Of a stretch of DNA of 64,000 nucleotides, positions 1 through 64,000 are shown piece by piece. Within the stretch, counting starts at the first letter, position 1. Every line of letters starts with the position of its first letter. A program made the position numbers and the translations under genes. This DNA comes from Microbacterium schleiferi (GTDB lineage: Bacteria; Actinomycetota; Actinomycetes; Actinomycetales; Microbacteriaceae), in assembly GCF_020781975.1 (NCBI RefSeq), contig NZ_JAJGNI010000008.1, forward strand, positions 1 to 64,000, written 5' to 3'. The notes below the pieces were generated by a model that saw only the letters and a list, made by a program, of their open reading frames with translations, searched no databases and was not told the DNA's origin.

Positions 1-58
1 CCTGCCGTCTTTCTGTTGTTTTTACCCCTGGGCGGTCCCTTTCGCGCCCCCCCGCCCG

Positions 59-79
59 GCCGGGGGCCGGGCCCCCGGC
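59..79. other. GC-only hairpin downstream of the amidohydrolase gene
   Basis: The arms at 59-66 and 72-79 are perfect 8-bp complements around a 5-nt loop. The hairpin lies about 45 nt past the stop of the minus-strand amidohydrolase. No T-tract follows on either strand, so an intrinsic terminator is possible but unproven. Confidence 0.3.
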
Positions 80-124
80 GTGCCCCCGCACCGCCCAGTG
101 ACGAAGCAGCCGGTTCTTCTCGGC

Positions 125-1507
125 TCAGAGAGCGGGAATGGGGCTGCCCGTGGGCGCCGTGACGAGAGCGTGGGTCGGCAGGTTGTCTCGGTCGACGCGA
201 CGGCCGTCCTTGTAGACGTCGACGATCGAGCGGAGGTTCTCGCTGTCTGCGAGCGGGTCGGCATCGAGCAGCACGGCGTCGGCGACCTTGCCGGTCTCGA
301 TCGTTCCGTACAGATCGAGCTTGTTGTACGCCTCTGCCACGTTGTGCGTGAGCGACTGGATCGCGGCCATCGGCGAGAGGCCGCGTTGGCGAAGCGCCTT
401 GATCCATGTGAAGTGGTCCTCGCCGATCGTCCACGGCCGATCCGCGTGCAGATCCTCACCGAGGTCGGCGAGCACGTCGTGGCTCGTGCATCCCGCGTCG
501 GTCGCGATCATGAGGTTGGCGCCGGCTTCGATGAACTTCTTCTCGTTCTGCACGTGCTGCGGGCTGTTCAGCAGCCCCCACCAGTTCCCCTTGCTGAGCA
601 GACGTCCGCTGTAGTCATCGGTCATCGGCTGCACGCCGACGCCGACGCGGTCGGCCGCGATCTTCTCGATGAGCTCATCCGGGATGACCAGGTTGTTCGT
701 CCAGGTCGGGTGGATCATGACATCGGCGCCCATCTCGTAGGCGAGCTCGAGCGACTGCAGGGAGGTCGTGTGCGAGAGGAGGGGCAGTCCTGCGGCGTGG
801 GTCTCTTCTGCCATCCAGTACAGCCACTTCTGGGGGAACGTGAGGTAGCTGGTGCGCCCCATCGCCTGCATGAGGTGATCGCTGACGGCGATCTTGACCA
901 TGTCGACACCGCGCGCGATGTAGTCGCGCAGCGCGCTGCGCGCGTCCGCTTCGCTCATCATCGTCAGCGCTCCGCCGACTCCGGCGGCGAAGAGCGCGTC
1001 CAGGCGGTCGGCGAACGTCGGCGAGATCGACTGACGAGCGCCGAAGTTCCCGTCCGGGCTGAACGGCCCGTTCAGCCCGACGATGTTTCCCGCGGCGAAG
1101 ATGCGGGCTCCGACCGCCTCGCCGCGGTTGATCTGATCGCGCGCCTCGAGGATCGGCTCCGTCGCATCCCAGGTGGAGAAGACGGTGGTGACGCCGTTGC
1201 GAAGGCTGAGCTGGGTGCTCTCCTGCATGACCCGCGGGAAGGATCCCTCGTATCGCGCGAGATACTCGACACCGCCGATGCCCACCATCATGATGCCGTC
1301 GAGCAGGTGGACGTTCCCGTTCATGAAGCCGGGGAGCAGGTACTTGCCTGTGCCATCCACTTTCTTCACGTCGGCGGGCAGGTCTGCCGGCCCCGGGTAG
1401 ACATCCGAGAACAGGCCGTCCTTCACGACGACTGTGGCGCCTACGACCGGGTCACCTCCTCGACCGTCGATCAGAGTGACATTGGAAAAGGCCAGAACGT
1501 CGGGCAC
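125..1507 (-). CDS. Amidohydrolase family protein
   Basis: This is a metal-dependent hydrolase of the amidohydrolase superfamily, imidazolonepropionase/prolidase-like branch, about 460 aa and probably cytosolic. Seen in the sequence: an N-terminal beta-sandwich segment, then the barrel with candidate metal or active-site residues Lys205 (MVKIAVSD), His246 (LLSHTT), His266 (MIHPTW) and Asp337 (ATDAG). The usual first-strand HxH motif reads N-V-H at residues 65-67, so one ligand His is replaced by Asn. I chose GTG at 1507 because AGAGGAA stands at good spacing before it; ATGs at 1522 and 1525 lack this. The substrate cannot be told. An IS256-type inverted repeat begins about 50 bp upstream, so its promoter region may have been altered. 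Confidence 0.8.
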   Translation of the reverse strand: MPDVLAFSNVTLIDGRGGDPVVGATVVVKDGLFSDVYPGPADLPADVKKVDGTGKYLLPGFMNGNVHLLDGIMMVGIGGVEYLARYEGSFPRVMQESTQLSLRNGVTTVFSTWDATEPILEARDQINRGEAVGARIFAAGNIVGLNGPFSPDGNFGARQSISPTFADRLDALFAAGVGGALTMMSEADARSALRDYIARGVDMVKIAVSDHLMQAMGRTSYLTFPQKWLYWMAEETHAAGLPLLSHTTSLQSLELAYEMGADVMIHPTWTNNLVIPDELIEKIAADRVGVGVQPMTDDYSGRLLSKGNWWGLLNSPQHVQNEKKFIEAGANLMIATDAGCTSHDVLADLGEDLHADRPWTIGEDHFTWIKALRQRGLSPMAAIQSLTHNVAEAYNKLDLYGTIETGKVADAVLLDADPLADSENLRSIVDVYKDGRRVDRDNLPTHALVTAPTGSPIPAL

Positions 1508-1556
1508 GGTAGTTCCTCTCATCATTGAGCAACCGAATATTTGATGCGGTTGCGAA

Positions 1557-1587
1557 GGTGGCGTCCCTCTGAGTGGTGGAGTTTCTC
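1557..1587 (-). repeat. Outer inverted repeat of the IS256-like remnant
   Basis: This 31-nt stretch resembles 7199-7229. The first 11 nt are identical (GGTGGCGTCCC), and the rest shares a GTGG/GTGT-AGTTTC core. Here it lies just beyond the stop codon of the minus-strand IS256 transposase remnant. The other copy lies ahead of a plus-strand IS256 N-terminal fragment. Both read inward, as the two ends of an IS256-family element should. Which bases form the true tip is uncertain. Confidence 0.55.
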
Positions 1588-1615
1588 ATCACCGTGCGAG
1601 TTCAGCTTTGGTTGA

Positions 1616-1689
1616 TTATGCCGCAGCGAGTTCTGGGATTGCGACCTCCTCTTCGGTGGCGTCGAGGAGCTTCATAGAGTGTTCGCTGA
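1616..1689 (-). pseudogene. IS256-family transposase, extreme C-terminus (part 2 of split remnant)
   Basis: The minus strand encodes SEHSMKLLDATEEEV and a short tail, then TAA. It continues the reading frame that ends at 6437 on the far side of the IS3 insertion: removing the IS3 element and one CTGA copy rejoins RRYF with SEHSMK in frame. This is the C-terminal end of a mutator-type (IS256) DDE transposase. It is a non-functional remnant. Confidence 0.85.
1686..1689. repeat. Target site duplication CTGA, left copy
   Basis: CTGA directly abuts the left IS3 inverted repeat, and an identical CTGA abuts the right one at 6433-6436. Four-base duplications are within the usual range for IS3-family elements. 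Confidence 0.85.
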
Positions 1690-1712
1690 TGATTCGTCCT
1701 GGGTTTGGTTCC
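1690..1712 (+). repeat. IS3 left terminal inverted repeat (IRL)
   Basis: This is the reverse complement of 6410-6432 with two mismatches (offsets 8 and 18). It begins with TG, as most IS3-family ends do. Confidence 0.9.
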
Positions 1713-1734
1713 GCTTCTTTTGGGAGGATGAATC

Positions 1735-2049
1735 ATGCCCCGTCAGTTCCCGCCGGAGTTCCGGCAACGTGCGCTCAGGATGCTGGAGGAGGCGTTGCCT
1801 GAGCATGAGACCGAGTACGCCGCGATTCGTCATGTCGGCTCGAAGCTTGGAGTCGGACCGGAGACGTTGCGGAAATGGCGTCGCCGATCCGAGATCGACT
1901 CGGGTGCCCGTCCTGGCGTGACCAGCGAAGAGGCCGCGGAGATCAAGCGCCTCAAACGTGAGGTCGCCGAGTTGCGGCGCGCGAACGAGATTCTGCGAGC
2001 CGCGTCCGCGTTTTTCGCAGCGGAACTCGACCGCCCCACGACGAGATGA
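1735..2049 (+). CDS. IS3-family transposase OrfA
   Basis: The product is a 104-aa DNA-binding subunit of an IS3-type transposase. A helix-turn-helix covers about residues 8-50 (including GPETLRKWRR), followed by a leucine-zipper-like helix of about residues 65-95 (EIKRLKREVAELRRANEIL) used for multimerisation. A GGGAGGA Shine-Dalgarno lies just before ATG 1735, which supports this start. It overlaps orfB by the four bases ATGA. In this family OrfA alone represses, and an OrfAB fusion made by -1 frameshifting transposes. I do not see an A6G-type slippery run at the overlap. It is intact and could still be expressed. Confidence 0.93.
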   Translation: MPRQFPPEFRQRALRMLEEALPEHETEYAAIRHVGSKLGVGPETLRKWRRRSEIDSGARPGVTSEEAAEIKRLKREVAELRRANEILRAASAFFAAELDRPTTR

Positions 2050-2730
2050 TCCGGTTCATCAGTATGTTCCGGGAGCGTTTCGGGGTCGAGGCCATCTGCC
2101 GCACTCTGGGTGCGACAGAGTGTGGGTTCCTCACCGCCCGCGGATACCGGGCAGCGCAGACCAGGCCGCGATCCGCGCGGCGTCTGCGTGATGATCTTCT
2201 CGTGCCCGAGATCACCCGTCTGCATGCGGAGAACTACGGCGTCTACGGCGTCCGAAAGATGCATGCGCTGATGCGCCGGCAGGGCTGGACGATCGGTCGG
2301 GACCAGACTGGCCGGATCATGCGTCTGGCGGGTGTTGCGGGCGTGAAACGGTCGAAGAGAGCGTTCACGACCAAGGCCGACCCTGCCCAGCAACGCCCTG
2401 CCGACCTCGTGCAGCGTCGCTTCGACGCGCACGCGCCGTGCCGACTGTGGGTCGCGGACATCACATACGTCGCGACGTGGTCCGGGTTCGCGTATGTCGC
2501 GTTCGTGATCGATGTGTACTCGCGCCGCATCGTCGGGTGGAACGTCGCCGCCACGTTGAAGGCGGACATCCTGCCGCTGCAGGCGCTGAACATGGCTGCC
2601 TGGCAGGCCCGCGGCGACCTCACCGGACTGACGCACCACTCCGATCACGGGTCGAACTACATGTCGTTGGTCTACACCGATCGGATCGTCGAGCTCGGTG
2701 CAAAGCCCTCAACGGGAACAGTCGGCGACA
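2046..2730 (+). pseudogene. IS3-family transposase OrfB, N-terminal part (split by insertion)
   Basis: This is the catalytic subunit of the IS3 transposase (rve integrase fold). Residues 1-228 include the HTH_21-type region and two of three catalytic acids: Asp138 (VADITYV) and Asp200 (HHSDHGSNY). Homology stops after TGTVGD at 2729-2730. The reading frame then runs on through inserted DNA to a stop at 2867, adding unrelated residues. The catalytic Glu is on the other side of the inserted element (6189-6191). The gene is disrupted and almost certainly inactive. Confidence 0.93.
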
Positions 2731-2735
2731 CCCTC

Positions 2736-2753
2736 TTAACCGGTTATTCGACC
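2736..2753 (+). repeat. Left terminal inverted repeat of the Tn554-like element
   Basis: It begins TTAACCGG and matches the reverse complement of 6150-6167 at 14 of 18 positions. It contains a perfect 10-bp palindrome (TAACCGGTTA, 2737-2746). It is probably a recombinase-binding arm. Confidence 0.65.
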
Positions 2754-2829
2754 CGCGAGCCCAGGCGGCGACACGCCGGTGGGCGTCGCGTCCGTCGCGT
2801 GTGTGACGCACGGGTGCAACATGTGTCGC

Positions 2830-3918
2830 ATGACGGACAAGGAAGTCCTGCGGCTCGAGCAGCGTGACGGCGAGTGGGTGCTCGCCGGTGAGCACGCCGC
2901 CCGGTTCGCGCTGGTGGACGAGTACCTCGCGCATCTGCTGGATCGGAACTACTCGCCGGCGACGGTGAGGTCCTACGGGTATGACCTGCTCGCGTTCTGC
3001 CGCTGGCTGTCCGGGCAGAACCGCCCGCTTGAGGAGGTCACGACCGATGATCTCCTCGGATTCCTGCGGGCATGTCGTGAAGCGACCCTGCCAGGCAGGC
3101 CGGGCCCGAACGTCGTCGGGATGGATGGCCGCCGGCTGGACCGATACGCGGCGACGACGATCAACCGTCGGCTCGCGGCGATCTCAGGGCTGTTCACGTA
3201 TGCGGGACTGCGCGACCCGGCGAGGCGGAACCCGGTCCCGCGGGGCAGGGAAGCGCGCTGGCGGACGAGCGGGGAGCGGTCAGGGATGCTCGCTCACACC
3301 GTCCGGCGCCCGGTCGCGCGATCCGCGCTCAGGTTGCGGGAACCACGCCGGCTGCCGGTCGCACTGTCACCCCAGGACGCGGCGACGCTGGTGGGGAGTC
3401 TGCGGACCTGGCGGGATCGGGCGATCGCAGGGCTGATGCTGTGGTGCGGGCTGCGGTCGATGGAAGTCCTCGGCCTGCACGTGAAGGACGTCGACATCGG
3501 CGGCCGCTGGGTCACTGGCACCGGCAAGGGCGCGAAACAGCGCCGCGTCCCGCTGGACCCGGACGTCGCGTCGGTGATCGACGTCTATCTCCTCGCCGAA
3601 CGCCCCGAGTCAGACTCCGAGTTCCTGTTCCTCGTCGGCAAAGGCCCGAACCGCGGCGGCCCGTTGACGGCGGCAGGGTTGCGGACGGTGTTCCGCTACC
3701 ACCGGGGCCTGACCGGCGTGACCGGCGGGCACCCGCACGCGCTGCGTCACACGTTCGGAACAGTCCTCGCCGAGGCCGGCGTCGATCTCGCGGTGATGCA
3801 GGCCCTTCTCGGTCACGCGCATGTCGACACAACCGCCCGCTACGTCCACCTCGCTCCTGCTCACGTGAAAGCCCAGTTCGATGCGGCACGCGAACGCATC
3901 CGCTCTCAGCAGCGGTGA
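2830..3918 (+). CDS. tnpA: Tyrosine recombinase, TnpA-like
   Basis: This is a site-specific recombinase of the phage-integrase family, about 362 aa. The N-terminal SAM-like core-binding domain covers about residues 25-130 and the catalytic domain about 180-350. The catalytic set is complete: Arg209 (CGLRSMEVL), Lys233, His303-x-x-Arg306 (HALRH), His329 (LLGHAH) and Tyr338 (ARYVHL). It should cut and rejoin DNA together with TnpB. The start is uncertain: ATGs at 2821 and 2830 are both possible and neither has a clear Shine-Dalgarno. Its 3' end overlaps tnpB by 38 bp, implying coupled translation. Confidence 0.9.
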   Translation: MTDKEVLRLEQRDGEWVLAGEHAARFALVDEYLAHLLDRNYSPATVRSYGYDLLAFCRWLSGQNRPLEEVTTDDLLGFLRACREATLPGRPGPNVVGMDGRRLDRYAATTINRRLAAISGLFTYAGLRDPARRNPVPRGREARWRTSGERSGMLAHTVRRPVARSALRLREPRRLPVALSPQDAATLVGSLRTWRDRAIAGLMLWCGLRSMEVLGLHVKDVDIGGRWVTGTGKGAKQRRVPLDPDVASVIDVYLLAERPESDSEFLFLVGKGPNRGGPLTAAGLRTVFRYHRGLTGVTGGHPHALRHTFGTVLAEAGVDLAVMQALLGHAHVDTTARYVHLAPAHVKAQFDAARERIRSQQR

Positions 3919-5836
3919 CCCCGGGATCGCGTCGCTGCGAGGCGATGATCTCCGGGACGCGTATCTGCGTCACCTGACGGCGACCGGCCGAGGGAACCCG
4001 TCCTACGAGTGGGCTGCGCGACGGTTCTTCGAGTCCTGGCCGGACCCGCAGGACTGGGCGGCGACACCGCTTCAGCAGCGACTGTCGGCGGGGTCGGCAG
4101 CGCGTCCGGTGATCACGTTCCTGATGCTGCACGGCGGGTTGCGGCCGGGATACGACTACCTGCTTTCGAGGAAGCTGTCACCGCTCTGGCGGGAGATCCA
4201 GACCAGCCCGCTGCGGGCCGAGATCGACGGGTTCCTCGACGAGGCCGAACAGCTCGGGTTCACCGCCCGCACGCGGCTTGCGACAGGCTCCCAGGCGCCG
4301 ATCCGGCTGCTGATCCAGACGGGAAAGCCGATGCGACAACTCACCGTCGATGACCTTCAGGAGTTCGCCGCGGCCTGCCGGGAACGCGAGCACGCGACGG
4401 GGATCTCGCATCGCCACTACTTCTCGGCGATCAGCATGGCGCACATGGTGCTGTTCCATCTCGGCGTCCTCGATTCCCCGCCACGGACCGGCGGCCCGGT
4501 CCCTTACGAGGAGCGGCTCGCCGAGGTCTCCGCCCCGTTGCGGGCGCAGCTGGTCGGCTATCTGGAACGCAAACGCGCGACCTGCGACCGCAAGACGGTC
4601 TCGGCGATGGCGACACGGTTGAAGCACTTCGGGGTGTTCCTCACCGACACCGACCCGACACTCACGTCGGTGAGGGATCTGGATCGGCGACGTCACGTCG
4701 AACCGTTCCTCGCGTCGCTGGTCGACGCGATCAGCGACAAGGACGGCGCCCCGATCAGCATCGGGGACCGCAACCGGCGGGTCGTCGCGGTCGCGACGTT
4801 CCTCCGCGACATCACCGAATGGGGCTGGGACGCAGCGCCACCTCGGAAGGTGCTGTTCCGCGACGACATCCCCAAGCTCCCGCAGGTGCTGCCCCGCTAC
4901 CTCCCCATCGATGCCGACCGGCGACTCACCGCCGCTTTGACCGAGCATCCCGACAACGAGCTGGCCGCACTGGCGCTGCGGCTGCAACGCGCTTGCGGGC
5001 TGCGGATCGGGGAACTGCTCGACCTCGAGCTGGACTGCGTTCACGAGCTCGATGGGAACGGGGCATGGCTGAAGGTCCCGCTCGGCAAGCTCGCCACCGA
5101 ACGCATGGTCCCTCTCGATCCTGAGACTCTCGAGGTGATCGACCGGGTCACCCAGATCCGCTCCCACGGCAGACCACTCCCGCACCCCCGCTACCGGCGA
5201 CCCGCGCAGTTCCTGTTCACCTACCTCGGCCGCAGACTCACCCAGCAAGGCGTCCGCCGCGAACTCGATCACGCCACCGAGGTCGCCGGGCTCGGGCACG
5301 TCACCTCCCACCAGCTGCGACACACCTACGCGACCGCGCTGGTCAACGCCGGCGTCTCCCTGCAAGCCCTCATGGCCCTCCTCGGCCACCAGTCCGCGGA
5401 GATGAGCCTCCGCTACGGGCGCCTGTTCGACCACACCGTCCGCACTGAATACGAACGCGCCCTCGACCTCGCGAAACAGAACACCACCGCCCCCGCTGCC
5501 GGAGACACCGGCGGGCGCACCCAGCTGCCGCTCACGGCCATCACCGGCGGACGCGACTGGAAAGACGCCCCGCTGCTGAAGTCCCGCATGGCCGGCGGGT
5601 TCTGCCTCCGCGCCCCCGCGCAGGGAGCATGCAGCTACGCGAACATCTGCGAGCACTGCCCGTCCTACCGGTCCGAACCCTCCTCACTGCCGATCCTCGC
5701 CGCGCAACGCGTCGACGCCGACGCTCTCGCCCGCGACGCGGAACAACGAGGATGGATCGACGAGGCCGAACGCCACCAGAAGCTCATCGCCCGCCTCGAC
5801 GCGCTCATCGCCGACACGGAGACACAGACCGGATGA
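3881..5836 (+). CDS. tnpB: Tyrosine recombinase, TnpB-like, with C-terminal Cys cluster
   Basis: This is the second, larger phage-integrase-family recombinase, 651 aa. The catalytic residues are Arg375 (CGLRIGEL), His477 and Arg480 (HQLRH), His503 (LLGHQS) and Tyr512 (LRYGRL), all present. A long N-terminal region of about 340 residues precedes the catalytic domain. After it a cluster Cys575, Cys584, Cys590, Cys593 looks like a zinc-binding or finger-like tail, a feature known in TnpB-type partners of Tn554-like modules. It overlaps tnpA by 38 bp and tnpC by ATGA at 5833-5836, so the three proteins are probably made from one mRNA in fixed ratio. Confidence 0.9.
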   Translation: MRHANASALSSGDPGIASLRGDDLRDAYLRHLTATGRGNPSYEWAARRFFESWPDPQDWAATPLQQRLSAGSAARPVITFLMLHGGLRPGYDYLLSRKLSPLWREIQTSPLRAEIDGFLDEAEQLGFTARTRLATGSQAPIRLLIQTGKPMRQLTVDDLQEFAAACREREHATGISHRHYFSAISMAHMVLFHLGVLDSPPRTGGPVPYEERLAEVSAPLRAQLVGYLERKRATCDRKTVSAMATRLKHFGVFLTDTDPTLTSVRDLDRRRHVEPFLASLVDAISDKDGAPISIGDRNRRVVAVATFLRDITEWGWDAAPPRKVLFRDDIPKLPQVLPRYLPIDADRRLTAALTEHPDNELAALALRLQRACGLRIGELLDLELDCVHELDGNGAWLKVPLGKLATERMVPLDPETLEVIDRVTQIRSHGRPLPHPRYRRPAQFLFTYLGRRLTQQGVRRELDHATEVAGLGHVTSHQLRHTYATALVNAGVSLQALMALLGHQSAEMSLRYGRLFDHTVRTEYERALDLAKQNTTAPAAGDTGGRTQLPLTAITGGRDWKDAPLLKSRMAGGFCLRAPAQGACSYANICEHCPSYRSEPSSLPILAAQRVDADALARDAEQRGWIDEAERHQKLIARLDALIADTETQTG

Positions 5837-6120
5837 CCAGCACCACGCTGAACCAGATCGAACGAGCCTGCGCCGACCTCGCCCGAGACGGCCACCCGAT
5901 CACGATCGCCGCGGTCGCCGAGCACGCCGGAATCTCCCGGTCCACGATCTACCGCAACCCCGAACTCCGCGCCATCATCGAGCACCACCAGCAGACCGCG
6001 CCGGACGGCAACATCACCGCGATCACCGACGAACTCGCAACTCTCCGACAAGCCGTCCATACCCTCGCCGACACCGTCCGCCACCACGACGCGCAACTCC
6101 GCCGACTCACCGCCGACTGA
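5833..6120 (+). CDS. tnpC: Small HTH/coiled-coil protein, TnpC-like (DUF6262 type)
   Basis: This 95-aa protein is the third member of the recombinase operon. Residues about 20-45 form a helix-turn-helix (ITIAAVAEHAGISRSTIYRN), followed by a probable coiled coil (residues about 60-92, ELATLRQAVHTLADTV). Tn554-type TnpC proteins affect efficiency and orientation of insertion. The layout here is consistent with such an accessory role, but this is inferred from position and shape. The start is fixed by the ATGA overlap with tnpB. Confidence 0.8.
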   Translation: MTSTTLNQIERACADLARDGHPITIAAVAEHAGISRSTIYRNPELRAIIEHHQQTAPDGNITAITDELATLRQAVHTLADTVRHHDAQLRRLTAD

Positions 6121-6123
6121 CCG

Positions 6124-6167
6124 CATTACCCGGCCAAACCCAGCACCAAGGCCGATTAGCCGGATAA
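6124..6167 (+). repeat. Right end of the Tn554-like element: two CCGG boxes
   Basis: ATTACCCGG (6125-6133) and ATTAGCCGG (6155-6163) are direct copies about 30 nt apart. The outer one belongs to the 18-nt terminal inverted repeat 6150-6167 that pairs with 2736-2753. Such repeated boxes fit binding of two recombinases at arm and core positions. Confidence 0.55.
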
Positions 6168-6410
6168 AGCTACGACAACTCCCTCGCCGAGGCCGTCAAC
6201 GGGCTCTACAAGACCGAACTGATCCGCCGCCGAGGCCCGTGGCGCACGGTCGAGCAGGTCGAGCTCGCAACCCTCGAGTACGTGTGGTGGTGGAACAACG
6301 CGCGCCTGCACGGCGAGCTCGACTACCGCACCCCCGCCGAGATAGAGGCCGCGTACTACGCTGACCACGAAACCCCCGACCTAGCCACCGCTAGCCTCGG
6401 AAACCGATAG
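6168..6410 (+). pseudogene. IS3-family transposase OrfB, C-terminal part
   Basis: The frame resumes with SYDNSLAEAVNGLYKTEL and runs to TAG at 6408-6410. It carries the catalytic Glu (codon 6189-6191, LAEAV) and the conserved WWNNARLHG region of IS3 transposases. It directly continues 2046-2730 once the 3.4-kb insert is removed. It has no start codon of its own and is a disrupted gene part. Confidence 0.92.
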
Positions 6411-6432
6411 GAACAAAACCCAGGGCGAATCA
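6410..6432 (-). repeat. IS3 right terminal inverted repeat (IRR)
   Basis: It pairs with 1690-1712 at 21 of 23 positions and ends in CA. The orfB stop codon touches its inner edge. Confidence 0.9.
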
Positions 6433-6436
6433 CTGA
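6433..6436. repeat. Target site duplication CTGA, right copy
   Basis: It is identical to 1686-1689. On the minus strand it reads TCAG and forms part of the Phe-Ser codons of the interrupted IS256 transposase. Confidence 0.85.
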
Positions 6437-6573
6437 AGTAGCGGCGGTCGGCGCCGTCCCATTCGTCGTGTTGCTCGATGAGGACGTGCCCGGCGAGGCG
6501 CAGTAGCGCGGCCGGGTTGGGGAACGTGCCGACGACGTCGGTGCGACGTTTGATCTCCTTGTTCACTCGTTCG
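6437..6573 (-). pseudogene. IS256-family transposase, C-terminal region (part 1 of split remnant)
   Basis: The minus strand encodes [16 protein letters not shown], then [12 protein letters not shown] and [11 protein letters not shown]. This is the conserved C-terminal block of IS256/mutator transposases. It is cut at its 3' end by the IS3 insertion and continues at 1689-1616. Upstream homology stops before the usual NPLERVNKE block (about 6573), so the remnant is also truncated at its 5' side. Confidence 0.88.
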
Positions 6574-7198
6574 CGGGGGAGCGGTGGACCGTCACCGACA
6601 TGCCTACTCGGCTCCGCGAATCGGTCTGGTCGACAACCTCGGGAGAGCGCCGGCCCGCGGCGGCTGGACTCTACGGGTGGCGCTTTCAAGCGACCAACGC
6701 TGCGGGGTTGTCCCGGGTGTTTGACGTGTATGGCGGCGACGGTGGCTGGCACGTTCATCACTGCTACGACTGATCCGCTTGCCGGAGTCACGGGTGGCTT
6801 CAGCGGAACAATCACACCGTCGAGGCTGGGCGACGGGTATGTCGTTCCGATCCGTTCGAGACCGATCGAGGCATCGGATGAACCCGCGACGATCTACTTA
6901 TTCGCGGTGTCGACGAGGCCGGCGCCGTAGTCGAGATTGGGTGGCGTTCACGCGGGCGGCACCGTGCGATTCCGACCGCTGTCATCCTCAACGCCGTCAT
7001 CGCCTGGACCCGGCAATTGTCAGACATGCCCTAGTTCGATAAGACCTCGGCGCGACACCATGACGTTGCTCACATAACCCCCAGTAGCTTGCTGCGCTTC
7101 TGTCTATCAGGTGAAGCGATCGGGGTCATGTCGGCTCTTTGGCGGACACCTATCGACTGCAGTCCAGAACCTCCGACGATAGCGAGAATGCGGGACCG
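6574..7198. other. Unrecognised stretch between two IS256 fragments
   Basis: About 625 bp has no gene I can defend. Short open frames exist on the plus strand, for example one ending with QLSDMP before a TAG near 7032, but none shows a known motif or a good start. The stretch lies between truncated transposase pieces and is probably a patchwork of eroded mobile DNA. Confidence 0.5.
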
Positions 7199-7229
7199 GG
7201 TGGCGTCCCAGGGGTTGGTGTAGTTTCCC
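7199..7229 (+). repeat. IS256-like terminal inverted repeat, second copy
   Basis: It matches 1557-1587 (identical first 11 nt, shared AGTTTC core). It lies about 90 bp before the plus-strand IS256 N-terminal fragment, as expected for a left end. Confidence 0.55.
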
Positions 7230-7319
7230 GGCTCGAGTGTCACGTCGTTGACGTGGTGAGCCATCGTGCGATGGTCAGTGAGAACTGTCTAGGAATCTCA
7301 CGGAAGGACACAACGCACG

Positions 7320-7826
7320 ATGGCTCTTGACCAGTCTGCCCTCCTCGAGCTGCTCGGGGAACTGAAACTCACCGATGTCACGGACCGGATCCGGGTCGCG
7401 ACCGAGACGCTCTACCAGGAGCTGATCGACGCGGAAGCGGCCGCGTTCATCGGCGCCGCCCCGTATGAGCGCTCTGGCGCCCGCGTCGCGCAACGCAATG
7501 GCACCCGACCTCGACCGTTGCTGACAACGGCCGGCGAGCTTGATCTGCGGATCCCGAAGCTGCGGGTCGGGTCGTTCTTCCCGTCGCTGCTGGAACGCCG
7601 CCGCCGGGTCGACCAGGCGTTGTTCGCGGTGGTGATGGAGGCGTACGTCCACGGCGTCTCGACCCGCAAAGTCGATGATCTGGTGAAGGCGCTCGGCGCC
7701 GACACTGGCATCAGCAAGTCGGAGGTGTCGCGGATCTGCGCGAACCTCGACGAGGACGTTGCCGCGTTCCGGGGCCGGCCCCTCGCGGACACGACCTACC
7801 CGTACGTGTTCCTCGACGCGACATAC
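7320..7826 (+). pseudogene. IS256-family transposase, N-terminal fragment
   Basis: The N-terminal about 169 residues of a mutator-type transposase run from ATG 7320 (GGAAGGAC upstream) to FLDATY. Typical features are LYQELIDAEAAAFIGAAPYER, the RNGTRPR region, DLRIPKLR and SEVSRICANLDEDV, ending at the first catalytic Asp (FLDATY). At 7823-7826 the sequence switches to a different gene (the AAA ATPase tail). The reading frame continues to 8123 but encodes nothing IS256-like. It is truncated and inactive. Confidence 0.88.
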
Positions 7827-8011
7827 TCGACCCTGACGACTTCACCGACGCGCAAGCCATCGCCGCGATCGAACGCATCACCCGAGGCAACTTTCGCCTC
7901 CTCGAACGGCTCTTCCCTCAGATCAACCGGGTACTCAAGATCAACCAGCTCGACACCATCACCGACGACGTCATCGAAGCCGCCGCCAGCATCCTCGTCA
8001 TCGGCAATTAG
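7823..8011 (+). pseudogene. IstB/TniB-like AAA ATPase, C-terminal fragment
   Basis: Sixty-two codons without a start, including DPDDFTDAQAIAAIERITR and NFRLLERLFPQINRVLKIN, end at TAG 8009-8011. This resembles the C-terminal tail of AAA ATPases that partner DDE transposases (IstB, TniB or ExeA-like). It is in a different frame from the IS256 fragment ahead of it. About 45 bp after the stop the sequence joins an unrelated permease gene, so this may be the end of another insertion element. Confidence 0.65.
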
Positions 8012-8058
8012 CGACACAAAGCGATCACAGAACACCGCCAAAGAGCGGCAAACTCCAC

Positions 8059-8193
8059 AGGGGAGAGGACGAAAAACACCAGTCGTCCCAGAACCGGGCC
8101 GGCTTGCGGGCCGAGGAGGTTGATCCGGCCGATCACGTATCCGACGGCGATCGCGAGGCCGATAACCGCGAACCCGGTGGCGGCGTTCAGCAC
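8059..8193 (-). pseudogene. AEC (auxin efflux carrier) family permease, N-terminal fragment
   Basis: From a possible GTG at 8193 the minus strand encodes a first membrane helix, ATGFAVIGLAIAVGYVIGR, then a second, GRLVFFVLSP, as at the N-terminus of AEC permeases. Homology stops at 8059, where mobile-element sequence begins. Only about 45 of roughly 300 residues remain. The assignment rests on this short stretch. Confidence 0.55.
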
Positions 8194-8261
8194 GAAAGGT
8201 CCGGAGCTCGCATCGTTCCACGCTACCGCCGCCGTTCGCGAGCACCAGTCACGCGGCCGCG

Positions 8262-8903
8262 TCAGGACTGACCGGAACGAAAGATCTGCACGCTCGTGGC
8301 GCGGCCGCGTTCGCTGAGGATGAGCGCGAGGACACCGAGTCCGATTGTGCTCGCAAGGCTCGTGAGCGCCCCGAGGAGAGCCGCGACGTCGGCCAGCGCC
8401 TGCTGCGGGAGTGCGAGGGTCGCGAACATGGCCTGGGTGATGACGCCCACAAGGACGCTCAGACCGAGCACCCAGAGTGGCGCCCACCGCCACGGAGACG
8501 GAACGATGCGGGTCCGCGCGATCTGGACGGTTGCGATGATGCCGGCGGCGAGCGGCATCAGCAGATGGAGGTAGCCGAAGACGACGTACGTCGGCGGAAC
8601 CGAATCTGGAGTAGCGAAGCCGCCGCTCGGCGTCAGCGCGTCGAAGACGATGCGGGCGGCGACCTGCCACCAGGCGAGGATCAGGATCGCGACGAGGCCC
8701 AACGGCCTGCGCGCTACGACGCTTTCGTATCGCGTGCGTCCCACTGCGAACACTGTCACGCCAACGCTCCACGTGAGTTCGGCGATCACAGCAAGCGCGG
8801 GAGTCAGTGAGGAACCCAGCGCGATCTCGCGCATCATGACAAGCACTCCGGAGAGGATGAGCGCGCTGCCACCGATTGTCCACGTCAGGTTTCGTCGCCG
8901 CAT
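8262..8903 (-). CDS. Hypothetical multi-pass membrane protein
   Basis: The 213-aa protein has about six hydrophobic segments: residues about 7-25, 32-50, 65-82, 98-120, 135-155 and 165-190. I see no catalytic motif and do not recognise the family. The start at ATG 8903 is chosen because the upstream extension is Arg-rich and unlike a membrane protein N-terminus. It points toward the transposon remnants and stands alone, with the CDF gene ending 168 bp upstream. Confidence 0.65.
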   Translation of the reverse strand: MRRRNLTWTIGGSALILSGVLVMMREIALGSSLTPALAVIAELTWSVGVTVFAVGRTRYESVVARRPLGLVAILILAWWQVAARIVFDALTPSGGFATPDSVPPTYVVFGYLHLLMPLAAGIIATVQIARTRIVPSPWRWAPLWVLGLSVLVGVITQAMFATLALPQQALADVAALLGALTSLASTIGLGVLALILSERGRATSVQIFRSGQS

Positions 8904-9071
8904 CCGTCGATGCCTAACCAGACGGCGTTCACGACGACGGACGGCCCCGTACAGTCGATCCCGAGAGCAGTATCCGATAATGCACATTATGTCAGCTCGG
9001 AGAGAACCGCGTGCTCCTGTCGCAGCCGGACATCCGATACCCGCTCCCCGACGGTGAGAAACCGCCGCGGC

Positions 9072-9734
9072 TCAGGCGTGCTCGTGCTCTGAATCCGAAT
9101 CCATGAGCATGCCCACCGAGGTTGCACAGGAATCGCCTCGCCAGGCCTCGACTCCCTCTCGCACGGCGAACGCTGCGATCACCAGTCCGGCTATCGCGTC
9201 AGCCCACCACCAGCCCAGTGTGCTGTTCAGGATGAGCCCGCCCAAAACCGCAGCCGACACATACGTACAGATGAGCGTCTGCTTGGAATCGGCTACCGCC
9301 GTCGCGGAGCCGAGCTCGCGACCGGCTCGCCGTTCGAACAGTGAGAGGAACGGCATGATGATGACGCTCAACGCGGTAATCGCAATACCCAGCGGACTGT
9401 CGTTTGGCTCGGCGCGCACAATGAGTGCGAGCGTCGACGTGGTGATGACGTAGGCAGCCAGCGCGAAGAACGCCACGGCGATGACTCGCAGCGTTCCGGC
9501 CTCCCACCGCTCCGGATCGCGGCGGGTGAATTGCCACGCGACCGCTGCTGCGGACAGGACTTCGATGATCGAGTCCAACCCGAACGCGATGAGCGCGCCG
9601 GATGACGCGTCGTGGCCTGCGGCGATCGCTACGGTCGCTTCGATCGCGTTGTAACCGATGGTGGCTGCCACGATCCAGCGCACGCGTCGATGAAGTGTGT
9701 CGCGCCGCTGCTCTGAGAGAGACGCGATCGTCAT
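9072..9734 (-). CDS. CDF-type cation transporter (short form)
   Basis: This is a probable divalent metal exporter of the inner membrane, 220 aa. It has about six membrane helices. Metal-site-like motifs are GLDSIIEVLSA in an early helix and WWADAIAGL in a late one, as in the cation diffusion facilitator family. The C-terminal cytoplasmic domain of full-size members is missing and the tail is acidic and His-rich (DSDSEHEHA). The start at 9734 overlaps the stop of the upstream ArsR-type regulator by ATGA, so the pair is co-translated. That pairing suggests export of the metal sensed by the regulator. Confidence 0.85.
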   Translation of the reverse strand: MTIASLSEQRRDTLHRRVRWIVAATIGYNAIEATVAIAAGHDASSGALIAFGLDSIIEVLSAAAVAWQFTRRDPERWEAGTLRVIAVAFFALAAYVITTSTLALIVRAEPNDSPLGIAITALSVIIMPFLSLFERRAGRELGSATAVADSKQTLICTYVSAAVLGGLILNSTLGWWWADAIAGLVIAAFAVREGVEAWRGDSCATSVGMLMDSDSEHEHA

Positions 9735-10063
9735 GCGCAGGTGCACCCCGCCCCTGTGCAGCAGTCAGGCTCGACGGCCAGGGTGACGTGCAGAAGCTCC
9801 CCCAACGCCGAGGTGAGGTGCTCTTCTGTCAGGCGGTATGACGCTCGCCGACCCTCGGAAACCGCCTCTACGAGTCCGCAGCCGCGCAGACATGCGAGCT
9901 GATTCGACATCACCTGTCGCGACACACCGAGCGTCACAGCGAGGTCTGACGGATAGGCCGGGCCGTTCCGCAGCGCCAGGAGGACGCCCGCGCGCGTCGA
10001 GTCCGCCAGCGCGTGGCCGAGGCGTGACAACGCCGCGGTGTGCGTTCGAGTTGCAGTCAGCAC
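9731..10063 (-). CDS. ArsR-family metal sensor, CmtR-like
   Basis: This is a winged-helix repressor, about 110 aa. It resembles mycobacterial CmtR, a Cd(II)/Pb(II) sensor: LARLGRALAD-like start (LSRLGHALADSTR), recognition region SRQVMSNQLACLRGCGLV with the two sensing Cys of CmtR, and a Cys-rich tail (DCCTGAGCTCA) that could give the third thiolate. I chose GTG 10063 because TACTAT (10070-10075) sits 7 nt upstream, which would make the mRNA leaderless. An alternative start upstream exists, but it would place the operator inside the gene. It is co-translated with the CDF transporter. Confidence 0.85.
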   Translation of the reverse strand: MLTATRTHTAALSRLGHALADSTRAGVLLALRNGPAYPSDLAVTLGVSRQVMSNQLACLRGCGLVEAVSEGRRASYRLTEEHLTSALGELLHVTLAVEPDCCTGAGCTCA

Positions 10064-10069
10064 TCCGAA

Positions 10070-10091
10070 ATAGTACACGACTACGTGAACT
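10070..10091 (-). promoter_or_regulatory. -10 box and operator palindrome of the CmtR-like/CDF operon
   Basis: An imperfect palindrome at 10072-10091 has arms AGT-n-CACG and CGTG-n-ACT around a 4-nt centre. TACTAT on the minus strand (10070-10075) overlaps its edge. Repressor bound here would block RNA polymerase, the usual autoregulation by ArsR proteins. Confidence 0.5.
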
Positions 10092-10179
10092 AATCTCACA
10101 CACAACCGGCTCGCTCGTGTTCGTGATCGCGGGACTGCGAGGTTGGCCTCGTTCTATCGGGTGTGGTGTATGACGCGGA

Positions 10180-11312
10180 GGGGCGTGTCAGACACCGACC
10201 GTCGAGACGCCCATCCCGGCCCAGATTTCGCTCCCGTCAACCGGCGCCTCGGCACTGAGCGTGTCGGGAGCGGATATCTACCTCGGCGACGGCGCGAGCG
10301 GAATCTGGCAGACCAGCGGTGCCCAGGACCCGCAGGTCATGGCCAGCATCAGCAAGATCATCACCGCCCTCGTCGTGCTCGAAAAGTACCCGCTGGCCGA
10401 CGCGTCCGATCCCGGACCGACCATCACGTTCTCGAAGGCCGACCACGACCTCTACGACCAGTACTACGTGCGCGGCGCGACGATCGCGGCGATGCCGACA
10501 GGGACCAGGATGTCGCTGCATGACGCCCTGGCCACGATGCTCATTCCGTCAGCGAGCAACTACGCCGAGGCCATCAGTAGGTGGGCCTTCGGCTCGATAT
10601 CCGGGTTCCGCGCGGCGGCGCGCGATTGGCTCCAGGCGCATGGTCTGGCTGGCACGACGGTCGTCGAGCCGACGGGCCTGGACTCTCAGAACGTCAGCAC
10701 GCCGACCGATCTGGTCGCTATCGCAAAGCTTGCAGTAGCGAACCCCACGATCGCTGCGATCGTGGGAACACCGTCGGTCACGATCCCCGGGCCGGGGTCC
10801 CTGCAGAACACGAACGCCTTGCTGGGCGTAGACGGCGTCACGGGGATGAAGACCGGAAACCTCGGGTACGGCACCTACGCATTCCTGTTCACAGCCAGTA
10901 TGGACATCGAAGGCATGCACCTCGATGTCACAGGCGCAATCCAGGGTGGTGCGACACGGGAGTCTGTCAACGCGGATGTGCTCCGCATGATCGACAGCAT
11001 CCGTCGCGGCTTCCACGATGTTCCGGTCGCACTCGCGGGTGACCACATCGGCACGGTCACGGCACCGTGGGGTGGAACCACCGAGGTCGTGATCTCGCGC
11101 GACGTCGATTCTTCACCTGGTCCGACACACCGATTTCCGTGGAGGTCACCATGGCTGACCCGACGGAGTTCGCGACGGGCGACGTCGTGGGTCAGATCGC
11201 CTGGACCGCCGGTCCTCACACGGAGCGCGCTGACCTCATCGTGACCGAGTCAATTGACCCTCCCGCTGATTGGTGGCGACTGACGCACCCTGCGGAGCTG
11301 ATCGGGCGCTAA
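10180..11312 (+). pseudogene. D-alanyl-D-alanine carboxypeptidase, truncated and frameshifted
   Basis: This is a PBP5/DacA-type serine peptidase domain that trims cell-wall stem peptides. All three active motifs are visible: SISK (SxxK), SASN (SxN) and MKTG (KTG). The N-terminus is missing: an in-frame TGA at 10171 and no signal peptide or convincing start follow (GTG 10261 is only a weak candidate). Near 11108-11110 one T appears lost from GAT-TTC-TTC. The correct C-terminal frame (FTWSDTPISVEV to ELIGR) then continues to TAA at 11310-11312, while the uncorrected frame ends at 11244. Two lesions make this a probable pseudogene, unless the second is a sequencing error. Confidence 0.75.
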
Positions 11313-11345
11313 CCCTCTAGGAGCCTGTCGCGCAGCTCCCCAGGA

Positions 11346-11609
11346 TCAGAGGCCCGCGCCGTCGTCGGTCGTGCTCGTGCTGCGGCGATCCACGCGCTCC
11401 TGCGTTGCGGGATCGACGCTCGACCGAGTCACAGTTTCGGTCTGGCGCCGCCGCGCCAACAGAATGATCCCGAACAGGAACACGAGAACACCGGCGCCCA
11501 TCAGGATGTAGCCGACGAGGTCAAGGTTGATCCACTCGACCTCGACGTTCACGGCGAAAGCCAAGATCGCGCCGATCACGAACAGCACGATGCCGGTACC
11601 AATACTCAT
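11346..11609 (-). CDS. DUF6458 family small membrane protein
   Basis: The 87-aa protein has two membrane helices (residues about 4-22 and 33-52) and a charged, Thr/Ser-rich cytoplasmic tail after RRRQTE. The MSIGTGIVLFVIGAILAFAV start is characteristic of this actinobacterial family of unknown function. GGGACGCTCC precedes the start. It appears to be a single-gene unit. Confidence 0.8.
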   Translation of the reverse strand: MSIGTGIVLFVIGAILAFAVNVEVEWINLDLVGYILMGAGVLVFLFGIILLARRRQTETVTRSSVDPATQERVDRRSTSTTDDGAGL

Positions 11610-11684
11610 GGAGCGTCCCTTTCGTCAGTGCGGCAGAAGCCACACCCAACACCTTGGTGGACGCACCGCACGGTCGAAAGCGCC

Positions 11685-11722
11685 TTGACACTAGATTCCG
11701 GATGTGGCATATGGCCGCATCC
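11685..11722 (+). promoter_or_regulatory. Orphan TTGACA promoter-like site with inverted repeat
   Basis: TTGACA at 11685-11690 is followed after 17 nt by CATATG at 11708-11713. The second hexamer lies inside an imperfect inverted repeat (11700-11722: GGATG...CATCC). Only a minus-strand gene follows, so a plus-strand transcript would be antisense to it. Promoter activity is unproven. Confidence 0.3.
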
Positions 11723-11730
11723 GGGCGGAG

Positions 11731-11898
11731 TCACATGAACCAGCCGCTGTTGCGCACGGTTCTGTCTTGGAACTGATGCTGAGCCGCGGCACGCGCTCGC
11801 CCAACAGCTTCCTGCGCTTCGCGACCCTCTTTCGCCTCGGAGAACGAGACGGGCTTACGGACAAAGAGGCGAGTCAGCCGGTTCCAGAACGTCATCAT
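11731..11898 (-). CDS. Hypothetical small basic protein
   Basis: This predicted protein of about 55 aa starts MMTFWNRLTRLFVRKP and is Ala/Arg/Gln-rich. AGGGGGTGG lies just before ATG 11898, the main reason to accept the gene. I recognise no domain. Its 5' end is about 30 bp from the stop of the SGNH hydrolase gene, on the same strand. Confidence 0.5.
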   Translation of the reverse strand: MMTFWNRLTRLFVRKPVSFSEAKEGREAQEAVGRARAAAQHQFQDRTVRNSGWFM

Positions 11899-11930
11899 CG
11901 CCACCCCCTTGTGCCCCACGATAGACCAGC

Positions 11931-12695
11931 TCACGCCGCTTCGGGCTCGATCGTCACCCAATCCCCGAACTTCGGTACCCGGCCATCACCCGATGACGTG
12001 CCCGTCAGCCGTCGACGAACCCACGGACCAACGTGCGCGCGATAGTACGCCAATCCTCGAACGGCGTCGGCAGTGGACTGCGCGGGCATCGACCACCACT
12101 CCCCTGGTGCTGGATGACCCAGGGCACCGAGGAGGCGTGCAGCCACCCGGTGATGCCCGCGAGAGTTCATATGGAGGCGGTCCGCAGACCAGAACGATGG
12201 ATGCGACAACTCGCGATCCGGCCAGTTGAGGGCACGGACGACATCCGGACGGTCGGCGATTCGTGCCACGACTGCTCGGGAGAGGTCGTCCCCACGGCGT
12301 TGGATGAGCGAGCGGAAGGGCAGCTGAGCCGACGGGTTGGCGCCCGAGAGCAAAACCAGGCGAACCCCTTCCTCATCACACCGGCGCAGCACGGTGCTGA
12401 AAGCATCCGCGATGCTCGCGATCGTCGTGCGGGGCCGCAGCATGTCGTTGCCGCCGCCGTTGAACGAGAGGTGCGTCGGTCGAAGAGCCAGCGCCGGCTC
12501 CAGTTGCTCTTCGACGATCGGCCACGCAAGCTTGCCGCGGATAGCAAGGTTCGCGTACGAAATCGGAGCGCCGAGCGCGTTCGCCCAGCCGAGAGCGGTG
12601 AGGTCCGCCCATCCGCGCACAGTGCCATCAGGCAGCTCGTCGCCGACGCCTTCGGAAAAGGAGTCACCGATGGCGACATAGCGGATCTCGTGCAC
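11931..12695 (-). CDS. SGNH/GDSL-family hydrolase
   Basis: This is a serine esterase or lipase-like enzyme of the SGNH fold, 254 aa. Block I is GDSFSEG (residues 10-16, Ser12 nucleophile), block III is GGND (81-84), and block V is DRLHMNSRGH with Asp172 and His175. The order and spacing match the family. No signal peptide is visible, so it is probably cytosolic. The substrate is unknown. It lies four bases downstream of the LLM oxidoreductase gene on the same strand, so the two may be co-transcribed. Confidence 0.88.
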   Translation of the reverse strand: MHEIRYVAIGDSFSEGVGDELPDGTVRGWADLTALGWANALGAPISYANLAIRGKLAWPIVEEQLEPALALRPTHLSFNGGGNDMLRPRTTIASIADAFSTVLRRCDEEGVRLVLLSGANPSAQLPFRSLIQRRGDDLSRAVVARIADRPDVVRALNWPDRELSHPSFWSADRLHMNSRGHHRVAARLLGALGHPAPGEWWSMPAQSTADAVRGLAYYRAHVGPWVRRRLTGTSSGDGRVPKFGDWVTIEPEAA

Positions 12696-12699
12696 TCCC

Positions 12700-13761
12700 C
12701 TAGCCTACGGTCGCCTCTTGCTGCCGGTCTGCGGCCTCCGCGATCATCTCGCGCGCCATCGGGATGACCTTCGTGCCGTACAGCTCGATCGAGCGCATCA
12801 GCTTGTCGTGCCCGAGTGTGCCGTTCGAGTACTTCAGATCGAACCGGTCAATGCCGAGCGCCAAGACAGTGTCGGCGATCTTGCGTGCCACCCGATCGGG
12901 AGATCCGGAATAGACCGCTCCCCCGGCTCCGACATCGTGCTGGAAGCGCATGCGGCTATAGGGCGGCCACCCACGTTCGGCTCCGATGCGGTTATTCATC
13001 GCTTCGAACGCGGGGTAGGCCTGTTCCCACGCCTGCTCATCGGTATCGGCGATATGACCCGGCGAGTGGACACCGACGGGCCTGCGATCGTGCCCAAAGG
13101 AGGCCAGCGACCGGTGGAAGAGCTCGACGTAGGGTGCGAAGCGCTCAGCCGGCCCGCCGATGATCGCGAGCATGAGGCCGAAGCCGTACCGCGCTGTCCG
13201 GACGACGGACTCCGGTGATCCGCCGACACCAACCCAGGTCGTGAGGCCGGAGCCCTCGGTCTTCGGGTAGACATCCGCGTTCGTAAGCGCGGCGCGGGTC
13301 GTGCCCGACCACGTGACCGGGCGCTCCTGGCGCAAGAGAGAAAACAGTTCGAGCTTCTCCTCGAAGAGGGCCTCATAATCCTTCAGGTCGTACCCGAACA
13401 GGGGGAAAGACTCGATGAAGGAGCCCCGGCCCACTAACACCTCGGCACGCCCGTTCGAGATGGCATCCAGGGTCGCGAACCGCTCGTAGACCCGCACCGG
13501 ATCGTCTGAAGACAGAACGGTGACGGCAGTGCCGAGATGGATGTCGCGGGTTCGGCCAGCGATGGCCGCGAGCACGATCTCGGGGCTCGACACTGCAAAA
13601 TCGGGGCGGTGGTGCTCCCCCACCCCGATGAACGAGATGCCGAGCTCGTCGGCGAGGACAGCCTGGTCGACGAGATTTCGCAGCGTCTGTGCATCCGAAA
13701 GGGGTGCTCCACTCTCATCGACAGTGACATCACCGAAGGTATCGAGACCGAACTGAATCAT
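12700..13761 (-). CDS. LLM-class flavin-dependent oxidoreductase
   Basis: This luciferase-like monooxygenase or reductase uses FMN or F420, 353 aa. Family signs are the N-terminal FGLDTFGDV strand, GVGEHHRPDFAVSSPEIVLA (residues about 50-70), RVYERFATLDAISNGRAEV, and GSPESVVRTARYGFGLMLA. ATG 13761 begins MIQFGLDTF, the usual start of the barrel. The preceding in-frame ATG adds only nine residues. The substrate cannot be deduced. Confidence 0.9.
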   Translation of the reverse strand: MIQFGLDTFGDVTVDESGAPLSDAQTLRNLVDQAVLADELGISFIGVGEHHRPDFAVSSPEIVLAAIAGRTRDIHLGTAVTVLSSDDPVRVYERFATLDAISNGRAEVLVGRGSFIESFPLFGYDLKDYEALFEEKLELFSLLRQERPVTWSGTTRAALTNADVYPKTEGSGLTTWVGVGGSPESVVRTARYGFGLMLAIIGGPAERFAPYVELFHRSLASFGHDRRPVGVHSPGHIADTDEQAWEQAYPAFEAMNNRIGAERGWPPYSRMRFQHDVGAGGAVYSGSPDRVARKIADTVLALGIDRFDLKYSNGTLGHDKLMRSIELYGTKVIPMAREMIAEAADRQQEATVG

Positions 13762-13821
13762 GACGGCATCCTTTCCATGCACTTGCATAGAACCATACGA
13801 TTCCGGTCCCTATTCCGATCC

Positions 13822-15495
13822 TCAGGTCAGCAACGCCGCACGCAGCGTATCGAGCCCGACGCCACCGATGTCGAGCGCGCGCTTGTGGAAGGCCTTGATG
13901 TCGAAAGCATCACCCTGCTGCTCGGCAACCGTGTCGCGCAGTTGCTCCCAGATTCGCTGGCCGACCTTGTAGGACGGTGCTTGGCCCGGCCAGCCCAGGT
14001 AGCGGTTCACCTCGAACTGAATGAACTCATCCGACATGTTCACGTTGCGGCGCATGAAGGCGAGAGCGTAGTCGTGGTCCCACACGCCGTCGCCGTCCAA
14101 GCGGGGCTTGCCGAGGTGCACACCGATGTCCAACACGACGCGCGCCGCGCGCATCCGCTGGCCATCGAGCATGCCGAGCCGGTCGGCGGGGTCATCGAGG
14201 TAGCCGAGCTGCTCCATGAGTCTCTCGGCGTAGAGCGCCCAGCCCTCCGCGTGGCCCGAGGTGCCGGCCAGCAGACGCCGCCACGAGTTGAGCTGTGCCC
14301 GGTTGTAGACGGCCTGCGCGATCTGCAGGTGGTGACCGGGAACGCCCTCGTGGTAAACGGTCGTCAGCTCCCGCCACGTGTCGAAGTCCTCGACACCCTC
14401 GGGCACTGACCACCACATGCGCCCGGGGCGTGAGAAGTCGTCGGTCGGCCCGGTGTAATAGATCCCGCCCTCCTTAGTGGGCGCAATCATGCACTCGAGC
14501 GTGCGGATCGGCTCGGGAATGTCGAAGTGCGTCTCCCCGAGCTCCGCCACGGCATGATCGCTCGTCTGCTGCATCCATCTCTGCAGCGCCTCGGTACCGT
14601 GAAGCTTTCGCGAGGCATCCTTCTCGAGGAAGGCGACAGCCTCCTCGACGCTCGCGCCGGAAAGGATCTCGCCGGCGATCTCTTCTTGCTCAGCCACCAT
14701 GCGGGCGAGCTCTTCGATACCCCACTCGTAGGTCTCGTCGAGGTCGATGGCAGCGCCGAGGAAGCGTCGAGAGTGCAGCGCGTAGAGGTCGCGGCCAACG
14801 CCATCCTGTTCGGGAGCGACGGGGCCGACCTCGCCGGCAAGCACGTCGGCGAGCTCCTCGTACGCCACGCGGGCAGCACCGGCTGCGTCGGACAATTCGC
14901 GCGCGAGGGATGCCGGAAGCTGCCCGTCGGAGGGCGCTGCCTCAGCGGCGAACTCCGCGAAGAAGCCACGGTCACTCGTGTACCGACCGATCTGCGTCAC
15001 GACCTCGCGCACCTGCCGCTGTGCAGGGACAACCCCTGCCGACACGCCGGCGCGGAGCGTTTCGATGTAGCCGCGCACCGCTTCGGGGACCGCCCCCAGG
15101 CGCGTCGCGATGACCGACCATTCGTCGGCGGTGTCGGTGGGCATGAGATCGAAGACCGCGCGGATGTCCTGCGGCGGCGAGGCGATCACGTTCAGGTCGC
15201 GAAGATGCCACTGGGCGTCGTGGAGCTCAAGGTCGAGTTCCAGCTCGCGGGTGAGGTCTGCTTTCGTGACTCTGTCGATGTCGTCAACAGGCTCTTCGGC
15301 GCGAAGCGCGGCAAGGGTCTTGCGGGCTTCGACGGCGAGTGCGTCAGCGCCGGCGGGCGAGTAGTCGCCGTAGCGTGCATTGTGCTCAGAGCGACCGATG
15401 TAGGTGGCGAGAGTGGGGACACGCTCCGCGAGCGTGTCGACCCACGCATCTGCGATCGCGTCGATGGGCGTGGCAGATCGAGGAGCTTCAGTCAT
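13822..15495 (-). CDS. DUF885 family protein, probable metallopeptidase-like
   Basis: This is a 557-aa member of DUF885, proteins with a zinc-peptidase-like motif. The motif YHEGVPGHHLQ is present near residue 380, and the C-terminal GWALYAERLMEQLGYLDDP and SYKVGQRIW blocks are typical. No signal peptide is visible, so it is probably cytosolic. The physiological substrate is not known. It ends in GLDTLRAALLT and is followed within 61 bp by the LLM oxidoreductase gene. polA ends 28 bp upstream on the same strand. Confidence 0.88.
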   Translation of the reverse strand: MTEAPRSATPIDAIADAWVDTLAERVPTLATYIGRSEHNARYGDYSPAGADALAVEARKTLAALRAEEPVDDIDRVTKADLTRELELDLELHDAQWHLRDLNVIASPPQDIRAVFDLMPTDTADEWSVIATRLGAVPEAVRGYIETLRAGVSAGVVPAQRQVREVVTQIGRYTSDRGFFAEFAAEAAPSDGQLPASLARELSDAAGAARVAYEELADVLAGEVGPVAPEQDGVGRDLYALHSRRFLGAAIDLDETYEWGIEELARMVAEQEEIAGEILSGASVEEAVAFLEKDASRKLHGTEALQRWMQQTSDHAVAELGETHFDIPEPIRTLECMIAPTKEGGIYYTGPTDDFSRPGRMWWSVPEGVEDFDTWRELTTVYHEGVPGHHLQIAQAVYNRAQLNSWRRLLAGTSGHAEGWALYAERLMEQLGYLDDPADRLGMLDGQRMRAARVVLDIGVHLGKPRLDGDGVWDHDYALAFMRRNVNMSDEFIQFEVNRYLGWPGQAPSYKVGQRIWEQLRDTVAEQQGDAFDIKAFHKRALDIGGVGLDTLRAALLT

Positions 15496-15522
15496 GCGTT
15501 CGAGCCTAGCCAGAACAGGCGG

Positions 15523-18171
15523 TCAGTGCCCGGCAAGATTCCAGTCGCCGCCGCGGCCGACTTCGACATCCAGCGGTACGGAGAGTGTCGCCGCGTCAGC
15601 CATTCTCTGCCTGACGATCTCTTCAGCCCGGTCCCACTCCCCCGGCGCGACCTCGACCACGAGTTCGTCGTGGATCTGCAGCAGCACCCGCGAACGTAGA
15701 TCGCTGTCGCGGAGGTCCTGGTGGATGCGGAACAGCGCGATTTTCATGATGTCGGCAGCGCTGCCCTGGATGGGAGCATTGAGCGCAGCGCGCTCGGCGT
15801 TCTCGCGCAGAACCCGGTTGGGGCTGGTGAGGTCAGGGAAGGGGCGACGACGGCCGAAAATCGTCTCGGTGTACCCGTCGATCCGCGCCTTCTCGACTGA
15901 CGCTCGGAGGTAGTCGCGCACCGCACCGAATCGCGCGAAGTACTCCATCATGAGCTGTTTGGCCTCGGCCTGTTCGATGCGAAGCTGCTTGGACAGCCCG
16001 AAGGCTGAAAGGCCGTAGACGAGGCCGTACGACATGGCCTTGACCTTCGTCCGCATCTGTGGAGTGACATCGCCGGGGTCCACACCGAACACGCGCGCGC
16101 CCACGAAGCGGTGCAGGTCCTCACCGGAGTTGAAGGCCTCGATAAGCCCGGGGTCCTCCGACAGGTGCGCCATGATGCGCATTTCGATCTGCGAGTAGTC
16201 AGCGGTCAGGAGGGTGTCGTAGCCGTCACCGACGACGAAGGCCGAACGGATGCGTCGACTGTCCTCGGTCCGAATCGGAATGTTCTGCAGGTTGGGGTCG
16301 GTGCTCGAGAGGCGCCCCGTCTGGCTTCCCGTCTGCACGTAGGTGGTGTGAATGCGACCGTCGGCGCCGATCGCGGCATCCAGCGACTCGATGATCTGCC
16401 GGAGCTTCGTCGCTTCGCGATGTTGGAGAAGCAGACCGAGGAACGGATGCGGATTGGTCTCTTGCAGATCGGCCAGGACCGCGGCATCCGTCGAATACCC
16501 GGTCTTGGTCTTGCGCGTCTTGGGGAGCCCGAGTTCTTCGAACAGCACCTCTTGGAGCTGCTTCGGAGAGCCGAGGTTGACTTCACGGCCGATCGTCTCG
16601 AACGCCTCGGCGGCAATCGCGTCGGCGCGGGTGCCGAGTTCTGCCGAGAACCCGGCGAGCGTCTCGTGCGAGACCGCCACCCCGTCCAGCTCCATGTCGA
16701 CGAGTGCGTCGAGCGTCGGAAGCTCGATCTCGCGGAGCACGCCGGCGAGGTCGTCCGGCAGTTCAGCCCGCAGCGCGTCTGCGACTCGCAGCGTGAACCA
16801 TGACAGCTGTCCGGGAGTGGCCCCTTCGGTCTCGGGAATCAGCTGCGTCGGATCGGCCTCGGGGAGCTTTTCTCCCAGGTATCGGTCGACGAGATCTCCG
16901 AGTGTTTTGTCGGGGAAGCTCGGACGAAGAAGCCACCCGGCCAGCGCAGTGTCGAACGCGACTCCCCCCACGGTGATGCCCGCCCGGCGCAACATCTTGA
17001 TCTGCGGCTTGGCGTCGGCGAACACCTTCGGGCTATCGGATGCAAACCAGCTCGAGAGGCGTGCTGCGGACTCCGTCGTCCAGGTCGTCTCGACGACATC
17101 GTCGCCTCGCGCGAATCCGAGGCGGGCGGGCAGGGATGCCGAGTTCGCTCCCCCTGCACCGGCAATGACAGTGACCGCGACCTCATCCCCGCCACTCGCC
17201 AGCCAGGCAGCCGCAGCATCAGCGTCAACCTCTGTGGCTGCGGGGAGTTGCACCGCCGGCGCCGAATCCGCGGGTTCCTCGCCACCCAAAGCATCGAAGA
17301 CTCGGGGCAGCAGGGTACGAAACTCCAAGCGCGCGAAGATGTCGCGAATGCCCTGTGCGTCCATACCGGTGACAGCGAGCTCGTCGGGGCCGACCGGCAG
17401 TTCGACGTCGCGCAACAACCGATTCAGCGCCCGGTTGCGCTTGACGTCATCGAGGTGCTCCCGCAGGTTGTTGCCCACCACTCCCGTGACACGGTCGGCG
17501 TTCTCGAGCAGCTCGTCGAGGGTGCCGAACTGGGTGAGCCACTTCACCGCGGTCTTCTCCCCCACCTTCGGGACGCCGGGAAGGTTGTCGCTGGTCTCGC
17601 CGACCAGAGCCGCGATGTCAGGGTATTGCTCAGGGGAGACGCCGTAACGCTCGCGCACGGCTTCGGGGTCGTACCGCTTGAGCTGGGACACTCCCTGCAC
17701 GCTCGGGTAGAGGAGTGTGATGCGCTCATCAACGAGCTGGATCGTGTCGCGGTCGCCTGAGCAGACCAGCACGGTGTAGCCGGCCTCGGCGCCGCGGGTG
17801 GCGAGCGTGGCGAGGATGTCGTCGGCTTCGATGTCTTCTTGCTGGAGCACCGTGATGTTCATGGCACGCAGGCAGTCCTGCAGCAGAGGGATCTGCCCCT
17901 GGAACTCCTTGGGCGTCTCGGCGCGATTGGCCTTGTATTCCGCATACTCACGGGTACGGAACGACTGGCGCGAGGTGTCGAAGGCGACGGCGACGTGCGT
18001 GGGCTTTTCGGCTTTCAGCAGGTTTACGAACATCGACAGGAAACCGTAGATCCCGTTGGTGTGCTGCCCGTCTTTGGTTGTGAAGTTCTCGACGGGGAGG
18101 GCGAAAAACGCCCGAAAGGCCAGCGAATGGCCGTCGACGACCAGGAGGGTAGGCTTCGAGGAGTCCGTCAC
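15523..18171 (-). CDS. polA: DNA polymerase I
   Basis: DNA repair and Okazaki-fragment polymerase, 882 aa. Domains in order: 5'-3' exonuclease (about 1-290; VVDGHSLAFRAFFA, DDILATLA, SGDRDTIQLV), a 3'-5' exonuclease-like domain (about 310-480), and the family A polymerase domain (about 500-882) with YSQIEMRIMAHLS, AKAMSYGLVYG-type helix (KAMSYGLVYGLSAFGL) and QIHDELVVEV. The exonuclease-like domain lacks the acidic residues needed for proofreading, as in other actinobacterial Pol I. The gene diverges from the thioesterase gene with 49 bp between them. Confidence 0.97.
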   Translation of the reverse strand: MTDSSKPTLLVVDGHSLAFRAFFALPVENFTTKDGQHTNGIYGFLSMFVNLLKAEKPTHVAVAFDTSRQSFRTREYAEYKANRAETPKEFQGQIPLLQDCLRAMNITVLQQEDIEADDILATLATRGAEAGYTVLVCSGDRDTIQLVDERITLLYPSVQGVSQLKRYDPEAVRERYGVSPEQYPDIAALVGETSDNLPGVPKVGEKTAVKWLTQFGTLDELLENADRVTGVVGNNLREHLDDVKRNRALNRLLRDVELPVGPDELAVTGMDAQGIRDIFARLEFRTLLPRVFDALGGEEPADSAPAVQLPAATEVDADAAAAWLASGGDEVAVTVIAGAGGANSASLPARLGFARGDDVVETTWTTESAARLSSWFASDSPKVFADAKPQIKMLRRAGITVGGVAFDTALAGWLLRPSFPDKTLGDLVDRYLGEKLPEADPTQLIPETEGATPGQLSWFTLRVADALRAELPDDLAGVLREIELPTLDALVDMELDGVAVSHETLAGFSAELGTRADAIAAEAFETIGREVNLGSPKQLQEVLFEELGLPKTRKTKTGYSTDAAVLADLQETNPHPFLGLLLQHREATKLRQIIESLDAAIGADGRIHTTYVQTGSQTGRLSSTDPNLQNIPIRTEDSRRIRSAFVVGDGYDTLLTADYSQIEMRIMAHLSEDPGLIEAFNSGEDLHRFVGARVFGVDPGDVTPQMRTKVKAMSYGLVYGLSAFGLSKQLRIEQAEAKQLMMEYFARFGAVRDYLRASVEKARIDGYTETIFGRRRPFPDLTSPNRVLRENAERAALNAPIQGSAADIMKIALFRIHQDLRDSDLRSRVLLQIHDELVVEVAPGEWDRAEEIVRQRMADAATLSVPLDVEVGRGGDWNLAGH

Positions 18172-18220
18172 TCTGTCAGCCTACCCACGGCTTCCGACAG
18201 CACTTCTCCCGAGGGTGGTC

Positions 18221-18676
18221 ATGAGCACGCAGCATCCGGCGAATGTCAACGGTATGGAGTGGGCGGCGCAGCGCGGCATGGGGACTCTCGCCCAAAAAAT
18301 GGGCATGCAGTTCGTCGAGTTCACCGTGGAGCGTTCCGTTGCGACGATGCCCGTGGAGGGCAACACGCAGCCTGTCGGCCTCATGCATGGTGGCGCGTAC
18401 GTCGTTCTCGGCGAATCGCTGGGATCGATGTCCGCGAACCTCTGGGCGGGCCCCGGACGCCTCGCGGTCGGGGTCGACATCAACGCAACGCACACGCGGT
18501 CCGCGCGTTCGGGTCTCGTGACCGGCGTGTGCACGCCCGTGCATCTGGGCCGCAGCATGACCGTTCACGAGATCGTGGTGTCCGACGATGAGGGCCGTCG
18601 TTGCTCCACAATTCGGATCACGAACCTCATCAAGGATGTGCCGCTTCCCGAGGAACTCACGCGCCCTGAGGCGTGA
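18221..18676 (+). CDS. Hotdog-fold thioesterase, PaaI-like
   Basis: This is a 151-aa acyl-CoA thioesterase of the hotdog superfamily. Seen: VEGNTQPVGLMHGGAYVVLGE, matching the N/HG helix motif of PaaI/YdiI-type enzymes, then the strand GVDINATHTRSARSG and the terminal strand RCSTIRITNLI. GAGGGTGGTC before ATG 18221 decides the start. The substrate is not evident. It is transcribed away from polA and converges on pdtaR. Confidence 0.88.
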   Translation: MSTQHPANVNGMEWAAQRGMGTLAQKMGMQFVEFTVERSVATMPVEGNTQPVGLMHGGAYVVLGESLGSMSANLWAGPGRLAVGVDINATHTRSARSGLVTGVCTPVHLGRSMTVHEIVVSDDEGRRCSTIRITNLIKDVPLPEELTRPEA

Positions 18677-18740
18677 ACCAGCGTCGCGCGCTCGTCGACT
18701 CTGCGCGTGAGCGAATGCCCGGGCTGAGCGGGCCGGGGTG

Positions 18741-19361
18741 TCAGGCCTTCTTCGGCGCCAGCTGCTCGATGATCGCCTTCGCGACGTCTTGCATGGTGAG
18801 GCGGCGGTCCATCGAGGCCTTCTGAATCCACCGGAATGCCTCAGGCTCGGAGAGGCCCATCTTCTCGTTCAGCAGGCCCTTGGCCCGATCCACGAGCTTG
18901 CGCGTCTCGAAGCGCTCGACCATGTCGGCAACTTCTGCCTCGAGCGTGAGGATCTGCTCGTGGCGGGCAAGAGCGATTTCGATCGCGGGAAGGAGGTCGT
19001 TCGGGGTGAAGGGCTTCACGACATACGCGAGGGCACCAGCTTCGCTGGCTCGCTCGACGAGTTCCTTCTGGCTGAAGGCGGTGAGCAGAACGACGGGTGC
19101 GATGTTGTTCTTGTTGAGCTTCTCGGCGGCTGAGATGCCGTCGAGCTGTGGCATCTTGACGTCCATGATGACAAGGTCTGGGCGTAGCTCCGTGGCCAGC
19201 TGAACCGCGCTCTCGCCGTCGCCGGCTTCGCCGACGACATCGAAGCCGTTGTCGCGAAGGATTTCGACGATGTCGAGCCGGATGAGGGACTCATCTTCGG
19301 CGACGACGACACGACGGGGGGTCCGGGCGGCGGACGTAGCGGCCTGCTCTTGCTCTGTCAC
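18741..19361 (-). CDS. pdtaR: ANTAR-domain response regulator (PdtaR-type)
   Basis: This two-component regulator acts on RNA, 206 aa. The receiver domain (about 18-135) has acidic AEDES, phospho-acceptor Asp in DLVIMDVKMP, Thr in LLTAFS and Lys in VVKPF. A linker helix leads to the ANTAR domain (about 145-200) with RAKGLLNEKMGLSEPEAFRWIQ. In mycobacteria the partner is the kinase PdtaS, and ANTAR proteins promote antitermination by binding paired hairpins. No kinase gene lies next to it here. It is divergent from tRNA-Leu. Confidence 0.92.
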   Translation of the reverse strand: MTEQEQAATSAARTPRRVVVAEDESLIRLDIVEILRDNGFDVVGEAGDGESAVQLATELRPDLVIMDVKMPQLDGISAAEKLNKNNIAPVVLLTAFSQKELVERASEAGALAYVVKPFTPNDLLPAIEIALARHEQILTLEAEVADMVERFETRKLVDRAKGLLNEKMGLSEPEAFRWIQKASMDRRLTMQDVAKAIIEQLAPKKA

Positions 19362-19377
19362 CTTTGAATCCTACGGT
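19350..19377 (+). promoter_or_regulatory. Possible tRNA-Leu promoter
   Basis: TTGCTC (19350-19355), a 16-nt gap and TACGGT (19372-19377) would start transcription near 19384, about 16 nt before the mature tRNA. It overlaps the start of pdtaR. The match is only moderate. Confidence 0.35.
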
Positions 19378-19399
19378 ATGGTCAATGCGGACGTGCCAG

Positions 19400-19482
19400 G
19401 CCGGTGTGGCGGAATGGCAGACGCGACCGACTCAAAATCGGTTGCCCGAAAGGGCGTGTGGGTTCGACTCCCACCACCGGCA
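19400..19482 (+). tRNA. tRNA-Leu (anticodon CAA)
   Basis: A cloverleaf can be drawn by eye. The acceptor stem GCCGGTG/CACCGGC is 19400-19406 with 19475-19481, with discriminator A19482. The anticodon stem ACCGA/TCGGT encloses loop CTCAAAA (anticodon CAA at 19433-19435). A long variable arm, GCCCGAAAGGGC, is typical of class II tRNAs, and the T arm is GTGGG-TTCGACT-CCCAC. It reads UUG codons. The 3' CCA is not encoded. Confidence 0.96.
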
Positions 19483-19485
19483 CGT

Positions 19486-19523
19486 GAGAAGAGCCGCGAC
19501 CCGCCAGGGGTGCGGCTCTTCTC
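19486..19523. terminator. Bidirectional intrinsic terminator-like hairpin after tRNA-Leu
   Basis: A perfect 12-bp stem (19486-19497 with 19512-19523) surrounds a 14-nt loop. It lies between the tRNA (plus) and the SHOCT-type gene (minus), which converge, and could stop both. T-tracts are weak. Confidence 0.7.
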
Positions 19524-19568
19524 ATGTCTCGATCGTGCGGCTTGGGAAGAGCGCACGATGGGCGCGGC

Positions 19569-19958
19569 TCAGGCGCCGAAGAACTGGTTCCCGAGTGCCT
19601 TGCTCTTGAGCGCGTCGAATTCGCCCTGCGAGATTGTGCCGGCATCCAGGAGCGCTTTGGCGCGCTCGATCTCGGCAGTCGGGTTCGCGGCAGCGGCGGG
19701 ACGATACTCGTCGGTCTCGGGAACCACCCCGCGACGGATGCTCGCGCGAGCGGCCATCCCGCGTCCTCGCGCGATCACGTAGACCAGAGCCGTCAGGAAC
19801 GGCACGAGCACCAGGAAGATGATCCATAGCGCCTTCCAGCCGCCTGCCAGAGTGTGGTCGCGGAAGAGATCGATGATGATCAGCGCCACGACGTAGATGT
19901 AGGCGGCGATGTAGAACATCACGAGCGCGAACTAGAAAATGTCCCAGATGCCGAGCAC
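19569..19958 (-). pseudogene. SHOCT-domain membrane protein with in-frame amber codon
   Basis: From GTG 19958, with GGAGGT at good spacing, the frame reads VLGIWDIF, then TAG (19932-19934), then FALVMFYIAAYIYVVALIII. Relatives of this PLDc_N/SHOCT family begin LWDIFWF, so the stop replaces a Trp codon (TGG to TAG). The rest has two membrane helices and a C-terminal SHOCT domain (IERAKALLDAGTISQGEFDALKS). Restart at GTG 19922 or ATG 19919 could give a 116-117-aa protein lacking only the first residues. Function unknown. Confidence 0.7.
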
Positions 19959-19977
19959 GGCTACCTCCGAATGCGAA

Positions 19978-20012
19978 ACGGTCGCGCTCAGCATAGTGCC
20001 GAGCGCGACCGT
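19978..20012 (-). terminator. Terminator of pyk
   Basis: A perfect 12-bp GC-rich stem (19978-19989 with 20001-20012) and 11-nt loop lie 18 bp past the pyk stop. A TTTCGCATT stretch follows on the minus strand. It separates the long anabolic gene run from the SHOCT-type gene. Confidence 0.75.
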
Positions 20013-20029
20013 GTCGTGCGAAGCGAGTG

Positions 20030-21478
20030 TCAGCCCGCGTTCTGGTACGCGGGCGCTTTGCCGTGCACCGCATCCCCCACATTGTGAATGCGGATGTCGT
20101 TGGTCGTGCCTTCGATTCCGGGAGGCGAACCCGAGATCACGACAACCTTGTCTCCGACCTTGGCCAGGTCGTTCGCAAGCAGATAGTCATCCACCTGCAG
20201 GAACATCCGGTCGGTGTGTGACACGTGTTCGACGAGGGTCGACTGGATGCCCCAGGTGACCGCCATACGACGGCGGATCGCCGGGTCTGGGGCGAAGGCT
20301 AGCATGGGGATCTTCGGTCGCAGCCGCGACAGGCGGCGGGCTGAGTTGCCTGACTCCGTGAACACGCACAGGAACTTGGCCTCCACGAAGTCGGCAACTT
20401 CGTTGGCGGCGAGCGTGATGATGCCACCCTGGGTGCGCGGTTTGGTGTGGATAGGCGCGATGCGCTCAAGGCCGTGCTCTTCGGTCGACTCGATGATGCG
20501 AGCCATGGTCTGTACGACGACCACGGGGTACTCCCCCACGCTGGTCTCGCCCGAAAGCATCACCGCGTCGGCTCCATCGAGGACGGCGTTGGCGACATCG
20601 CTCGTTTCAGCGCGCGTGGGAACCGGGTTGTTGATCATCGACTCGAGCATCTGCGTGGCGACGATGACCGGCTTGGCCATCGCGCGGCACAGCTCGACTG
20701 CGCGCTTCTGCACAATCGGTACGGCCTCCAGCGGAAGCTCCACGCCGAGGTCGCCACGGGCGACCATGATGCCGTCGAAGGCGTCGATGATCTCCTCGAG
20801 GTTGTCGACGGCCTGCGGCTTCTCGATCTTGGCGATAACCGGAACCCGGCGGCCCTCCTCGGCCATGATCACGTGAACACGCTGGACGTCCTTGGCATCC
20901 CGGACGAACGACAGGGCGATCAGGTCGGCGCCGGTGCGCAGACCCCAGCGGAGGTCAGCCTCGTCTTTGTCGGAGAGGGCGGGAACGTTGACCGCGACCC
21001 CGGGAAGGTTGATGCCCTTGTTGTTGGACACCGGGCCGCCGACGATGGCTTCGGTCGTGACGACCGTGCCGTCGGTCTCGACGACCTTGACGCGAACCTT
21101 GCCGTCGTCGATGAGGAGGAAGTCTCCCGGCTTCACGTCGGCAGGAAGACCCTTGAACGTCGTTGAGACGATCTCTTTCGTGCCGAGGATGTCCTCGGTC
21201 GTGATCTTGAAGATGTCGCCGACCGCGAGGTCGTGGGGTCCGTTCTCGAACTTGCCTAGGCGAATCTTTGGTCCTTGCAGGTCGACGAGAACCGCGACGG
21301 CGCGCTGTGCGTCGTCGGCAGCCTTGCGGACATTGGCGAAATTGTTCTCGTGAACCGAGTAGTCGCCGTGGGAGAGGTTGAAGCGGGCCACGTCAACACC
21401 GGCATCGATGATGGCGCGAACCATCTCGTATGTCGAGGTTGCCGGGCCCAAGGTTGCGACGATCTTCGCGCGTCTCAT
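20030..21478 (-). CDS. pyk: Pyruvate kinase
   Basis: Last glycolytic step: phosphoenolpyruvate plus ADP gives pyruvate plus ATP, cytosolic tetramer. 482 aa, normal length. Seen: MRRAKIVATLGPA at the start, ARFNLSHGDY, the active-site region VPVIAKIEKPQAV and DGIMVARGDLGVELP, KPVIVATQMLESM, and a C-terminal allosteric-type domain. ATG 21478 is chosen because the protein begins directly with RRAKIVATLGPA. gltD ends 70 bp upstream on the same strand. Confidence 0.96.
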   Translation of the reverse strand: MRRAKIVATLGPATSTYEMVRAIIDAGVDVARFNLSHGDYSVHENNFANVRKAADDAQRAVAVLVDLQGPKIRLGKFENGPHDLAVGDIFKITTEDILGTKEIVSTTFKGLPADVKPGDFLLIDDGKVRVKVVETDGTVVTTEAIVGGPVSNNKGINLPGVAVNVPALSDKDEADLRWGLRTGADLIALSFVRDAKDVQRVHVIMAEEGRRVPVIAKIEKPQAVDNLEEIIDAFDGIMVARGDLGVELPLEAVPIVQKRAVELCRAMAKPVIVATQMLESMINNPVPTRAETSDVANAVLDGADAVMLSGETSVGEYPVVVVQTMARIIESTEEHGLERIAPIHTKPRTQGGIITLAANEVADFVEAKFLCVFTESGNSARRLSRLRPKIPMLAFAPDPAIRRRMAVTWGIQSTLVEHVSHTDRMFLQVDDYLLANDLAKVGDKVVVISGSPPGIEGTTNDIRIHNVGDAVHGKAPAYQNAG

Positions 21479-21548
21479 CCGAGTATGCTCCGTTGTTTGC
21501 GTGATGCAGGCAGAAGGCCTGCGGGTATAGGCAGGGGCCGGGCCCAGC

Positions 21549-23007
21549 CTACGCGTGCGCCATACCGATGGCGACATCCGTCGGGTTAACAGGAGACGGA
21601 AGCTCCGTGTCGCCCATCAGATACCGGTCCACCGCTGCAGCGGCCGCGCGTCCTTCGGCGATCGCCCAGACGATGAGGGACTGGCCGCGCCCGGCGTCAC
21701 CGGCAACGAACACCCCCGGATGCGTCGTCTGGTAATCGTCCTCACGGGCAACGTTGCCGCGATCGGTGAATCTGGTGCCGAGCTGGTCTTCCAGAAGAAG
21801 TCGCTCGGGGCCGGTGAAGCCCATGGCGATGAGCACGAGATCTGCGGGGATCTCGCGTTCGGTGCCGCTCTTCGGGATGCGTCGGCCGTCCACGAACTCG
21901 GTCTCAGCTACCCGCAGGTACTGCACCTCGCCTGCGTCGTTACCGAGGAACTCGACGGTGGAGGCGAGGTACATCCGCTCCCCGCCTTCCTCGTGGGCTG
22001 ACTGCACTTCGAACAGGGTGGGGGCCATCGGCCATGGCTGCGCTTCAGGGCGCGCCTCGGGAGGGCGGCGACCGATCGCGAGGTTCGTGACGCTCAGCGC
22101 GCCCTGGCGGTGTGCCGTTCCAATGCAGTCCGCACCGGTGTCGCCGCCACCGATCACGATCACGTGCTTGCCCTCCGCCGTGATCTGGTTGGCTACGGCA
22201 TCCCCGGCGACAGCGTGGTTCGACTCGACGAGGTACTCCATCGCGAAATGGACGCCGGCGAGATCGCGTCCTGGGATCGGAAGGTCCCGCGGAACTGTTG
22301 CGCCGGTTGCGACGACGACAGCGTCGTACCGGGCACGCAGGGCATCCCAGGTGATGTCGGTGCCGATGTTCACGCCGGCACGGAACCGGGTTCCTTCATC
22401 CTGCATCTGACGAAGACGCGACTCCAGGTGGCGCTTTTCCATCTTGAAGTCCGGGATGCCGTAGCGCAGCAGGCCGCCGATACGGTCATCCCGCTCGTAG
22501 ACAGCGACGGTGTGACCAGCCCGCGTGAGCTGCTGCGCGGCGGCGAGGCCCGCTGGGCCTGAACCGACCACTGCGACGGTCTTCCCCGTCAGGCGGCCCG
22601 GCGGCTTGGGCTCGACCCACCCGCTCGCAAAGGCCTGATCGATGATCGAGACCTCGACCTGCTTGATCGTCACCGCCGGCTGGTTGATCCCCAGCACACA
22701 CGCGCTCTCGCACGGCGCGGGGCAGAGCCGACCCGTGAACTCCGGGAAGTTGTTCGTGGCGTGCAGACGGTCGATCGCCGCACGCCCCTCGCCACGCCAC
22801 GTGAGGTCGTTCCATTCGGGGATGAGGTTTCCCAGCGGGCATCCCTGGTGGCAGAAGGGGATGCCGCAGTCCATGCAGCGTCCCGCCTGCCGGCGCAGCA
22901 CAGCGCTGTCGCCCGGTTCGTAGACCTCTTTCCAGTCCATGATGCGAACAGGCACCGGACGGCGTGCGGGCAGCTCCCGCTCGGTCACCTTCAAAAAGCC
23001 CTTGGGA

Positions 23008-23015
<8 letters not shown>
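21549..23015 (-). CDS. gltD: Glutamate synthase small subunit
   Basis: NADPH-dependent beta subunit of GOGAT, 488 aa. The N-terminal iron-sulfur region has [17 protein letters not shown] and a second Cys set [15 protein letters not shown]- and NADPH-binding Rossmann motifs follow: [17 protein letters not shown] and [15 protein letters not shown]. It passes electrons from NADPH to GltB. The start overlaps the end of gltB by 8 bp, so the two subunits are translationally coupled. Confidence 0.96.
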
Positions 23016-27588
<4,573 letters not shown>

Positions 27589-27683
27589 TGCTACCGTCCT
27601 CACGTTGATGCTCAAGATGGGACGACGTCGGCCCGGCTGTGTGTGGTGTACGCGGTGATCGGGGTACTACTCCGGTGATCAGA

Positions 27684-28655
27684 TCACTGCGGCCGTGTGG
27701 TGCTTGTGGCGCTGCCGGCGGTGACTTCGGGGGCCGGTGGTTCGCTGACGTCGACGAAGTCGGGAGTGTCCTGCGATTGTACAGTGCCTTTCGCGGCGCG
27801 TTCGCGACCGGGAACGTACGGTGAAGGCTCCCGCCCGGGGTGGCGGCGCCTCTGCACGATCATGATCGCGAGGCCGATGACGACGCCGAAGATCGCTGCC
27901 CACACGTTGGTGCGGATGCCGAGGAAGATCTCGCTGGGATCGATGCGGATCGACTCCCAGACGATGCGGCCGGCGCTGTACCAGATCAGGTAGAGACCGA
28001 ACAGGCGTCCCCACTGCAGCGCGAAACGACGCCCCGCCCACAGCAGCACAGCAGCGCCGAGCAGGTTCCAGATCATCTCGTACAGGAACGTCGGGTGGAA
28101 CAGGGTCCCGGGGGCAAGGCCCGGAGGGAACGCGGCGTTGGTGGACTCGATCTCCAAGCCCCACGGGAGGTCGGTCGGAAGGCCGAACAGCTCGTGATTG
28201 AACCAGTTGCCGAGTCGTCCCATGGCCTGGGCGATGATCAGACCTGGCGCCAAAGCATCGGCGAATGACCAGAATCGGATGCCGGTCCAGCGGCATCCGA
28301 GCCACGCCCCGACTGCCCCGCCGATGAGCGCGCCGTAGATGGCGATGCCACCCTCCCAGATGCGGAAGACCGCCCAGATGTCGGTTCCCTCGCCGAAGTA
28401 GAAGCCGGGGTGCGTGACGACGTGGTAGATCCGAGCGCCGATGATCGCGAGGGGAACCGCGAGCAGCGCGATGTCGATGACGATCCAGTTCTCGGCACCG
28501 CGCTTGGTCAGGCGGTAGTTCGTAAGCAGGACGGCGACGATGATGCCGGCGATGATGCACAACGCGTAGAAGTGGATGCGCAGCGGCCCGAGGTCGATGT
28601 AGCTGACACTCGGACTGGGGATGCTCGTCAGGACGTTCTGGAAAGCGCTGATCAT
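27684..28655 (-). CDS. lgt: Prolipoprotein diacylglyceryl transferase
   Basis: Membrane enzyme that attaches diacylglycerol from phosphatidylglycerol to the lipobox Cys of prelipoproteins. 323 aa with about seven membrane helices. Conserved blocks: IRFHFYALCI-like LRIHFYALCIIAG, GARIYHVVTHP, the WEGGIAIYGALIGG motif and the signature GRLGNWFNHELFG. The cytoplasmic tail (after about residue 285) is charged and Pro-rich. It lies between trpA (72 bp) and gltB (95 bp) on one strand, a common actinobacterial order. Confidence 0.95.
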   Translation of the reverse strand: MISAFQNVLTSIPSPSVSYIDLGPLRIHFYALCIIAGIIVAVLLTNYRLTKRGAENWIVIDIALLAVPLAIIGARIYHVVTHPGFYFGEGTDIWAVFRIWEGGIAIYGALIGGAVGAWLGCRWTGIRFWSFADALAPGLIIAQAMGRLGNWFNHELFGLPTDLPWGLEIESTNAAFPPGLAPGTLFHPTFLYEMIWNLLGAAVLLWAGRRFALQWGRLFGLYLIWYSAGRIVWESIRIDPSEIFLGIRTNVWAAIFGVVIGLAIMIVQRRRHPGREPSPYVPGRERAAKGTVQSQDTPDFVDVSEPPAPEVTAGSATSTTRPQ

Positions 28656-28727
28656 GTCGATCGTCCTCGGTTGGTCGGGCGCCGACCGGAGGGCCGACGA
28701 CGTGAGTCTAGTTCGAGTGGGGCGGGC

Positions 28728-29513
28728 TCACTCGCGAACGGTGCCTGCGACGAGCTCGCGCGCTGCAGCAGCGAGGCCGTCGAGCCCGCCATCACGCAGC
28801 GCCCGCACGAGCGCCGTGCCGACGATTGCACCGTCGGCGTATTCAAGGACGCTGCGCACGTGGTCGGCGTTGGAGACGCCGATGCCCACGCACGCGCGCT
28901 CTGCACCGTGCTCGCGAAGGCGGGCGACGAGAGCGCGGGCTGCAGCATCCAGTTGCGCCCGCTCCCCCGTGATGCCCATCGTTGACACGGTGTACACGAA
29001 CCCGGTGGTTTCGCGCACGATCATCTCGAGGCGGGCATCGGTCGAACTCGGTGCGGCGAGGAACACCCGGTCAAGGCCCGTTCGCGTGCTCTCGGCGAGC
29101 CAGTCGGATGCCGCGTCGGGGGTGATGTCGGGTGTGATCAGCCCGGCGCCACCGGCGGCGCTGAGGTCGTCGGCGTAGCGGGAGACTCCGTACTGGACTA
29201 CGGGGTTCCAGTACGTCATGACCAGGACGGGAACGTCGGTGCGTGCTGACACCTCGCGAACCGCGGTGAAGGTGTCACGCATCCGGAAGCCCGCTTGCAG
29301 CGCAGCGTTGGTTGCCTCCTGGATGACCGGCCCGTCCATCACCGGATCCGAGTACGGCGGTCCAAGTTCGAGGATGTCGACGCCGGCCTCGGCCAACGTG
29401 ACGGCGGCCTCGATGCTGGTCTGCAGGTCGGGATAGCCGATGGGAAGGTAGCCGATCAGGGCGCCACGGCCCTCAGCCCGGGCCGCGTCGATCGCGGTGG
29501 CGACGGCGCTCAC
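28728..29513 (-). CDS. trpA: Tryptophan synthase alpha subunit
   Basis: Cleaves indole-3-glycerol phosphate to indole and glyceraldehyde 3-phosphate; the indole passes to TrpB. 261 aa. Catalytic residues are visible in [19 protein letters not shown] (Glu and Asp) and loop 6 is represented by [12 protein letters not shown] 29513 overlaps the trpB stop (GTGA), giving tight coupling expected for a 1:1 complex. The longer reading upstream has no family similarity. Confidence 0.95.
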
Positions 29514-30724
29514 GGCTGGGCTCCCTCGTCGTACAGCTCGAACCACCGGGCCGCGGTGTCCATGTCTTTGTCGCCGCGACCGGACAGCGAGATGGCCAGA
29601 ACCGCTTCCGGTCCGAGGTCGCGCCCGATGCGCAGGGCACCGGCGAGGGCGTGAGCCGACTCAATCGCCGGGATGATGCCCTCGGTGCGCGAAAGCAGGC
29701 GCAGTGCCTCCATCGCCTCGGTGTCGGTGGCGGGGATGTAGTGGGCACGACCGATGTCGGCGAGCCAGGCGTGTTCGGGTCCGACCCCGGGATAATCCAG
29801 GCCTGCCGAGATCGAGTGGGACTCGACCGTCTGGCCGTCTTCGTCTTGCAGGACGAAGGTCTTGGCGCCGTGCAAGATGCCCGGCGTGCCCCGCTCGATG
29901 GATGCCGCGTGCCGGGGCGTGTCGACGCCATCCCCGGCCGCTTCGACGCCATAGAGGGCGACGCCCTCGTCGTCGAGGAATGCATCGAACATGCCGATGG
30001 CATTCGATCCGCCGCCGACGCACGCGAAGACGGCATCGGGAAGCCGTCCGATCTCATCCAGAAGCTGAGCGCGCGCTTCTTCGCCGATGACCTTCTGGAA
30101 GTCACGGACCATGGCAGGGAACGGGTGCGGGCCCGCGGCGGTGCCGAAGATGTAGTTCGTGTTCTCAACGCTGGCGACCCAGTCGCGGTATGCCTCGTTG
30201 ATGGCATCCTTCAACGTTCGCGAGCCCGTCGTGACCGGGATGACTTCGGCTCCGAGCAGCCGCATGCGGGCGACGTTCAGCGCCTGGCGCTGCGTGTCGA
30301 CCTCGCCCATATAGATCGTGCAGTCGAAACCGAACAGCGCCGCAGCCGTGGCAGTTGCCACACCGTGCTGGCCGGCTCCGGTCTCCGCGATCACCCGCGT
30401 CTTGCCCAGACGCTGCGTGAGCAGAGCCTGGCCGAGCACGTTGTTGATCTTGTGGGACCCCGTGTGGTTCAGGTCCTCACGCTTGAGAAACACCCGCCCG
30501 GCGCCGGTGTGCTCGGCGAACCGCGGCACCTCGGTGAGGGCAGAAGGTCTGCCGGCGTACGAGTTCAGCAGCCGAACGAACTCCGCCTGGAACGCCGGGT
30601 CGATGCGAGCTGCCTCGTATTCGGCAGTGAGCTCGTCGATTGCGGCGATGAGCGACTCGGGCATGAAACGCCCGCCGAAGTCGCCGAAGAAGGGACCGCG
30701 CTGTTCGCGCAGGCTCGTGGTCAT
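29510..30724 (-). CDS. trpB: Tryptophan synthase beta subunit
   Basis: PLP enzyme joining indole and serine to make tryptophan. 404 aa. The PLP-binding Lys is in [15 protein letters not shown], the catalytic Glu in [11 protein letters not shown], and the phosphate-binding loop is [12 protein letters not shown]. The start is fixed by the ATGA overlap with trpC. It forms trpC-trpB-trpA with overlapping stops and starts throughout. Confidence 0.97.
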
Positions 30725-31497
30725 GATCCTGCCTCCAGGAACGTGGTGAGGGTCGCGACGGGGTCACCGGTAACCAGCGCCTCGCCGATGAGGACGACAT
30801 CTGCGCCCGCAGCCCGGTAGTGCGCGACATCGGCCGGCGCTAGCACAGCGGACTCCGCGACAGCGATGGCATCCGCGGGGATGGACTCGCGCAGGCGCCC
30901 GAACAGACCGCGGTCGAGTTCGAACGTGGAAAGGTCGCGCGCGTTGACGCCGACCAGGCGTGCACCGATGTCCGCGGCACGCTGCAGTTCCTCGAGCGAG
31001 TGTGTTTCGACCAGTGCCGTCATCCCGAGCTGTTCGATAAGGCGCATCAGCCGCTCGAGTACCGGCTGGTCGAGGGCCGCGACGATGAGCAGAACGATAT
31101 CGGCGCCTGCCGCGCGGGCCTCGAAGACCTGATACTCGGTGGAGACGAAGTCCTTGCGCAGCACCGGGAGGGATACTGCAGCACGGACTGACTCGAGATC
31201 CGCGAGGCTCCCCTTGAACCGACGCTGTTCCGTCAGAACCGAGATGGCCGATGCTCCCCCGCGCTCGTACAGAGATGCGAGGTGGGCTGGGTCGGGGATC
31301 TCGGCGAGGTCGCCGCGTGATGGGCTGGCACGCTTGACCTCGGCGATGATGCGCACGTTCTCGGTGGGTGCCAGTGCTTCGAGTGCCGGGAGCGCGGCGG
31401 GACGATCACGTGCGGCGCGTTCGACATCCGCAAGCGGCCGCACGGCTTCGCGCGACCGGGCGTCCTCGAGAGCGCCGGCCGTGAGGTCGGCGAGCAT
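30721..31497 (-). CDS. trpC: Indole-3-glycerol phosphate synthase
   Basis: Ring closure step of tryptophan synthesis, 258 aa TIM barrel. Motifs: [16 protein letters not shown] (catalytic Lys and Glu), [30 protein letters not shown] and [26 protein letters not shown] 31497 begins [13 protein letters not shown], the normal N-terminus. Overlaps trpB by ATGA. The HGxxPAAW gene ends only two bases upstream. Confidence 0.95.
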
Positions 31498-31499
31498 GC

Positions 31500-31730
31500 T
31501 CAATGCTCTTTCGCGGTGTACCTGGAGCCGCCCACGCCGTAGCCGACCTTCGCCATGATCCAACCGACGAGCGCCCCCACCACGACAAGGACTACCGACG
31601 CCCACACGAGCCAGACGATCTCCAGGAAGAACGCCACTGTGCCCAGGGCGATGGCAGCGAGCATGATGACGACAGCCGTCCAGGCCGCCGGCGAGTGTCC
31701 GTGGCCGGGGTCGCCGATGGGGTTGCTCAT
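31500..31730 (-). CDS. HGxxPAAW family membrane protein
   Basis: The 76-aa protein carries the eponymous motif HGHSPAAW at residues 10-17 and two membrane helices (about 19-38 and 42-60). It is a conserved actinobacterial protein of unknown function, normally found just upstream of trpC, as here (2 bp gap). Position suggests a link with tryptophan synthesis or its membrane neighbourhood, but no activity is known. GGATATCC lies before the start. Confidence 0.85.
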   Translation of the reverse strand: MSNPIGDPGHGHSPAAWTAVVIMLAAIALGTVAFFLEIVWLVWASVVLVVVGALVGWIMAKVGYGVGGSRYTAKEH

Positions 31731-31772
31731 GGATATCCTCCGGTAGTGCGCGGGCTGTGGCCAGTCTAGCGG

Positions 31773-32360
31773 TCAGGTGGTGGGGTCCCCGCCACGGGAG
31801 AGGTCATCCCACGAGTCGATGGCATCGAGGGGTTCGCCGCTCTGGCGTCGCTCGGCGCGCTCGGCCTGGTACCGTTTCCCACCCTCGGGCCACAGGCGGG
31901 CTGTCGCGAGAACCCAGGTCCCGGCGGCAGCCATAATGACGGCCGCGACGAGGGTGATGGCGGGCCAGGCCGTGACGGTGATCCCTGCCACAAGCTCCGC
32001 GATCGCGCTCTCGCCGCGGATGCCGGTCACGGCTGCAACTTCGGCTGCGACGGCGTCTACGGGGGCGTTGATGGCGATCGGTGCTGCGAGGACGGCCAGA
32101 GTGACCCCGAGGGCGGCCCCGATCAGACCGAACACGGGACGGAGGATCCGACCGACGATGGATAGAGCGGCTCCGAGCGCGAGCGCCGTCAGGCTCAGCG
32201 GCGCGAGGAGCACCACCGCGGACGCCCCCGCCACGGCGAGCGGTTCCGCGGCACCGTCTGTCAACGACACGAGGAGCCACGTCTGGGTCGAGGAGATGAG
32301 GCCCGTCGCACCAGCGATCAGCAGAGCGACAACTCCGACGAGCCGGGCCCGCGCGATCAT
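31773..32360 (-). CDS. Trp biosynthesis-associated membrane protein
   Basis: The 195-aa protein has four predicted helices (about 6-22, 40-68, 72-98 and 125-150), and [10 protein letters not shown] after the first matches the TIGR02234-type family found beside trp genes of Actinobacteria. Role unknown. The start at ATG 32360 overlaps the hisI stop, so it is co-translated with the his genes and bridges the his and trp groups. Confidence 0.82.
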
Positions 32361-32716
32361 GCGTCCCCGTGGGTGACAGCCGGTTCGAGGTCGGTCGTGT
32401 CGAAGCAGCTTCGCGTACCGGTGTGGCAGGCTGCACCGATCTGCTCGACTTCGATCAGGAGCGCGTCGCCGTCGCAATCCAGCTTCGCACCGCGCACATA
32501 CTGCACATGCCCGGACGTATCGCCCTTGCGCCAGTACTCCTGACGCGAGCGCGACCAGAAGGTCACGCGGCCGCTGGTGAGCGTACGCCGCAGCGCTTCA
32601 GCATCCATCCATCCGAGCATGAGCACCTCTCCGGTGTCCCACTGCTGGATGATCGCCGGCGCAAGTCCGTCTGGGTTGAAGGAGACTGCCGTGATGCGGT
32701 CATCGACATCGGTCAC
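32357..32716 (-). CDS. hisI: Phosphoribosyl-AMP cyclohydrolase
   Basis: Third step of histidine synthesis; opens the adenine ring of PR-AMP. 119 aa, monofunctional form. Motifs: [33 protein letters not shown], and zinc/magnesium ligands in [15 protein letters not shown] and [10 protein letters not shown]. Overlaps hisF upstream by 4 bp. The separate hisE gene supplies the pyrophosphohydrolase that is fused to HisI in other bacteria. Confidence 0.95.
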
Positions 32717-33477
32717 GCTCTCACCTCCACGTTCTCGGCTGCCAGTGCAGACTTGACATCACCGACGGTGAGCTGACCGGAGTGGAAGACACTCGCGGCC
32801 AGCACAGCGTCTGCTCCGGCGTGAACGGCCGGCGCGAAATGCTCGACCGATCCCGCACCGCCGGAGGCGATCACCGGTACCGACGAGATCTCGCGCATCA
32901 GCGACACGAGCTCCAGATCGAAACCCTCCCGTGTGCCATCGGCGTCGATCGAGTTGACCAGGAGCTCGCCTGCACCTCGATCGATGGCCTCGCGAGCCCA
33001 TGCCAGCGCATCCAGCGTCGTCTCGGTGCGGCCACCGTGGGTGGTCACGACGAATCCCGAGTCGACCGCTGCGGAGCGCTTCACATCGAGTGAGAGCACG
33101 AGGACCTGCGCGCCGAAGCGATCGGCGATCTCGTCGACGAGCCCGGGGCGAGCGATGGCGGCGGAGTTGACCCCGACCTTGTCTGCTCCGACGCCGAGGA
33201 GCCGAGCCACGTCGTCGCCCGAGCGTACCCCTCCCCCGACGGTGAGCGGGATGAAGACCTCTTCGGCGGTGCGCTGAACGACGTCGTAGGTTGTCGCGCG
33301 CTCGTCGACAGTCGCGGTGACGTCGAGGAACGTGATCTCGTCAGCGCCCTGCCGAAAATACGCCGCGGCAAGTTCGACGGGGTCTCCCATGTCGCGGAGA
33401 TTCAGGAAGTTGATGCCCTTCACCACCCGCCCGGCGGCGACGTCGAGGCACGGGATGACGCGGGTCGCGACAGCCAT
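32713..33477 (-). CDS. hisF: Imidazole glycerol phosphate synthase, cyclase subunit
   Basis: Makes IGP and AICAR from PRFAR with ammonia from HisH. 254 aa barrel. Catalytic Asp in [16 protein letters not shown] and the second in [15 protein letters not shown]. Phosphate-binding loops GGGVRSGDD and [10 protein letters not shown] are present. hisG ends one base upstream and hisI overlaps downstream. hisH is not in this window. Confidence 0.96.
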
Positions 33478-34317
33478 CTAGAGCCTCGCCGCGTGGATCT
33501 CGGTCACGAGGATGGCGCGAGCGCCGATGCCGTACAGGGCATCCATCACCTGATTGACGCCCTTGCGCGGGCTCATGACGCGTACAGCAACCCACGACGG
33601 GTCCCGGAGCGGCGAGATCGTCGGTGATTCGATACCCGGTGCGATCTCGACTGCGCGATCGACGAGGTCCGCCGGGAGGTCGTAGTCGATGAGAACGTAT
33701 CGGCGGGCAACCATGACGCCGCGCAGACGCCGCAGGAGAGTCTCGGTCCCCTCGACCTCGCGGGGCCCTCCGATCAGGACGGCTTCGGACTCCAAAAGCA
33801 CCGGGCCGAAGATCTCCAGCCCCGCCTGCTTGAGGGTCGTGCCCGTCGAGACCACATCGGCGACGGCGTCAGCGACGCCCAGGCGCACGGCGGATTCGAC
33901 CGCGCCGTCAAGCGGAACGAGGTCGACAGCGATCCCGCGCTCGTCAAGGAACGAGTCCACAAGGCCCGGGTAAGCCGTAGCCACGCGCATTCCCTCGAGG
34001 TCAGCGAGCTCGGTGAACCTTCCGGGAGGCCCCGCGAAGCGGAAGGTGGAGTCGGCGAAGCCGAGGGACTCGACCTCGCGCGCCGGCACCCTGGCATCCA
34101 GCAACAGGTCGCGACCGGTGATCCCGACATCCAGGGCACCCGAGCCGACATACGTCGCGATATCGCGCGGCCGCAGATAGAAGAACTCGACCTCGTTCGC
34201 AGGGTCGATGACGTGGAGGTCTTTCGGGTCGCGTCTGCCGGTGTACCCGGCTTCGGTGAGCATGGCGGCAGACGTCTCGGCCAGCGAGCCCTTGTTGGGC
34301 ACGGCGATTCGGAGCAT
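33478..34317 (-). CDS. hisG: ATP phosphoribosyltransferase, long form
   Basis: First, histidine-inhibited step: ATP plus PRPP gives PR-ATP. 279 aa, the long hexameric form with a C-terminal ACT-like regulatory domain (about 205-279, [23 protein letters not shown]). PRPP loop region [13 protein letters not shown] is clear. [10 protein letters not shown] is the usual start. hisE ends 38 bp upstream. Confidence 0.95.
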
Positions 34318-34355
34318 GGGGGTCTTTCGGGTCGAAGCGGGAGCGGGCGACGGGT

Positions 34356-34622
34356 TCAGAGATGTCGGTACACGTCCTCGAGCGAAAGACCCTTCGCCAG
34401 CATCAACACCTGCAGGTGGTACAACAATTGCGAGATCTCTTCAGCTGCAGCCTCGTCAGACTCGTACTCGGCAGACATCCACACCTCAGCGGCCTCTTCG
34501 ACGATCTTCTTGCCGATCGCGTGGATGCCAGCATCGAGCTCTGCGACGGTCCCCGAACCCTCGGGACGGGTCTGCGCCTTCACCGTCAATTCGGCGAACA
34601 GCTCTTCGAAGGACTTCACCAT
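34356..34622 (-). CDS. hisE: Phosphoribosyl-ATP diphosphatase
   Basis: Second step of histidine synthesis; MazG-like all-helical NTP pyrophosphohydrolase, 88 aa. The metal-binding helix pattern is [17 protein letters not shown] and [22 protein letters not shown] 34622 ([12 protein letters not shown]) fits the family length. rpe lies 31 bp upstream and hisG follows. Confidence 0.94.
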
Positions 34623-34653
34623 GCCAGGGTAGCGAACCGCGCGGCCTGCTCGG

Positions 34654-35349
34654 TCAGTGCCGATGGGCGTGCGTGCCGCGAGAACGCAGCCCTGCGATTG
34701 CAGCATCCGGGTCGCCGGCCCCGAACACGGCTGATCCGGCGACGAACGTGTCGGCCCCGGATGCGGCGGCCTGTTCGATCGTGGACTCCGAGATGCCGCC
34801 GTCCACCTGCAACCACACCGCGGAACCGCGGCGGCGGCATTCATCAGCGAGGGTGCGGAGCTTGGGCATCATGTCAGTCATGAAGGACTGACCGCCGAAT
34901 CCGGGTTCGACGGTCATCACGAGGATCTGGTCGAACTCGTCGAGGATGTCGAAGAGCGGCTCGACCGGTGTAGCCGGCTTCAGTGCGATTCCGGCGCGTG
35001 CCCCCATGGACCGCAGTCGGCGCGCCAGAGGCACGGGCTCTGCGGTTGCCTCGGTGTGGAAGGTCACGGATGCCGCGCCGATCTCTGCATAGCCCGGTGC
35101 CCAGCGGTCGACATCGTCGATCATGAGGTGCACATCCAGCGGCACGGGCGATGTCGCCTGGATTCGCTCGACCATCTGCGGACCGAACGTGAGGTTGGGG
35201 ACGAAGTGATTGTCCATCACGTCGACGTGAACGAAGTCGGCGGCGGCGATGCGCTGCAGTTCCGCCTGCATGTTGACGAAGTCGGCGGCGAGGATGCTGG
35301 GATTGATGCGTACCGTAGCGTCATGCGTCGCGGCGTCGGGGGAACTCAC
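34654..35349 (-). CDS. rpe: Ribulose-phosphate 3-epimerase
   Basis: Pentose phosphate enzyme converting ribulose 5-phosphate to xylulose 5-phosphate, 231 aa. Blocks: [29 protein letters not shown] (metal ligands), [21 protein letters not shown] and [11 protein letters not shown] 35349 is proposed because longer versions add unrelated Arg-rich sequence. It lacks a strong Shine-Dalgarno and may be read together with rsmB 26 bp upstream. Confidence 0.94.
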
Positions 35350-35375
35350 CCGTCCATTATGGGCGAGGGCGCCCG

Positions 35376-36758
35376 TCAGCCACGTCGTCGCAGGAGTGTG
35401 ATCGACATCGCGTCGGTGCCGTGCCGGTGAGGCCACAGCTGCGCGCGTCCACCGCCCGAGCCCGGGGTCGCCAGATCCGGAACGTTTCGCGAGACCCGAC
35501 GCAGCACGCCCCGCGCATCCAGTTCCTCCAGCTCATTGCGGTGCTGGTCCAGCACCGCCGCGACAACATCGCGCGTTTCCGCAAGGTGCGGAGAGCACGT
35601 TACGTACGCGACGACACCGCCGGGGCGGAGCCCCGTCACTGCCGCGGACAGCAGCTCGCCCTGGAGTTCTGCGAGCGGCGCGACATCCTGCGGGGACTTT
35701 CGCCACCGCGATTCGGGCCGTCGTCGCAGTGCACCGAGGCCCGTGCACGGGGCATCCACGAGGATTCGGTCGTAGGCTGCAGAGCCTGCCCTTTCCCTCC
35801 CGTCTTCCTCAGAGACGGGAACCTCGAACGGGATCGGCTCGAGGGACCGGCGAACCAAACCGGCGCGCGTGGATGACACCTCGTTGGCCTCGAGGTCCAG
35901 AGGGCTCCCGACCTCCCGCGCCTCGAGTGCGCGCGCGGCCAGCAGAGCGGTCTTTCCGCCGGGTCCTGCGCACAGGTCGAGCCAGCGCTCTCCGGGTCGC
36001 ACGGGGTCGACCTCCGAGAGGGCGAGGGCCGCGAGCTGGGATCCCTCGTCCTGGACCCGTAGCGCGCCGCCGGAGGCGGCGACGAGCCTGCCGGGATCGC
36101 CCGCCGGTGCGCGGAAGCCGTACGGCGAAAAGGACGTCGGCTCCGACCCTTCGGGGATGGCTGCAAGACCGGGAAGCGCGGTCATCGTTACGCGCGGTGG
36201 GTCGTTGTCGGCGGCGAGCAGATCGGTGAGCTCGCCCGCGCGTCCCTCGTCGTCCAGAGCCCGCCGGAGCGCCCGGATCACCCACACCGGGTGGGAGGTG
36301 CGCACCGAGAGGCGTTCATCGTCCGATCGGGCAGCCTCCTCGGCGCGGGAGATCCAGGTCGCGGCATCCGCGCCGCCGATTCTGCGCAGAACGGCGTTGA
36401 CGAAGCCGAAAGCGCGCTGCCCCGCGCTTGCCCGCGTGAGCGCAACCGACTCGTTGACTGCAGCGTGCGGCGGGACCCTCGTGGCCAGGAGTTGATGCAC
36501 GCCGAGACGCAGGATGTCGAGCACGGGCGGGTCGAGAGTCTCGGTCGGACGGTTCGCGGCGACGGCGATGACGGCATCCCAGGTTCCCTGTTGCCGCAGG
36601 GTTCCATAGGTCAGCTCCGTCGCGAGCGCTGCGTCCGCAGGACTCAGCTGTGCCCGGGCGATGGCTGTCGGCAGGACGAGATTCGCGTACGCATCGGCGT
36701 CATGGACCGCGCGCAGAGTGTCGAACGCGACCCGCCGGGCAGACAGTGCACTGCTCAT
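35376..36758 (-). CDS. rsmB: RsmB-type rRNA (cytosine-C5) methyltransferase
   Basis: SAM-dependent methylation of 16S rRNA (C967-type), 460 aa. An N-terminal NusB-like RNA-binding domain (about 1-140, ARRVAFDTLRAV) is followed by the methyltransferase domain with LDLCAGPGGKTALLA, RILVDAPCTGLGALRRRPE and the catalytic VAYVTCSPHLAE. The ATGA overlap with fmt fixes the start. The fmt-rsmB pair is widely conserved. Confidence 0.94.
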   Translation of the reverse strand: MSSALSARRVAFDTLRAVHDADAYANLVLPTAIARAQLSPADAALATELTYGTLRQQGTWDAVIAVAANRPTETLDPPVLDILRLGVHQLLATRVPPHAAVNESVALTRASAGQRAFGFVNAVLRRIGGADAATWISRAEEAARSDDERLSVRTSHPVWVIRALRRALDDEGRAGELTDLLAADNDPPRVTMTALPGLAAIPEGSEPTSFSPYGFRAPAGDPGRLVAASGGALRVQDEGSQLAALALSEVDPVRPGERWLDLCAGPGGKTALLAARALEAREVGSPLDLEANEVSSTRAGLVRRSLEPIPFEVPVSEEDGRERAGSAAYDRILVDAPCTGLGALRRRPESRWRKSPQDVAPLAELQGELLSAAVTGLRPGGVVAYVTCSPHLAETRDVVAAVLDQHRNELEELDARGVLRRVSRNVPDLATPGSGGGRAQLWPHRHGTDAMSITLLRRRG

Positions 36759-37723
36759 GCCGTGGCCCCGCTCGCTCCGGGAGACGGCTCGCCGGCGTCG
36801 CCAGTGTCGAACTGGAGCTCGCTCAGCCGGGTGCCGCGCCACCAATCTCCGGCATCCATCGCAGGCTTGCCGGCAGGCTGGACACGCTGCAGCGCGATCG
36901 GGTGAGTGGCGGTTCCGACGATCACCTGCTTCGCGTGAGATGCCGCCAGTCCGGGGCGCAAGCGCGGTGAGTCGGCGGAGGCCGGGCCGGCGGCGAGGAT
37001 CTTCAGCCGTGAGCCGTCAGCCGTCGCGAAAGCGCCCGGCTCCGGAGTGACGCCGAAGATCCGCGACACGACCTGTTCCCGAGGCTGCTCCCAGTCGACG
37101 CGACCGTCCTCGATCGAGAGCTTCGGTGCGTAGGTCGGCTCGCCTTGTTGCGGGCGGGGCCGAGCGGTGCCGTCTGCGATCTCGCCGACGACCGCCGCGA
37201 GCAGCTCGGCGCCGGACTCCGCAAGGGTCGCCAGCAGATCGCCTGCTGTCGCGTCTGCGGGGCGAGGGAAACGAATCTCGCCGAAAATGTCGCCCTCGTC
37301 GAGTCCGTGCGTCAGCTGAAAGACGTCGGCTCCCACCTCGGGATCTCCTGCGATGATCGCGTGCTGCACCGGAGCGGCACCCCGCCACCGGGGCAGCACG
37401 GAAAAGTGAAGATTGATCCAGCCGTGCCGGGGCGTCGAGAGCAGAGGCTCACGGACCAGTCCGCCATAGGCCACGATCACGCCAAGATCGGGCTGCGCCT
37501 CTCGCACCGCCGTGAGCGCTTCCTCATCGAGGCGCGCGGTGCGATGCACTGCAAGGCCCAGTTCGAGGCCGGCAGCGGCCACCGGTGAGGGAGTCAGGAC
37601 GCGTCGGCGGCCGATTGGTGCATCGGGGCGTGTGATCACGAGAGGCACCTCGTGACCGGCGTCCACGAGGGCGAGAAGCGACGGTACCGCGGGCTGCGGA
37701 GTACCAGCGAACACGATTCTCAT
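36755..37723 (-). CDS. fmt: Methionyl-tRNA formyltransferase
   Basis: Formylates initiator Met-tRNA using 10-formyl-THF. 322 aa. N-terminal hydrolase-like domain with MRIVFAGTPQPAVPSL, the active-site block INLHFSVLPRWRGAAPVQ and the catalytic Asp region HGLDEGDIF; C-terminal OB-like tRNA-binding domain (about 205-310). Overlaps priA upstream by 4 bp and rsmB downstream by 4 bp. Confidence 0.96.
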   Translation of the reverse strand: MRIVFAGTPQPAVPSLLALVDAGHEVPLVITRPDAPIGRRRVLTPSPVAAAGLELGLAVHRTARLDEEALTAVREAQPDLGVIVAYGGLVREPLLSTPRHGWINLHFSVLPRWRGAAPVQHAIIAGDPEVGADVFQLTHGLDEGDIFGEIRFPRPADATAGDLLATLAESGAELLAAVVGEIADGTARPRPQQGEPTYAPKLSIEDGRVDWEQPREQVVSRIFGVTPEPGAFATADGSRLKILAAGPASADSPRLRPGLAASHAKQVIVGTATHPIALQRVQPAGKPAMDAGDWWRGTRLSELQFDTGDAGEPSPGASGATA

Positions 37724-39714
37724 TGCTGTATCTCCAGGTTCAGGTCGGGCAGGTCCATACGGATGCGTAGGGTGGCGCGCGAGCCACCGCGTGTCCGCGA
37801 TCGCCGTCCCCGCAGCGCTGAAGCGACAAGAGCCGCGCGCAGGGAGCGCGCGACGTCGGGTCCATCGTGGTAGTCGCAGCGCACGAGCGCGCGCACGTTG
37901 TCATCTCGTGAGTCGGTTGCGGGCAGCGGCACGGGCCCGAGGATGTCACCGGCACGCAACCGCGGCACGTCCGTCCTCACGGCGGCCAGCGCGGTCTCCA
38001 CTGCCGGTCGGGCCCCCTCCAACGCGGCGACACGAACGGCGGGCGGCATGCGAAGCTCCGCGCGCTCGGCCAGTTCCGCGCGCGCGAATGCCGGCTGGGT
38101 CCAGGTAGCCAGGGCTCGGCCGAGTGTCCCGGCGACTCCGACCAGGTGCACCGGCGCACCCGGTGCGGCCAAGGCCGCCGCGTTCGACCACCAGCGCAGG
38201 CAGTGCTCCGCGATCCGCAGATCGTCGGCGAGCAGCATCCGTTCGCCGTCCAGGAGCAGGACTGCGCGGTATCCGCCCGCGGTTCGGGGCTCTGCCCCCC
38301 GGGTCGCGATGACCAGGGCCGGTGCGGCCGGCACGTCGAGGACCTGATGCTCGGCGTCCGAGACGATGACCCGGACGCCGGGAAACGCGCGACCCAGCTC
38401 CTCGGCGGTGCGGCGGCTCCCGGAGCCGATAAGCAGAAAGCGTGTGCCCCCGCACGACGCGCAGGTCCAGCCCTCAGCGCGGCGTCCGCACGCGGAGCAG
38501 GTGGGTGTCGCCCCTCGCGCTCCGGCCTGGAGCGATCCGCCGCAGGCGCGGCAGCGTGCGGGATGCCGGCAGTCGGCACAGGCGAGCACTGGCGCATAAC
38601 CGGGACGAGCGACCTGCACCAGAACCGGACCGCTCCGAACTGCCTCGCGCGCGGCGGTGAACGCCGCAGAGGGGACCCGCGCGGTCCCGTTCTCCCCCTC
38701 GCGCAGTGGTGTGAGCACCACGCGGGGAGCTGCTGGACGGGCTGCGCGGAGTTCCTCCACCCACCCGATATCGACAAGACGTTGGACGTCGGTGGTGCGG
38801 GTGAACCCGGCGAAGATAAGCGCGAACTGTTCCTGCTCTTGCCGGACCAGCGCGGCGTCGCGCGCGTGGACGCCGGGTGAGAGCGGCTCACGCAGAAGCG
38901 GATCGCCGTCGTCCCAGACAGCGACAAGCCCGAGGGCGTGGACTGGCGCGTAGACGGCGGATCGGTTGCCGATCACGATCGACGGCGTGGGCTCGAGTAC
39001 CCGCAGGTACGCGCCGTAGCGGGCGGGGGCGCTTTGAGCTGCATCCGTCCGGATGACTGCCTCACCGAGTCCGTGCGCGATCAGGCCCTGCTCGAGCTGG
39101 TCGAGATCTCGGTGGTCGGGCACGACGAGGATGCTGCTGCGTCCTGCCGCCAGCAGCTGCGCGGACGCGGCAGCGAGAACGCCCACCCACCCCGGTGCGG
39201 GCGAGCCAGGCGTTACCGGAGTGGTCGGTGCCGTCAGCGCGATGCGAGCACCTCGGGAGAGCGATTCCTCCAAACCGGGGAAGCTTGCAAGCCCTGCTGC
39301 CGCCCATTCTGCGGTGGATGCCTGAACCTCGGGAGCGGCCGCCCGTTCGGCGTTCTGCCACGAGCGTTCGGCCCGCACCATCCGTCGCGGCACGACCAGG
39401 CGCAGTATGTCGGATGCCGACCCCGCCGACCGGTCGGCGACCTTTCGTGCGAGGTCGTAGAGCCGCCGAGGCAGCACGGGTACCGGAGAGATGACTGACT
39501 CGAGCTCCGAGAGGGGGCGGTCAGCGGCGGGTTCATCGTCCAGCTCTACGATGAAGCCGTCAACGATACGGCCAGCCGCACGAAGCGGCACGCGCACGCG
39601 GACTCCCTCTCGAGCCTCAGGTGCCAGCTCGTCGGGAATCTCGTAGTCGAAGAGCCGATCCAGTTGTGGCAGCGGGGAATCCAGGAGCACTCGCGCGATG
39701 CGCCGAGTGGTCAT
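37720..39714 (-). CDS. priA: Primosomal protein N' (PriA-like), ATPase motifs lost
   Basis: The 664-aa protein has PriA-like architecture: N-terminal DNA-binding domain (about 1-105, LLDSPLPQLDRLFDYEIP), helicase-type core and a zinc cluster (CADCRHPARCRACGG, CSACGRRAEGWTCASCGG; eight Cys). The Walker A motif GVTGSGKT is replaced by LTAPTTPVTPG and the DEEH box by VWDDGDP, so ATP hydrolysis is unlikely. This degeneration is known for actinobacterial PriA. It may act as a DNA-binding replication-restart loader only. ATG 39714 begins MTTRRIARVLLD; metK ends one base upstream. Confidence 0.92.
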   Translation of the reverse strand: MTTRRIARVLLDSPLPQLDRLFDYEIPDELAPEAREGVRVRVPLRAAGRIVDGFIVELDDEPAADRPLSELESVISPVPVLPRRLYDLARKVADRSAGSASDILRLVVPRRMVRAERSWQNAERAAAPEVQASTAEWAAAGLASFPGLEESLSRGARIALTAPTTPVTPGSPAPGWVGVLAAASAQLLAAGRSSILVVPDHRDLDQLEQGLIAHGLGEAVIRTDAAQSAPARYGAYLRVLEPTPSIVIGNRSAVYAPVHALGLVAVWDDGDPLLREPLSPGVHARDAALVRQEQEQFALIFAGFTRTTDVQRLVDIGWVEELRAARPAAPRVVLTPLREGENGTARVPSAAFTAAREAVRSGPVLVQVARPGYAPVLACADCRHPARCRACGGSLQAGARGATPTCSACGRRAEGWTCASCGGTRFLLIGSGSRRTAEELGRAFPGVRVIVSDAEHQVLDVPAAPALVIATRGAEPRTAGGYRAVLLLDGERMLLADDLRIAEHCLRWWSNAAALAAPGAPVHLVGVAGTLGRALATWTQPAFARAELAERAELRMPPAVRVAALEGARPAVETALAAVRTDVPRLRAGDILGPVPLPATDSRDDNVRALVRCDYHDGPDVARSLRAALVASALRGRRSRTRGGSRATLRIRMDLPDLNLEIQQ

Positions 39715-39715
39715 G

Positions 39716-40909
39716 TCAGAGACCGGCGGCTGAGCGCAGGTCGTCGACGCGGTCCGTGCGCTCCCAGGTGAAGTCCGCAAGCTCCCGGCCGAAGTGCCCG
39801 TAGGCCGCGGTCTGCGCATAGATCGGGCGGAGCAGATCGAGCTGGTCGATGATCGCCTTCGGGCGCAGGTCGAAGACGTCCAGAATCGCCGTCGTGATGA
39901 TCTCATCGGCCACGTGGCCGGTCCCGAACGTCTCGACGTACAGGCCGACCGGAGCTGCCTTGCCAATGGCGTAGGCGACCTGCACTTCGAGCCGATCAGC
40001 GAGTCCTGCAGCCACCGCGTTCTTCGCTACCCACCGCATGGCGTAGGCAGCAGAGCGGTCGACCTTCGAGGGGTCCTTGCCGCTGAACGCTCCGCCGCCG
40101 TGACGCGAGGCGCCGCCATAGGTGTCGATGATGATCTTCCGGCCGGTCAGGCCAGCATCCCCCTTCGGGCCGCCGATGACGAACGGGCCCGCCGGGTTGA
40201 TGTAGTAGGTGACGCCCGAGAGATCGAGTCCGGTGCTCTCCAGAACCGGATCGATGACGACCTCCTGTATCTGGGCGCGCAGGTCCTCTTGCGAGATGTC
40301 GGGATGGTGCTGGGTCGAGAGCACCACGGACTCGACGGTGCGCGGGACGGCGCCTTCGAACCCGAGGGTGACCTGCGTCTTGCCATCGGGACGAAGGAAC
40401 GGCAGCGCACCCGAGCGCCGGGAATCGGCGAGGCGTTCAGCCATGCGGTGCGCCGTCCATGCGGCCATCGGCATCAGCTGCGGCGTCTCGGTCGTCGCAT
40501 AGCCGAACATGATGCCCTGGTCGCCCGCGCCCTGCTCGTCGCGGGGGTCGGACGATCCGCGTTCACGCTGCTCGAAGGCCTTGTTCACCCCCGAGGCGAT
40601 GTCTGAGGACTGCGCCCCGATCGAAATGCTCACGCCGCACGAGTCGCCGTCGAAGCCGGTCTCGCTCGAGGTGTATCCGATGCGGTTGACGACGTCGCGA
40701 ACGATCGCGGGAATCTCGACGTACGCGGAAGTGCTCACCTCACCCGCGACATGCACGAGTCCGGTGGTGACGAGGGTCTCGACCGCGACGCGTCCGCTCG
40801 GATCCTCGCTGAGGATCGCGTCGAGGATGCTGTCGGAGATCTGGTCGCAGATCTTGTCGGGGTGACCTTCCGTGACCGATTCGGACGTGAACAGACGCAA
40901 CGCGGTCAT
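39716..40909 (-). CDS. metK: S-adenosylmethionine synthetase
   Basis: Makes SAM from methionine and ATP, 397 aa. Signatures [23 protein letters not shown] and [20 protein letters not shown] are intact. It supplies methyl groups for enzymes such as RsmB downstream. It follows rpoZ by 73 bp. I see no SAM riboswitch in the short leader. Confidence 0.97.
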
Positions 40910-40982
40910 GGAGCTCCCGTCAGTGGTGGACGTCGATCAGTATCGCGACGGCGTACGACACCGACGCGCAAAGAGGTGATCG

Positions 40983-41237
40983 TCAGTCGATCGGACGGAG
41001 GCGAAGCTTGTCTTCGTTGATCTCGTGGAGCGCGATGGTCAGGGGCTTGTCCTCGACGGTCGAGTCGACCAGCGGTCCCACGTTGTCGAAGAGGTTCCCC
41101 TCGTGCAGGTCGGAGTAGTAGTCATTGATCTGACGCGCGCGCTTGGCTGCGTAGATCACGAGCTGGTACTTCGAGTCGACCTTCTCGAGAAGGCTGTCGA
41201 TGGGGGGCTCGATGATGCCCTGGTTGTTCCCGGCCAT
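40983..41237 (-). CDS. rpoZ: RNA polymerase omega subunit
   Basis: Small assembly and ppGpp-related subunit of RNA polymerase, 84 aa. [26 protein letters not shown] is the conserved core (residues about 13-38), with a C-terminal [10 protein letters not shown] segment. It sits between gmk and metK, the standard order gmk-rpoZ-metK (coaBC, often between, is absent). Confidence 0.95.
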
Positions 41238-41297
41238 GGCGGAATCCCTTCGCTGGCGACGGATGTCGGTGAGAGGTCTGTGGCGCCGCTGTCGCGC

Positions 41298-42206
41298 TCA
41301 GCGCGCGGGCGCATTCATCAATTCTACGACCTCGCGCGCCGCAACGGCGACGTCGCCGTTCACGACGCGGTAATCGAACTCGTCTTGGGCCGCCAATTCC
41401 ACCCGTGCCGTGCGCAGGCGTCGCGAACGTTCCTCCGCGTCCTCCGTGCCTCGACCGACCAGTCGGTTGACCAGTTCGTCCCAGCTGGGCGGAAGGAGGA
41501 ACACCAGCGTCGCGTCGGGCTGGGCCGCGCGAACCTGTCGCGCGCCCTGCAGATCGATCTCGAGCAGAACTGCTTGACCGCGATCGAGAGCTGCGCGGAT
41601 CGGTGCGCGCGGGGTGCCGTAACGGTACGCGTTGTGCACGGTAGCCCACTCGAGAAGCTCGCCATCGGCGATGAGCCGATCGAACTCGGCATCGTCGACG
41701 AAGTAGTAGTGCTCGCCGTCGCGTTCGCCAGGGCGGGGCGGGCGAGTAGTCGCCGAGACTGACAGGTGGATTTCGGGGTGATGAGCGCGGATGTACTGAG
41801 CCACCGTTCCCTTGCCGACAGCTGTCGGCCCCGCGAGCACGACCAGCGCCGACCGGTCAGCGCGTGGGCGCGGCTCGGGTACACGGTCATCGAGGAACGC
41901 GCGCAGGGCCTGCTGCTGTCGGCGGCCAAGCCCGCCGAGCCGCTTCACCGGGGAGATCTGAAGACGCTCGAGAATTCTGTCCCGCTTTCCGACGCCGATT
42001 GCGGGGATCGCGGTGAGGAACTCGGTGACACGCATGGCGCCGGCCGGTGAATGCGGAGCCGCAAGCGCTCGGCTGAGCAACTCCTGGGGGCTGATCACAC
42101 GAGTGGCGACATCCTGCTTCAGCGAGGCACGCTCCCGTCGCGCGGCGACGGCACGCTGCGATGCTGCGACGCGGTCGACGTCGGGAGGGGCGGGGCGCTC
42201 AGTCAT
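41298..42206 (-). CDS. gmk: Guanylate kinase with N-terminal mIHF-type DNA-binding domain
   Basis: A 302-aa fusion. Residues about 1-108 resemble mycobacterial integration host factor ([49 protein letters not shown]), a helix-two-turn-helix DNA-binding protein. Residues about 118-302 are guanylate kinase (GMP plus ATP to GDP): P-loop GPTAVGKGT (126-134), [30 protein letters not shown]. In mycobacteria these are adjacent separate genes. ATG 42206 overlaps the pyrF stop by 8 bp. Whether the product is processed is unknown. Confidence 0.93.
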
Positions 42207-43049
42207 GGCTGGTTCGCGGATACAGGGCCGCACGCTCCTCGATGCGCGTCTCCAGGCGGTCCGGTCCGACAGCGAGGATGCTTCGGCTCTCGGACGCGAC
42301 GACGTTGGTTGCCACATACCCGAACAGCCGCGTCAGATCGGCGGGCTGCGCCCCCTGCGCACCGAAGCCGGGAGCCAGGATGGGCGTTCCGGCGAGGATG
42401 ACGTCGCGGAGTCCGAAGGCTGCACGGTCGACGGTTGCTCCGACGACCAGCCCCGCCGAACCGAGTGCGCCGGGTAGGCCGATGTTGAGGGAACCGATCT
42501 CGCGCGCCACCCGGGCCGCGACGCTCTCGTCGCCGGGAGCCGAGTCATCTCGGGTGAGAGCGGTCTGTACCGGAAGGCCCTCGGGATTGCTGGTCGCAGC
42601 GAGAACGAATACGCCCTTCTCTCGGCGGATCGCCGTCGTGATGGTGGCGTAGAGCGAGTCGGGACCCAGGTACGGGCTCAGCGTCACGGCGTCAGCCTCG
42701 AGCGGAGATCCGGGCTCGAGCCACGCGGCGGCATAACCGTCCATCGTCGTGCCGATGTCTCCGCGCTTGGCATCGGCGATCACGATCAACCCAGCGCTCC
42801 GGGCCGCTGCCAAGATGTCCTCCAGGGCCGCGAATCCCGCCGAGCCGTAGCGCTCGAAGAACGCGACCTGGGGCTTCACGACACCCACGCGACCCGCGCA
42901 CGCCTCCACCACACGGAGCCCGAACCGGCGCGCTCCGTCAGCGGTGGCATCCAACCCCCACGACTCCAACAGGCTCGCATGCGGGTCGATACCCACACAC
43001 AGCGGACCGAACTGGCCTAGCGAGTCCCACAGTCGAGCGCCGAACGACC

Positions 43050-43053
<4 letters not shown>
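42199..43053 (-). CDS. pyrF: Orotidine 5'-phosphate decarboxylase
   Basis: Last step of UMP synthesis, 284 aa, the long actinobacterial type. Active-site block [18 protein letters not shown] (Lys and Asp), substrate loop [12 protein letters not shown] at the start, and [10 protein letters not shown] near the end. GTG 43053 overlaps the carB stop (GTGA). It links carB and gmk in one transcription unit. Confidence 0.95.
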
Positions 43054-46329
<3,276 letters not shown>

Positions 46330-46337
<8 letters not shown>

Positions 46338-47487
46338 TCGCTTCTTTCGTGCTGAGGTTCGCGCGAACAAGCTCGGCGAACCGGTCGAACAGGTAGTTGG
46401 CGTCGTGTGGGCCGGCGGCGGCCTCGGGGTGGTACTGGACCGAGAAGGCCGGGATGTCCAGGGCGCGAAGGCCCTCGACGACCCGGTCGTTGAGCCCGAT
46501 GTGGCTCACCTCGACGCGCCCGTAACCCTGGGGACTGTCGAACGGTTCATCCAAGGGTGCGTCGACGGCGAAGCCGTGGTTGTGGGCGGTGATCTCGACG
46601 CGGCCGGTCTGCTTGTCCAGGACCGGCTGGTTGATGCCCCGATGACCGAACGGCAGTTTGTAGGTGTCGAGGCCGAGGGCGCGGCCGAGCAGCTGGTTGC
46701 CGAAGCAGATGCCGAAGAACGGAACCCGATCATCGAGCACGGATCGCAGGAGCGAGACGTGATCCGCAGAGGCCGATGGGTCACCCGGGCCGTTCGAATA
46801 GAAGACCCCGACCGGGTCGATCGCGCGGATGTCGTCGATCGTGGCATCCTGCGGCAGCACGTGGACGTCGAACCCACGGGCGGCGAGGTTCTCGATCGTC
46901 GCCTTCTTGATACCGAGGTCGATGACCGCGAGAGACCCGAGCCTCTCCCCCGTCGCCGGGGTGATCTCCGCGGCCGTCACCGAGACGGATGCCGAGAGGT
47001 TCTGGCCGGCCATCAGCGGCGCTTCCCGCACCAGGCGTAGCTGTTCCTCGGCGTCCAGGGATGCAGCGTCTCCGGAGAAGACGCCACCGCGCATCGACCC
47101 GACCGACCGGATGTGACGGGTAACCGCGCGGGTATCGATTCCGCTGATCCCCACGATGCCGTCGCGTTCGAGTGCTTCGTCGAGGGATTCATCGGCTCGC
47201 CAGTTCGACACGACGCGCGAGGGATCGCGGACGATGTAGCCGGCGACCCAGATCCGGCGCGACTCGGGGTCCTCGTCGTTCATTCCCGTATTGCCGATGT
47301 GGGGCGCGGTCTGCAGCACGATCTGACCCGCGTAGGACGGGTCTGTGAGGGTCTCCTGGTAGCCGGTCATGCCGGTCGCGAAGACGACCTCGCCCAGAGT
47401 CACGCCGCGCGCCCCATAGGCGCGCCCACGGAATCGGGTTCCGTCCTCGAGGACGAGCACGGCGGGATCGGTGGTGAACAAGCTCAT
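46330..47487 (-). CDS. carA: Carbamoyl phosphate synthase small subunit
   Basis: Glutamine amidotransferase subunit, 385 aa. N-terminal CPSase domain (about 1-150, [27 protein letters not shown]) and class I GATase with nucleophile Cys in [16 protein letters not shown] and catalytic His in [12 protein letters not shown]. The resulting ammonia goes to CarB. Overlaps the upstream Rv1382-like gene by ATGA. Confidence 0.96.
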
Positions 47488-48005
47488 TCGGAATCTCCGG
47501 TTGCGGTGGAGGGGTCGGTGGCATCGGCGAGCGGCGCGAGGGCGTCGGCCAGCTGTCTGGCCGAGGTGTCGCGGGGGCGAAGGTAGGTGTCGACGACCAC
47601 GCCGGTGTCGGCGAGCCAGCTCAGACGCACGAGGCCGTCCTTCTCGACGACACGATCGATCGTGAGGGTGGCCTGTGTGACGGCGGTGATCCTGTCAGCC
47701 GGGATGGTGATTCGCGGCTGGTTGGTCAGGTCCAGCGCGACAGCGGCATCCGTCACGGTGACAGTCACCGGTGATCGGAAACCGAGGCCCGGGGCAGCGA
47801 TCCGTTCCAGCGGAGCATCGTGGACCGTGGTCGCGACGTAGAGCGCGTCTATCGTCTCGCGGGGTACGTCCGCAGCGTTCAGCTCGGCTGGCTGGATGAG
47901 GGGGGTCCGATCGCGACGGGCACGTCGCACCCAGCCCCAGGCGGCGAGTCCCAGCAGCACCACGGCCACCGCGACCATCACGAGGACGGCGGCCTCGCGG
48001 GTCAT
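47484..48005 (-). CDS. Membrane-anchored protein of the pyr operon (Rv1382-like)
   Basis: The 173-aa protein has one N-terminal membrane helix (residues about 5-25) and a basic stop (RRARRDR). A mostly beta, PH-like globular part follows. Its place between pyrC and carA matches M. tuberculosis Rv1382, a gene of unknown function. Four-base overlaps on both sides (ATGA) make it part of the operon. No catalytic motif is visible, and a structural or regulatory role at the membrane is only a guess. Confidence 0.75.
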
Positions 48006-49312
48006 GACACCACCCCCGGCGTCTCGAGAAGAGCTCCGTCAGCCACGGTCACGGTGCCCCGGTTGATCGTCCAGCGGATCTCGCCAGGCAGTTCTTCGCC
48101 GAGGTAGGGCGAGTTACGGCTGCGCCCGCGAAGATCATCGACCGAGAAGGTGGTTTTCGGCGCCGGGTCGTAGAGCGTGAACGATGCCGGGTTGCCCGCC
48201 GCCACGGGAGTGCCGTGCCCGCTGAGGCTCCCGATCCGCGCCGGCGCTGCCGACATCGCGCGCGCGACATCCGTCCACGTCATCCGACCGGTGTCGACCA
48301 TCGTCCTGTGCACGACACGGAGGGCGCTTTCCAGACCGACCATCCCGTGGGATGCCGCCTGCCATTCACACGCCTTTGTCTCGCTCGGGTGCGGCGCATG
48401 GTCGGTTGCCACGATGTCGATCGTTCCGTCGGCAAGGCCTTCGCGCACGGCTTCGACATCCTCGGCGGTGCGAAGGGGCGGGTTGACCTTGAACCGCGCG
48501 TCATAGCCGCGAACGCGATCCTCGGTGAGCAGCAGGTGGTGCGGGGTCACCTCGGCAGTGACATCGATTCCGCGTTTCTTGGCCCAGCGGATGATGTCGA
48601 CAGACCCCGCCGTCGAGAGGTGACAGACGTGCAGGCGCGACCCGACGTGCTCTGCCAGCAGCACGTCCCGGGCGATGATGGCCTCCTCGGCGACAGCCGG
48701 CCATCCCGCCAGGCCGAGTTCGGCCGAGACCACACCCTCGTTCATCTGCGCGCCTTCGGTCAAGCGCGGGTCTTGCGCGTGCTGGGCGATGACGCCGCCG
48801 AATGCCTTGACGTACTCGAGGGCGCGCCTCATGATCACGGGATCCCAGACGCAGAACCCGTCGTCGCTGAACACACGGACCCGGGCCCGGGAGGTAGCCA
48901 TGGCGCCGAGCTCCGCGAGCCGCTCTCCCTTCTGGCCGACGGTGACGGCCCCGATGGGCTGGACGGTGACGTAGCCGGCGGCCTCGCCGAGTGCCAGCTC
49001 CTGTTCGACAACTCCGGCGGTGTCGGCAACCGGGGACGTGTTGGGCATCGTGAAGACCGTGGTGAAGCCTCCGGCAGCTGCTGCGCGCGAACCGGTGAAG
49101 ATCGTTTCGGATGCCTCGAAGCCCGGCTCGCGGAAGTGCACGTGAAGGTCGACCAGTCCGGGAAGTGCGATGAGGCCCGACGCGTCGATCACGCGCGCGC
49201 CGGGCTTGTCCAACGCGGAGCCTGTCTCGACGATCATGCCGTCTTGCACGAGCAGATCTGTGCGGGTGCCGTCCACGAGCTCGGCGCCGCGAACCAGGAG
49301 GACCTCGGTCAT
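48002..49312 (-). CDS. pyrC: Dihydroorotase
   Basis: Cyclises carbamoyl aspartate to dihydroorotate. 436 aa, class I amidohydrolase type. Zinc ligands: [14 protein letters not shown] (HxH with the adjacent Arg), [17 protein letters not shown] and Asp in [10 protein letters not shown]. Overlaps pyrB upstream and the Rv1382-like gene downstream by ATGA. Confidence 0.97.
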
Positions 49313-50289
49313 GCTCGTTCCTCCCCTGTCGTTGTCGTCGCTGTGGTTGTCGTCGAACCCGCCAGCAGCAGGTAGAGCACCGCCATCCTGACCGACACGC
49401 CGTTGGCTACCTGTTCCAGGACTGTCGATTGAGCCGAGTCGGCGGCTTCGGCGGAGATTTCGAGCCCACGATTCATGGGGCCCGGGTGCATCACAATGCT
49501 ATCGGCGCCGAGGGCCGCGAGCCGCCGTGCGTCAAAGCCCCAGCGCCTCGCGTACTCCCGCTCGCTCGGGAAATGCGCTGCGTTCATGCGCTCCAGCTGG
49601 ATGCGCAGCAGCATCAGCACGTCGGGAGCTGCTGCTATAGCTTCGTCGAGGTCGTAGATGACGTGAGCGGGCCAGGCCGATACATCCTGCGGCACGAGCG
49701 TCGGCGGAGCGACGAGGGTAACGTGCGCTCCCAGCGTGTGCAGCAGCCACATGTTCGAGCGCGCCACGCGGGAATGGAGCACATCGCCCACGATCGCGAC
49801 CCGGGTGCCGGCGAGATCCCGGCCACGACTGTCATCGCCGTAGAGACGCTTGCGCATCGTAAACGCGTCGAGCAGCGCCTGCGTGGGATGCTCGTGGGTT
49901 CCGTCGCCGGCGTTCACGACGCCCGCACTGATCCAGCCGCTCGTGGCGAGGGTGTGCGGCGCGCCGGATGCTCCGTGGCGGATGACGACGGCATCCGCGC
50001 CCATCGCTTGGAGCGTCTGTGCGGTGTCCTGCAGGGACTCGCCTTTCGAGACCGACGAGCCCTTGGCTGCGAAGTTGATGACATCGGCTGACAGGCGCTT
50101 GGCAGCCGCCTCGAAGGATATGCGAGTGCGAGTCGAGTCCTCGAAGAAGAGGTTCACGACGGTCTTGCCGCGCAGGGTCGGCAGCTTCTTGACCTCTCGG
50201 CGTTGCGTGTCCGACATGTCTTCGGCGGTGTCGAGGATACGAAGCGCGTCGGCCCGGCTGAGGGTCGCTGTGTCGAGCAGGTGTCTCAT
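49309..50289 (-). CDS. pyrB: Aspartate carbamoyltransferase, catalytic subunit
   Basis: Joins carbamoyl phosphate and aspartate, 326 aa. Carbamoyl phosphate site [31 protein letters not shown] and the 240s region [12 protein letters not shown] are present. No pyrI regulatory subunit lies next to it, so control probably depends on PyrR. Overlaps pyrR by ATGA. Confidence 0.97.
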
Positions 50290-50816
50290 GATCGGATGCT
50301 CACCTCGTCCTCGCCGTCGATCTCGCGAAGGCGGACCGCCACGTGCTCCGATCTGGAGCTCGGCAGGTTTTTGCCCACGAAGTCCGGCCGGATCGGCAGC
50401 TCGCGGTGTCCGCGGTCCACGAGGATCGCGAGGCGCACTGCTGCTGGCCTGCCGATGTCTTGCAGGGCATCGAGCGCTGCGCGGATGCTCCGCCCCGAAA
50501 AGAGCACGTCGTCGACGAGCACGACGGTCTTCCCGTCGATGCCCGAGTCCGGGATGCGTGTGGGGTGGGGCGTCCGCGTCGGATTGCGGTGCAGGTCGTC
50601 GCGGTACATCGTGACGTCGAGTGAGCCGACGGGCACCGCTTGGCCGGTGAAGCCGCTGATCAGCGCAGCGATGCGCTCTGCCAGCGGCACGCCGCGGGTC
50701 GGGATGCCGAGGAGGACGAGCTCGCCGGCACCGCGATTGGATTCGATGATCTCGTGAGAGATTCTCGTCAGAGCGCGTGAGATGTCGGCATCCTGCATGA
50801 CTGCGCGGGTGCTCAT
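50286..50816 (-). CDS. pyrR: PyrR bifunctional regulator / uracil phosphoribosyltransferase
   Basis: RNA-binding repressor of pyrimidine genes with weak UPRT activity, 176 aa. The PRPP loop [21 protein letters not shown] is clear; IPTRGVPLA and the basic strand YRDDLHRNP contribute to the fold and RNA contact. It heads the operon pyrR-pyrB-pyrC-Rv1382-like-carA-carB-pyrF. A PyrR-binding-like element covers its own ribosome-binding site (50822-50844), so it should repress its own translation and, through coupling, the downstream genes. Confidence 0.95.
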
Positions 50817-50821
50817 CGTCG

Positions 50822-50844
50822 CTCCCTTCTCCGCCTCACAGGAC
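50822..50844 (-). promoter_or_regulatory. PyrR-binding RNA element over the pyrR ribosome-binding site
   Basis: Read on the minus strand it contains GTCCTGTGAGGC then GGAGAAGGGAG. This follows the conserved GUCC-n-GnGAGGC...G-AAGG pattern of PyrR binding loops. The AAGGGAG portion is the Shine-Dalgarno, seven bases from ATG 50816. No terminator follows, so translation repression rather than attenuation is expected. Confidence 0.75.
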
Positions 50845-50868
50845 GGTGTTAAAGGTTGCTGTAGTCCG

Positions 50869-50874
50869 AGCCTA
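50869..50874 (-). promoter_or_regulatory. Possible -10 box of the pyr operon
   Basis: TAGGCT fits the actinobacterial TAnnnT pattern. It would give a leader of about 45 nt carrying only the PyrR element. No good -35 hexamer is seen; the upstream region lies within the MBL/Rieske gene. Confidence 0.3.
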
Positions 50875-50887
50875 CCGGAAGCGCTCG

Positions 50888-52453
50888 TCAGGGAATCGCA
50901 GGCGCGTCAGCCGTCTCGATGATCCGCTGTGACCGGATGGGATGCCCCGTCGTGGTGAGACACTTGCCGCTGGCAAGATCCCACTTCCAGTCGTGCAGGG
51001 AACAGGTCAGTACGCCGTCCTCGATCTTGCCGGTCTTGGTGAGGTCGGCCCGGAGGTGCGGGCAACGGCGCTGCACGACCCAGTCCTCGAGCTGCACATC
51101 CTCGGTCTGATCTGACTGCTCCGCGTACCAGTTCTCGACGTACTCGATGCGGTCACGCGACAGACACTTGAGGAACGTGGTGAGAAACTCGTTGAATTTG
51201 CCGCTGCGACCGACCGAGAACTGCATCGAGAGGAAGATCGAGTTGGACCAGTCGATCTCGTGGTCGGCGATATTGGTCGAGACGAGGTCAGCCGGAATCG
51301 TGTACCAGTAGATGCACTCCTCCCCCGCGTACTCGCGAACCTTCGCCTTGGGGAAGTCGACGACCATATCGAGTTCGCCGATGCGGAACCGGACGTTGCC
51401 ACCGACGCCATCGCGGATCGTCCGGGCCCGCCGCAGGAGCGGCTCCCACCATTCCTTGATCGCCGCGAGCATTTCCTGCGGCGGGAGTACTGTCGCACGC
51501 CGCGACTCCTCGGCGCGGACCTCGTCCTGCCGACTGTCGCGCTGCTCGGCGAGGTAGGTCCACTTGTCGTGGAAGATGCGCTCGATCTCGGCATCGGTGT
51601 ACAGCGTCTGGGTGATCGTCACGTCGGAGCCCACGATGTCGACTTGGGTTCCGGGGATGAAGAGGTGACCCGCCTTGTCAGGCCGCTCCGCGCGCAGGTG
51701 CTCGAGGAACTCTGCCTGATCGGTGAAGATCGAATCGTTCTCAAGCCCGGTGCCGTTGTAGCGGAACAACTCTTCGCGCAAGAACATCGGCGGTCCCGCC
51801 ATCGGGAAGACATGCCCGGCGTCGACCTTGTCGATGTAGTACATCGCGCGCTTGTTCTGCGCGTCGCGCTTGAGCTGCGCGAAGTGTTGCTTCGAATCCT
51901 GCGGCAGGTCGTAGACCATGGGCCACCAGATGGCTCCGGAGACTTGGGTGAAGTACGCGTCCGGGCGACCGAAGGCGAGCAGCTTCTCGAGGTCCAGCGG
52001 ATGCGAGTCGTTCTGGTTCAGGATGCTGGCGGTGCCGTCGTCCACCGACAGCGACGAGTCCCCGATCGGGCCGTCGGAGGGGGCGCGCAGCGGCGTGATC
52101 ATGAGCGTCATCTCACCGAACGTCACCGGGACGCCGGCTTCCGTGCGGACGATGTTCGTGTAGCCGAGGTCGATCAGGTCGCGTTCGAGGTCATCTGTCG
52201 GATACTCCGGCAACAGCACGGGGATGTCGCGGCGGACGTACCGGTGCAGCATCCGGGGATCGAAATGATCGCGATGCCGGTGAGAGATGTAGAGGAAGTC
52301 AGCGGCGCCGAAACGCTCCCAATCCAACCCCCGGTTGTCAGGGAACGGGAACCAGGATCCGAAGAACGACGGCCCGATGACCGGGTCGCACAGGATCGAA
52401 CCTCCCGTGGTCTCGATGAACATGCCGGCATGTCCGAGTCCGGTGATGCGCAT
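50888..52453 (-). CDS. MBL-fold hydrolase fused to a C-terminal Rieske [2Fe-2S] domain
   Basis: A 521-aa fusion. The N-terminal metallo-beta-lactamase fold has HRHRDH at 58-63 (HxHxDH). The middle (about 250-440) is unassigned. At the C-terminus a Rieske cluster has Cys464-x-His466 and Cys484-x-x-His487 ([18 protein letters not shown]). The pairing recalls CMP-N-acetylneuraminate hydroxylase-like proteins, but there the Rieske domain is N-terminal, so the function here is open; an oxygenase role is possible. It is inserted between nusB (77 bp) and pyrR, which are usually adjacent. Confidence 0.85.
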
Positions 52454-52530
52454 GGACGCTCCTCTCCCGAGACGAGTGTAGGCGGCTCCTGCGCGTCGGC
52501 AGTGGGATCACGCCGTGCAAATGCGGCGGG

Positions 52531-52965
52531 TCAGTCGAGCTTTCCCGTGGCAGTCTCGCCCCCGCGCGCCACACGACCGAGCACACCGTGCACGAACGCG
52601 CCGGAGTCGTCGGTCGAGAACTCCTTCGCGAGTTCCACCGCCTCATCGATCGCGACGGCGGCGGGAACGCCGTCGTTGTAGACGATCTCCCACGTGCCGA
52701 TGCGCAACAACGCGCGGTCGACGGCCGGCATTCGGACAAGCGTCCAGCCCTTCGCGGCGGCCGTGATCGCCTCGTCGATCGCCGGCGCATTGTCGATCAC
52801 ACCGTCGACGATTTCACGGGCGTACAGCCACGACGCCTCGCGCGCCGGTTCGGACGCGGCGCGACGGGCTTCTGCGGCAAGTGTCAGCGCGACATCCTCA
52901 CCGCGGACGTCAGCTTGGAACAGGATGTCCAGCGCACGCTTGCGCGCCTTCGAACGTGCACTCAT
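52531..52965 (-). CDS. nusB: Transcription antitermination factor NusB
   Basis: Binds boxA RNA with NusE for rRNA antitermination. 144 aa, all-helical. ARSKARKRALDILFQADVRG at the start, NDGVPAAVAIDEAVELAKEFS and FVHGVLGRVARG at the end are diagnostic. ATG 52965 begins MSARSKARKRA. It follows efp by 13 bp, the usual efp-nusB order. Confidence 0.96.
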   Translation of the reverse strand: MSARSKARKRALDILFQADVRGEDVALTLAAEARRAASEPAREASWLYAREIVDGVIDNAPAIDEAITAAAKGWTLVRMPAVDRALLRIGTWEIVYNDGVPAAVAIDEAVELAKEFSTDDSGAFVHGVLGRVARGGETATGKLD

Positions 52966-52978
52966 CGGTGCTGTCGCG

Positions 52979-53539
52979 TCAGTTGACGCGGCCGAGGTAG
53001 TCACCCGTCCGGGTGTCGACCTTGACCTTCGTGCCGGTCTCGAGGAACAGCGGGACCTGGATCTCGTAGCCCGTCTCGACGGTTGCAGGCTTTGTGCCGG
53101 CCGACGAGCGGTCGCCCTGCAGACCCGGCTCGGTGTAGGTGATCTCGAGCACAACGGATGCCGGCAGGTCGAGGTAGAGCGCGGTGCCGTTGTTCATCGC
53201 GATGGTGACCTGCTGGTTCTCGAGCATGAAGTTCGCCGCGTCGCCGACGGTGGCGGCGGGCACGTTGATCTGGTCGTAGTCGGTCTGGTCCATGAACACG
53301 AAGCTGTCGCCGTCGTTGTACAGGTAGGTGTAGTCGCGGCGGTCGACGTTCTCGATCTCGATCTTGGCGCCGGCGTTGAAGGTCTTGTCGACGACCTTGC
53401 CGGTCAGGACGTTCTTGAGCTTGGTGCGCACGAATGCGCCGCCCTTGCCCGGCTTGACGTGCTGGAACTCCACGACGCTCCAGAGCTGTCCATCGATGTT
53501 GAGGACGACGCCGTTCTTGATGTCTGCGGTGGATGCCAT
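52979..53539 (-). CDS. efp: Elongation factor P
   Basis: Rescues ribosomes stalled at polyproline. 186 aa with three OB/KOW-like domains. The tip loop reads [16 protein letters not shown], with Lys at the modification position (PGKG). The C-terminal TGDYLGRVN is typical. GGAGGAGG lies nearby upstream of ATG 53539 on the coding strand only weakly; CCTCCTCC-type complement is seen as GGAACCTCC. The start [13 protein letters not shown] is standard. Confidence 0.95.
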
Positions 53540-53699
53540 GGGAGGAGGTTCCGTTCTTGGGTTTCCGAGGGACACTGAACTCGTCGAGGCAGGTCCGACG
53601 CACGATTCTACGGGATCGGCCGGCACGCACCGTCGCCCATGGAGGAGGCAGCGGTACGCGGCCGGCGAAATGCCGGACCGCATACCTGCCGCATCCGGT

Positions 53700-54554
53700 T
53701 CACGCGTACTTGTAGAAGCCCTCGCCGGTGGCAACGCCGAGCTTGCCTTGATCGATGTAGGTCTCTTTCAGCCATGTGGCGAGCTTCTCGTCTCCCGTCG
53801 AGCTGTGCGTCAAGATGTTGTACGGCGTGGTGAGTCCGATCACATCGAGAATCTGCAGCGGTCCCAGGGGTGCACCGGTCGCGATGCGCCACGTCTTGTC
53901 GATGTCCTCGACCGAGGCGTAGCCGCCGGCGGCGAGGCCCATACCTGCGTTCAGCAGCGGGACGAGAAGAGTGTTGAGAACGTAGCCGGCCTTCTCCTTG
54001 TGAATCGCGATGGGCACCATGCCGATCTCGGTGGCGAATTCCTCGACGGTGGCGAAGACGGCGGGATCGGTCTGCGTCGTGCCCATCACCTCGGCCGTAT
54101 TGAATTTCCACACTCTGTTCGCGAAGTGCAGCGCAAGGAAGCGATCCGGCCGTCCGGTGAACTCGACCATGTCGGAGGGCAGCAGTGTCGACGAGTTGGT
54201 CGCGAAGATCGTTTTCGCCGGCGCCAGCTCGCCGAGCCTGGTGTACACGTCACGCTTGAGGTCCAGTACCTCGGGTACGGCCTCGATGACGAGGTCGGCT
54301 TGGGCTGCGGCGTCAAGGTCGGTGGAGAGCGTCAGACGCATCAGCGCGAGGTCGGCTTTACCGTCCTCGGCAGCACCGGGAACCTCGGCGCGGTACGTGG
54401 CGGCGAGGTGGGCGAAGCGTTCCCGTGCCGCGGCTAGCGCGTCATCGCTGATGTCATAAGCGGTCACGGCGAATCCGCTGTACGCGGTCTGGAACGCGAT
54501 CTGCGAACCGAGGACGCCTGTGCCCAGGACGGCGACAGTGGTGATGTCGGTCAT
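53700..54554 (-). CDS. 3-hydroxyacyl-CoA dehydrogenase family protein
   Basis: NAD-dependent beta-oxidation-type dehydrogenase, 284 aa. Rossmann motif [21 protein letters not shown], catalytic region [32 protein letters not shown] (His) and a C-terminal helical domain with [12 protein letters not shown]. It overlaps the tetR gene upstream by ATGA, so its expression is probably controlled by that repressor. Acyl chain preference is unknown. Confidence 0.92.
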
Positions 54555-55207
54555 GATTCCTTCTCTCCAGCGGGGATCGCCCGCTCGGCTGTGCGCGGCA
54601 CATCGGCTGCGCGGATGGTGCGCCGGTCCCAGCCGGCGACGATCTGCTCGATCTGTATCTGCAGCTGCGCGGCGAGGAGGTCACCGCCGGTGCTCGCGCG
54701 CACAAGAACGACATGCGCGCAGGCGAACACGGCGCGCGCAGCGCTATACGCGTCATCGGGAGGGGTCTCCCCCGCGAGCAGACGGGCGATTCCCCCCTCG
54801 AGGTCGGCGACGATGGCGAGTCCCTCGGCGCGATGCGGATCCGCCTCCCCGCCGAACATGAGCTCGCGCTGATACGCAGCAGTGTCGGCAGGGCGAGCGG
54901 CAGCCGCCGCAAGCGTGGGCGCCAGCGCAGTCCAGATCGCGGCCGTCGGGGGCCAGACGCCGGCGGCCTCGGCCAGACCGCGCTCGACGCAGGCTCGAAA
55001 GTCCGCGTTGAACACCATCAGCAGCAACTCCGCCTTCGTCGCCGCGTACCGAAAGACAGTTCCCGCGGCGACGTCAGCATGTTCGGCTATCTGCTGGGTC
55101 GTCACCTCGGCGTAACCGTGCTCCGCAAATAGGGTACGTGCGGCGGTGAAGATGCGCGCACGCTTCTGGAGCTTGCTGCGTTCTCGGCGGCCTTGTTCTG
55201 CGGTCAT
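54551..55207 (-). CDS. TetR/AcrR-family regulator
   Basis: Repressor of 218 aa. N-terminal HTH about residues 15-60: IFTAARTLFAEHGYAEVTTQ, then IAEHADVAAGTVFRYAATKAELL. The C-terminal ligand domain is not assignable. It is co-translated with the downstream 3-hydroxyacyl-CoA dehydrogenase, suggesting an acyl-CoA or fatty-acid ligand by analogy. A strong inverted repeat covers its start (55206-55241). Confidence 0.92.
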   Translation of the reverse strand: MTAEQGRRERSKLQKRARIFTAARTLFAEHGYAEVTTQQIAEHADVAAGTVFRYAATKAELLLMVFNADFRACVERGLAEAAGVWPPTAAIWTALAPTLAAAAARPADTAAYQRELMFGGEADPHRAEGLAIVADLEGGIARLLAGETPPDDAYSAARAVFACAHVVLVRASTGGDLLAAQLQIQIEQIVAGWDRRTIRAADVPRTAERAIPAGEKES

Positions 55208-55241
55208 AATGAGTAGCCTCAGAAATGAGTCTACTCATTAT
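55206..55241. promoter_or_regulatory. TetR operator region with repeated ATGAGT half-sites
   Basis: Perfect 11-bp arms at 55206-55216 and 55231-55241 (ATAATGAGTAG and its complement) flank a second palindrome, ATGAGT-CT-ACTCAT (55225-55238). The repressor start codon (55207) lies within it. Autorepression is likely. Confidence 0.7.
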
Positions 55242-55248
55242 TCGTCCG

Positions 55249-55710
55249 TCAGCCGTCGGCGTGGCCGGCGATGATGTCGATCAGCAGATCGGTCGCACGT
55301 GCGTAGCCGGTCACACCTTCGCCCACCACGTGGACGGCGGCGATGTCGCGGATGTACGAATAGTGACGGAATTCCTCGCGTGCGTACACGTCCGAGATGT
55401 GGACCTCGGCGACCGGCAGCGCGACGCCCGAGAGAGCGTCACGTAGCGACACCGACGTATGAGTCAACCCGCCGGGATTGATCACGATTCCGGCGCAATC
55501 CTCTCGAGCTGCGTGGATGGCGTCGATGAGCACGCCCTCGTGGTTCGACTGCAGTGCACGCACCTCGAAGCCGGATGCGGCGGCCGTCCGCGAGACGAGA
55601 GCTTCGACATCCGCGAGTGTCTCTCGTCCGTACACGTCGGGCTCGCGGGTCCCGAGCAGATTCAGATTCGGTCCGTTGAGCAGCAGGAGCCGGCGCGGAG
55701 TTGACGTCAC
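55249..55710 (-). CDS. aroQ: 3-dehydroquinate dehydratase, type II
   Basis: Third shikimate step, dodecameric type II enzyme, 153 aa. LLLLNGPNLNLLGTREPDVYG with the catalytic Tyr, QSNHEGVLIDAIH, INPGGLTHTSVSLRDAL and EVHISDVYAREEFRHYS (catalytic His) are all present. It ends the aro group, five bases past the GNAT gene on the same strand. Confidence 0.96.
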   Translation of the reverse strand: MTSTPRRLLLLNGPNLNLLGTREPDVYGRETLADVEALVSRTAAASGFEVRALQSNHEGVLIDAIHAAREDCAGIVINPGGLTHTSVSLRDALSGVALPVAEVHISDVYAREEFRHYSYIRDIAAVHVVGEGVTGYARATDLLIDIIAGHADG

Positions 55711-55714
55711 GGTG

Positions 55715-56272
55715 TCACTCTATTGCCCGGCGCATTTCGAGCTCGCGCCCGATCGAGCTCACGAGCGTGACGCCGGTCGGTGTGAATCCGATCCGCGCAT
55801 AAGCACGCTGTGCGCGCAGATTGTCACGGTGGACATCCAGTGTCAGAGCGTCATGCCCGCGTTCTGCGGCCCATGCTGACGCGGCGTCAATGAGATCGCC
55901 GAGCAGTCCCCGCCCGCGGAGTCCGGGGTCGATGTACACGCCGACCACATCTGCGCGCGGCGCCGTGAGGGCGCGGCCGAGGTGGTCGATGTCGCCGGAG
56001 GCACGCAGCAGCACGGTCGCGGTGCCGATCCAGCGCTCACCGGCAGCGATGGCTACGAACTGTGCAGCATTCTCGCCGAGGGCACCGCCTGCCGTTCGCT
56101 CCCGCCAGAAGGAGTCTTCTCGGGCGAGTTCTTCGTCTTGGGTGGTGAGGAATGCCAGCGCCGCGTCCGGGTCGCCGGTCGCACGGATACGCAGGTCGCG
56201 CACGTCTGCCCATTCGTGCAGCTGGACTCGACGTACTTCGTATTGCGCTGCCGGACGCGGCAGGTCGCGCAC
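55715..56272 (-). CDS. GNAT-family N-acetyltransferase
   Basis: Acetyl-CoA-dependent acetyltransferase, 185 aa. Motif A is VVGVYIDPGLRGRGLLGDLIDAA (R/Q-x-x-G-x-G/A form), with AQRAYARIGFTPTGV as motif B. GTG 56272 shares one base with the aroB stop (TAGTG), which decides the start. The substrate is unknown. Its place between aroB and aroQ may be only transcriptional convenience. Confidence 0.88.
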   Translation of the reverse strand: MRDLPRPAAQYEVRRVQLHEWADVRDLRIRATGDPDAALAFLTTQDEELAREDSFWRERTAGGALGENAAQFVAIAAGERWIGTATVLLRASGDIDHLGRALTAPRADVVGVYIDPGLRGRGLLGDLIDAASAWAAERGHDALTLDVHRDNLRAQRAYARIGFTPTGVTLVSSIGRELEMRRAIE

Positions 56273-57348
56273 TACTCGGCGACCTCCTGATAGGCGGCGA
56301 ACAACAGGGATTCGTCGGGGGCCTGCAGCACGGTGGGGCGGGCGATGTCGTCGAGGACGATGAAGCGCAACATGCTCCCCCGCGTCTTCTTGTCGCGTTG
56401 CATCGTCGAGAGCAGCTGCTGCCATGCGCCCGCTCGATAGGTGGTGGGCAGACCGAGCGAGGTCAGGATGTCGCGGTGTCGCTGGGCGGCATCGTCGGAA
56501 AGGCGCCCGGCAAGCCGAGAGAGTTCAGCGGCGAACACCATGCCGATCGAGATCGCGGCCCCGTGGCGCCACTGATACCGCTCGGTGTGCTCGATGGCGT
56601 GACCGAGGGTGTGACCGTAGTTGAGGACCTCGCGAAGGCCGGCCTCGCGCAGGTCCTCGGAGACCACTCGCGCCTTCATCCCGATCGCCAGCTCGATACA
56701 CCGTCGGAACGATGCGGATGCCGGATCTGTGGCGGCATCCGGGTCCTGCTCGATCAGCTCGAGGATCTCCGGATGCCAGATGAAGCCGGCCTTCACGACT
56801 TCGGCGAATCCCGCGACGGTCTCGTTGCGGGAGAGCGTTTCGAGGAGGTCGAGGTCGCAGACGACGGCGGTCGGTGGCCAGAAGGCGCCCACCAGGTTCT
56901 TTCCTTCGGCCGTGTTGATGCCGGTCTTTCCGCCGACCGCCGCGTCGACCATGCCGAGTACCGTCGTCGGGATCTGGACCACGGCCACCCCGCGCAGCCA
57001 GGTCGCCGCGACGAAGCCCGCGAGATCAGTGACCGCTCCCCCGCCGAAGCCGACGACGGCATCGGTGCGAGTGAAGTTCGCCTGCCCCATCACCTGCCAG
57101 CAGAACGCGGCTACCTCGACGCGCTTGCCGGCCTCGGCGTCGGGCACCTCGGCGAGAAGCACCTGTCGCTCCCCTTGAAGGCGTCCTCGGAGTTCCTCGG
57201 CCTGTGCTGACAGTGTCGGCGGGTGCACGATGAGTACCCGCTGGGCGGCTGCCGGGAGGGCCTGCGCAACCGAATCCAGGATGCCGCGCCCGATCGTGAT
57301 GTCGTAGGGGTTGTCGCCGGTGACGGCGATCGTCGTCGGAGGGGTCAT
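56272..57348 (-). CDS. aroB: 3-dehydroquinate synthase
   Basis: Second shikimate step from DAHP, NAD and zinc dependent. 358 aa. GFGGGAVTDLAGFVAATWLRG (NAD site), TTVLGMVDAAVGGKTGIN and zinc-ligand helix LNYGHTLGHAIEH are intact. ATG 57348 overlaps the aroK stop by ATGA. Confidence 0.96.
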   Translation of the reverse strand: MTPPTTIAVTGDNPYDITIGRGILDSVAQALPAAAQRVLIVHPPTLSAQAEELRGRLQGERQVLLAEVPDAEAGKRVEVAAFCWQVMGQANFTRTDAVVGFGGGAVTDLAGFVAATWLRGVAVVQIPTTVLGMVDAAVGGKTGINTAEGKNLVGAFWPPTAVVCDLDLLETLSRNETVAGFAEVVKAGFIWHPEILELIEQDPDAATDPASASFRRCIELAIGMKARVVSEDLREAGLREVLNYGHTLGHAIEHTERYQWRHGAAISIGMVFAAELSRLAGRLSDDAAQRHRDILTSLGLPTTYRAGAWQQLLSTMQRDKKTRGSMLRFIVLDDIARPTVLQAPDESLLFAAYQEVAE

Positions 57349-57896
57349 GACTGTTCCTTCGCGGTGTCGCATGGTTCGGATGACGCTGCACGCGGGCGTG
57401 CCCAAGCGACGATCTCGTCCACAACGTGCTGCAGGGGGCCGGTCGAGGTGTCGATCGTGATGTCGGCGACGCTCTCATACAGGGGACGACGCTCCTGCCA
57501 GATGCGCCGCCACCGCTCCATGGGGTCCTCACCGGTCAGGAGCGGGCGCGCGGTTCCCTGAATCCGCCCCGCCACGACGCGAGGGTCGACAGTGAGCATC
57601 ACGACATCGCATGTCGCCAGATCCGCACGAGTGTCGGCATTCAACACTGCACCGCCGCCGAGCGACACGACAACACCGCCCCACCCAAGGGCGTTCTGGA
57701 TTGCCTCACGCTCCCAGGCACGGAACGTCGACTCGCCGTGGGTTTCGAAGATCTGCTCAATCGGCCCATGCTCGCGCTGGATCACGGCATCCGTGTCGAT
57801 GAACCTGATGCCCAACGCTTTGGCAACGCGACGGCCGATGCTCGTCTTTCCCGCCCCCATGGGGCCGACCAGAACGAGCGGGCTAGTGGGAGCCAT
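57345..57896 (-). CDS. aroK: Shikimate kinase
   Basis: Phosphorylates shikimate, 183 aa. P-loop [11 protein letters not shown] (11-21), substrate residues in FIDTDAVIQ and VVSLGGGAV, and the lid Arg in [15 protein letters not shown] 57896 lies inside the end of aroC (14-bp overlap). Confidence 0.95.
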
Positions 57897-59127
57897 CGCC
57901 GGTGAGAACCGCGGCATCCAGCAGCGAGTCGTCGCTTTCCGCGCTCGTTCGCAGCGTTCCAGGAATCGCGTCGAGGTAGGACTGCAGGTTGCGTCGTGTC
58001 TCAGCGACACTGTCGCCGCCGAACTTCTCAAGCACGACATCAGCGAGCACGAGGGCCGTCATGGCTTCAGCGACCACGCCGGCTGCCGGGACCGCGCACA
58101 CGTCCGAACGCTGGTGGTGCGCGCTGGCGGTCTCGCCGGAGGCGACGTCCACAGTCCGAAGCGCGTGCGGAACCGTGGCAATCGGCTTCATGCCGGCCCG
58201 GACCCGAAGCACCGTGCCGGTAGACATGCCGCCTTCGGTGCCTCCGGCGCGATCGGTGGCCCGGGCGATGCCGCCGTCGGTGGCGAACAGTTCGTCGTGG
58301 GCTTCCGAGCCCCGCCGCCGCGTGGTCAGGAATCCATCGCCGACCTCGACGCCCTTGATCGCCTGAATGCTCATGAGCGCTTGCGCTAGCTTGCCGTCGA
58401 GCCGGCGATCCCAGTGCACGTGGCTGCCGAGCCCCGGGGGGAGCCCGAACGCGAGCACCTCGACGACACCGCCGAGGGTGTCGCCGGCTTTCCGTGCGTC
58501 ATCGACTTCGGCAACCATCCGCGCTGAGGTCTCCGGATCGAAGCAGCGCATCAGGTCGGCATCCAGTGCCTCCACGTCATCCGGCGTGGGCAGCGGAGCG
58601 TCCCGGGGAGCTTCGACCGGGCCGATACCCACCGTGTGAGAGACAAGACGGATGCCGAGCTCTGCCAGGAACGCGCGGGCGATGGCTCCGAGCGCGACCC
58701 GAGCAGCAGTCTCGCGGGCGCTTGCGCGCTCCAAGATGGGCCGTGCCTCATCGAAGCCGTACTTCTGCATCCCGACCAGGTCGGCGTGGCCGGGGCGAGG
58801 ACGGGTCAGTGCTGCTCCCCGACCGCGCGACCTCTCGGTCAGTTCGACGGGCTCAGCGCTCATGACCTCGACCCACTTGGGCCACTCGGTGTTGGCGATA
58901 CGCAGCGCGATCGGGCTGCCCAGGCTCAGGCCGTGCACGACGCCGCTGGAGATCGTGAGTTCGTCTTCTTCGAACTTCATGCGGGATCCGCGCCCGTATC
59001 CCAGCTTGCGACGAGCAAGGTCGGCCTGGATCTCTGAACGGGAAACGGGCACACCGGAGGGAAGACCCTCCATGACGGCAACCAGTTCGGGGCCGTGCGA
59101 TTCGCCGGCCGTGAGCACGCGGAGCAT
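57883..59127 (-). CDS. aroC: Chorismate synthase
   Basis: FMN-dependent last step of the shikimate pathway, 414 aa. [56 protein letters not shown], and [17 protein letters not shown] are family blocks. Its product feeds tryptophan synthesis (trp genes at 28.7-31.5 kb). aroE ends four bases upstream. Confidence 0.97.
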
Positions 59128-59131
59128 TGGT

Positions 59132-59971
59132 CTAGTCTCCCACGAGGCTCGCGCGCATCGCGCCGACGACAGCCGACTCGTCGCGAAGCGGAACCGCTGG
59201 ATCTCCTCCGACGAAGATCCGCACCTGCAGTACCGCCTGGTGCAGCAGCATCGCTTCGCCCGTATAGATGTCACGGCCGGCGCGCAACCAGGCTGCCTGA
59301 AGTGATGTCATCCCCTGCCCATAGACCACGTCGAACAACGGCCCGCCGCCGGAGGCAAGCGCGTCGGCGTCGGCCTCGGGCACCACCGCACCGCCCGGCA
59401 GTGCCGCAATCGTCAGATCGACCGGTACGGGCTCTGGTCGCGTGAGCGGGACCCCGTGAACGGACAGGCCCAGCCGTTCGCCGATCTCGCTGAGCGCGGC
59501 GACAGCTTCGGGCCGGCGCGCTGCAACCTCGATCTGGTCCGCACCGAGCTCGGCGACAGCCACGAGCGCGGATGTCGCTGTGGCGCCTGCCCCGACGATC
59601 CGGACGTGGCGCAGCTCGGCGATCCCGCAGTCAGCGAGGGCACTGACTATTCCGCCGACGTCAGTGTTGAAGCCGGAGGGCCCAGCGCCGGTCAACAGCA
59701 GCGTGTTTACTGCTCCCGTGAGCTCCGCGCGCGCGTCGCGGGTCACGGATGCCGCGAAAGCTGCTTCCTTCAGCGGGTAGGTGACCGATAAGCCTCGAAA
59801 GGTGTCGTCGAGCGAGGCCAGTTCTGTGGCGAACCCCACCGCCGTGACCCGGCGGCATCCGTAGGACCAGTCCAGGTCGAGTACGCGGTACGCGGCGGCG
59901 TGTAACTGGGGCGACCGGCTGTGCTCGATCGGGTCGCCCCAAACCTCCAGACGCGGAGGACGATCCGTCAC
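59132..59971 (-). CDS. aroE: Shikimate dehydrogenase
   Basis: NADPH reduction of 3-dehydroshikimate, 279 aa. [20 protein letters not shown] (shikimate site), [13 protein letters not shown] (catalytic Lys), [19 protein letters not shown], and the nucleotide-binding [19 protein letters not shown]. The usual N-x-T-x-P-x-K reads V-T-Y-P-L-K. GTG 59971 follows the mltG stop by one base. Confidence 0.93.
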
Positions 59972-59972
59972 C

Positions 59973-61637
59973 TCAACATCCGGCGTCGGGGTTATCCGTG
60001 CACCACTGGCGCCACTGCTCGACGGCGGCGAGGTGGTCATCGTAGTTGGTCGTGAAGACCGTCTCACCGGTATTGAGGTTCACCGTGACGAAGTACAGCC
60101 AGGGGCCATCCTCGGGGTGCATGGCCGCGTCGATCGCGAGGTCTCCGGGGTTGGCGATGGGGCCAACCGGTAGCCCGTCGATGACGTAGGTGTTCCACGG
60201 ATTGTCGTCGGTCAGAGCCTCGCCGGAAGAACTCACGGTCCCATCGTGCAGTTCGCCGTAGCCGTACTGGGCAGTCGAGTCCATCTGCAGCTTCATGCCC
60301 TGATCGAGCCGGTTCTGGATGACGCGCGAGACCTTGTAGAAGTCGGCTTCAAAACGGGCTTCGCGCTGGATGATCGAGGCGATTGTGAGGATGCGCTCCC
60401 GATCATCGACAGGCACGCCTGCGGTATCCAAGGACTGGACCGCGCGGTCGACGAGGGTCTGAATCACCTGCTGCGCTGTCACGCCCGGGTCGAACGTGTA
60501 GGTAGCCGGGAAGAGCCAGCCCTCCAGCGGCTGCCCGCCCGCGGCAACGACAGCCTCGTTGACGGGAACGCCGAAGACACTGGGGTCGGCCACTGCGGCT
60601 TGGAAGTCTTCAAGCGGAATCGCCAGGCTCTCCGAGAGGATCTGGATCGACTGGTCGACCGTGAGTCCCTCGCGTAGCTGCGCAGTGTTCTCCATCCTGT
60701 TGGCCGGGTCGAGAATCGCCTCGAGTGCGGCAGCTGAGGTCATCTGCTGCTGCAGACGGAACACCCCGGGTACAAACGGCGGATTCAAGTCTTCGGCGAC
60801 GAGGTAGTCATAGAACGCGTCAGGCGTCTTCGTTACCCCGGCCTCGTAGAGCTTCGGTGAGATCGAGGCGCCGGTATCGCCCGAGACGATCGTGAGGAAC
60901 GCCTCACCGGTGGCCATCCCCTCCTCGTACTCCTGCGGCTCCTCCCAGCCCAACACCTCGCGGATCTTGTCCTCGTAGTTCGACCACACCCACCAACCAC
61001 CGGCCGCAGCACCGCCGAAGAGCACGAGCACGATGATGAGGGCGATCCATCCACCGCGACGGCGGCGACGGCGTTCTGCGGGCGGAGGGGTCATGCCGAT
61101 GTCATCCGTGGTGCGCTCTCCCGTGAAGAGGTCATCGAGGGTGCCGGCCGAGGCCGGCGCGGAACGATCCGCACGAGGGACGGATGTCGAGGTCGAGGTG
61201 AGAGTCTGGGTTGAGGCTGGCGGAGCTGCGACCGCGGCCCAGAAGAGCTCAGGTGGCACATCGTCGCTATTCGAGCCAGAGCCGGTCGCGCTCCTCGGCT
61301 GCGCGGGGAGCTGAGAAACCGACCCGGAGCTGCCGCTCGCGGCCGAGGCGCGCGCTTCGCGGGCTGCGCGTCGCGACGGCGGAGGTTGCGTGGGTAATCC
61401 CTCGGAATCGGGTACCGATGCTGGCTTTTCGCCCTGCGAGGGCGACGTCGGCTGACCGCTGCCCTGGTCCTGTGCGTGGTCTTCCGCCGCGGTGTCAGCG
61501 GGGTCGCCTTCGGTGTTCGCGGAAGATGACGGTTCTGACGATGAGGCTGCGCCTGCGGTGGGTCGCGAACGGCCGTCCGGGAGCTTCCCGAAAAGATCGG
61601 CGAACGGATCGTCGAACGGTGACGAATCGTCGGGCAT
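59973..61637 (-). CDS. mltG: Endolytic murein transglycosylase
   Basis: Cuts nascent glycan strands and sets their length. 554 aa. A long cytoplasmic region rich in Ser, Pro and Gln (about 1-180) precedes one membrane helix (about 190-215, WIALIIVLVLFGGAAAGGWW). LysM-like and YceG domains follow, with the catalytic Glu in SIIQREARFE (about 425) and MDSTAQYGYGE. It lies between ruvX and aroE, a typical actinobacterial order. Confidence 0.94.
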   Translation of the reverse strand: MPDDSSPFDDPFADLFGKLPDGRSRPTAGAASSSEPSSSANTEGDPADTAAEDHAQDQGSGQPTSPSQGEKPASVPDSEGLPTQPPPSRRAAREARASAASGSSGSVSQLPAQPRSATGSGSNSDDVPPELFWAAVAAPPASTQTLTSTSTSVPRADRSAPASAGTLDDLFTGERTTDDIGMTPPPAERRRRRRGGWIALIIVLVLFGGAAAGGWWVWSNYEDKIREVLGWEEPQEYEEGMATGEAFLTIVSGDTGASISPKLYEAGVTKTPDAFYDYLVAEDLNPPFVPGVFRLQQQMTSAAALEAILDPANRMENTAQLREGLTVDQSIQILSESLAIPLEDFQAAVADPSVFGVPVNEAVVAAGGQPLEGWLFPATYTFDPGVTAQQVIQTLVDRAVQSLDTAGVPVDDRERILTIASIIQREARFEADFYKVSRVIQNRLDQGMKLQMDSTAQYGYGELHDGTVSSSGEALTDDNPWNTYVIDGLPVGPIANPGDLAIDAAMHPEDGPWLYFVTVNLNTGETVFTTNYDDHLAAVEQWRQWCTDNPDAGC

Positions 61638-61638
61638 G

Positions 61639-62112
61639 TCAGGCGGGCTCCTCGGCGGGGGGTAGTAGCGCACCCGGTGGGCGGCCGGTGCTCTTCTCGA
61701 TGTCCAACGCCTGCTGCAAGAGCACGACGGCGGCAACCTGATCCACAATCGTACGAGAAGATCGGGTGTTTCTGCCGGACGCGCGTAGTGCGCTGTGCGC
61801 CGAGACCGTGCTGAGGCGCTCATCCAGCATCCGGATCGGAACGCCGATTCGCTCTCTCAGCTCGTGGGCGAAGGACTCTGCATCCTCGGTTGAGGCTGTG
61901 CGCTCTCCGCGGAGATTGATCGGTAGCCCCACGATGACTTCGAGCGGACTGACCTCGCGCACGAGGTCTATCAGGCGGCCGATCGTGCCGTCGCCGCGCG
62001 CAACCGTCTCAGTCGGCGTCGCGAGCATCCCGTCCGGATCGCACTGGGCGACCCCCACGCGGGCCTTGCCGACGTCGACGGCGAGACGGATGCCGCGGCG
62101 AAATCCGCTCAC
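61639..62112 (-). CDS. ruvX: Putative pre-16S rRNA nuclease / Holliday junction resolvase (YqgF)
   Basis: RNase H-fold nuclease of 157 aa. GIRLAVDVGKARVGVA (first Asp), VIVGLPINLRGERTAS, and MLDERLSTVSAHSALR (Glu), then RTIVDQVAAVVLLQ (Asp) give the metal residues. It overlaps the alaS stop by 4 bp and precedes mltG by one base. In E. coli the relative matures 16S rRNA. Confidence 0.94.
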   Translation of the reverse strand: MSGFRRGIRLAVDVGKARVGVAQCDPDGMLATPTETVARGDGTIGRLIDLVREVSPLEVIVGLPINLRGERTASTEDAESFAHELRERIGVPIRMLDERLSTVSAHSALRASGRNTRSSRTIVDQVAAVVLLQQALDIEKSTGRPPGALLPPAEEPA

Positions 62113-64000
62113 GGTCGGGGCAGCCCCGCCACGACATCATCAAGGGCCCGCGCCAGCGCGCTCACGTCGCTACCACCGCCCTGGGCAAGATCATCGCGTC
62201 CCCCGCCACCGCCGCCAAGTGTTGTCGCCGCAGCTTTCGCGAGGGGACCTGCCTTCACCCCGAGCGAGCGAGCCGCTTCCGTCGTCGCAACGATGACGAC
62301 CGGTCGGTCGTCGACCTCGCCTCCGAGAGCCACCACCGCAGCGTCGGAACCGAGTCGCTCACGAACCTTCAGTGCGACGGCACGTACGTCGTCAGCCGAG
62401 CCCGCGCGTCCGAGGTTAGCAGCGACCACGGACAGAGCACCCACACGACGAGCTCCGGCAACGAGATCCGGAACCTGCTCACTCAGAGCCTTCGCCTGCA
62501 GCGACGCGATCTTCTTCTCGGCTGCCTTGAGGTTCGCGGTCAGCTCAGCGATGCGCGCCGGCAGCTGATCCCGGGGAGTCTTCAGCGACGAGGTCAGCTG
62601 TGAGACGATCGCCCGTTCGGCAGCGAGCTCACGGAAGGCGTCCGCCCCGACGAGCGCCTCGACGCGGCGATTGGCAGCGCCGACCGATGACTCGCCGATC
62701 AGGTTGATGAGGCCCACCTCGGAGCTGGTCGCGACGTGGGTGCCACCGCACAGCTCACGAGACCACGGACCTCCGATGTCGACCATCCGCACGGTGTCGC
62801 CGTACTTCTCTCCGAACAAAGCCATTGCTCCGAGCTCTTTGGCTTCGTCGAGGGCAAGTACGCGGGTGGTCACCTGGAGGTTGTCCCGCACGGCGTTGTT
62901 CGCGATCTCCTCGATCTCGGATTTGGTCTCGGGCGACAGGGCCTGTGTCCACGCGAAGTCGAAACGCAGGTAGCCCGCGCGGTTCAGCGATCCCGACTGC
63001 GTGGCAGACGAGCCGAGCGTGTCGCGGAGGGCGGCATGGACGAGGTGTGTCGCCGAGTGCGCCTGTGCTGCCGCACGACGATTGGCGGCATCCACGATCG
63101 TCGTCGCGGCAAGGCCCACAGCTACTTCTCCGCTGGTCACCTCCACGGTGTGACTCACCAGGCCCGGTACCGGCTTCTGCACATCGATGACGTCGAGCTG
63201 ATAGCCCGGACCGACGATGATGCCCTTGTCGGCGACCTGACCGCCCGACTCGGCGTACAGCGCGGTCTCGGCGACGATGACCTCGGCTACCTGACCGGTG
63301 GTCGCGCGATCGACCGAGACCCCATCCACGAGCACGCCCAGGATGCGGGACTCGGTTTCAAGATCCGTGTATCCCGTGAACGTCGTCTCGCCGAGGGCGC
63401 GGAACTCGCGGTACACGGAATGATCGGCGATAGCGCGCTTGCGGGACTTCGCGTCGGCCTTCGCCCGCTGGCGCTGCTCCTGCATGAGCGAATCGAAAGC
63501 GGCCCGATCCACCGAGAGGCCTGCCTCTTCGGCGATCTCGAGGGTCAAGTCGATCGGAAAGCCGTAGGTGTCGTGCAACAGGAAAGCCTCGGAGCCCGGG
63601 ATCTCGGCCTTACCCGCGCTCTTGGTCTCGGCTACGGCGAGATCCAGAATCGTCGAGCCCGCTGCAAGCGTGCGCAGGAACGTCTCTTCCTCGGCGACGG
63701 CTGCGGACTCGAGCCGGTCGTACTCGGTGGCGAGAGTCGGATACGCGGGGGCCATGGCATCCCGTGACGCCGCGAACAGTTCGCGGAACGTCGGCGCGTC
63801 GACGCCGAGCAGTCGCATCGCACGGATCGTGCGCCGCATGAGGCGGCGAAGGATATAACCACGGCCCTCGTTCGAAGGGCGGACACCGTCCGAGAGCAGC
63901 ATCAGCGAAGACCGCACGTGATCCGCGACGACGCGGAATCGCACGTCATCCTCGTGGACTGCACCGTAGGTGCGGCCCGACAGCGCGACGGCGAGATCGA
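62109..64000 (-). CDS. alaS: Alanine-tRNA ligase (partial, 5' end outside window)
   Basis: About 630 C-terminal residues are present and the gene runs off the right edge in frame. The class II core tail (VRFRVVADHVRSSLMLLSDG, NEGRGYILRRLMRRTIR), the editing domain with zinc/active-site motifs AQAHSATHLVHAALR and SRELCGGTHVAT, and the C-Ala domain ending in GGGGGGRDDLAQGGG are seen. An apparent start near 63944 is internal. It charges tRNA-Ala and edits Ser and Gly. Confidence 0.97.
   Translation of the reverse strand, partial: DLAVALSGRTYGAVHEDDVRFRVVADHVRSSLMLLSDGVRPSNEGRGYILRRLMRRTIRAMRLLGVDAPTFRELFAASRDAMAPAYPTLATEYDRLESAAVAEEETFLRTLAAGSTILDLAVAETKSAGKAEIPGSEAFLLHDTYGFPIDLTLEIAEEAGLSVDRAAFDSLMQEQRQRAKADAKSRKRAIADHSVYREFRALGETTFTGYTDLETESRILGVLVDGVSVDRATTGQVAEVIVAETALYAESGGQVADKGIIVGPGYQLDVIDVQKPVPGLVSHTVEVTSGEVAVGLAATTIVDAANRRAAAQAHSATHLVHAALRDTLGSSATQSGSLNRAGYLRFDFAWTQALSPETKSEIEEIANNAVRDNLQVTTRVLALDEAKELGAMALFGEKYGDTVRMVDIGGPWSRELCGGTHVATSSEVGLINLIGESSVGAANRRVEALVGADAFRELAAERAIVSQLTSSLKTPRDQLPARIAELTANLKAAEKKIASLQAKALSEQVPDLVAGARRVGALSVVAANLGRAGSADDVRAVALKVRERLGSDAAVVALGGEVDDRPVVIVATTEAARSLGVKAGPLAKAAATTLGGGGGGRDDLAQGGGSDVSALARALDDVVAGLPRP

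Follow-up and report, generated by a model that had tools for sequence, protein, structure and literature searches.

The locus described here raises the question of whether a small recombinase-encoding unit, lodged inside an insertion sequence that is itself lodged inside another, came to rest there by chance or was directed to that position. The window, a 64,000-nucleotide stretch of the Microbacterium schleiferi genome (contig NZ_JAJGNI010000008.1), had been described in an initial annotation as carrying three mobile elements nested within one another between positions 1557 and 7229. Based on sequence comparison, we consider the innermost layer, with a probability of roughly 85%, to be a cargo-free actinobacterial transposon related to Tn554 that integrates site-specifically into transposase genes.

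Three nested layers and their order

All three layers (IS256, IS3 and recombinase unit) are present, and empty-site relatives are known for both outer ones; their exact limits need small corrections, the inner unit occupying 2730-6167. The outer layer, which encodes a Mutator-type transposase of the IS256 family, survives in the window as a C-terminal remnant only, on the minus strand, and was identified by alignment to other copies in the genus. Its C-terminal end and terminal repeat (SEHSMKLLDATEEEVAIPELAAA-stop) lie at 1557-1689, with 133 bp aligned, and the rest of the remnant (...RRYF) at 6433-6590, cut off at about 6590. In all five of the other copies aligned, out of 11 fetched apart from the window's own, the two pieces are contiguous, with a 4-bp CTGA overlap. 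This sequence forms the target duplication (1686-1689 and 6433-6436) of the IS3-family element at 1690-6432, whose terminal repeats (1690-1712 on the plus strand and 6410-6432 on the minus strand) match at 21 of 23 positions, as had been claimed.

The middle layer displays the further hallmarks of its family: OrfA with a helix-turn-helix domain (HTH_Tnp_1; 1735-2049, plus strand), an overlapping OrfB with a DD(35)E triad, and a target duplication within the 3-5 bp taken as characteristic of IS3. The first part of OrfB (2046-2729, plus strand) ends in ...STGTVGD, and the last part (6168-6410, plus strand) starts with SYDNSLAE, its codon 8 being the catalytic Glu. Removal of the inner unit restores the frame, as the annotation had proposed: trial rejoining yields a single open frame of 308 codons through GTVGD-SYDNSLAE, with 35 residues separating the second Asp from the catalytic Glu, and the halves correspond to adjoining stretches of the NCBIfam model NF033516, positions 162-310 and 311-369. 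Among 19 Microbacterium loci with an IS3 relative (L096-L114), the OrfB halves adjoin to the exact base in 16, two (L097 and L101) have another insert between them, and the right-hand match is absent in one (L107). These uninterrupted relatives of both outer layers support the suggested order of events, in which IS256 was followed by IS3 and then by the recombinase unit. The placement of the end of the nest at 7229 was wrong, since this span enters a separate, oppositely oriented IS256 fragment at 7196-7827, different from the first, and the membership of 6591-7229 in the nest is consequently not established.

The inner transposon and its ends

The inner element (plus strand, 3438 bp) contains only three genes between its ends, all on the same strand: tnpA (2779-3918), encoding the shorter tyrosine recombinase, which may actually begin at the ATG at 2830, as relatives align from about residue 14-24; tnpB (3881-5836), encoding a long tyrosine recombinase of 651 aa; and a tnpC-like gene (5833-6120), encoding a 95-aa DUF6262 protein (PF19776, E 1e-8). 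The Phage_integrase domain (PF00589) is found in both recombinases, and R..HxxR..Y signatures were read by eye as GLRS/HALRH/...ARY in TnpA and GLRIGE/HQLRH/...LRY in TnpB. The left end consists of a 6-bp tip, ACCCTC (2730-2735), which is presumably the strand-exchange region carried by the element and reads TCCCTC or TGCCTG in most relatives, followed by the 13-bp arm TTAACCGGTTATT (2736-2748); the right 13-bp arm, ATTAGCCGGATAA (6155-6167), is an imperfect inverted repeat of the left one. A one-base ambiguity exists at the boundary, with an A at both 2730 and 6168, and we assigned this base to the element because copies in other genomes have right flanks starting with another base. Lengths range from 3129 to 3520 bp (n = 51 copies, leaving out L036 and L057).

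Both the rejoined OrfB and the empty-site relatives indicate that the inner insertion generated no target duplication. The left tip is constant and travels with the element: all three Salinispora copies have TCCCTC there, whereas their right 6 bp vary with the target. We therefore consider it quite improbable that the element moves by Tn916-like cut-and-paste with a coupling sequence from the donor flank, or that the left 6 bp of the donor are copied to the new right end. A 6-bp exchange region is common to Tn916-like and strand-biased circularizing routes, as described in the available text of PMC10214605, but identical copies at different targets share the same left 6 bp, which are thus not derived from the donor site.

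A fixed position in transposase genes

The inner insertion splits OrfB seven codons ahead of the catalytic Glu, and this position recurs across relatives. We assembled 81 loci, comprising the window, L001 (from a plasmid) and L002-L080 (from one genome scan), of which 58 had a usable right flank (at least 24 nt right of the element) and 23 did not. The Glu is codon 8 past the junction in 54 of these 58 copies (53 before the mis-called end of L057 was corrected), the exceptions being L071, L077, L079 and L080, and likewise in 10/10 additional copies on named plasmids, with 58-60% identity (10 of the 11 listed and previously unseen). Only L037, L079 and L080, among the 68 right flanks read, have no assignment to a transposase gene, L037 even so having Glu at codon 8. 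Among the 51 IS3-type right flanks, 45 distinct target sequences, less than 90% identical, are represented. The IS3 family model was matched by 37/50 right flanks and 29/46 left flanks, the left ones being less informative, with several short or rearranged (L015, L039, L056, L065, L125 and L130).

The initial annotation had overlooked this site specificity and took the inner layer for a further case of nesting by chance in a region rich in mobile elements. Insertion sequences often nest, and the window contains a second IS256 fragment, but dozens of different targets, in many genomes, are cut at an identical codon boundary; this fixed position rules out chance, which we regard as barely credible. 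Separately, this IS3 motif has also been struck by an RNA-guided element of the IS110 family, unrelated to the inner unit.

Target type varies with the group of recombinases. One clade inserts into IS3, a sister group into IS21/IS481-type genes at the same codon, and a distant group without TnpC into IS256 at ERLNKE (7/7 read); IS630, IS1634 and an antisense IS481 gene are single cases. In a midpoint-rooted tree of the 81 TnpB sequences, 46/46 IS3-labelled rows fall inside one side of 56 rows and 11/11 IS21/IS481 rows on the opposite side. The IS256 remnant in the window breaks off at around 6590, not far from the ERLNKE site, and was checked as a possible scar of the IS256-targeting group; no element arm was seen there.

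An alternative explanation, which we consider unlikely, is survivorship: the recombinases would use GAYAAYG-like sites in large number, with those copies persisting that had landed in transposase genes, which the host can spare. Counted in any gene context, the minimal site motif has 19 occurrences in the window's genome, where a reversed control pattern has 9; the Salinispora counts are 51 (two being the element's own junctions) and 21. Moreover, L002, a close kin of the window element, sits at a similar DNA site on the antisense strand of an IS481 gene. The motif is too common in both genomes to serve as the whole explanation and does not by itself account for target preference. Survivorship, however, predicts frequent intergenic or non-essential non-transposase sites, at odds with the three unassigned flanks in 68, and target type tracks the recombinase tree.

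It is also conceivable, if very improbable, that the unit was copied into an IS3 ancestor on a single occasion and has since been inherited with IS3 elements, given that the IS3 terminal repeats in the window are still present and a related IS3 transposase might mobilise the whole nest. Element copies are identical, however, even where the IS genes that host them are different or unrelated, and the match ends at the element boundaries. Salinispora mooreana contains three 3438-bp copies that are 100% identical, the flanks of L016 bearing no relation to those of L017 or L019; two 3443-bp copies, also 100% identical, occur in two bacterial families (L004 and L005); and the window element matches L014 at 2469/2471 bases, with left flanks that do not match. 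Such identical elements in unrelated hosts rule out inheritance with one ancestral IS3 as the main route.

A TnpB relative (E 1e-40) was found in 9 of 396 genomes drawn from the phylum, the window's own included; L085, from this draw, appears to be a record of L035. Phage records gave no TnpB match at E 1e-20, and TnpB-like matches at 23-26% identity occur in Enterococcus and Staphylococcus plasmids.

Proposed integration route and known systems

The best reading, in our view, is that these cargo-free transposons form a tyrosine-recombinase lineage that has specialised in DDE-transposase genes as targets; their recognition of these sites and their activity we infer from sequence. TnpA and TnpB, with TnpC, would join both ends into a circular intermediate with the junction ATTAGCCGGATAA - 6 bp - TTAACCGGCTAAT, that is, a 6-bp exchange region flanked by two inverted core arms. 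The circle would recombine with the IS3 OrfB site ...GGNNNN | NNNNNN GAYAAYG, the right half of which encodes the (S/C/A)xDN motif, with the junction 21 bp ahead of the codon for the catalytic Glu. After insertion, the left junction would retain the element's own 6 bp and the right junction those of the target, without duplication, and the severed OrfB would leave the IS silenced. A site-reading protein, a strand order and replicative copying would also belong to this route, as might any benefit of targeting mobile genes.

The landing spot, nearly constant and just before the catalytic-residue codon, gives the appearance of a parasite specialised on mobile elements. It is reasonably probable that the entire lineage lives on insertion sequences as a hyperparasite, with every clade reading the conserved catalytic-motif DNA of one DDE family (IS3, IS21/IS481 with the same codon, IS256 with ERLNKE, and perhaps also IS630 and IS1634) and disabling that transposase. 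If so, these elements would constitute a natural brake on insertion sequences, spread over actinobacterial families via a mobile, conserved target, and the IS3 motif would be a landing site shared with the IS110-family element.

Elements with a specific integration site are familiar from tRNA genes and from conserved housekeeping genes. In the present case, the safe harbour seems to be the sequence coding for the active site of other mobile elements, a target that is abundant, conserved and itself mobile, and that the host can do without. The pattern suggests how diverging recombinases of this group switch target, provides recombinases matched with their sites for testing, made simple in the laboratory by the uniform 3.1-3.5 kb size and lack of cargo, and raises the question of whether this transposon group keeps insertion sequences in check in Actinobacteria.

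Tn554 of Staphylococcus targets att554 in radC and carries resistance cargo, in contrast to the inner unit, which has no cargo and sits in a transposase gene, IS3 OrfB, instead of att554. The two are alike in their tnpA-tnpB-tnpC order, lack of target duplication, target specificity and 6-bp footprint, as far as Tn554 is characterised in the available text of PMC10214605. Strand-biased circularizing elements (SEs), in the same source, share two tyrosine recombinases, a TnpC-like helper, a 6-bp exchange region and target choice, and one is reported inside insJ of IS3 in E. coli; SEs, however, have the fourth gene Tfp (intA-tfp-intB-srap) and transfer the left 6 bp of the donor, whereas the inner unit has three genes, lacks Tfp and retains its left 6 bp. 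RIT elements also are small and carry sets of tyrosine recombinases, one being reported within the transposase gene of a Tn6049-like transposon, but they encode three recombinases according to excerpts of PMC3414803, PMC8138268 and PMC10214605; the inner unit has two plus DUF6262, which shows no recombinase match.

The closest counterpart is the actinobacterial Tn554-related group (Famint27/33 and Famint41/36) described by Van Houdt et al. 2012 (PMC3414803), with one short and one long tyrosine recombinase in the same direction and mostly a TnpC-like third gene, on chromosomes and plasmids of Mycobacterium, Rhodococcus and Arthrobacter, in the portion of that article available to us. The inner unit likewise combines adjacent short and long recombinase genes with a TnpC-like gene and no target duplication, the link between DUF6262 and TnpC being based on gene order and that article rather than direct comparison. 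Plasmid pBD2 (NC_005073), named there, carries one of our loci (L119). Our search of the open literature found no report of a transposase-gene target for this group. The 2012 description, in the same portion, left the insertion site open and suggested several similar attB sites; the present comparison supplies that target, namely transposase genes at a fixed catalytic-motif position.

Nested layers and anatomy of the inner unit

The genome (G000) amounts to 3.0 Mb in 34 contigs, and the three layers lie on contig C33, bounded by an amidohydrolase gene (125-1525) on one side and by ordinary chromosomal genes on the other. The innermost, a Tn554-related transposon (2730-6167), interrupts the OrfB of an IS3-family element (1690-6432), which itself interrupts an IS256 C-terminal remnant. 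The initial annotation had placed a recombinase unit in this OrfB, and the rejoined halves form a single open frame of 308 codons; its claim that an IS3 element, with terminal inverted repeats matching at 21 of 23 positions and a CTGA duplication, splits an IS256 C-terminus is also borne out. The survey for empty sites that it proposed agreed for both outer layers: among other Microbacterium genomes, 16 of 19 loci have the two parts of the IS3 joined precisely, and all 5 aligned IS256 copies have theirs joined too. The nesting is confirmed and, far from being peculiar to one genome, the window copy represents a transposon lineage that occupies a fixed position within transposase genes.

The closest copies of the inner unit are from Microbacterium, and no second copy was found in the window's genome at the search sensitivity applied. 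This genome carries a further IS3-type fragment (L082, G000:C30:14371-14875) with 69% identity to part of the window's IS3. The window also contains a second IS256-family fragment, on the plus strand (7196-7827), which is 85-89% identical to copies elsewhere in Microbacterium; its frame breaks at about residue 171 and the fragment has an abrupt end.

The inner unit consists of three overlapping genes in a row, with no room for a further gene between its ends: tnpA and tnpB, encoding tyrosine recombinases of 379 and 651 codons, the latter overlapping both neighbours, and tnpC, encoding a DUF6262 protein of 95 codons. Its left end is a 6-bp tip followed by TTAACCGGTTATT and its right arm is ATTAGCCGGATAA; in most relatives the left arm is TTAACCGGCTAAT. 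Joined in a circle, these ends would place two inverted 13-bp arms around 6 bp, an arrangement typical of core sites for tyrosine recombinases. Element length ranges from 3129 to 3520 bp in the 51 loci with both ends called (L036 and L057 excluded), which means that these elements generally carry no cargo. The right end of L057 carries two right-arm sequences with a spacing of about 30 bp (L057:4445-4488), perhaps a tandem or re-used end. In L023:2130-2235, two right-arm/target junctions, each followed by an SYDN motif, lie 85 bp apart with a short N run between them, which may be an assembly effect.

Landing site and evidence for independent movement

We assembled a set of 81 copies, comprising 79 loci from a genome scan with TnpB, one from a plasmid search, and the window. 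At least 24 nt to the right of the element were available in 58 loci, and the eighth codon past the junction, the right border with the target, is Glu in 54 of these (53 before the right end of L057 was corrected). In the window this Glu lies 35 residues past the second Asp and is therefore the last residue of the DD(35)E triad; it is the sole nearly invariant column in an alignment of 50 right flanks. Family models, whose match sets overlap, assigned 37 of these 50 flanks to IS3, 31 to IS481 and 9 to IS21, with rve_3 in 33 and rve_2 in 28 by Pfam, while 46 left flanks gave 29 IS3, 25 IS481 and 2 IS21 matches. Among named plasmids, a search listed 12 records whose TnpB is at least 58% identical, including one already in the set; of the remaining 11, ten were examined, and the xxDNxxxE motif opens the right flank in all ten. 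Both flanks are readable in nine of them and only the right flank in L125, and targets are common to L115 and L124 and to L116 and L126. In total, 51 right flanks are IS3-type, representing 45 distinct targets at <90% identity, and 12 Pro-first right flanks also have Glu at codon 8. The 51 include L002, which is not an IS3 gene, both flanks matching IS481 on the opposite strand.

Identical or nearly identical elements occur in differing flanks. In Salinispora mooreana, three copies show no difference across 3438 bp; L016 has flanks unlike those of either other copy, and the other two (L017 and L019) have 29 and 245 nt of flank in common. Copies from Nocardioides (L004) and a Propionibacteriaceae MAG (L005) are identical over 3443 bp, with left flanks matching over 99 nt at 74% and no match on the right. 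The window and L014 show 2 differences in 2471 shared bases and have different left flanks. From this we conclude that the unit is mobile on its own and that its ends are exact.

Site choice and target genes across clades

A GG at -6/-5 is common to the IS3-type sites, most of which have GAYAAYG at +7 to +13; because the same bases also reflect coding conservation, this pattern alone does not reveal which feature the enzyme recognizes. Recognition at the DNA level is favoured by L002, where the same kind of site is used on the wrong strand. The minimal pattern matches 19 sites in the window's genome (reversed control, 9) and 51 in Salinispora (reversed control, 21), two of the 51 being the element's own junctions, and is thus insufficient by itself. 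Survivorship may sharpen the apparent target preference and is retained as an alternative explanation. Another type of mobile element has also struck this IS3 motif: in two Microbacterium genomes an insert of about 1.35 kb belonging to the IS110 family lies after the Asp codon of SYD/SFD (L097:164-1270, L101:161-1231), recognized by the NCBIfam IS110 model in L097 and by the similarity of its protein in L101.

In a midpoint-rooted TnpB tree of 81 rows (13 unlabelled, L002 labelled IS3, the ten further plasmid copies outside it), one side of 56 rows holds all 46 IS3-labelled rows and no IS21/IS481 row, and all 11 rows with an IS21/IS481 label fall among the remaining 25. Models identify an IS630 target in L077 (both flanks), an IS1634 target in L071 (right flank only) and an IS481 left flank in L066; no target family was assigned to L037, L079 and L080.

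In a more distant group at 36-38% identity, of which we sampled 7 of 20 listed plasmid hits, no gene separates tnpB from the right arm. Each of the seven is located within a transposase gene of the IS256 family, at WSNNP / ERLNKE, an identity based on models for both L120 flanks and one L121 flank and judged by eye in the remaining copies; one is reversed in orientation and one is readable on the right side only. The ER of ERLNKE presumably contains the IS256 catalytic Glu. The IS256 remnant in the window ends at about 6590, near its own ERVNKE codons, close to the insertion point of this TnpC-less group in other members of the IS256 family. That end retains no element arm, so this closeness may be a coincidence.

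The left tip and comparison with known elements

Actinobacterial Tn554-related transposons were defined by Van Houdt et al. 2012, who suggested several similar attachment sites and named none (PMC3414803, section 10). Staphylococcus and Enterococcus are given as hosts of Tn554-related elements in PMC10214605, which also reports that one strand-biased circularizing integrative element (SE) entered insJ of IS3 in E. coli; PMC3414803 mentions one element with three tyrosine recombinases (RIT) within a transposase gene. We found no account of the present target in searches of open full text, which cover few subscription journals and so give no proof of novelty, nor in passages of PMC2991359, PMC2516522, PMC10494377, PMC4816395 and PMC8138268.

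For 41 IS3-type copies both sides are known, and in these the 6-bp left tip reads TGCCTG in 17, TCCCTC in 14, TGCCCC in 4, TGCCTA in 3 and singles in 3, the window's ACCCTC being one of these. In Pro-type copies the tip starts with CC (7/7), like the Pro codon of the target. The Salinispora copies keep TCCCTC constant whereas their right 6 bp vary with the target, and the tip is therefore part of the element. SEs are described otherwise (PMC10214605): in their scheme, 6 bp from the left side of the donor end up at the new right end, whereas in the inner unit the tip stays the element's own.
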